In this document: positions 1-29,157 of the stretch, one piece after another | Numbering within the stretch: the stretch's first letter is position 1 | How the letters are laid out: every line of letters starts with the position of its first letter | IMG/VR virus record: IMGVR_UViG_3300025508_000113 | Location: 1-29,157 of that record | Strand: one strand, 5' to 3' | Source: a virus | Length of the DNA: 29,157 nucleotides | Position numbers and translations under genes: made by a program | The notes under the pieces: generated by a model | What the model was told of the DNA's origin: nothing | Seen by the model: only the letters and a program-made list of their open reading frames with translations | Databases searched by the model: none

Positions 1-1353
1 AAAACTTCTACACCAAAAGAATTATACTACTACTGCACTAACCATCCTGGAATGGGAGGTAAATTTATTATGGTAGAAAAAGAAATGGACTTAGATATAG
101 ATGTATCTAGTTTACCTAATTATGTTAACCCAGTAAAAGAAGAAGAATATGAATTTGAGTCCTTTACAGATTATCCTGAATCTGCAGTCAATGCTGCAAA
201 AAGAGCCCTTGAATGGAAGGATGAGCACCCTGACAACGACTGTGGTACAAGAGTTGGATGGGCGAGAGCTAACCAGCTTGCTAACAGACGTCCAATATCA
301 GAAGATACTATTGCAAGAATGGCTTCTTTTGCTAGACATTTACAACACGAAGACGTCCCCTATAGTGAAGGGTGCGGCGGCTTAATGGTAGATGCTTGGG
401 GAGCTAGAGCAGGTATAGAATGGGCTAAAAATAAACTAGAAAAGATTAGAGCTAGTAAGGTGTCTCTCTCAAGTGAGAAAATTATAGATGCATTACCTAT
501 AGAGGAACAAGAGAACATCTTTAAGAGACTCTTAGATAGGGGGACTCACATAAGCAAACTAAAGAAAGAAGGCTATGAAGAGGTAGAACCAGAACAATTC
601 TTTAAATATATATTTGGTTTACCAACTAAAAGACAGGCAAAAGGAGAAGATGCAATAACTACAAAAGGAGCTAAAGTATTATATCAATATACAGGACCAG
701 TAGATTCAAAGATAAGAAAGTTTTGTAAACGTATGATGGACCTTAGTAACAAAGGTATATTATGGTCTAAAACAGACTTACAAAACATACAAGGTAGTAA
801 TCCAGAGTTTCCTACATACTATAACATATACGAGTTTAAAGGCTCTTATGGTTGTAGACATAATTGGAAAGCAGTTTACTTATATCAAAAACAACCTAAG
901 AAACAAAAAGTTACTGTAACGTTTATGGAGAAAGCTAAATTAGCTTCTAAAGAATATAAGTTTGGACTAAACGAAGATAAGAAAAGAGTAGTAGGTCCGA
1001 TGCTAATACCTAACAAGCTTATACTAAGGGTAGATGAAGATGGAAATCCTTTCTATGTCTATTTTAGTGAAGATACAGTAAGATCTATAGCTGAAAAAGC
1101 AATCAAAGAAAAACTAATAGACGTGGTTAATTTAGAGCACAATCCAGACATGCCAGTTAAAGCACATATGACTTCTAGTTGGATAAAAGAATCAGATGAC
1201 GATAAATCTAATATGTACGGTATGAATGTACCTAAGGGTACTTGGTTAGCCGAATATAAGATAGAAGACGATAATGTATGGCAGATGATTAAGGATGGTG
1301 TTATAAATGGCTATTCAATTGAAGGGTTCTTTCAAAATAAAAAGATACAATAA
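1..1353 (+). CDS. Multidomain XkdF-like prohead protease, C-terminal part (5'-partial)
   Basis: This frame is open from base 1, so the gene enters from the left edge. Its 5' part is the fragment starting at 28420, and joining them across the contig ends gives about 638 residues. In order this part holds the end of a cupredoxin-like module (Cys at 34, His at 43, Met at 52), a helical module rich in conserved Trp/Gly/Arg (about 160-450), a segment with a CysArgHis motif resembling the C-terminus of Mu gpF-type head proteins (about 690-870), and the C-terminal half of a Peptidase_S78_2/XkdF-like domain (about 985-1350). In that domain a His in LEHN (codon 1138) and a Ser in GYSIEG (codon 1315) sit where the HK97-type prohead protease has its catalytic His and Ser. 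The gene precedes a scaffold-like gene and the capsid gene, as a head maturation protease should. The family call rests on motifs and context. An ATG at 52 lies inside the gene and is not its true start. Confidence 0.75.
   Translation, partial: KTSTPKELYYYCTNHPGMGGKFIMVEKEMDLDIDVSSLPNYVNPVKEEEYEFESFTDYPESAVNAAKRALEWKDEHPDNDCGTRVGWARANQLANRRPISEDTIARMASFARHLQHEDVPYSEGCGGLMVDAWGARAGIEWAKNKLEKIRASKVSLSSEKIIDALPIEEQENIFKRLLDRGTHISKLKKEGYEEVEPEQFFKYIFGLPTKRQAKGEDAITTKGAKVLYQYTGPVDSKIRKFCKRMMDLSNKGILWSKTDLQNIQGSNPEFPTYYNIYEFKGSYGCRHNWKAVYLYQKQPKKQKVTVTFMEKAKLASKEYKFGLNEDKKRVVGPMLIPNKLILRVDEDGNPFYVYFSEDTVRSIAEKAIKEKLIDVVNLEHNPDMPVKAHMTSSWIKESDDDKSNMYGMNVPKGTWLAEYKIEDDNVWQMIKDGVINGYSIEGFFQNKKIQ
49..174. 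repeat. Left copy of the 126-bp contig-end overlap
   Basis: These 126 bases are identical to 29032-29157 at the other end, in the same orientation and reading frame. The repeat lies inside one gene whose two halves are at the two ends, so it looks like an assembly overlap of a circular or circularly permuted genome and not a biological terminal repeat. Bases 1-48 also align with 28984-29031 but with eight differences. Confidence 0.9.
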
Positions 1354-1358
1354 CAATA

Positions 1359-1366
1359 TATAAATA
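1359..1366 (+). promoter_or_regulatory. TATAAATA box, possible late-type promoter
   Basis: The octamer TATAAATA lies about 12 bases before the small membrane protein at 1378, in a very AT-rich gap. It equals the consensus of T4 late promoters, which are read by a phage sigma factor. This phage encodes a sigma-like protein (13934), but in such AT-rich DNA the match may be chance. Confidence 0.15.
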
Positions 1367-1377
1367 TATATAGATAT

Positions 1378-1542
1378 ATGATAATATCACCCGAACCAAA
1401 AGCAGGATTTATTTTTACTTTCTTTACAACAGGATTTATGGCACAAGACCTTTTAATGGCATTAGTATTAGGGTTTATAGGTGCTGCAGGAGGATATGCC
1501 TTTAAGATACTAAAAGATTTAGTGTTAAAGCATAAGAAATAG
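1378..1542 (+). CDS. Small membrane protein, 54 aa
   Basis: A 54-codon frame begins with ATG at 1378 and stops with TAG at 1540. After a short polar start (MIISPEPK) almost the whole product is hydrophobic and Gly/Ala-rich, enough for one long or two short membrane helices. It ends in a basic tail (KDLVLKHKK). It fills the gap between protease and scaffold genes, on the same strand. A holin would have this size and shape, and no other lysis gene is evident nearby, but nothing specific identifies it as one. A membrane role in head assembly is equally possible. Confidence 0.6.
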   Translation: MIISPEPKAGFIFTFFTTGFMAQDLLMALVLGFIGAAGGYAFKILKDLVLKHKK

Positions 1543-1581
1543 CGTGTCTCTCCTATTATTTTTTAATAGTTATATATTAGC

Positions 1582-1591
1582 CTATTTATTA
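1582..1591 (+). promoter_or_regulatory. CTATTTATTA motif upstream of scaffold gene
   Basis: This ten-base string is the first ten bases of a 13-base motif present before the small terminase gene (16119) and before the tail chaperone gene (17794). Here it lies 43 bases before the scaffold start. It may be a phage promoter or processing element, or a chance match in AT-rich spacers. Confidence 0.2.
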
Positions 1592-1634
1592 CTATAGAAA
1601 AGAAACTTAACAATTTATAATTCACAATCATATT

Positions 1635-2372
1635 ATGAAAAAAGAAGAATTAAAGGATCTAGTTAAGGGCTATTTCAATCTAGAAGACAAACAAGAAGAA
1701 ATCAAAGAATCAAAAGAAATCACTAAAGAAGCATTTGCATCAGGAGAGTTAATTGACGGAACTAAAGTCAATAACGGATCTGATAAAGATCTTGAAGTTG
1801 GTGATAGCTTATTCGTAGAAACTGAAGCTGGTGAAACAGTAGATGCTCCTTCTGGAGAACACGAGTTGAAAGATGGAACTGTTGTTGTCGTAGATGGAGA
1901 AGGCAAAATAACTGGTCTACACAAAGACGGGGAAACCGGTCAAGGATCTCTTGCAGAAGAGTTACCAGATTCAGGTCCTGCTAAAATCTTAAACGAAGAA
2001 GAAAAACTTTCTGAAGTTAAAGAAGAGGTAGAACTTGCAGAGAATGCAATCGATGAATCAGGCGATTTACCAATGTCAGAACACGGAGACGAAGAAGACA
2101 TGGAAGAGCATGGAATCAAAGAAGAAATTATCGAAGCTATTATGGGTGAAATTGCTCCAATGATGGATGAGATGAAAAAGAAACTAGCTGAACATGAAGA
2201 AAAAATGAAAGAACATTACTCTTCAGCTGCTAGTGAATCAGTAACTGAGAAAGCTTTTAGTAAAGCTGGATTTGGTTCAAAGCCAGAAGGAGAAGGATTA
2301 ACCTTCAACAATGGCGATTTAAAAGCTATGCAGTACGCTAACGTATTGGAGAGAGCTTCAAAAAACAATTAA
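1635..2372 (+). CDS. Putative capsid scaffolding protein
   Basis: The 245-residue product is strongly acidic and lies directly between the protease and capsid genes, the usual place for a scaffold. Residues 1-30 are a charged helix. Residues about 38-95 look like a small beta-rich repeat unit with Asp-Gly turns (for example LKDGTVVVVDGEGKITGL). Residues about 120-200 are Glu/Lys/Met-rich and should form helix or coiled coil. The C-terminus ends in a short segment that may bind capsid protein. The protease encoded just upstream would be expected to remove it during maturation. No catalytic motif is present. The assignment rests on position and composition, as scaffold proteins diverge quickly. 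Confidence 0.6.
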   Translation: MKKEELKDLVKGYFNLEDKQEEIKESKEITKEAFASGELIDGTKVNNGSDKDLEVGDSLFVETEAGETVDAPSGEHELKDGTVVVVDGEGKITGLHKDGETGQGSLAEELPDSGPAKILNEEEKLSEVKEEVELAENAIDESGDLPMSEHGDEEDMEEHGIKEEIIEAIMGEIAPMMDEMKKKLAEHEEKMKEHYSSAASESVTEKAFSKAGFGSKPEGEGLTFNNGDLKAMQYANVLERASKNN

Positions 2373-2398
2373 TTAACAAACTTTAAAATTAAAAAATT

Positions 2399-3295
2399 AT
2401 GGCATTAGATGTATCTGCATTAAATGACTTCAACAATGAAGTAGCAGGAAAAGTCATTCCTAAGATTGTATTTGAAGGATATACTACTTCAATACTACCA
2501 ATCCAGGAAGGAATTAAATTCCAAGAGCCGTTAAACATATTCGAAGTTGATTTACAAATCCAAAGTGGAGATTGTGTTTCAAACCCTTCAGGATCTTTTG
2601 ACGCGACTCAAAGAACAATATCAGTAACTCAAAGAACTTCTTATGATGGACTTTGTTTAGACAACCTAAACCCAAAGTACTTAGGTATTTCGGCTTTAGA
2701 TAGAGGATCGTACAACGAGACTTTCAAATTAGCTTCTGTATACACAGAACAAATCGTTAACCAAATGAAAAAAGCAGATGATGCTTTCCTATGGGGTCCA
2801 GGTCAATTCGGAACCTTTACTTCAGCATCTACAGCAGGAGTAGTAATTCCTGATGCAGCTACAGGATCAGTATCTTCTGGTACAATCTTAGGTATTACTG
2901 ACGCACTTATCGAAAACTTAAGTGATGACGTAGCAGATAGAGATGATTTAACTATCTGGATGTCTGTATCTAACTTTAGAAAATTCATTACAGCGTTAAG
3001 AGGAATTAACAACTATTATTTCGATCCGGGATCAATTTCTAACAGAACTGGTATCCTACAGATCGCATATCCATTCCAAAATGTAAAAGTAGTAGGAACA
3101 AGTGGTATCTCTGGAGACAGAATCGCACTTATGCCTGATGCTTATGCAGTAGTAGGAGTAGATTTACTTTCAGACGTTGAAAACTTCCAACTTTGGTATG
3201 ATATAAACGCAGACCAATTAAAACATAGATTAAAATCTAAGTTAGGTTCGCAGGTAGCGTTCCCAGAGTACATTGTTTCTAACGGACTAAACTAA
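2399..3295 (+). CDS. Major capsid protein
   Basis: The 298-residue product follows the protease and scaffold genes, and a stem-loop lies just after it. It starts MALDVSALNDFNNEVAGKVI. A long helix-like N-terminal region is followed by alternating beta and loop segments, with a closing part (VVGVDLLSDVENFQLWYD) resembling the end of an HK97-fold A-domain in capsid proteins of Bacteroidota phages. There is no extra N-terminal scaffold domain, which fits a separate scaffold gene. The start codon follows an A/T-only leader (AAATTAAAAAATT) without a Shine-Dalgarno. The capsid role rests mainly on gene order, size and overall look. Confidence 0.8.
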   Translation: MALDVSALNDFNNEVAGKVIPKIVFEGYTTSILPIQEGIKFQEPLNIFEVDLQIQSGDCVSNPSGSFDATQRTISVTQRTSYDGLCLDNLNPKYLGISALDRGSYNETFKLASVYTEQIVNQMKKADDAFLWGPGQFGTFTSASTAGVVIPDAATGSVSSGTILGITDALIENLSDDVADRDDLTIWMSVSNFRKFITALRGINNYYFDPGSISNRTGILQIAYPFQNVKVVGTSGISGDRIALMPDAYAVVGVDLLSDVENFQLWYDINADQLKHRLKSKLGSQVAFPEYIVSNGLN

Positions 3296-3310
3296 GAAAC
3301 CAAAACCAAT

Positions 3311-3334
3311 AGGGGGTAATTAATTTTACCCCTT
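3311..3334 (+). terminator. Stem-loop after the capsid gene
   Basis: Bases 3311-3319 (AGGGGGTAA) pair with 3326-3334 (TTACCCCTT) over nine positions including one G-T, with a six-base loop. The following bases are AT-rich but do not form a clean T-run. It could partly terminate transcription or protect the 3' end of the capsid message. Confidence 0.5.
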
Positions 3335-3364
3335 ATATTAACTAACTAATAAAACCAATAAATT

Positions 3365-3916
3365 ATGGCATGTGATATTACAAGCGGCTTTTCACTAGCG
3401 TGTAGAGATAATACAGGAGGAATAAAAAATATTTATATTCTTTCCGGATCAGTTTCTTCCGTAGTAGAAAGTTCAGAAGGGTTAATTAGCGCGTTATCAG
3501 GTAGCGGTGTCTTTTATAAGTTTGAATTGACTAAAAACACTGGAGACTTTACAGAGACTCCAACAGTAAGTTTAGAAGCTGGTACAGTATTTTATGATCA
3601 AATACTTAACGTAGCATTTCACAAACTTCAATCGTCAATTAGAAATCAGGTAAAAGTCTTAGCTCAAAATCCAGACCTTAAAATCGTTGTTGAAACAAAC
3701 AATGGTGTAGAGACTCCATATACAGGGAGATTCTTCTACGTAGGGAATAGAAGAGGAGCTACTTTATCAGGAGGAGCAGGAGCAACAGGTACAGCATTTG
3801 GAGATGCTAACCAGTACGCTTTAGCTTTCCAAGGTATGGAACCTGAACCAGCAGAAGAGATTTCAACTTCTGACGGTACTTTAGCAGTCGCACTATCTGG
3901 AATAACAGTAGGCTAA
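3365..3916 (+). CDS. Probable major tail tube or other abundant virion protein
   Basis: The 183-residue product begins MACDITSGFSLACRDNTGGI, a start I associate with structural proteins placed next to the capsid gene in phages of Bacteroidota. The body is rich in Ser, Thr, Gly and Val and appears beta-stranded, with one amphipathic stretch (YDQILNVAFHKLQSSIR) at about residues 76-92. It sits between a stem-loop behind the capsid gene and a strong terminator, so it may be made at high level together with the capsid protein. A tail tube subunit is my first reading, and a head decoration protein is the alternative. No enzymatic motif is seen. Confidence 0.5.
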   Translation: MACDITSGFSLACRDNTGGIKNIYILSGSVSSVVESSEGLISALSGSGVFYKFELTKNTGDFTETPTVSLEAGTVFYDQILNVAFHKLQSSIRNQVKVLAQNPDLKIVVETNNGVETPYTGRFFYVGNRRGATLSGGAGATGTAFGDANQYALAFQGMEPEPAEEISTSDGTLAVALSGITVG

Positions 3917-3929
3917 TTATACAATTAAT

Positions 3930-3966
3930 AAAGGGGAGTGGTTATAAACTATCATTCCCTTTTTTT
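3930..3966 (+). terminator. Strong rho-independent terminator
   Basis: An 11-position stem (AAAGGGGAGTG with CATTCCCTTTT, two G-T pairs) surrounds a 12-base loop and runs into seven consecutive T. This is a standard intrinsic terminator for rightward transcription. It separates the capsid/tube pair from the portal group, so downstream genes need read-through or another promoter. Confidence 0.8.
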
Positions 3967-3979
3967 ATAAACGAATTAA

Positions 3980-4435
3980 ATGATAAACTTAATTAAAGAA
4001 GGCACTAGTAATACTATAGCAATATCACCTGCTACAGCTAGTATATACCACGACTTAGTTAGTGGATCATTCAGATTAAACATTACACAGGACTATGATA
4101 TGTCCAGTGCAAGCATTGACTTGGGTAAACTAGCACCAGTTCCGGCTGGATACTATAACAACTATTTGTTATTTAGCGTACCATCAAGTCTTATACCGTC
4201 TCAGAGCGGTAATTACTCTTATGTATTAGTAGAAGGTATAACCGGTACTGGTATATGGGGAAACACAACGGAAACATTTGGCCTTGCAGACTTTAGATGG
4301 GATGCTGAAGGTACATTTATAAATGATAGACCAATAGATTCAGGTAGAGCAAGAGTTGTTGGATCGGATGATCCTTCGTATCTTAGTTATACAGGAGGTC
4401 CACAAGATGGACAATATACAACTTATCATAAATAA
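3980..4435 (+). CDS. Unknown structural protein, 151 aa
   Basis: The product is rich in Ser, Tyr and Gly and reads like a beta-sandwich virion protein, with segments such as LNITQDYDMSSASIDLGKL and NYSYVLVEGI. It has no signal peptide, membrane segment or enzyme motif. It starts 13 bases after the T-run of the terminator, and its stop lies two bases before the portal ATG, so it is probably co-translated with the portal. It may be a minor head or tail component. I do not recognise a named family. Confidence 0.6.
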   Translation: MINLIKEGTSNTIAISPATASIYHDLVSGSFRLNITQDYDMSSASIDLGKLAPVPAGYYNNYLLFSVPSSLIPSQSGNYSYVLVEGITGTGIWGNTTETFGLADFRWDAEGTFINDRPIDSGRARVVGSDDPSYLSYTGGPQDGQYTTYHK

Positions 4436-4437
4436 TT

Positions 4438-5652
4438 ATGGCAAAGAATAAAAATAAAATGCATTTCGCCAAAGTAGAAAGATTCAATTCAGAGCAAGTA
4501 AACTTTCAAGAGAAAATACAAGGCAAATATGTAAAGAGTGGTAACGATAATAGATTTCCACAATATCTTATAGACTTATACAACAGATCAGCAATACATG
4601 CTGCTTGTATAGATTCTATTGTCCATGGAGTTATAGGGCAAGGATTAACAGCAAACGAAGAGCTTTTTTTAGAGCATGCAAATAGTAGAGGAGAAACGTG
4701 GAATGATATATTTAAGAAAATATCTTTAGATTATATCTTACACGGTAGCTTTGCTTTAGAAGTTATCTACAGTAGAGATAGAACTAAAATAGCAGAAGCA
4801 TATCATATTGACTTTTCAACTATAAGAGCTAAAGAGAAAAACCACCGCGGAATCATACCCGGTTATTATATTTCTAACGAATGGAAAGTATTTACAGCTC
4901 ATACAGATGAGAATACAATGTATCTTCCAGTCTTTGATACTAAAAAATCAAAAGAAGAACCATCTCAAATCTTTGTCGTACATAACTACAGACCAGGTCA
5001 ACAATACTATCCATTACCTTCTTATAATGGAGCCCTTAGAACCGTTGAGTTAGATGTAGAAACGTGCAATTTTCACGTTAATAATATTAAAAATGGTTTG
5101 GCACCGAGTTTAGCTATAACTACATATACAAATGGAAGTTCTGACGATGTAGAGTCTATAGAGACAATGTTAAGAGCTAATTATGGAGGAACAGATAATG
5201 CCGGAGCTTTAATTTACATGGATGTAGATAGTCCGGAAAACAAGCCTGATATTACACCTATACCTTCTAATGGTCAGGACGGCTATTATACAACGATAAA
5301 CGAAATGTCTATTCAGCAGATACTAACTGCACACAGGATTACATCTCCTATGTTATTAGGAATTAAGACTGAAGGTCAATTAGGTGGTAGATCAGAACTT
5401 ATAGATGCTAGAATATTATTCGAACATAACGTTATTGAACCATTCCAACAACAAATATTAAGACAATTAGAGGGTATTATGCAAGTTAATTACCCAGATA
5501 TAATCTTAGGAGTGCAAACTCAAACTCTTTATGAAGACGGAGAAGTAGGAGAAGATGTAGTAACTTCAGTAGAGGTAACTGACTCTGAAGCAGAAGAAGT
5601 AGAGAGATCAGACGAAACTAACGTAGAAGACGTACCAAGAAATTTAGAATAA
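4438..5652 (+). CDS. Portal protein
   Basis: The 404-residue product forms the likely dodecameric channel at the head vertex through which DNA is packaged. Features typical of portal proteins include an N-terminal region with YNRSAIHAACIDSIVHGVIG (about residues 49-68), a GSFALEVIYSRD strand segment, and a long central region ending in an LGGRSELIDARILFEHNVIE helix (about 318-337) like the stem and crown-base helix of HK97-type portals. The last 40 residues are acidic (EDGEVGEDVVTS onwards) and probably disordered. At 404 residues it is within the compact end of the family range. It is followed after four bases by a connector gene. Confidence 0.8.
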   Translation: MAKNKNKMHFAKVERFNSEQVNFQEKIQGKYVKSGNDNRFPQYLIDLYNRSAIHAACIDSIVHGVIGQGLTANEELFLEHANSRGETWNDIFKKISLDYILHGSFALEVIYSRDRTKIAEAYHIDFSTIRAKEKNHRGIIPGYYISNEWKVFTAHTDENTMYLPVFDTKKSKEEPSQIFVVHNYRPGQQYYPLPSYNGALRTVELDVETCNFHVNNIKNGLAPSLAITTYTNGSSDDVESIETMLRANYGGTDNAGALIYMDVDSPENKPDITPIPSNGQDGYYTTINEMSIQQILTAHRITSPMLLGIKTEGQLGGRSELIDARILFEHNVIEPFQQQILRQLEGIMQVNYPDIILGVQTQTLYEDGEVGEDVVTSVEVTDSEAEEVERSDETNVEDVPRNLE

Positions 5653-5656
5653 AGAT

Positions 5657-6259
5657 ATGACAAATACATTTTTAATATCAGAGGCACAAATCAGATCTTA
5701 CACTGATATCGACAATAATATTGATTCAGCATTAATTAAGAACGGTATAAGAGAAGCACAGGATATAAAGCTACAACCAATTATAGGTACTTTACTAATA
5801 GATAAACTTTATTCTTTAGTAGATGCAGGTACAATAGGAGATGCAGCTAATGCAGACTATAAAACGTTATTAGATAGCTATATTCAAGATATGCTTATAT
5901 ATGCTGCATATTGGTATATATTAGATTCTATCTATATAAGAAGCAGAAATAATGGCTTACTAATACCAGATGGTGGAGAGAGTTCAATCGCAGCTGATAG
6001 AACAATGTACAATACTAAGCGCACAGCGGTACAAAATAAAATGGAATTCTATTCTAATTTATTAACTGACTACATAATAGAAGAACAAACTTTATATCCA
6101 GAGTTAAACGAATCAAATAAATTGTTCGAATTAAATCCTGATTACGATGAGAAATATGGTTCTCCATTTGTCTTTAATCATAAAGGAAAAATGACTAGAG
6201 AGTTTATAAGAAGAGGATACAGAGTTTACGACACAAGATATAAACAATACCCACAATAA
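5657..6259 (+). CDS. Head-tail connector/adaptor (DUF6712-like)
   Basis: The 200-residue product is largely helical, beginning with FLISEAQIRSYTDIDNNID and containing a long central helix pair (YIQDMLIYAAYWYILDSIYI, about residues 75-94). This is how head-completion adaptors of Bacteroidota phages look, a group I associate with DUF6712. Such adaptors bind under the portal and form the first ring of the neck. The gene lies between portal and fibre genes with gaps of only a few bases. The assignment combines remembered family appearance with context. Confidence 0.6.
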   Translation: MTNTFLISEAQIRSYTDIDNNIDSALIKNGIREAQDIKLQPIIGTLLIDKLYSLVDAGTIGDAANADYKTLLDSYIQDMLIYAAYWYILDSIYIRSRNNGLLIPDGGESSIAADRTMYNTKRTAVQNKMEFYSNLLTDYIIEEQTLYPELNESNKLFELNPDYDEKYGSPFVFNHKGKMTREFIRRGYRVYDTRYKQYPQ

Positions 6260-6261
6260 TT

Positions 6262-8742
6262 ATGGCAAATTACAATTTAACTAACCAAGAAATAAAAGAT
6301 ACTTTCCAGCAGCTTGCTCAGGTAAGTGGATCAGGACTTCCTGACAATAAAAATTATATTTTAGATGGGACTGGTTCTTTAAAGACAAGTTTAGAGCTTA
6401 CTGCTTCTTTAGCAATTTCAGCCTCTCATGCTGTTATAGCAGATAGTAGTTTAAGTGCTACTAATGCAGATACAGCTTCTTTCTTTGGAGAAGGTATAGT
6501 AACTGCTTCAGCGTTAGCTTCAACTATTACGTTTACTAAAGATAGCGGTGTTACTTTCGATGTTACTGTAGCTCAATCAGGTTCAGTAGAATCAGCATCT
6601 TATGCTAATTTTGCAAGTAATGCAGAGTCTGCTTCTTATGCAACTTCTGCTTCTAGTGCAATATATACAGTATCAAGTTCTTATGCTATAAATGCTACTT
6701 CAGCATCTCATGCATTATACTCAGTATCATCTTCGGCAGCTTTATATTCTGTATCGGCTTCAGCAGCAATAAGAGCAGTATCTTCTTCTCATGCTTTAAA
6801 TGCAGATCATGCAACTCAAGCAGATGATTTAGTAATAAATGTAAAAAACTTAGCCGGTGAAACGTTAGCTAAAGGTACAGCAGTACATGCTACGGGAGTT
6901 ACTGGAGAAAATGTAACAATTATAAAAGCAGATGCAAGTATAGCAGGTAATATGCCAGCTGTAGCGGTACTTAACGAGGAATTAACAGATAACTCAACCG
7001 GAGAAGCTCTTATCAACGGTAGACTTATAGGAATAGATACTTCAAATTTAGTAGCAGGTGCTCCGGTATATGTAAATATAGAGGGTAATTTAACTGCAAC
7101 TAAACCAACAGGAAGTTTGCTTATACAAAATATAGGTACAGCGGCTAAGATTAATGCAAGTGATGGTGAGATAATACTTCAAGGCTCCGGTAGATCAAAT
7201 GACTTACCTAACATTACTACAGATTATTTATGGAAAGGTGATAGTAACGGTGTACCACAAGCAGTTGCGGAGTCTACCTTAGATGTAAATTCAGCTTCAA
7301 CAGCTACATCAGCTTCTCATGCAGTACAAGCAGATAATGCTACTTCGGCATCTTATGCAGTTACTTCTTCCCATGTAACTGATCCTAATATTGCTTATAC
7401 AAACGTAAATAATAGCTTTACAGGTACACAAACATTTAACAATATTGCTGTTAACGGTACAGGTTCTTTTGCTTATTTAGAATCAGTAACAGGATCTGCT
7501 AAAATTATAGGTGATGCATTTATTATCTTAAATAACGATACCCCTACTGAAAGATATGCGGGTATAAAAGTTATAGATAGTGGTGCAGCTGATACTACAG
7601 CTTCTTTACAGTTTGATGGAGGGACTAATGATTGGTTCTATGAATACGGAGGAGATGATGCTACAGATCATGGGGTATTAATGTTTGGACCGGAGTATGG
7701 AGCTAAAGGATCACCAACTTATTTAACAAGTAACACAATACCTAAAGGAGATGGAGGACATCACTTAAACGATTCTAACATTATAGATGATGGTTCTTTA
7801 ATAACTTTAGACTCAGCAGTCTCAGCTTCAGGAAATATATCTGGTAGTAGAATAGCAGCATCAGATGGTTTTGCAACTAATGCAGCTTCTTCATTTGCAT
7901 TTATTCAAACTGATAGTCAAACTGCTTATGGTAACGTAACAATAGACATGGCTAATTCAGTATTCTCTGGATTAACTATAGGGGCAGCAGCACTACCAAC
8001 AAGAGCTCCAGGTATTACAATGTATACTTCTCATAGTTCTTTTGCTACAGGATTTAACTATGCAGGTATAACTATAAACGACGGTGACAATGGAGTTACC
8101 TTTTACGGAAATAAAGTAAATGCAGGAGGTTCTGGAGCAGTAGCTCCGGCAGATAAAGCAGCATTTGTTATACAAGCAGGTGCTACTGCAGATTCTACAA
8201 CAGGAGATAATACTTCTTTTGCAATAAATAATGCAGATGGATTCCCTAACTTTACTAAAACTACTATCTTTAGAAGACCAGTATCTGCTTCAGCAGGTAT
8301 AAGTGCATCAGGAGATATAGGTTTATCGGGTAACTTAATAGTAGACGGAGCATCTAACTTAAATGGAGTATCTACTCTAAGTGGTTCAGTTATTGTAACT
8401 GGTTCAGTACAATCTGAGGTAATAAGTGGTTCAGCAGATGGTAGTAGAAACTTTAGTTTAGATATGGAAAAAGCTAGTATGTACACTTGTGAACTTATAT
8501 CCGGTAGTAATATAAACATACAACCGGCTAACATAAAGAAAGGTGGTACTGTAATGCTTAAAACTATACAGCCTTCTACATCAGCAGATTCTTATGGAGT
8601 ATTGACTTACGAAAGTTCAGTTAAGTTCTCAGGAGGTACAAGTTTACAACCTACAGCTGCTTCTGGTAGTGTAGATGTATTTACTTTTGTTTCTTTTGAC
8701 GGTACTACTTTAGATGCTACAAGTGTAACTGATTTAAAATAA
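6262..8742 (+). CDS. Long tail fibre or adhesin with SASYA/SASHA repeats
   Basis: The 826-residue product is dominated by Ser, Ala, Thr and Gly. Residues about 108-180 are a tandem array of short units ending in ASYA, SSYA or SHAL, and a second block lies at about 343-372; such arrays are expected to form extended triple-stranded beta structure. Between them, at about 190-310, is a compact domain (ETLAKGTAVHATGVTGENV) of a type seen in fibre and decoration proteins. The C-terminal third has further beta repeats and a globular end (SMYTCELISGSNINIQ). No Peptidase_S74 chaperone motif is seen. The likely role is host surface recognition. The gene starts two bases after the connector stop. Confidence 0.65.
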   Translation: MANYNLTNQEIKDTFQQLAQVSGSGLPDNKNYILDGTGSLKTSLELTASLAISASHAVIADSSLSATNADTASFFGEGIVTASALASTITFTKDSGVTFDVTVAQSGSVESASYANFASNAESASYATSASSAIYTVSSSYAINATSASHALYSVSSSAALYSVSASAAIRAVSSSHALNADHATQADDLVINVKNLAGETLAKGTAVHATGVTGENVTIIKADASIAGNMPAVAVLNEELTDNSTGEALINGRLIGIDTSNLVAGAPVYVNIEGNLTATKPTGSLLIQNIGTAAKINASDGEIILQGSGRSNDLPNITTDYLWKGDSNGVPQAVAESTLDVNSASTATSASHAVQADNATSASYAVTSSHVTDPNIAYTNVNNSFTGTQTFNNIAVNGTGSFAYLESVTGSAKIIGDAFIILNNDTPTERYAGIKVIDSGAADTTASLQFDGGTNDWFYEYGGDDATDHGVLMFGPEYGAKGSPTYLTSNTIPKGDGGHHLNDSNIIDDGSLITLDSAVSASGNISGSRIAASDGFATNAASSFAFIQTDSQTAYGNVTIDMANSVFSGLTIGAAALPTRAPGITMYTSHSSFATGFNYAGITINDGDNGVTFYGNKVNAGGSGAVAPADKAAFVIQAGATADSTTGDNTSFAINNADGFPNFTKTTIFRRPVSASAGISASGDIGLSGNLIVDGASNLNGVSTLSGSVIVTGSVQSEVISGSADGSRNFSLDMEKASMYTCELISGSNINIQPANIKKGGTVMLKTIQPSTSADSYGVLTYESSVKFSGGTSLQPTAASGSVDVFTFVSFDGTTLDATSVTDLK
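6580..6835 (+). repeat. Degenerate tandem repeat encoding Ser-Ala-Ser-Tyr/His-Ala units
   Basis: Within the fibre gene, short units such as GCATCTTATGC and TCTTATGC recur at irregular spacings of about 24-48 bases and encode ASYA, SSYA or SHAL. The units vary in sequence and stay in frame, so this is protein repeat structure and not a regulatory array. Confidence 0.6.
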
Positions 8743-8748
8743 TATTAT

Positions 8749-9561
8749 ATGTTAGTAAAACCTTTTGGATTTTATGGTGCAGCAGCAGCAGGTGCAGGTG
8801 GAATAGGTTATGGTAATCCACCTTATGATCAAGATTTAGTAGCTTACTATGACTTTGGAGACAATACAGATGGGAGTTGGACAGGGGGCACTACTTTAGC
8901 AGATGGAGATATGGTTACTGATTTATCTGGTAATGGTTTTGATTCTGAATTACAAGCAGGATTACAAACATGGACTTATGATTCTACAGTAGGCAAAGGA
9001 GTTATTGCTACAAATGTTAAGTCAGGTGGTTATTTCTTTATGGATGCTTTATCAGGTGCTTTTGCTTCTTTAACTGCATATACTTTTGAGTTTGTTTGTT
9101 ATTTAGCTAGTGACTTATCCAATGATAACTTAATATTTAGATTTGACAATAATGGTTTTTCAAGAGCAGAAAGTAACTTACAGCAGTATACTAGCCCTCC
9201 TAAAAGAATAGGATTCGATACTATTACTCAACAAAATAACAACGTATCAGTAGGTACTAATAATCAAGCTGTTTTAGCAGGCTTTTTACATATGGTGTAT
9301 ACAGCCGGTCAAGGAGAAACTTCTAAGGTTTATTTTAATGGTAGTTTGTTAGGTGAAGGTGGTACAACAATGTCGGGTACTGATACTTTTACTTTTGATA
9401 GAACAGGAGAAACAGCAAATACTAATGCATGGTTTGGTACAAGTAACTATTCAGGAGGTACATTTCCAGGACAAATGGGTGTATTTAGATTATATAGTAG
9501 TGCAATGACTGCTACAGACGTATCAAATAACTTCTCTTTCTATAACGCTCAATTCCCATAA
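8749..9561 (+). CDS. LamG/concanavalin-like virion protein
   Basis: The 270-residue product has a short Gly/Ala-rich lead (MLVKPFGFYGAAAAGAGGIG), which may be a virion anchor. It is followed from about residue 27 by a jelly-roll of the LamG/laminin-G type: DLVAYYDFGD at the start, LTAYTFEFVCYL in the middle, FLHMVYTAGQGETSKVYFNG, and FPGQMGVFRLYSSAMTATDV near the end. That spacing is characteristic of these sugar-binding folds. It lies six bases after the fibre gene and probably acts with it in binding host glycans. No hydrolase residues stand out, so binding is more likely than depolymerisation. Confidence 0.65.
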   Translation: MLVKPFGFYGAAAAGAGGIGYGNPPYDQDLVAYYDFGDNTDGSWTGGTTLADGDMVTDLSGNGFDSELQAGLQTWTYDSTVGKGVIATNVKSGGYFFMDALSGAFASLTAYTFEFVCYLASDLSNDNLIFRFDNNGFSRAESNLQQYTSPPKRIGFDTITQQNNNVSVGTNNQAVLAGFLHMVYTAGQGETSKVYFNGSLLGEGGTTMSGTDTFTFDRTGETANTNAWFGTSNYSGGTFPGQMGVFRLYSSAMTATDVSNNFSFYNAQFP

Positions 9562-9589
9562 AAAGAAAAGCCCTCCATAGGTAGAGGGC
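9561..9589 (-). terminator. Terminator between convergent genes
   Basis: GCCCTC (9570-9575) pairs with GAGGGC (9584-9589) around an eight-base loop. On the minus strand the stem is followed by TTTTCTTTT, which makes it a good intrinsic terminator for the leftward helicase unit. On the plus strand it is followed by a weaker AATTCAAGGGTTTT, so it may also stop the fibre transcript. Confidence 0.7.
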
Positions 9590-9674
9590 AATTCAAGGGT
9601 TTTAAAAAAATGTAAGGTTAAAGTTATGACGTTTAACTTATATATAAGATAAGAACTTTATCTCAATTAAACAA

Positions 9675-11642
9675 CTAAGCATACTTAAAAGTATAACCAT
9701 TCCAACTATCTTTATTTCCTTTTAAAATTTTTGCTATAGTACAACGGTTAATTATACCCTTAAAAGCTTTACTAGCTTGTGTATAAGAATCAAAATTAAG
9801 GTGTTCTTTAGTCTCAACATTTATAGCAGTTACTGGCATTTTTCTAGCACTTCCTCTTCCTCCAATTACTTTTTTGTAATTCTCTTTATCATTAAGAATT
9901 AAGTAGGTTGCTGCTTTAGGGCTAACTTGATATAGTTTTTCTCCTGGTTTTAAAGAATTATACAAATCCCAATATTGTTTAATTCTAGCTTGCTTACCAC
10001 TTTTACTTTGATAAGTATATTTAAAATGTTCATATACTTCTTCTATAGCTTTTTTATAGTTGTGATGTCTAAGCCAGTTCATTAATTTATAATCATTTTT
10101 ATAAAATACTCTATAATCAGTATACTTCTTAATTTGTTTCATTGTATCTTCCAAATTTCTATTATTGTTAGGAATAGTCATGTTAAATAAAGTTTCTCTA
10201 ACTTTACCAATAGTAGTCCAAGCTACAGTACTAAACATATCGTCTTGTTTAGCTAATACACTCTTAAAAAAGTTCATATCTAAAGGTAAGTCAATCATCT
10301 CATAATTATAAACTGATCTCTTTCTACCAGGAGTTTTACAACCACCGTCTCTATTAGGATTAGTTCTTCTAGGTACAGTAACAGGTATTCTCATATCGTT
10401 AAAGTTTCTACCGTTAAACTTAGAGTACCATTCTCTATCTAATAAAAGTAAAGCACCTTTCATAATAACAGTATAGTAACCAGCATCTTTAGAGTTAGAT
10501 ACTTTATAGAAATACTTTCTTTTTTTAGCGTCAACTTTAGATACCCTGAACAATCTAGCCATCATTTGAAGAATAGAGTTAAGGTTTCTAGTCATAGTAA
10601 AGTCAATAGCATTATAAAGTTCGGTATAAGACCAACCCATTCTACCTCTGTTTACAGAAACTAATACTCTTACATCGTTATCTTCTTTAAACTTATCCAT
10701 AAGAGAAGAGTCATCATCGTTCTTACTGTGAGATACTAGTACACCATTTTCTAAACCGTCAAAGGTTCTAAGTACTTCAGCAAACTTATTAGCTTGTTTA
10801 ATTGAGTTAGCCCATATAATAGTCTTATCTAAATGCTTAAAGAACTTACCAGCAACATCGTTAGTAAGTCTGTTTACGTTCTTAAGACTCTTTATAGGGT
10901 TTTTAAGTTTTTTCATCATACCTAAAATAACTTTCTTAAAAGAAGCTTCGTTAGCTAATCTAGCTTTAGCTATAGCAGTTAAGGTTAAGTTATCATTAGC
11001 GTTATAATCTTCCTCTTTAAAGTCATAGTAAGAAGAAACAACATGAACTTCAGTATCAGCAATTCTACCTTCGTCATATAAATCCATTACAGGTACAAAG
11101 TGCATATGGAACCCACCTTTTAAAATAAAGATAGAAGGAGTACCAGTCAATAGTAACTGCTGTTTAGGTTGAGTTTTCTTTATAATAGTTTTTACAGTCT
11201 TAGCATAGTACCATACGTGAGCTTCGTCAACAATCAGTTTCTCTACTTTAGGTAAAATATCAATACACATACTAATAGTCTGCGGTAAACAAACAATTAC
11301 TTGAGCGTCTGAATCTACAGCATCTCTAAGCTCATCACAAGTCTTACAGACTACATACTTAAAGTCAGGATTAAAATCTATAATCGAATCTTCGAAGTTA
11401 GATCTTAAGTTAGTCTGAGCAGAAGGTATAATAATAGTCTTCTTGTTTTTGTTAGATTTATCCATATAGAATAAGTTTAACAACATAATAGTATAGAAAG
11501 TTTTACCTGAAGAAGTACCGGCAGCTAATACTACCTTATCTTCGTTAAGTATCTTTTCATCTACTAATGCATCCATTTGCCATTTTACCTCATCGATAAA
11601 TGGTCTTGCTTTTAACATCTTTTTTAAATTTTTTAATCTCAT
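9675..11642 (-). CDS. DEAH-box superfamily 2 helicase with NUMOD-like C-terminus
   Basis: The 655-residue product has the ordered motifs of an SF2 helicase. Walker A GTSSGKT is at residues 42-48, the DEAH box at 139-142 (LIVDEAHVWYY), motif III-like TGTP at 166-169, and a motif VI-like LQMMARLFRVSK at about 357-368. The second RecA domain includes VSVNRGRMGWSYTEL. It should couple ATP hydrolysis to movement on or remodelling of DNA, probably for replication or recombination. The last 50 or so residues (INVETKEHLNFDSYTQASKA, then a TIAKILKGN helix and GYTF) look like a NUMOD-type DNA-binding module, usually found on homing endonucleases. It is encoded leftward with the small gene at 11645, two bases upstream. 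No polymerase or primase was found in the contig, so this may be the main replication enzyme. Confidence 0.8.
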   Translation of the reverse strand: MRLKNLKKMLKARPFIDEVKWQMDALVDEKILNEDKVVLAAGTSSGKTFYTIMLLNLFYMDKSNKNKKTIIIPSAQTNLRSNFEDSIIDFNPDFKYVVCKTCDELRDAVDSDAQVIVCLPQTISMCIDILPKVEKLIVDEAHVWYYAKTVKTIIKKTQPKQQLLLTGTPSIFILKGGFHMHFVPVMDLYDEGRIADTEVHVVSSYYDFKEEDYNANDNLTLTAIAKARLANEASFKKVILGMMKKLKNPIKSLKNVNRLTNDVAGKFFKHLDKTIIWANSIKQANKFAEVLRTFDGLENGVLVSHSKNDDDSSLMDKFKEDNDVRVLVSVNRGRMGWSYTELYNAIDFTMTRNLNSILQMMARLFRVSKVDAKKRKYFYKVSNSKDAGYYTVIMKGALLLLDREWYSKFNGRNFNDMRIPVTVPRRTNPNRDGGCKTPGRKRSVYNYEMIDLPLDMNFFKSVLAKQDDMFSTVAWTTIGKVRETLFNMTIPNNNRNLEDTMKQIKKYTDYRVFYKNDYKLMNWLRHHNYKKAIEEVYEHFKYTYQSKSGKQARIKQYWDLYNSLKPGEKLYQVSPKAATYLILNDKENYKKVIGGRGSARKMPVTAINVETKEHLNFDSYTQASKAFKGIINRCTIAKILKGNKDSWNGYTFKYA

Positions 11643-11644
11643 AA

Positions 11645-11881
11645 TTATTTATTTAAATATTGTTTTAAGTGACTCTCAGTAAACTCTAGGTTCATTATAG
11701 CTTGATGAACTTCTGCAAGTATCTGATTATATTGACGGTTAGTCAATTCTAATGGACCAGATTCTGAACCATTAAGTGTTAGTAAATCTAAAGTAGCAGC
11801 TAAATTATGAGCTGATTTTGCAATAGACTTAATGTTTTTAAATTCTCTTTTTAATCCTTCTTTGTATCGTACTTCTACCAT
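11645..11881 (-). CDS. Unknown 78-aa protein, first gene of the leftward unit
   Basis: The product is short, charged and predicted mostly helical (REFKNIKSIAKSAHNLAATL, and QILAEVHQAIMNLEFTESHL). There is no membrane segment, cysteine cluster or recognised motif. Its stop lies two bases before the helicase start, so the two are surely co-transcribed, and it may be a helicase partner or regulator. The start at 11881 follows an A/T-rich leader. I do not recognise the family. Confidence 0.65.
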   Translation of the reverse strand: MVEVRYKEGLKREFKNIKSIAKSAHNLAATLDLLTLNGSESGPLELTNRQYNQILAEVHQAIMNLEFTESHLKQYLNK

Positions 11882-12085
11882 AACCTTAATTTTAGTTTAA
11901 ATTAACAGCAGGTAAACTATTCACCCGCTTTATTAATATAAAGATAAGAAAAATATATCGACTAGGCAACTATTTAACAAATTATTTTTTTTTAGGGTTT
12001 ACGTATTTAAGAGCTATGTATATATAGACGATAGTTGCATTTACGTCAAATATATCGTATATTAATAATATAAAGAAAAGTAAAA
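11882..12085. promoter_or_regulatory. Divergent intergenic region
   Basis: These 204 bases separate the leftward helicase unit from the rightward HNH gene and must hold both promoters. Visible elements are an imperfect inverted repeat at 11908-11928 (GCAGGT and ACCCGC, one mismatch, nine-base loop) in the leader of the leftward unit, a run of nine T around 11983-11992, and a minus-strand TATATTTG at 12047-12054 that fits the Bacteroidota -7 consensus TAnnTTTG. No matching -33 element is evident. No clear plus-strand promoter was recognised. Confidence 0.4.
12047..12054 (-). promoter_or_regulatory. Candidate Bacteroidota -7 box (TATATTTG)
   Basis: On the minus strand the bases read TATATTTG, matching TAnnTTTG of the Bacteroidota housekeeping promoter. 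It would give a leader of about 160 bases before the 11881 start. A TTG at the expected -33 spacing is missing, so the call is weak. Confidence 0.22.
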
Positions 12086-12787
12086 ATGAAACAAAAAGAA
12101 GAATGGAAAGCAGTACCTAATTACGAAAGATACTTAGTGTCAAACACAGGTAGAGTTATATCGACTCTTAAAAATCGAACCAAAGAACTTAAAGCTCAGA
12201 AAGATGCTATTGGCTATCTACATTTTCGTTTGTACCCTACAGAACCAATTCATGGTTTCTACCCTAATGGAAGGGGAAAGAAGCCTAGGTTATTTAAAGC
12301 GCATAAACTTACCTTAGAGACGTTCTGTCCTACCTTAGACACGACGTTAGAGGTTAATCATAAAGACGGTAATAAGCATAATAATAGCTTAGATAATTTA
12401 GAGTGGGTTACCAGACAGCAGAATATACAACATAGCTGGGATTTAGGTGTGAGAGCTAATATGCATACTAAGGTAGCAAGAGTGAATAGAAAACCTTTAG
12501 TAGCTATACATCGTTCAGGTCAAGAAAGATACTTTAGTGGTAATATAGTTGCTAAGTTTGGTTTAGGTTGTAGTCTGGGTACTATAGCCAATGTTCTAAG
12601 ATCAGGAAAGGAAATAGAAAGAGGAGCAGCTAAAGGTTATACTTTGGTTAGAATATCAGAATTACCTAATGATTGTCAATTTGAAGACGTTCCAGACTTA
12701 CAAGAAAAGATAGAAGCACACAATGCAAAGTACTTTAGTAAAAACTGGAAACAAAAAAAAATTAAAAAAAGTTTAGGAAATAGTTGA
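12086..12787 (+). CDS. HNH endonuclease with NUMOD4 domain
   Basis: The 233-residue product has a NUMOD4 module at the N-terminus (EEWKAVPNYERYLVSNTGRV, residues 5-24). An HNH_3-type nuclease follows at about residues 70-112, with H in AHKLTLETF, NHKDGNK and NSLDNLEWVT. A C-terminal NUMOD1-like segment is at about 133-192 (VAIHRSGQERYFSG and GTIANVLRSG). This is the architecture of free-standing homing endonucleases of phages, which nick or cut double-stranded DNA at a target site and spread their own gene. It stands alone between the divergent intergenic region and a stem-loop, which fits an inserted mobile gene. A role in packaging is less likely because the terminase is 4 kb away. Confidence 0.85.
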   Translation: MKQKEEWKAVPNYERYLVSNTGRVISTLKNRTKELKAQKDAIGYLHFRLYPTEPIHGFYPNGRGKKPRLFKAHKLTLETFCPTLDTTLEVNHKDGNKHNNSLDNLEWVTRQQNIQHSWDLGVRANMHTKVARVNRKPLVAIHRSGQERYFSGNIVAKFGLGCSLGTIANVLRSGKEIERGAAKGYTLVRISELPNDCQFEDVPDLQEKIEAHNAKYFSKNWKQKKIKKSLGNS

Positions 12788-12795
12788 TCTTCTGC

Positions 12796-12834
12796 AAAAA
12801 AAACATTACCTTATTGGATATCCCGGTAAGGATA
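12796..12834 (-). terminator. Stem-loop with T-run on the minus strand
   Basis: CCTTATTGG (12809-12817) pairs with CCGGTAAGG (12823-12831) over nine positions with two G-T pairs and a five-base loop, and the stem can extend past a one-base bulge. The eight A at 12796-12803 become eight T after the stem on the minus strand. It is therefore a terminator for leftward transcripts, although no leftward gene lies to its right. On the plus strand it has no T-run. Confidence 0.5.
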
Positions 12835-12889
12835 ACCAGAAAAGATAAAACCTAGATATGTATAATATATAATATTAAGAGAGTATAAT

Positions 12890-13165
12890 ATGGAAGATAA
12901 GTTAAATAAGATAATATTTCTAATAGAGAAGTTAATAGAAATAGAAGAAAAGAAAATAAATAAACCAATAGAAGTAAAAAGTAATCCAGTAAATAATAAA
13001 GATTACTATAGTTTTGAAGAATTAGATACATTAATTAAGACTAAGATATCTCAGATTAACCTTAGTGATAAACAAAAAGCATTTGTTAAAAATATCTACG
13101 AGTTTGGAACTAAACACAATAGAATAACATCTAAACAATATCAAGCATTAATTAATTTATTATGA
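12890..13165 (+). CDS. Unknown 91-aa protein
   Basis: The product has an N-terminal amphipathic coiled-coil-like helix (MEDKLNKIIFLIEKLIEIEE), a polar linker, and a C-terminal helical unit (LSDKQKAFVKNIYEFGTKHN, then ITSKQYQAL). The second unit resembles small helical modules at the ends of phage DNA-metabolism proteins. Its stop overlaps the next ATG as ATGA at 13162, implying translational coupling. It begins the accessory operon after a 100-base gap. I do not recognise a family. Confidence 0.6.
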   Translation: MEDKLNKIIFLIEKLIEIEEKKINKPIEVKSNPVNNKDYYSFEELDTLIKTKISQINLSDKQKAFVKNIYEFGTKHNRITSKQYQALINLL

Positions 13166-13518
13166 GCAAATACATTCCAACAAATAATAAACCAGAAGGT
13201 CAAGTAAAACCTAAGCTAAAAGTAAAAGTAGTTATGGATGGAAAGGAAACTTTTCTAAATGAATACGATGCTTTTCAAATGATATCTGAACTTAAACAAC
13301 AAATGGCTCAAGTAAGTCAAGCAGTACAGGGTATCATGGATGCGATGTCAGCAGCTACATCAGATGTTAGTCTTGCTAACCAGCCTCCTGCTAAGCAATC
13401 TACAGCTCCTCAGCCTGGTACATTAAAGTTACCTAAACTTAATAAAGTTAGTGATGGTAAATTATCTGGTGGAGAAAAATATTACGGTTCTGACGGTGGG
13501 GTCAAATTACAGTCGTAA
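13162..13518 (+). CDS. Unknown 118-aa protein
   Basis: The product has a Lys/Pro-rich start, a beta-like KVKVVMDGKETF segment, a helical centre (DAFQMISELKQQMAQVSQAV, about residues 37-56), and a low-complexity C-terminal half rich in Pro, Ser and Gly that is probably disordered. No cysteine, membrane segment or enzyme motif is present. It overlaps the genes on both sides by one to four bases. It might be an adaptor or assembly protein, but no function is supported by sequence. Confidence 0.6.
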   Translation: MSKYIPTNNKPEGQVKPKLKVKVVMDGKETFLNEYDAFQMISELKQQMAQVSQAVQGIMDAMSAATSDVSLANQPPAKQSTAPQPGTLKLPKLNKVSDGKLSGGEKYYGSDGGVKLQS

Positions 13519-13934
13519 TGGTACCTTGGAAATACCAGAATAAAGAAGTTGCTTCGATAGAAGATGTACCTAAAAGCGCAGTAGGTTTTATATACATTTT
13601 AACAGATGTCTTAGGGTATTGGTATATTGGCCGTAAGGCTTTATATGCTACGGTTACAAAAGCTGCGCTTAAGGGTACTAAACGGAAACGGAAAGTTACG
13701 ACAGAAAGTAAATGGTTAAGTTACTGTTCTAGCAATAAATATTTTAAACAATTAGAGTCATGGGAGATAGTAGATAGAACTATTATAGACTTTGCTTACA
13801 GTAAGAAGGAGTTAACGTTTTTAGAAACAGAAGCTTTATTTAGTTTACAAGCTCTTAGAAACCCAATGAGTAAAAATGCTAATATTTTAGGAAAGTTCTT
13901 TCCAAAAGATATAACAGGTAACAAGAAAGAGTAA
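13518..13934 (+). CDS. GIY-YIG-like putative endonuclease
   Basis: The 138-residue product contains GFIYILTDVLGYWYIGRK at residues 23-40, the two-strand signature of the GIY-YIG nuclease fold. A basic stretch follows (KGTKRKRKVTTESKW) with the ES-W-Y-x-S pattern I know from small phage proteins of this class, and a Glu-rich helix (FLETEALFSLQAL, about residues 101-113) could supply the metal-binding Glu. It would cut DNA, perhaps in recombination or genome processing, or act as a mobile nuclease. The ATG shares one base with the upstream stop and the gene overlaps the next start as TAATG. Family membership is fairly likely and its role is unknown. Confidence 0.6.
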   Translation: MVPWKYQNKEVASIEDVPKSAVGFIYILTDVLGYWYIGRKALYATVTKAALKGTKRKRKVTTESKWLSYCSSNKYFKQLESWEIVDRTIIDFAYSKKELTFLETEALFSLQALRNPMSKNANILGKFFPKDITGNKKE

Positions 13935-14488
13935 TGACAGATAAAGAAAAGAAAGCATTTGTAGATAAGCATATTACTAAGATATTTCCTCAGTTGCAAA
14001 TTAATATGCAAAAGATATGTGGACAAGGAGCTTCGAAATGGCAGGATGATTTATTACAATTAAGTTTAGAATTCTTTTTAAACAAACCTTTAGACGTGCA
14101 GTATGAGTCTTGTGTAAATAATAAGTGCGAGCATTTCGTTACTTTTATCGGCAACTTTCAACTAAAGAGTTCTACCTCAAGGTTCTTTCATCATCATAGA
14201 AAATTCTTAGGTCAAACCAGAGAACTATTCGTCGGTAGCTATAAGTACGACAATGAACCTAACTACCCTAAGCCCTTCGAGGATGAAATATCAGATCTAC
14301 AGATGTGTATAAACAAACAAATGTCTGAGTTAGATCCTTATGAGAAAATGTTACTAACGGAAAAGATAGACTGGGGTAATACGTACGTAGAGATTTCAGA
14401 GAAGTATAACATACCTTATGGTTCATTACAATCAGGACTAAAAAAGACTCTTAAAAAAATAAAAGAAAAATGCAAACATCTGACATAA
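13934..14488 (+). CDS. Sigma-70-like transcription factor
   Basis: The 184-residue product has the layout of a compact sigma factor. Residues about 35-52 (KWQDDLLQLSLEFFLNKPLD) resemble region 2, and the end (SELDPYEKMLLTEKIDWGNT, then YVEISEKYNIPYGSLQSGLK) is a region 4-like helix-turn-helix. The basic KKTLKKIKEKC tail is also typical. It would bind host RNA polymerase and direct it to phage promoters, probably those of the virion genes. A His/Arg cluster in the middle (RFFHHHRKF) is unusual. It is encoded in the accessory/early-like operon before the packaging and tail genes, as expected for a middle or late regulator. It could instead be a DNA-binding protein without sigma function, since region 2 is weak. 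Confidence 0.6.
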   Translation: MTDKEKKAFVDKHITKIFPQLQINMQKICGQGASKWQDDLLQLSLEFFLNKPLDVQYESCVNNKCEHFVTFIGNFQLKSSTSRFFHHHRKFLGQTRELFVGSYKYDNEPNYPKPFEDEISDLQMCINKQMSELDPYEKMLLTEKIDWGNTYVEISEKYNIPYGSLQSGLKKTLKKIKEKCKHLT

Positions 14489-14658
14489 TACTAGAAATAA
14501 GCTTTATAGTTAACTTTGCCTTAATCGCTCTACTGCTCTCAATGGTTTATCCTAAAGTAGTAGATAGGTATAAGAAAAGACGTAAAAGACGAGAGACACG
14601 AAAAGTATCTCAAATAAGAAGAATAGTAAGAGAGTATTTAAAAGAGCTACAAAAATGA
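14470..14658 (+). CDS. Small single-pass membrane protein, 62 aa
   Basis: One hydrophobic helix (about residues 8-27, SFIVNFALIALLLSMVYPKV) is followed by a very basic tail with repeated Lys and Arg. The positive tail points to an N-out, C-in topology. The gene starts inside the sigma-like gene (19-base overlap) and overlaps the next membrane protein gene as ATGA. It could be a lysis protein such as a pinholin-like or antiholin-like factor, or a membrane anchor, and nothing decides between these. Confidence 0.55.
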   Translation: MQTSDIILEISFIVNFALIALLLSMVYPKVVDRYKKRRKRRETRKVSQIRRIVREYLKELQK

Positions 14659-14936
14659 TCTCCGTTACTATTTATAACATATTGGGTATAGCCGTTGGTA
14701 GTATTTTTATTACTAGCTTTTATACTCCAATACAAGGTATTAAGAATCGGCTGCTAGATAAGTTACCAGATAACTCCATTGGACGGTCCTGCCAGACTAT
14801 ACTTAGTTGTCCAAAATGTTTGGGTTTTATATTCTCTTTATTTATGTTCTGGGATGTAATAGCAGCTGTTCTTACTAGTTTGTTAGCATATTTTATAAAC
14901 CATTTTATAGACAGGGTTGAGTCTTGGTATGAATGA
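14655..14936 (+). CDS. Membrane protein with CPKC motif (DUF1360-like)
   Basis: The 93-residue product has hydrophobic stretches at about residues 3-25, 54-70 and 70-88. A conserved-looking SCPKCLGFIFSL segment lies at the edge of the second. This C-x2-C next to a membrane helix recalls DUF1360-type small membrane proteins, which occur in bacteria and phages and have no known function. The Cys pair could bind a metal or form a disulfide. It is translationally coupled to the upstream membrane protein by ATGA. A part in lysis or superinfection exclusion is possible but unproven. Confidence 0.55.
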   Translation: MISVTIYNILGIAVGSIFITSFYTPIQGIKNRLLDKLPDNSIGRSCQTILSCPKCLGFIFSLFMFWDVIAAVLTSLLAYFINHFIDRVESWYE

Positions 14937-15147
14937 AAGAGATAAAGATTGGTTATTAGGTTACTTTAAAAATAAAGCATATAAAAAAGTAATGCGTGGT
15001 AATGTTATACATGATTACTTATATGCAGAAAAAGTACTAAAAGGAGCAGATAAAATACACCGTAGAGGGTGTGGTTGTGAATACGGCGGCGTAGCACGCG
15101 CAGTAAATAAGTTATATGAAGAATGGCTAGAGAAAAAGATTACATAA
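14929..15147 (+). CDS. Unknown 72-aa protein with CGC motif
   Basis: I choose the ATG at 14929 (MNERDKDWLLGYFKNKAY), which overlaps the upstream stop by eight bases. A TTG four codons earlier is possible but less likely. The product is helical and basic, with RRGCGCEYGGVARAVNKLYE near residues 45-64. The Cys-Gly-Cys and nearby His could bind a metal, but no known finger pattern is complete. It lies within the tightly overlapping accessory operon and has no recognised family. Confidence 0.55.
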   Translation: MNERDKDWLLGYFKNKAYKKVMRGNVIHDYLYAEKVLKGADKIHRRGCGCEYGGVARAVNKLYEEWLEKKIT

Positions 15148-15548
15148 GCAATAAAGAATACGACGAAGCATTAAGAAGGTTTTATAATGGTATTGATGAC
15201 TTTACAGGTCATATAGAATATAAAGAGTCAATAGTAGAATCGTATAATCATAACCCTAGATTAGTAGAAGAGTATCTAACGGAAGGAGAAAGATACACAA
15301 TACTTGATAGAGGATATATAATAACATCATACGGTAGAGTATTTAACCTCAGATTTAGAAGATTTCTTAAACCTAAATTCTACAATAGCGATATATACAT
15401 ATACTGCGGAGAGAGTAATTATAAGTTACAACCAATATTTCAAGATATGGGATGGAAGTTTGATAAAGTAGAGATACTAAGAAAGTATTTAGAGAATGAC
15501 TGGAATAGAATAGTTATGGATAATTGTAAATATGCCCATGAAGTTTAA
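15123..15548 (+). CDS. NUMOD4-like protein without an HNH motif
   Basis: The 141-residue product has a central segment YTILDRGYIITSYGRVFNLR (about residues 58-77). This matches the pattern of NUMOD4 modules (a Tyr-rich strand, I-T/S-x-x-G-R-V, then a Lys-rich FLKPKFYNSDIYIY strand). In place of the HNH nuclease it ends with a short helical part (FDKVEILRKYLENDWNRI). It is therefore either a DNA-binding derivative of a homing endonuclease or an independent protein of that fold. It overlaps the upstream gene by 25 bases and the methyltransferase gene by 17. Confidence 0.5.
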   Translation: MAREKDYISNKEYDEALRRFYNGIDDFTGHIEYKESIVESYNHNPRLVEEYLTEGERYTILDRGYIITSYGRVFNLRFRRFLKPKFYNSDIYIYCGESNYKLQPIFQDMGWKFDKVEILRKYLENDWNRIVMDNCKYAHEV

Positions 15549-16116
15549 AGATATAGCTAAAGAGTTTAAGTTACCAGACAAACCTGAAGTTACAGGTACT
15601 ACAAGTCTAAAGTTTAAAGAAGATGTATTTAACTTCTTTTACCCGCAATCACAAGATTCAACAATAGTAGAGTTTGGCTCTTATAGAGGTCATTTTACTG
15701 TATTGTTTAGTAAGATCTTTAACCAAGTATATTCTATAGATCACGCTACTAACGAATATTACGATATAAACACTAAAGGTTTAAAAAATGTTAAAAAGTA
15801 TATTCATGATCTTTATAAAGCTAACATTTCAAAACTTAACCTTAGTAACGTAGATGTAGTAGTTATAGATGCAGTACATACATATAATGCAGTAAGAGTA
15901 GATACTAACTCAGCTCATACAATACTAAACAAATACGGTTATTTAATTTATGACGATTATGGTGCATTTGGTGAAGTAAAGCATGCCGTAGATAGTTTAG
16001 TAAAAGAGAACCAAATTAAAATAGTTAAATACGTAGGAGAAAACGAAGGATATAGTTATAAGGACAATCATAAGCTAAAAGCTAAAGAAGGAGTAATAGC
16101 ACAATTCGTAGAATAA
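15532..16116 (+). CDS. Class I SAM-dependent methyltransferase (Methyltransf_24-like)
   Basis: The 194-residue product shows motif I as IVEFGSYRGHFT (residues 45-56), an acidic residue ending the second strand (VYSID, 66-70), VVVIDAVHTYNAV (109-121), and YLIYDDYGAF at about 136-145. This Rossmann-fold order matches small-molecule or sugar O-methyltransferases of the Methyltransf_24 type more than DNA methyltransferases, because no DPPY or PC motif is seen. The substrate is unknown; glycans or a metabolite are possible. ATG codons at 15532 and 15538 are both usable and both overlap the previous gene. It is the last gene before the terminase operon. Confidence 0.65.
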   Translation: MPMKFKDIAKEFKLPDKPEVTGTTSLKFKEDVFNFFYPQSQDSTIVEFGSYRGHFTVLFSKIFNQVYSIDHATNEYYDINTKGLKNVKKYIHDLYKANISKLNLSNVDVVVIDAVHTYNAVRVDTNSAHTILNKYGYLIYDDYGAFGEVKHAVDSLVKENQIKIVKYVGENEGYSYKDNHKLKAKEGVIAQFVE

Positions 16117-16118
16117 AG

Positions 16119-16131
16119 CTATTTATTAAAA
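16119..16131 (+). promoter_or_regulatory. CTATTTATTAAAA motif upstream of terminase genes
   Basis: The 13-base string recurs exactly at 17794-17806, and its first ten bases recur at 1582. Here it starts 42 bases before the small terminase ATG and is followed by an AT-rich stretch with GGATATATAATATC. It may mark a phage promoter for the virion genes, but this is unproven. Confidence 0.25.
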
Positions 16132-16160
16132 CAGGATATATAATATCAATATAATAAGGT

Positions 16161-16532
16161 ATGGCTGGAGATAAAGTAAATAACAAAGAATTAAAGGATA
16201 TCGTAGAGAAAGCGTACGACCTTCGATACAATCAGAATTATGGCCAAAGGAAATATGTTGCTTGGGCTAAGAAAGAATATGGTAAGAGTGAGCAGCAATG
16301 TTGTCAGTACTTTTTAAAAGCTAAAGATCATCATACTACTATGTGGAAGGAACTACTTGAGAAACAATTAACTCCGGCAGTAGAAGAACTAATTAGACTA
16401 ATGGCAGATGAGAATCCTAAGATTAGACAAAGAGCTATTGATCAGATAGTTAAGTATACAGGCAATGATATACAGAAGATACAAGCAGAGATAAAAGGAG
16501 ATATAACAGTTTCTTTTAATGAACCAGACTAA
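16161..16532 (+). CDS. Putative terminase small subunit
   Basis: The 123-residue product lies one base before the large terminase gene. It is helical and charged, with a Lys/Tyr/Arg-rich N-terminal half that could bind DNA (YDLRYNQNYGQRKYVAWAKK) and a C-terminal HEAT-like helical pair (LIRLMADENPKIRQRAIDQI). Small terminases recognise the packaging site and regulate the motor, and their sequences diverge widely. The call is from position and size; a canonical helix-turn-helix is not obvious. Confidence 0.6.
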   Translation: MAGDKVNNKELKDIVEKAYDLRYNQNYGQRKYVAWAKKEYGKSEQQCCQYFLKAKDHHTTMWKELLEKQLTPAVEELIRLMADENPKIRQRAIDQIVKYTGNDIQKIQAEIKGDITVSFNEPD

Positions 16533-17768
16533 ATGAGTCATGTTACTTTATTTACACCCTATGATGCTCAACAGGCATTTATAGATAAATTTGTTACTAC
16601 CGAAGATCTATTCGGAATCCTTGTTGCTCCTCGCGGAAGCGGGAAAACCTTAGCAGCAATAAACTTTGCTTTATATTGGGCACTACAAAAAAAGAACCAA
16701 AAGCTAGGATGGTGTAGTCCTACATTTTCACAAGCTAAGTCTGTGTTAGATCAAATAGTTAAAGCAGCACCTGATCTAATAGTATCAAGTAACAGAATGG
16801 AAGCGGTAGTAACGCTAATAAACGGTTCTAGTATAAAGTTTCTTAGTAGTGACTCGGCAGATAATATTAGAGGTTTTAGGTTTACACATCTTATACTAGA
16901 TGAAGCAGCGTATATTAAAGAGAGTGTTATTAGTACTATACTATTACCTACTCTTAACCCAAATGGAATTAAATGCCTACTAGTAAGTACACCAGCCGGT
17001 AAGAATCATTTCTTTAGTTGGTATATGAAAGAAGATGTTATAAGCCATAGAATTACATTAGAGGAATGTCCATACATTAGTAAAACGTTATTAGATGAAG
17101 CTAAAAGCTCATTACCGGCAGATATATATGCTCAAGAGTATCTTGCTTCTTTTGTAGATAGTGCTAATGATGTATTTAAATCAATAGAGAAAGTAGCCTT
17201 TGTAGGAGAGTATAGAAGAGGTGGAGATGTATACGTAGGAATAGATACCGGACTATCGGATGATGCTTCGGTTATGACTCTTATCTCTCCCATAGGTAGA
17301 GTAATGAACGTAGTGAGTATATCACAAACAGATATCAATACGGCAGCGACGTTATTCTTAAAGGAGTTACAATCATACAATGTAGTTGGCGGCTATATAG
17401 AAACGAACGGAATAGGAAGAGCCATGTATGACTTAGTTCAACCTAAGCATAGACGTATACAAAGATTTGATACTAACCAAAATAACAAAACAGAGTTAGT
17501 AAGAAAACTAATAGCCGATATAGAGACAATGACTATAGAGTTACCATCAGCTGATTTATGTCCTCAGCTACATAGTGAATTTGCTACATATACTTATAAA
17601 CTTAGTCCTACTGGTAAATTATCATTTGGTCATAGTAGCGGTGCTCATGATGATTATATCGATAGTCTTATGCTTGCCAATTATAGTAGAGTTAAATTTA
17701 TGGAAAGACGTCCTATTAGAGTAAGCGGAATAAAGAATGTAAAGCCTTCATTTGGACGACCATTATAA
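16533..17768 (+). CDS. terL: Terminase large subunit
   Basis: The 411-residue product carries both halves of the packaging motor. In the ATPase, Walker A APRGSGKT is at residues 32-39, Walker B LILDEA at 120-125, and the coupling motif VSTPAG at 151-156. In the RNase H-like nuclease, the first acidic strand is YVGIDTGLSDD (about 233-243), the second YIETNG (about 287-292), and the third HDDYIDS (about 372-378). These residues bind metal for cutting concatemeric DNA at headful or cos ends. It sits with the putative small subunit and precedes tail genes, while the portal lies far away. The length is at the short end for the family, yet all motifs are present. Confidence 0.93.
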   Translation: MSHVTLFTPYDAQQAFIDKFVTTEDLFGILVAPRGSGKTLAAINFALYWALQKKNQKLGWCSPTFSQAKSVLDQIVKAAPDLIVSSNRMEAVVTLINGSSIKFLSSDSADNIRGFRFTHLILDEAAYIKESVISTILLPTLNPNGIKCLLVSTPAGKNHFFSWYMKEDVISHRITLEECPYISKTLLDEAKSSLPADIYAQEYLASFVDSANDVFKSIEKVAFVGEYRRGGDVYVGIDTGLSDDASVMTLISPIGRVMNVVSISQTDINTAATLFLKELQSYNVVGGYIETNGIGRAMYDLVQPKHRRIQRFDTNQNNKTELVRKLIADIETMTIELPSADLCPQLHSEFATYTYKLSPTGKLSFGHSSGAHDDYIDSLMLANYSRVKFMERRPIRVSGIKNVKPSFGRPL

Positions 17769-17793
17769 CATAACTACTTTAGAAATTAAAATC

Positions 17794-17806
17794 CTATTTA
17801 TTAAAA
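17794..17806 (+). promoter_or_regulatory. CTATTTATTAAAA motif upstream of tail chaperone gene
   Basis: This exact copy of the motif at 16119 ends only one base before the ATG at 17808. It would therefore overlap the start-codon region if it were a promoter. A translation or processing signal is another reading. Confidence 0.2.
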
Positions 17807-17807
17807 G

Positions 17808-18551
17808 ATGAAAGAGACTGTAAGATTAAAACTAGAAGTACCTGAATTCTTAACAATACAAAAGTATTGTGATATGAACGCTTATAAAGGACAATCCAAG
17901 TTCGGAAAATTAGTTCATGCTGTATCCGTACTAACCGGAGAGAGTTTAGCATCTGTAAGACAATGGGATGTAGAAAGCTTAACTAGAGTAAGCAATATAT
18001 ACGCTAATGTAGCCGATCATAAAGAACTATTTCATCCTATAATAGAATGGAAAGGACAATTATACGGTTACTCCAGTATAAAGAAATGTTCGTTAGGTGA
18101 GTATATTGACTTAGAGAACTATTCAGCAGATATGGAGAACTCTATGCATAAGGTAGCTGCTATACTATACAGACCTATAAAGAAGCATAGATTCGAAAGT
18201 ATTATGTTTGGATTAAAACAAGGCATACGTACTGCTATAAATAAAGTAGATAATGTATTTGATTGGTACGACGTAGAGAAGTACGATAGTGATAAACGTC
18301 GAAGGACAGAAGAAGAGTATAGAGACTTTCCTGTGCATTTATTCTTAGGAGGGTTAGGTTTTTTTTTGAGCAGCGCAAACCTATATTTGAATCGTATAGC
18401 ATATTTGAAAAAGCAGATAACGAAGATGGAGATGGAGGAGATGAACTCGAGGATCCTAGAAAATCCTTTGGTGAACACTGGGGATGGTTCGGTACAATTT
18501 ACCAACTCTCTAAAACCAATATACTATCAATCACAGGAGACAAGTCAATAA
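17808..18551 (+). CDS. Putative tail assembly chaperone, frame-0 product (247 aa)
   Basis: The first 186 codons read as a normal protein (QLYGYSSIKKCSLGEYIDLE and VAAILYRPIKK are the most family-like parts) up to FPVHLFLGGLGFF. The frame then crosses nine T at 18359-18367 and continues 61 codons with a sequence that looks out of frame. The -1 frame from the same point is open and protein-like to 18664, giving a 285-residue product. Paired short and frameshifted products are the hallmark of tail assembly chaperones, which load onto the tape measure before tube assembly. The gene follows the terminase and opens the tail module. The alternative is a single-base error or mutation in the T-run, in which case only the 285-residue form exists. 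Confidence 0.6.
   Translation: MKETVRLKLEVPEFLTIQKYCDMNAYKGQSKFGKLVHAVSVLTGESLASVRQWDVESLTRVSNIYANVADHKELFHPIIEWKGQLYGYSSIKKCSLGEYIDLENYSADMENSMHKVAAILYRPIKKHRFESIMFGLKQGIRTAINKVDNVFDWYDVEKYDSDKRRRTEEEYRDFPVHLFLGGLGFFLSSANLYLNRIAYLKKQITKMEMEEMNSRILENPLVNTGDGSVQFTNSLKPIYYQSQETSQ
18347..18367 (+). promoter_or_regulatory. Candidate -1 programmed frameshift site
   Basis: The heptamer T TTT TTT at 18359-18365 is in the right phase for a canonical X-XXY-YYZ slip (frame-0 codons at 18360 and 18363). It belongs to a run of nine T. AGGAGGG at 18347-18353 lies five bases upstream and could act as an internal Shine-Dalgarno, though at a shorter spacing than in dnaX. TAGGTTT at 18355-18361 can pair with AAACCTA at 18377-18383. 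Confidence 0.5.
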
Positions 18552-18664
18552 CAGATTTGAATCTCTTATTTAGTTTAACATTTTTAGAAATAGAAAAAGA
18601 CTATAATGAAGAAATCGAAAACGCGAGGAAAAAAAGCCTCCAACAGCAGAGACTTAGATATTAA
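18365..18664 (+). CDS. -1 frame extension of the tail assembly chaperone (about 99 codons)
   Basis: Reading from codon 18365 in the -1 frame gives FEQRKPIFESYSIFEK, then an acidic linker (DNEDGDGGDELEDP), then a convincing folded segment with GEHWGWFGTIYQLSKTNILS and LLFSLTFLEIEKDYNEEIEN, ending at TAA 18662. The last part resembles C-termini of phage tail chaperones (Trp-rich helix, short linker, long helix). It has no plausible independent start and joins smoothly to the upstream gene at the T-run. It overlaps the start of the 18606 frame by 59 bases. Confidence 0.6.
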   Translation, partial: FEQRKPIFESYSIFEKADNEDGDGGDELEDPRKSFGEHWGWFGTIYQLSKTNILSITGDKSITDLNLLFSLTFLEIEKDYNEEIENARKKSLQQQRLRY

Positions 18665-18833
18665 AGTTGAAAAGAAGTACCCTATGATTAATCGTAAAGA
18701 GGTACAAGCAGAATTAGATAAAGATAAAAACATAAGAAGACTACTAGATGTAGAAGCTTATAACCTAAACCAGATAGCAGGTATGTTAATGCTACCTCTA
18801 GAAAGAGTTAAAAAAGTAAAGAATGAGCGTTAA
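18606..18833 (+). CDS. Unknown small basic protein (75 aa; start uncertain)
   Basis: From ATG 18606 the product begins with a very basic stretch (MKKSKTRGKKASNSRDL) that overlaps the -1 chaperone extension by 59 bases. If that extension is real, ATG 18684 (MINRKEV) is the alternative start, giving 50 residues. The C-terminal part (LLDVEAYNLNQIAGMLMLPL, then ERVKKVKNER) looks like a small helix-turn-helix. It overlaps the next gene by 11 bases. The function is unknown. Confidence 0.5.
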   Translation: MKKSKTRGKKASNSRDLDIKVEKKYPMINRKEVQAELDKDKNIRRLLDVEAYNLNQIAGMLMLPLERVKKVKNER

Positions 18834-19293
18834 TAGAATTACACGTAATGTACGTTACGAAGAAATAGTAAACCTAGTACAGTCAAGATGTGATGCACAT
18901 TTAGCTATAGCATCTTTTGAAACAGGCACTATAGACTTCTTAGATGCATCAGCTGTAAATAGAAAATACCCTTATATATTTCTTAGACCAATGAATTCGT
19001 TTTATGTAGATAGAGCTAGAACATTATCTTTTGAAATGTATAGCTTAGATCAACCTAAGAATCAATCACAAAGTCATTTAGAGTTAATGTCTGATACTGA
19101 AGGATACATATATGATATTATGGCTTACTTTAACTACGGACCTACTGACATACAACAGAACTACGAAATGTTACTTAACGATTGTTCTCCTGTTAACGAA
19201 GGATTTCAAAATAGAGTATTCGGATGGGTTGCTAATATAGACATAGTAACACCATTTAATCTTAACTACTGCGTATTTCCAGAATATCCATAA
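18823..19293 (+). CDS. Neck or tail-terminator-like protein
   Basis: The 156-residue product has the pattern of tail completion or terminator proteins found in this position: an N-terminal helix, a strand YPYIFLRPMNS (about residues 49-59), a second strand LSFEMYSLD, a helix with SDTEGYIYDIMAYF, and a last strand pair including VANIDIVTPFNLNYCVFP. Such proteins cap the tail tube and join it to the head. It is followed after one base by an HK97 gp10-like gene, which supports a neck role. The family is recognised from overall pattern only. Confidence 0.55.
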   Translation: MSVNRITRNVRYEEIVNLVQSRCDAHLAIASFETGTIDFLDASAVNRKYPYIFLRPMNSFYVDRARTLSFEMYSLDQPKNQSQSHLELMSDTEGYIYDIMAYFNYGPTDIQQNYEMLLNDCSPVNEGFQNRVFGWVANIDIVTPFNLNYCVFPEYP

Positions 19294-19294
19294 T

Positions 19295-19774
19295 ATGTTA
19301 AAAGACACGTTAAAGCAATTAGCCAGACTAATATCTAGGAAAAAGAAAGAGATGGTTGGATCTCTCTTTTCTAAAGGTACCGGTAGACTAAAACGTTCTA
19401 TAAAAGAAAAGCTAGTAGGAGATGATAGTAAAGGCTTTGAGATAAGGTCTCAAATGGTAGATTATGGTTACTACCAAGATAGTGGTGTTAAAGGAGTAAG
19501 TGAAGGTAAGTGGAAGAATAGAGTAAGAGCTAATAACAACTCTCTATATGCACCAGGACAATTTAAAGCACAAAGCAAAGTAGTAGGAGGTAATTTACCT
19601 TTTGCTGCTAGATACGTAATAAGAAGAATAGGACTAAAACCTAAACCGTTTGTAAAACCATCTGTATTAGATGTAATGAATAGAGAAGGATTTGATATGA
19701 TTGCAGATGCAACAGCAGAAGATGTAGCATTAGAGTTTACTAATACATTTAAAAACGCTAAGATACAAGGATAA
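19295..19774 (+). CDS. HK97 gp10-like tail completion protein
   Basis: The 159-residue product contains the GxLxxSI element (TGRLKRSIKEKL, about residues 29-40), a central strand pair with MVDYGYYQDSGVKG (about 54-67), and a C-terminal LPFAARYVIRRIGLKPKPFV stretch (about 101-120). These are the features of HK97 gp10 or Mu-like tail component families, in which a Gly- or Tyr-rich loop precedes a closing helix. It would form the ring joining head connector and tail. The stop overlaps the next ATG as TAATG. Confidence 0.7.
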   Translation: MLKDTLKQLARLISRKKKEMVGSLFSKGTGRLKRSIKEKLVGDDSKGFEIRSQMVDYGYYQDSGVKGVSEGKWKNRVRANNNSLYAPGQFKAQSKVVGGNLPFAARYVIRRIGLKPKPFVKPSVLDVMNREGFDMIADATAEDVALEFTNTFKNAKIQG

Positions 19775-21306
19775 TGGCAATAACAATTTTAAAATATCCG
19801 ACAGACAATAATGGATTATCTCCTCAAGTATCTAAAGCTCCTTTAATATTTACTATTAGTTCATCTAATGTACCTCAATTTCAGTTTAGATATATTGCTG
19901 ATTTATACGAGAGTGGTAGTACTACAAGACTAGCAAGATTTAAGTATCCTCAGAATAGTTCAGGTACTGCTAATATAGACTTATCAAGACCCATAAATGA
20001 TTATATGGAGACTGATTACAATTGGGCTATTAGTGGTAGTCATATATATAGTAGTTCTTTAACTGCTAAAAGATTTCAAATAGAGTTTGGAGAAGAGTAT
20101 GGAACAAGTTACGATAGTGCTGTAACAGTATTTGCAAATCAAGCAGAGTGTCAACAATCTATGTTAAAAGGAAATATACAATATCCTTCGCCTTCTAACT
20201 TTGACGGTAATACAGGTCAAATAACATTAGCTACAAGCTCTTTACAGTTTAATTACTTACCTTATGCATGGAATCCTTCACAATCTGATAATGTAGATAT
20301 AGTAGCATATTCTGACGGTACTTTAACTAATAATCCTAATATGTTAAATAGTCCTGCTACTTCTAAGTACTATATAGAGCAAGATGTATTTTCAGGAGCT
20401 TTAAGAACTAACACTCTTGAAACGATATATGATACAAGTAGTATAGGATGGTATGTAGCGCAACCAATAGGTCATACAGATTTAGGTACAGAGACTTATT
20501 ATTCAGAATACCTTTCTGCCGGTAGTTATAATTTTACAAGAAATATTGTAATATATGACGATAATAATAATGTAATAGCAAGCGCTAGCACTACAACTAT
20601 TAACTTAGATAAACAAGCTTTATTATCTTTTCCAGTAGGTATGGAACAAATGGGTGGTATAGTAGACACCTCATCTGGTAATCCTATATCTAGTAGTGTA
20701 TCAAGTTCAGCACAGTGGAGTTGGTATCAAAGTAGCGTAAGAAAAGTTGGACAGTATAATGCTGGTTTTAATCATTACTATTACAACGAAGATAAAGGAC
20801 CGGAAACTATGTTTGCTAAAGATACAAGATTTATTAGTTCTTCTATTAGACCAGGACTATGGCAATCAGGTAAATTTTATCCAACTTACTGTAATGGTGA
20901 AAAGACTAGATTTGCATTTACTAATTCTTTTGGTTGTTGGGATTACTATAACGTATATATGCCTACTCGTAGAGTAACTAACATAGATAGGAAAATATAC
21001 GAACAAGAAAGCATAAACCTAAATGACCGTATTTATCAATATAACGTCTCTAATAGAGGTGAATTGCAATACTATACAGAATATACAGATCAATTTGAAA
21101 TAACGACAGATATAATTGACTCACAGGAGTCACAATGGTTAAAAGAGATGTTCGAGTCAAGTGAAGTGTATATACAAAGTGGTAGTGATTTTATACCAAT
21201 TAACATACTAAATAATACAGAGACTGTTATAAACGATACAGCAAGAAATAAAAATTACCAATATACTATAAGATACCAATTTAGTAATTTAAGAGAACCA
21301 AGATAA
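19774..21306 (+). CDS. Tail protein, paralogue 1
   Basis: The 510-residue product aligns by eye with the next gene's product in two blocks. The N-terminal one reads PQFQFRYIADLYESGSTTRL here and PQFQYVMDVYESGSTDLI there. The C-terminal one starts KTRFAFTNSFGCWDYY here and KVRFAFINKLGSWDYF there, and continues through SQWLKEMFESSEVYI versus NWLEELIESPSVYI. Most of the protein is beta-rich with many Ser, Tyr and Asn. No enzyme motif is evident. It probably belongs to the baseplate or distal tail, between neck genes and the hub-like protein. The ATG overlaps the preceding stop. Confidence 0.6.
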   Translation: MAITILKYPTDNNGLSPQVSKAPLIFTISSSNVPQFQFRYIADLYESGSTTRLARFKYPQNSSGTANIDLSRPINDYMETDYNWAISGSHIYSSSLTAKRFQIEFGEEYGTSYDSAVTVFANQAECQQSMLKGNIQYPSPSNFDGNTGQITLATSSLQFNYLPYAWNPSQSDNVDIVAYSDGTLTNNPNMLNSPATSKYYIEQDVFSGALRTNTLETIYDTSSIGWYVAQPIGHTDLGTETYYSEYLSAGSYNFTRNIVIYDDNNNVIASASTTTINLDKQALLSFPVGMEQMGGIVDTSSGNPISSSVSSSAQWSWYQSSVRKVGQYNAGFNHYYYNEDKGPETMFAKDTRFISSSIRPGLWQSGKFYPTYCNGEKTRFAFTNSFGCWDYYNVYMPTRRVTNIDRKIYEQESINLNDRIYQYNVSNRGELQYYTEYTDQFEITTDIIDSQESQWLKEMFESSEVYIQSGSDFIPINILNNTETVINDTARNKNYQYTIRYQFSNLREPR

Positions 21307-23294
21307 TGGCATATACTATAACACAGAAACCAACTACTCCTAATGCTGCATATACAAGACTTATGTATGTTGTATCAGGTAGTACCAATACTGCAAAACC
21401 TCAATTTCAGTATGTTATGGATGTATATGAATCTGGAAGTACTGACCTTATAAAGAGAAACTTTAGTCCAGTCAATCCAGCCGGTGTATCTGTATTTGAT
21501 CCTTCTAGAATTATACAAGGACGATTAAAAGAAGAATTTAGTTGGGATATTTCATATCCGCAACCTTATCTTTCTAGTAGTAAAACGTTTACATTAAAGT
21601 TTGGAGAAACCTACGCTACGTCAATCTCATCTAGTGCAGCAATAATAGATGACGTGCAACAGACTAATACAGAAGTATTTAGAGGAGTAGTTGAACCTAA
21701 TGCAGGAGCATTTGATTGGGATAGTAGTAGTTATGCTGTATTAAGCAATATGCCTGCTACAATGTCTATGCAAGAGAATGAATATTTAACTATAGGAGTG
21801 TATAATAACTCAGTTAACTCTATAAGCAGTAGTTTATATAGCGGCAGTACTAAGATTAATGAGATTAATTATAATATATCCGATAAATTTACTACCGTTC
21901 CTTTAAACCTTTTGCTTTCTGGTTCTTGGAACTATGCAGAAGTAAATGTAAGTAGTTCAATAGGTACACAAAGTTATAGATATGAAGCTAAAAAAGATGA
22001 TTGTAGAGAAAAAGTTAGGTTTGCCTTTATTAATAAATTAGGTTCGTGGGATTATTTTACTAATTTTAACCCGGTCCGCGAAGTTATTGAAGTTGAACGA
22101 GAGCAATATACTGCTGCTAGGGTGGATTATTCTAGTCTTACTTCTACTTATGATATAAGCCGAAGAGGAGTTAAAGATTATCACAATAGTACAGATAATA
22201 TATTTACTGTAGATACTGATTACTTGGATAAAGAAAATGCTAATTGGTTAGAAGAATTAATAGAATCTCCTTCTGTTTATATTCAAAGAAATCCTGGGGA
22301 TATGATTCCTATAATCATTACAGATAGCTCTTATACTGCAAATACTAATCAAGCAAGACAGAAAGTATTTAAGTACACTATAAACTTTAAACCAGCAAAT
22401 CAACCATTTGGTAATTGGATACCAGAGTATGAAAGCATAGTAAATGAAGCAGTTTATGATTTTAAGGTAAGGGGAGTAAGCCCTATATACTGGTGGGACT
22501 TTACTGAAAGTTATACTGGTAACTTAAGGTTTTCAAGTGGTAACGAAATATCTGAAATACAAAGTAAAGGTCAGTCACAAGAAATACTACGTACCATTAC
22601 TGCACAAGGTCAAAATAAACCAACATTTGACTCTATTAATAGGTTAAGTTTTTTTAGTGAAAGTCTAATGAGAATGAATGCGTTTGATACCGGTAGTTAT
22701 TTTGCTAATGATTTTAGTAATCCCGGCTTTCCAGCATCTAAAGACTTTACTCTAGTATCTTTTATACAACCAAATTTTGTAAATGCAACATCAGCATCTG
22801 CAGTAGTAAGTTTTTCAGATTCTAACACAGCTGCTGGTACATCTCAAGAAAACTATGTAATATTAACAAATAGTGGTTCTACTTCTATACAAGATGAGAG
22901 TGCCTATTACGGCGGTAGAACAGATGCTATTTTAAATATGAAAGCTATTGGATTTAATTCAGGACAGTATTATTCATATAGCGGTTCAAGTGATACAAGT
23001 CCTTGGCATTCTCAATTCTTTTTAGCTGAAAAAACAAGTGGTAGTGCGTTAATTGATTTTACTCAAACAAGGGATACTACTCAAAGCTTTTCTGGTCAAT
23101 ACTCTAACGGTACCTTGTCTAATAGTACTTACTTTACCTTAGGACAACCTGCTAATGGTGATGGAGAAGGAATATTAGGCTTTGCTCATGTTTTGCTATA
23201 CGATTTTATATTAAGTGATGCAGAAATGCAAGAAGTAATAGAAACATTTAAAAACTCACTACCTTACGGTTGGGAAGTTAATCCTACAGTATAA
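21306..23294 (+). CDS. Tail protein, paralogue 2, with C-terminal LamG-like domain
   Basis: The first 385 or so residues repeat the plan of the previous gene's product, so the pair arose by tandem duplication. From about residue 394 a second domain begins (YWWDFTESYTGNLRFSSGNE) and runs to about 655 with the LamG pattern: RLSFFSESLMRMNAFDTGSY, FTLVSFIQPNFVNATSA, QFFLAEKTSGSALIDF, and GILGFAHVLLYDFILSDAEM. This jelly-roll probably binds carbohydrate on the host surface. The gene overlaps both neighbours as TAATG or TAATGA. I infer a baseplate protein carrying a receptor-binding module. Confidence 0.6.
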   Translation: MAYTITQKPTTPNAAYTRLMYVVSGSTNTAKPQFQYVMDVYESGSTDLIKRNFSPVNPAGVSVFDPSRIIQGRLKEEFSWDISYPQPYLSSSKTFTLKFGETYATSISSSAAIIDDVQQTNTEVFRGVVEPNAGAFDWDSSSYAVLSNMPATMSMQENEYLTIGVYNNSVNSISSSLYSGSTKINEINYNISDKFTTVPLNLLLSGSWNYAEVNVSSSIGTQSYRYEAKKDDCREKVRFAFINKLGSWDYFTNFNPVREVIEVEREQYTAARVDYSSLTSTYDISRRGVKDYHNSTDNIFTVDTDYLDKENANWLEELIESPSVYIQRNPGDMIPIIITDSSYTANTNQARQKVFKYTINFKPANQPFGNWIPEYESIVNEAVYDFKVRGVSPIYWWDFTESYTGNLRFSSGNEISEIQSKGQSQEILRTITAQGQNKPTFDSINRLSFFSESLMRMNAFDTGSYFANDFSNPGFPASKDFTLVSFIQPNFVNATSASAVVSFSDSNTAAGTSQENYVILTNSGSTSIQDESAYYGGRTDAILNMKAIGFNSGQYYSYSGSSDTSPWHSQFFLAEKTSGSALIDFTQTRDTTQSFSGQYSNGTLSNSTYFTLGQPANGDGEGILGFAHVLLYDFILSDAEMQEVIETFKNSLPYGWEVNPTV

Positions 23295-26200
23295 TGATAA
23301 ACGATTTAATTTTAAGAGTAACATATGACGGAGTCGTAACTGACTTAGACGTAGATGGTGCTGTACCTTTAAGACTAGATATATCACAAGTTGATAATCA
23401 AGAGATAGGAGAAGTATTTGGAGTAAGTTCTCAAAACTTTAACCTACCGGGTACTAGTAATAACAATAAATTCTTTAATCATGGCTACTTAGAGTCTGCC
23501 ATAGATGTACCGGGTTTATATGATACTATAGACTGTAGTGTATTACGTAACGGAGAGACGCTCTTACAAGGTAATTTACAGCTAAATGAAGTAGTTACAA
23601 GTGATAGTGGATTTATAACTTACGATGTTACGGTTAGTAACAAAGTAGTAGAGTTTAACGAAGCATTAAAAGATAAGTTTTTCTTTGAAGCTAACTTTGA
23701 AGATTTAAATCATACATTAAATACAGATAACGTATTAGCAAGTTGGTTACCAAGAGCTTCAGCAACCTTTAAAGACGGAGCTATATTTTATCCTTTAGCA
23801 GATTATGGTTTTGATAATAGATTAGCTTTTCCTACTATACCAAGATTATCTGCCGATGGTAGTAACTTCGACGGTAGTAGAGTATCAGGAAGTAGTGCTA
23901 ACTCTGAAACACCTTTAACATTAGCTCAATTTTTACCGGCAATAGGAGTAAGAGAAGTATTCGATAAAATATTCGATCAAGCAGGATATGCTTATACAAG
24001 TAGTCTTATATCATCAAGTGAATTCGATGATTTATTTGTATTATTTAAAAACCAAGATCAATTAGGAGTCATAGCAGCAGGAGTAGACGAAGGTAATTTA
24101 TTTACCGGTAAAGTAGCTCCTATGTTTATTATACCTTCTCAAGCAGGAGGTTATTATAGTTCAACTGGTTTCTTACTTAATGTAAGTGGTTCAGTAACTG
24201 ACCCTGGTAGCAATTATAATACTGCAACAGGTATATATACAGCACCTAAAGATGGTAATTATAGTTTAAGTGCTAGTGTAGATTATACTAATGGTAATAA
24301 TAATCCTGTAGCAAACACTGGTTATTTCTTAGAGTTAGATATAAATGGTTCAAGAACAGTTATAGCAGAAGAAAGACAAACTAGTGCAACTAACGGTGAT
24401 ACGTTTACTTTAAACGGTGAATCTACAGTACTACTAAATCAAGGAGATGAAATAAGTTATTACTTTGTATTATCAAATCAAGGTAACCCAGATGCTACAG
24501 ATCCTATAGATATATTTGTTAGCAGTGGTTGGGATGTTACTGCCGCACCTTTATCTTATGCCGATTTACCGGTTAGTATGTCTTTGCAAATAGACGAAGA
24601 TGTAAAAACTATAGATTTATTTAAGGGGTTACTAACACATTTTAATTTAGTAGCTTATGCCGAACAAGAGCAATCTAAGGTAATAGCGTTAGAGACGTTC
24701 GATACATGGATGAGAAGCGGTGAAGTAAAAGATTGGACTGAGAAATATAATAGTGCTAAAAGAATATCAATAAAGAATCCTGTATCGGAAGAACCAAGAG
24801 AGTTAAGATTTGGTAACGTAGAAGATGAAGATAGAATCTCTAGATTAGCAAAAGATCAAACTCCTAACTTTCAATACGGTACTTTAAGAACTTTATCTAA
24901 TAGTAATTTAACGTCAGGAGAAAAGAAAGTAGAAAGTTCTTTCTCACCAACACCTTTAGCACCTGTTGTAACTTCTGTTACAGGATCAGATGGTGCAGTA
25001 ACGTTAGCATTTAACAATGAAGATGCTAGTAGATTTATAGTACCTCATTTTTATAAGTTTAAAAATAATGCTCAAGAGTCATTTAAGTTTAAACCAAAGA
25101 TAGGGTATAGAACTTACTATACGACAGGCGATAATAGACAGAGTGATTTATATGCACCTTCAGAACAATTTGTTTTGTCTGGTAGTAATAATTCTACTGC
25201 TTCTTTTATAGATTATAGTACGTTATCTAACTATAGAAACTACCCTGTAACTTCTTCTACTGAAGATTTACTTTTTAATTCTGCCTATAACAAGTTAAGT
25301 ACTAATACATCTTTATATCCATCTAGTGGTTCAAGTAACTTTAATAACTATTGGAAAAACTATATAGATAGTATTTACTGGGAAGACGGTAGAAAAGTAA
25401 CTATGGATTTATTCTTTAACGAGTATGAATACCAAGACATAAAATTAAACGATCAAATTATTATAGGAGATAATAGATATCGTATAAACAAAATAAAAGG
25501 GTTTAACTTAACCCGTAGAGATATAGTAACAGTCGAATTACTTAAATTATATCCAGTATATAGTCCTGTAATAGCTTCTGGTGAAGGTACAGTATGTCCT
25601 ACAGTAGAAACTTATCCTGCTAAAAACATACAATCTTCTTCTATGACTTTATCTGGTAGCTTATTAACAGTAGGTTCAGGGGTATTAGAAAAAGGATTTG
25701 TAGTTAGTACAACAGATAGTACTCCTACTATAGAAGAAGGAGCAACTAAATATATAGTAGCAGGTACAACAGCAGGTGAATACGATTATGACTTAACTGG
25801 ATTAAATGCTAATACAACTTATTATTACCAAGCATATGTTAGCTCTAGTCAAGAAGCTTGTGATGTAGCATACGGTGGTTCAGAAACAGAGACTACTTTA
25901 ACTGCATCTTTAGGATGTCCTGCAGTAACTACAGATAGTAGTTCAATACAAGGACCATATGCAGCTACTTTATTTGCTACAACTACAGCAACAGGTTCAG
26001 GTATAGTAGAAAGAGGATTTGTTATTAGTGCAACTGATAGTAGCCCTGAAATAGGTGAAACAGGAGTTAACAAGAAAGTAAATGCTACAGGAGGAACAGC
26101 TGAACCTATAGAGAGCTGGTCTAACGTTCTTACCGGTAGTGTAGATACTTGGTTATCTTGTAGTACTGCATATAACTTTAGAGCATATGTATCTTCTAGT

Positions 26201-26569
26201 GAGTGTTTAGAATACGGTAGTAACCTTACCTTTACTACTGCAAATTGTCCTACAGCTTCTGCAGAATGTAATGCATTTAGTGCTTCAAGTGAAACTAACT
26301 TTAATAATGCTTGTAGTGAAACAATTAGTCAAGTACTATATACTGACTATAGCGGTTCATGGCCTCCAACACAAGGATTCTTAGACGGAGGAGGTAAGAT
26401 GACAGTATTTATGAATAGTGGATGTAGTGTTGCTTCACCTAATACTTACTATGCATTCGATAGTGGTTCTGCAACAGGAACAAATGTTAATGCGTTCTTA
26501 AGAGTAGATGACGGAGTAGGATCTAATCCTGGAGATGTAATTTACATATACGACTGTGAAGGTCCTTAA
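23294..26569 (+). CDS. Large baseplate/hub-like tail protein with FN3-like repeats
   Basis: The 1091-residue product starts with a domain (LRLDISQVDNQEIGEVFGVS, then QNFNLPGTSNNNKFF) that I associate with distal tail or baseplate proteins of Bacteroidota phages. A central carbohydrate-binding-like beta module follows (about residues 275-420), then a hub-like region (about 425-765) with YQDIKLNDQIIIGDNRYRIN at its end. Two FN3-like repeats start with CP at about 768 and 875 and carry GFVVSTTDSTP and GLNANTTYYYQAYV, a form common in Bacteroidota surface proteins. A third Cys-containing terminal domain covers 985-1091. It likely sits at the tail tip and contacts the host. It overlaps the previous gene by one base. 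Confidence 0.6.
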   Translation: MINDLILRVTYDGVVTDLDVDGAVPLRLDISQVDNQEIGEVFGVSSQNFNLPGTSNNNKFFNHGYLESAIDVPGLYDTIDCSVLRNGETLLQGNLQLNEVVTSDSGFITYDVTVSNKVVEFNEALKDKFFFEANFEDLNHTLNTDNVLASWLPRASATFKDGAIFYPLADYGFDNRLAFPTIPRLSADGSNFDGSRVSGSSANSETPLTLAQFLPAIGVREVFDKIFDQAGYAYTSSLISSSEFDDLFVLFKNQDQLGVIAAGVDEGNLFTGKVAPMFIIPSQAGGYYSSTGFLLNVSGSVTDPGSNYNTATGIYTAPKDGNYSLSASVDYTNGNNNPVANTGYFLELDINGSRTVIAEERQTSATNGDTFTLNGESTVLLNQGDEISYYFVLSNQGNPDATDPIDIFVSSGWDVTAAPLSYADLPVSMSLQIDEDVKTIDLFKGLLTHFNLVAYAEQEQSKVIALETFDTWMRSGEVKDWTEKYNSAKRISIKNPVSEEPRELRFGNVEDEDRISRLAKDQTPNFQYGTLRTLSNSNLTSGEKKVESSFSPTPLAPVVTSVTGSDGAVTLAFNNEDASRFIVPHFYKFKNNAQESFKFKPKIGYRTYYTTGDNRQSDLYAPSEQFVLSGSNNSTASFIDYSTLSNYRNYPVTSSTEDLLFNSAYNKLSTNTSLYPSSGSSNFNNYWKNYIDSIYWEDGRKVTMDLFFNEYEYQDIKLNDQIIIGDNRYRINKIKGFNLTRRDIVTVELLKLYPVYSPVIASGEGTVCPTVETYPAKNIQSSSMTLSGSLLTVGSGVLEKGFVVSTTDSTPTIEEGATKYIVAGTTAGEYDYDLTGLNANTTYYYQAYVSSSQEACDVAYGGSETETTLTASLGCPAVTTDSSSIQGPYAATLFATTTATGSGIVERGFVISATDSSPEIGETGVNKKVNATGGTAEPIESWSNVLTGSVDTWLSCSTAYNFRAYVSSSECLEYGSNLTFTTANCPTASAECNAFSASSETNFNNACSETISQVLYTDYSGSWPPTQGFLDGGGKMTVFMNSGCSVASPNTYYAFDSGSATGTNVNAFLRVDDGVGSNPGDVIYIYDCEGP

Positions 26570-26594
26570 GAGATAATAATGATATTTATATAAT

Positions 26595-28409
26595 ATGGCA
26601 AGAAGTACAGTAAACGTAGACGTTCAGATTCAAACTAAGTCGATAGACCAGTTAGAAAAAGAACTACAAGGCATTAACGAACAGTTAAAACAAGCTGATA
26701 TTGGTAGTAAAGCATTTACTGAGTTATCTACTAAAGCACAAGGATTAACTAAAGAGTTAAATAAAGCTAACGAAGCAGCAGAAGGATTTACAGACGATAA
26801 GAAGTTTATGGCAGCCGATGGTGCTATTAAGGCTATGGCTGGTTCTGTAAGTGGTGTAGTAGGAGCATTAGGTTTATTAGGAGTAGAATCAGAAGCCTTT
26901 GGAGAGATGGAAAAGAAAGCAGCAAGTGCTATTGCTGTTGCCATAGGTGTAAAAGATATATCAGAAGGATTTAATCAATTAAGAAAATCTACTGTATTAG
27001 CTACAGCAGCTACTAAAGCTTATAATATAGCAGTAACTGCAGGTAATAAGATAATGAAGCTGTTTAATATTACAGTGGCTTTAAACCCAATAGGTGTTCT
27101 TATTGCAGCATTAGCAACCGTAGGAGGTTTAATTTATGCATTTAGAGATTCTATAATGGATACTATAAAGAATGCATTAGGTCCTTTTAAAGGTATAATT
27201 GATAAGATATATGGTGCATTTGTTTCTTTAGGAGAAGCATTAGGTATAGTAGATGATGCTCAGACTAAGCAAACTAAAGCTAACGTAGAAAGAATGGAGC
27301 AAGAGTTAGCCGTTGCTAATGCAAAAGGTGAGGCTACTCTACAGATGGAAAAAGATCTCTTATTAGAGAAAAGAAAGCTACTAGAAGAAGGCAGTGACGA
27401 ATATAAAGATAGTATTACTCAGGAATTAGTCTTAGATGCTCAAATGGCTAAGCAAAAAGAAGATTTATTTAAAGAGTCAGAAGCTAAGAAACTACAAATA
27501 CAAAAAGATAATGCTGATAAGTTAGAGGCACAAAGAAAAGATCAACTAGCTAAAGAGTTAGCAGAATATAAAGAGCATCTTAAAAAGATGACTGACCTAG
27601 ACATATCTAATATCGAAGAGTTAGGAGATATAAGAAATGAGTTCTTCGAAAAGAATATGGAGAAGGCAGTTACTGACGAAGAAACAAGAATAGAATTAGA
27701 TAGAAAAAAACAATTAGAAAGAATAGAAAACTTAGGATTAAACGAAAATTTAACTCGTCAGGCTATATCAGAAGTAAATAAGTACTATGATACTTTAGAC
27801 TTAGAAAGAATAAAAGCATTTGACGAAGAAAAAGCTAAAACGGAAGAAGAAGATGCAGCTAGATCAAAAGCAATTAAGTTAGAATCTTTACAAACAGCAT
27901 CTGAGTTATTTGGTCAAGAGACGGCATTAGGTAAAGCAGCATTACTAGCTAAACAGTTTTTATTGGCACAAGAAATGATCTTAGATATAAAAGGTACATT
28001 AGCTAAAGGTAAAAAAGCAGTAACTGACGCTGGTATTACAGGTGCAGGAGCTAGTACAGAAGTAGCAGGCTCTGTTGCTAAAGCAACCAATGTAGCACCG
28101 CCACCATTTAACATACCTTTTATTTTAACTGCTATAACTACAGGAGCAAGTATTTTAGCTTCAGTTAAATCAGCTATAGGTGCAACTAAACAAGCAGCAG
28201 GTGGTGCAGGAGGAGCAGGTGCTCCAGGATTAACTACACCTAATGTATCTGCCGCAACAGCACCGGTAGGACCTACAATTACTAATCGTAATGCAGCTCC
28301 ACAACCAAGTATGGTAAATCAATCAATGAGAGCTTATGTAGTATCAGGAGATGTTAACTCAGCTCAAGAAGCAGATGCAAGATTAAACAGAAGAAGATCT
28401 TTAGGATAA
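26595..28409 (+). CDS. Tail tape measure protein
   Basis: The 604-residue product starts with helix-rich repeats (LEKELQGINEQLKQADIGSK). Hydrophobic segments follow at about 75-100 (AMAGSVSGVVGALGLLGVE) and 155-185 (ALNPIGVLIAALATVGGLIY), and a long Lys/Glu-rich coiled coil at about 225-430. The C-terminal part is Ala/Gly-rich. These are standard tape measure features. At about 0.15 nm per residue the tail would be near 90 nm, suggesting a siphovirus or myovirus with a short to medium tail. It lies downstream of the baseplate-like genes and before the head protease, not directly after the chaperone candidate 8 kb upstream, which is unusual. Confidence 0.75.
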   Translation: MARSTVNVDVQIQTKSIDQLEKELQGINEQLKQADIGSKAFTELSTKAQGLTKELNKANEAAEGFTDDKKFMAADGAIKAMAGSVSGVVGALGLLGVESEAFGEMEKKAASAIAVAIGVKDISEGFNQLRKSTVLATAATKAYNIAVTAGNKIMKLFNITVALNPIGVLIAALATVGGLIYAFRDSIMDTIKNALGPFKGIIDKIYGAFVSLGEALGIVDDAQTKQTKANVERMEQELAVANAKGEATLQMEKDLLLEKRKLLEEGSDEYKDSITQELVLDAQMAKQKEDLFKESEAKKLQIQKDNADKLEAQRKDQLAKELAEYKEHLKKMTDLDISNIEELGDIRNEFFEKNMEKAVTDEETRIELDRKKQLERIENLGLNENLTRQAISEVNKYYDTLDLERIKAFDEEKAKTEEEDAARSKAIKLESLQTASELFGQETALGKAALLAKQFLLAQEMILDIKGTLAKGKKAVTDAGITGAGASTEVAGSVAKATNVAPPPFNIPFILTAITTGASILASVKSAIGATKQAAGGAGGAGAPGLTTPNVSAATAPVGPTITNRNAAPQPSMVNQSMRAYVVSGDVNSAQEADARLNRRRSLG

Positions 28410-28419
28410 AATTTATATT

Positions 28420-29157
28420 ATGAGAATTATAGAATTATTAATTGACAAGTTAGAGGAGTTAAATGGATTTGATGCAGTAGCATTAGTAGAAGAACCAGCC
28501 ATAGAAGCAGATTTCTTTGCATTTAACAATAAAGAAGTATTAGATACTATTAAGTTTGAAGTACTAAAACTTGCAATGAAAGAGAAGTTTGTAGAAAGAT
28601 TACCAGGAGAAGGTAAAGATGATTATATAGCAAGATGTATACCGGTACTAAAATCAGAAGGATATGGTGACGATCAAGCAGCAGCTATATGCTATGATGC
28701 TTTAAAATTAGATAGTCACGAAGAATACGAACACAAATACCTTTATGTCTCTGTAGTTAAAACAGACGATGGTAAAAAGTACGTTATAGATGATACGTTA
28801 CTACCAGAGCTACACTTAGAGAGAGGTAAGAAATACTGTATCGACCAATGTGATGAGTCTAATCAAGACCATCCTATGAGATTATCTATAACTCCTGACG
28901 GTATTCATAATGGCGGTAAAGCTTATTTAGGTCAAGGTACAGACGAAGTAGAATACCAATTAGATAAAATACACTTTTGTCCTAAAACTTCTACACCAGA
29001 AGTACTTTATTACTACTGTACTAATCATCCAGGAATGGGAGGTAAATTTATTATGGTAGAAAAAGAAATGGACTTAGATATAGATGTATCTAGTTTACCT
29101 AATTATGTTAACCCAGTAAAAGAAGAAGAATATGAATTTGAGTCCTTTACAGATTAT
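28420..29157 (+). CDS. Multidomain XkdF-like prohead protease, N-terminal part (3'-partial)
   Basis: The frame starts at ATG 28420, 10 bases after the tape measure stop, and runs off the right end in frame with the sequence at base 1. Residues about 15-35 (NGFDAVALVEEPAIEADFFA) match the N-terminal signature of XkdF/S78-like phage proteases. A small helical module follows (about 41-105) with LPGEGKDDYIARCIPVLKSE and AAAICYDAL, known as an insertion in phage head proteins. Then comes a cupredoxin-like module (about 108-215) with ligand-type residues His (28870), Cys (29017), His (29026) and Met (29035) in the order H...C-x2-H-x2-M. The remaining domains, including the probable catalytic His and Ser, are in the 1-1353 part. 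The full protein would have about 638 residues, much longer than a simple protease. Confidence 0.75.
   Translation, partial: MRIIELLIDKLEELNGFDAVALVEEPAIEADFFAFNNKEVLDTIKFEVLKLAMKEKFVERLPGEGKDDYIARCIPVLKSEGYGDDQAAAICYDALKLDSHEEYEHKYLYVSVVKTDDGKKYVIDDTLLPELHLERGKKYCIDQCDESNQDHPMRLSITPDGIHNGGKAYLGQGTDEVEYQLDKIHFCPKTSTPEVLYYYCTNHPGMGGKFIMVEKEMDLDIDVSSLPNYVNPVKEEEYEFESFTDY
29032..29157. repeat. Right copy of the 126-bp contig-end overlap
   Basis: These bases are identical to 49-174. The flanking 48 bases on the left (28984-29031) match 1-48 except at eight positions, of which six are synonymous. The pair supports a circular map of about 28,983 bp. Confidence 0.9.

Follow-up and report, generated by a model that had tools for sequence, protein, structure and literature searches.

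A conserved run of nine or ten T at the site of a programmed -1 frame change in a probable tail assembly gene of flavobacterial phages

Tail chaperone genes of phages are the textbook example of a protein ratio set by ribosomal frameshifting. In the G/GT gene of phage lambda, a long-tailed phage with a tape measure protein, the upstream ORF is made alone and, through a -1 ribosomal frameshift at GGGAAAG, as a fusion with a second domain. The hallmark of tail assembly chaperones of this type, in long-tailed phages, is a short form made together with a -1 fusion (PMC5009743). Transcriptional slippage genes—among them Shigella T3SS genes, Thermus dnaX, and IS transposases—carry about nine A or T inside the coding region, and the product made depends on how many bases the run contains (PMC5009743, PMC1088944). 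Slippage at nine A or T is efficient in bacteria, with an RNA:DNA hybrid of 9–10 bp (PMC5009743), and slippage-prone A and T runs are under-represented in the coding regions of AT-rich bacterial genomes (PMC1088944). The gene described here shares its two-product architecture with lambda G/GT and its run of about nine T with the slippage genes, for which we propose the same use of base number. Unlike the slippage genes, it is a putative phage assembly gene, conserved across distant phages.

The window, the whole 29,157-nucleotide stretch of IMG/VR virus record IMGVR_UViG_3300025508_000113 that was analyzed, comes from a phage whose hosts are marine bacteria related to Flavobacterium. The gene lies on the plus strand, as do its immediate neighbors and the probable tape measure gene, and follows that of the terminase large subunit (16533–17768), its conserved upstream neighbor. 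Frame 0 (17808–18551) opens at ATG 17808 and closes at a stop at 18549–18551; its 247 aa comprise a conserved N domain and a frame-0 tail, as judged from an AF2 model and a 75-member alignment. It reads GGT TTT TTT TTG at a run of nine T (T9; 18359–18367), the shift site, which holds an in-phase T_TTT_TTT heptamer (18359–18365). The -1 ORF (18359–18664, with TAA at 18662–18664) supplies the C-terminal domain of a fusion that has 285 residues under either route, an extra U in the transcript or a ribosome slip at the first heptamer. These coordinates, the T9, the phase of the heptamer, and the two product lengths are as originally predicted from the window. A small ORF of 75 aa (18606–18833), present only in close relatives, overlaps the end of the -1 ORF, and the locus comparison places a conserved gene with no assigned function downstream (18823–19293). 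The bare string T9 is found 3 times in the window, counting both strands, vs. 2.1 expected, and so is not rare; the site stands beyond chance because it is kept across homologues, not because the string is scarce. Another T9 (11985–11993) falls between a minus-strand gene block (9675–11881) and an HNH-like gene at 12086, outside ORFs of at least 60 aa.

In one sequence, a single-base change in a homopolymer gives the same picture as a programmed shift: a genomic indel, an assembly error, or a phase-variable run could have broken one frame in this record only. Homologues were collected from viral contigs, genome contigs, and annotated phages by peptide-pattern scans and a scan with the window protein; for either domain, N or C, the patterns avoided the T run. 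Both domains were present at 236 loci, or 198 distinct sites after duplicate removal, extending to ~20–25% identity. The set includes the cultured Nonlabens phages P12024L and P12024S, flavobacterial genomes, and one Flagellimonas onchidii genome locus; the genome-contig scan returned seven matches with a distant subfamily and none with the window's own subfamily. At all 198 distinct sites the N and C domains stand in a -1 relation, and the T run is kept at 9 or 10 with overlapping frames. A long form encoded in a single frame, which would speak against the predicted frame change, was looked for and found at 0/198. The -1 relation thus persists in cultured phages and in isolate and MAG contigs alike, and the sites with ten T come from a flanking substitution and still require a -1 shift. 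With two frames everywhere and no fused homologue, we reject the indel or assembly-error explanation for the family and give it next to no weight for this record. The frame change is real, and the homologue comparison strongly supports the original prediction that it is programmed.

Substitution patterns follow the change of frame. Across 80 related pairs, substitutions per frame-0 codon position (1/2/3) were 0.18/0.12/0.39 in the N domain and 0.12/0.28/0.17 in the C-only region, where the fastest position is the third of the -1 frame; the overlap (0.14/0.22/0.20) was intermediate. The pattern switches from frame 0 to -1, with a mixture between. The median length of open frame 0 past the run is 60 codons, which exceeds synonymous shuffling of the -1 frame (median p 0.005). 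Judged by openness and codon-position pattern, both frames code for protein, and the stretch read in both spans about 60 codons, in the window 18368–18548. This constraint on both frames also counts against an indel. The AF2 model of the frame-0 product (mean pLDDT 86.6) is structured to residue ~220, including a helix encoded after the shift site, and the -1 domain is predicted to be helical with moderate confidence. Lambda G/GT differs in both respects: The ~60-codon dual-coding overlap and the predicted structured frame-0 tail are features of the window gene.

Selection on the T run was examined across the same 198 distinct sites. Its length is 9 at 186 sites and 10 at 12, and runs of T7, T8, or more than ten T were found at none. 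The run occurs in three codon phases—NNT TTT TTT TTR/TTC (109 sites), NTT TTT TTT TNN (72), and TTT TTT TTT NNN (17)—each with an in-phase T_TTT_TTT, so that the extra Ts 5' and 3' of the heptamer number (0,2) at 109 sites, (1,1) at 72, (2,0) at 5, and (2,1) at 12. More T in the preceding codon goes with fewer in the following one, and the run length holds at 9 or 10. On the tree we count 8 phase changes and 4 length changes, vs. 29 and 19 changes in the two flanking residues, with no descent below T9. Lambda G/GT has a phased heptamer, whereas the window gene has a T9 whose length is conserved in any phase. We surveyed 1.08 Mb of further long ORFs from the contigs that carry the sites: T7 occurs 40 times, T8 6 times, and T≥9 not at all; an in-phase T_TTT_TTT is found in 27 of these T7/T8 runs, and Phe-Phe is written TTT TTT in 35% of cases vs. 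63% expected, i.e., it is avoided. The heptamer is therefore tolerated in other genes and T≥9 is not. Separately, several distant relatives carry a second T8/T9 run just 5' of the frame-0 gene start (L085:9952–9960; L079:2705–2712; L086:5582–5589).

Sequences that might stimulate a ribosomal shift were not conserved. The original prediction held that AGGAGGG (18347–18353) and a TAGGTTT/AAACCTA inverted repeat (18355–18361/18377–18383) may modulate the shift, and neither suggestion survives the comparison. The Shine-Dalgarno (SD)-like AGGAGGG arises from Leu-Gly-Gly/Ala codons and is probably Gly-Gly coding only: SD-like elements appear at a minority of homologous sites, where Gly codons happen to yield one, Gly codon choice shows no bias to GGA, and the ribosomes of Bacteroidia, the hosts' group, do not recognize SD sequences (PMC9976891). 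The inverted repeat is likewise not conserved and gives no structural signal; no conserved downstream RNA structure was found among the homologous sites (mean z 0.12; window z +0.76), and Rfam had no match for the site. We reject both as stimulators.

Because the run is T9 or T10 in all phases, T≥9 is absent elsewhere, heptamers are tolerated, and stimulators are not conserved, what selection seems to keep is the length of the homopolymer, at 9–10 bp that of an RNA:DNA hybrid. A run of 9–10 kept in any phase fits polymerase slippage better than a 7-nt ribosomal heptamer, and from this comparison we favor transcriptional slippage, with reasonable though not high confidence, over ribosomal -1 frameshifting. 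Under the favored mechanism, RNA polymerase would slip on a T9 as long as its RNA:DNA hybrid. Most mRNAs would carry U9 and yield the 247-residue protein, in which a helical frame-0 tail follows the N domain. A transcript that gained one U (or lost two) would bring the -1 frame into ordinary decoding and give the 285-residue fusion, in which the helical C domain takes the place of the frame-0 tail. The sequences show the -1 relation, dual coding, and a rule of at least nine T in three phases, with no conserved stimulator; RNA polymerase as the slipping enzyme, and with it the control of product ratio, is what we infer from them.

Several observations weigh on the ribosomal side. Each T≥9 run also holds an in-phase T_TTT_TTT, so ribosomal slippage on the heptamer is possible too, and this much of the original slippery-heptamer proposal stands at 198/198 sites. 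In this alternative the ribosome would shift on U_UUU_UUU unaided by stimulators, as it does in several chaperone genes of tailed phages, and in the commonest phase a second heptamer, U_UUU_UUA/G, would overlap the first (T9 plus TTR). Ribosomal shifts are the usual case in the chaperone genes studied; their efficiency is often low, and some do without stimulators (PMC5009743). Some of the T conservation reflects Phe and Leu codons read in both frames: With CTN as the Leu codon, the -1 product of a (0,2)-phase site would have Ser in place of Phe. The phase variants, moreover, go back to few independent events (8). Against a ribosomal shift, a heptamer requires just seven T, yet T7 and T8 are absent from the sites; the length stays at nine or more even after a phase change that leaves a single heptamer; other genes tolerate T7/T8 runs with an in-phase heptamer; and neither an SD-like element nor an RNA structure is conserved. 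We consider a ribosomal shift possible but rather unlikely, and not the best fit to the data. Transcriptional slippage and ribosomal frameshifting may both contribute.

The function of the gene was approached through architecture and context. A short product and a frameshift fusion arise from one start, with both frames coding, as seen by sequence comparison. The phages are long-tailed and have a tape measure protein: P12024L gp50 matches tape-measure PHROGs, and the window's probable tape measure protein (26595–28409) weakly resembles gp50 through C-terminal similarity (E 8e-4). In nearly all of the larger loci, the gene lies directly 3' of the large terminase and 5' of conserved tail genes; unlike lambda G/GT, it adjoins the terminase and not the tape measure gene, and it has no detectable sequence homology to lambda G/GT. 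The usual, though not defining, place of a chaperone gene is directly upstream of the tape measure gene; here five genes (18823 to 26569), three of them long, intervene, and no other chaperone candidate lies directly upstream of the window's tape measure gene. Two consecutive long genes in this interval (19774–21306 and 21306–23294) have similar N-terminal sequences, perhaps reflecting a duplication, and in many relatives their best matches stand in the opposite order.

Homology searches gave the family no functional annotation in Pfam or PHROGs. Pfam had no match, for single proteins or for all alignment members; PHROGs returned the unannotated phrog_32199 for part of the family and phrog_166 ("tail protein") in 2/75 members. 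PDB sequence and fold searches yielded nothing convincing; the weak fold match to the HK97 chaperone 2ob9 (Z 3.9 over 68 residues) and weak BFVD matches named tail assembly or tape measure chaperone (E 0.1–2) are hints at most. With no library name for the family and weak fold hints, we do not claim family membership by homology. A different virion or assembly protein that needs a short and a long form, compatible with either shift mechanism, would account for the missing Pfam match, the partial and unannotated PHROG, the weak PDB fold matches, and a position beside the terminase instead of the tape measure gene. It sits less well with the G/GT-like architecture in long-tailed phages with a tape measure protein, with the lack of another candidate directly 5' of the tape measure gene, and with the fold hints toward chaperones, and we regard it as improbable. 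Because the gene combines a short form with a -1 fusion in a long-tailed phage where no rival candidate directly precedes the tape measure gene, its most likely role resembles that of the lambda G/GT tail assembly chaperone, a conclusion drawn from architecture and context, not homology. The role originally predicted is thus plausible on those grounds, and homology does not show it. If it follows lambda gpG/gpGT, the tape measure protein would be coated by the short form, and the fusion, the rarer product, would bring in the tube protein. Elsewhere in the window, a 183-aa protein matching the unannotated phrog_19091 (3365–3916), encoded between a presumed capsid gene and the portal, is possibly the tail tube protein.

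Taken together, we lean slightly toward the view that a large Bacteroidota phage family sets a tail-assembly protein ratio by RNA polymerase slippage on T9/T10, possibly since host ribosomes cannot use SD-like stimulators. If so, the conserved switch to polymerase slippage would mean that selection keeps the ratio and that the machinery is exchangeable. A literature search covering a minority of subscription journals found no paper that ties transcriptional slippage to tail assembly chaperones. An annotation rule follows: In flavobacterial phages, a T9 between two small hypothetical genes 3' of the terminase marks one two-product gene.

Nonlabens phages P12024L and P12024S offer such a case. 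Their gp40/gp41 (L150:12001–12695) and gp38/gp39 (L151:2001–2695), respectively, are homologous to the window gene and likewise adjoin the terminase; unlike it, they are ~24% identical to relatives of the window's family and are annotated as two separate hypothetical proteins. Read directly, the P12024L site is a T9 (CTT TTT TTT TAT) with a -1 ORF, and each pair is probably one two-product gene. We discounted an A9 near 30534 in Flavobacterium phage 6H, which is the leader of a start codon. In Flavobacterium phage 11b, gp38 and gp39 (L241:17864–18525) overlap, and a -1 shift at a homopolymer of nine bases links them, as in the window; unlike the window's, the run is A9, lies directly before the tape measure gene, and belongs to a protein family unrelated by sequence search, for which no homologue was found except in Cellulophaga phage phi10:1. 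In this distant relative (L244:3001–3700), an unannotated chaperone-like ORF between the tail protein gene gp084 and gp086 ends at an A8, and the ORF after it stands in a +1 (or -2) relation, which requires a different slip. These loci suggest that homopolymer slippage may be used more widely in flavobacterial phages.
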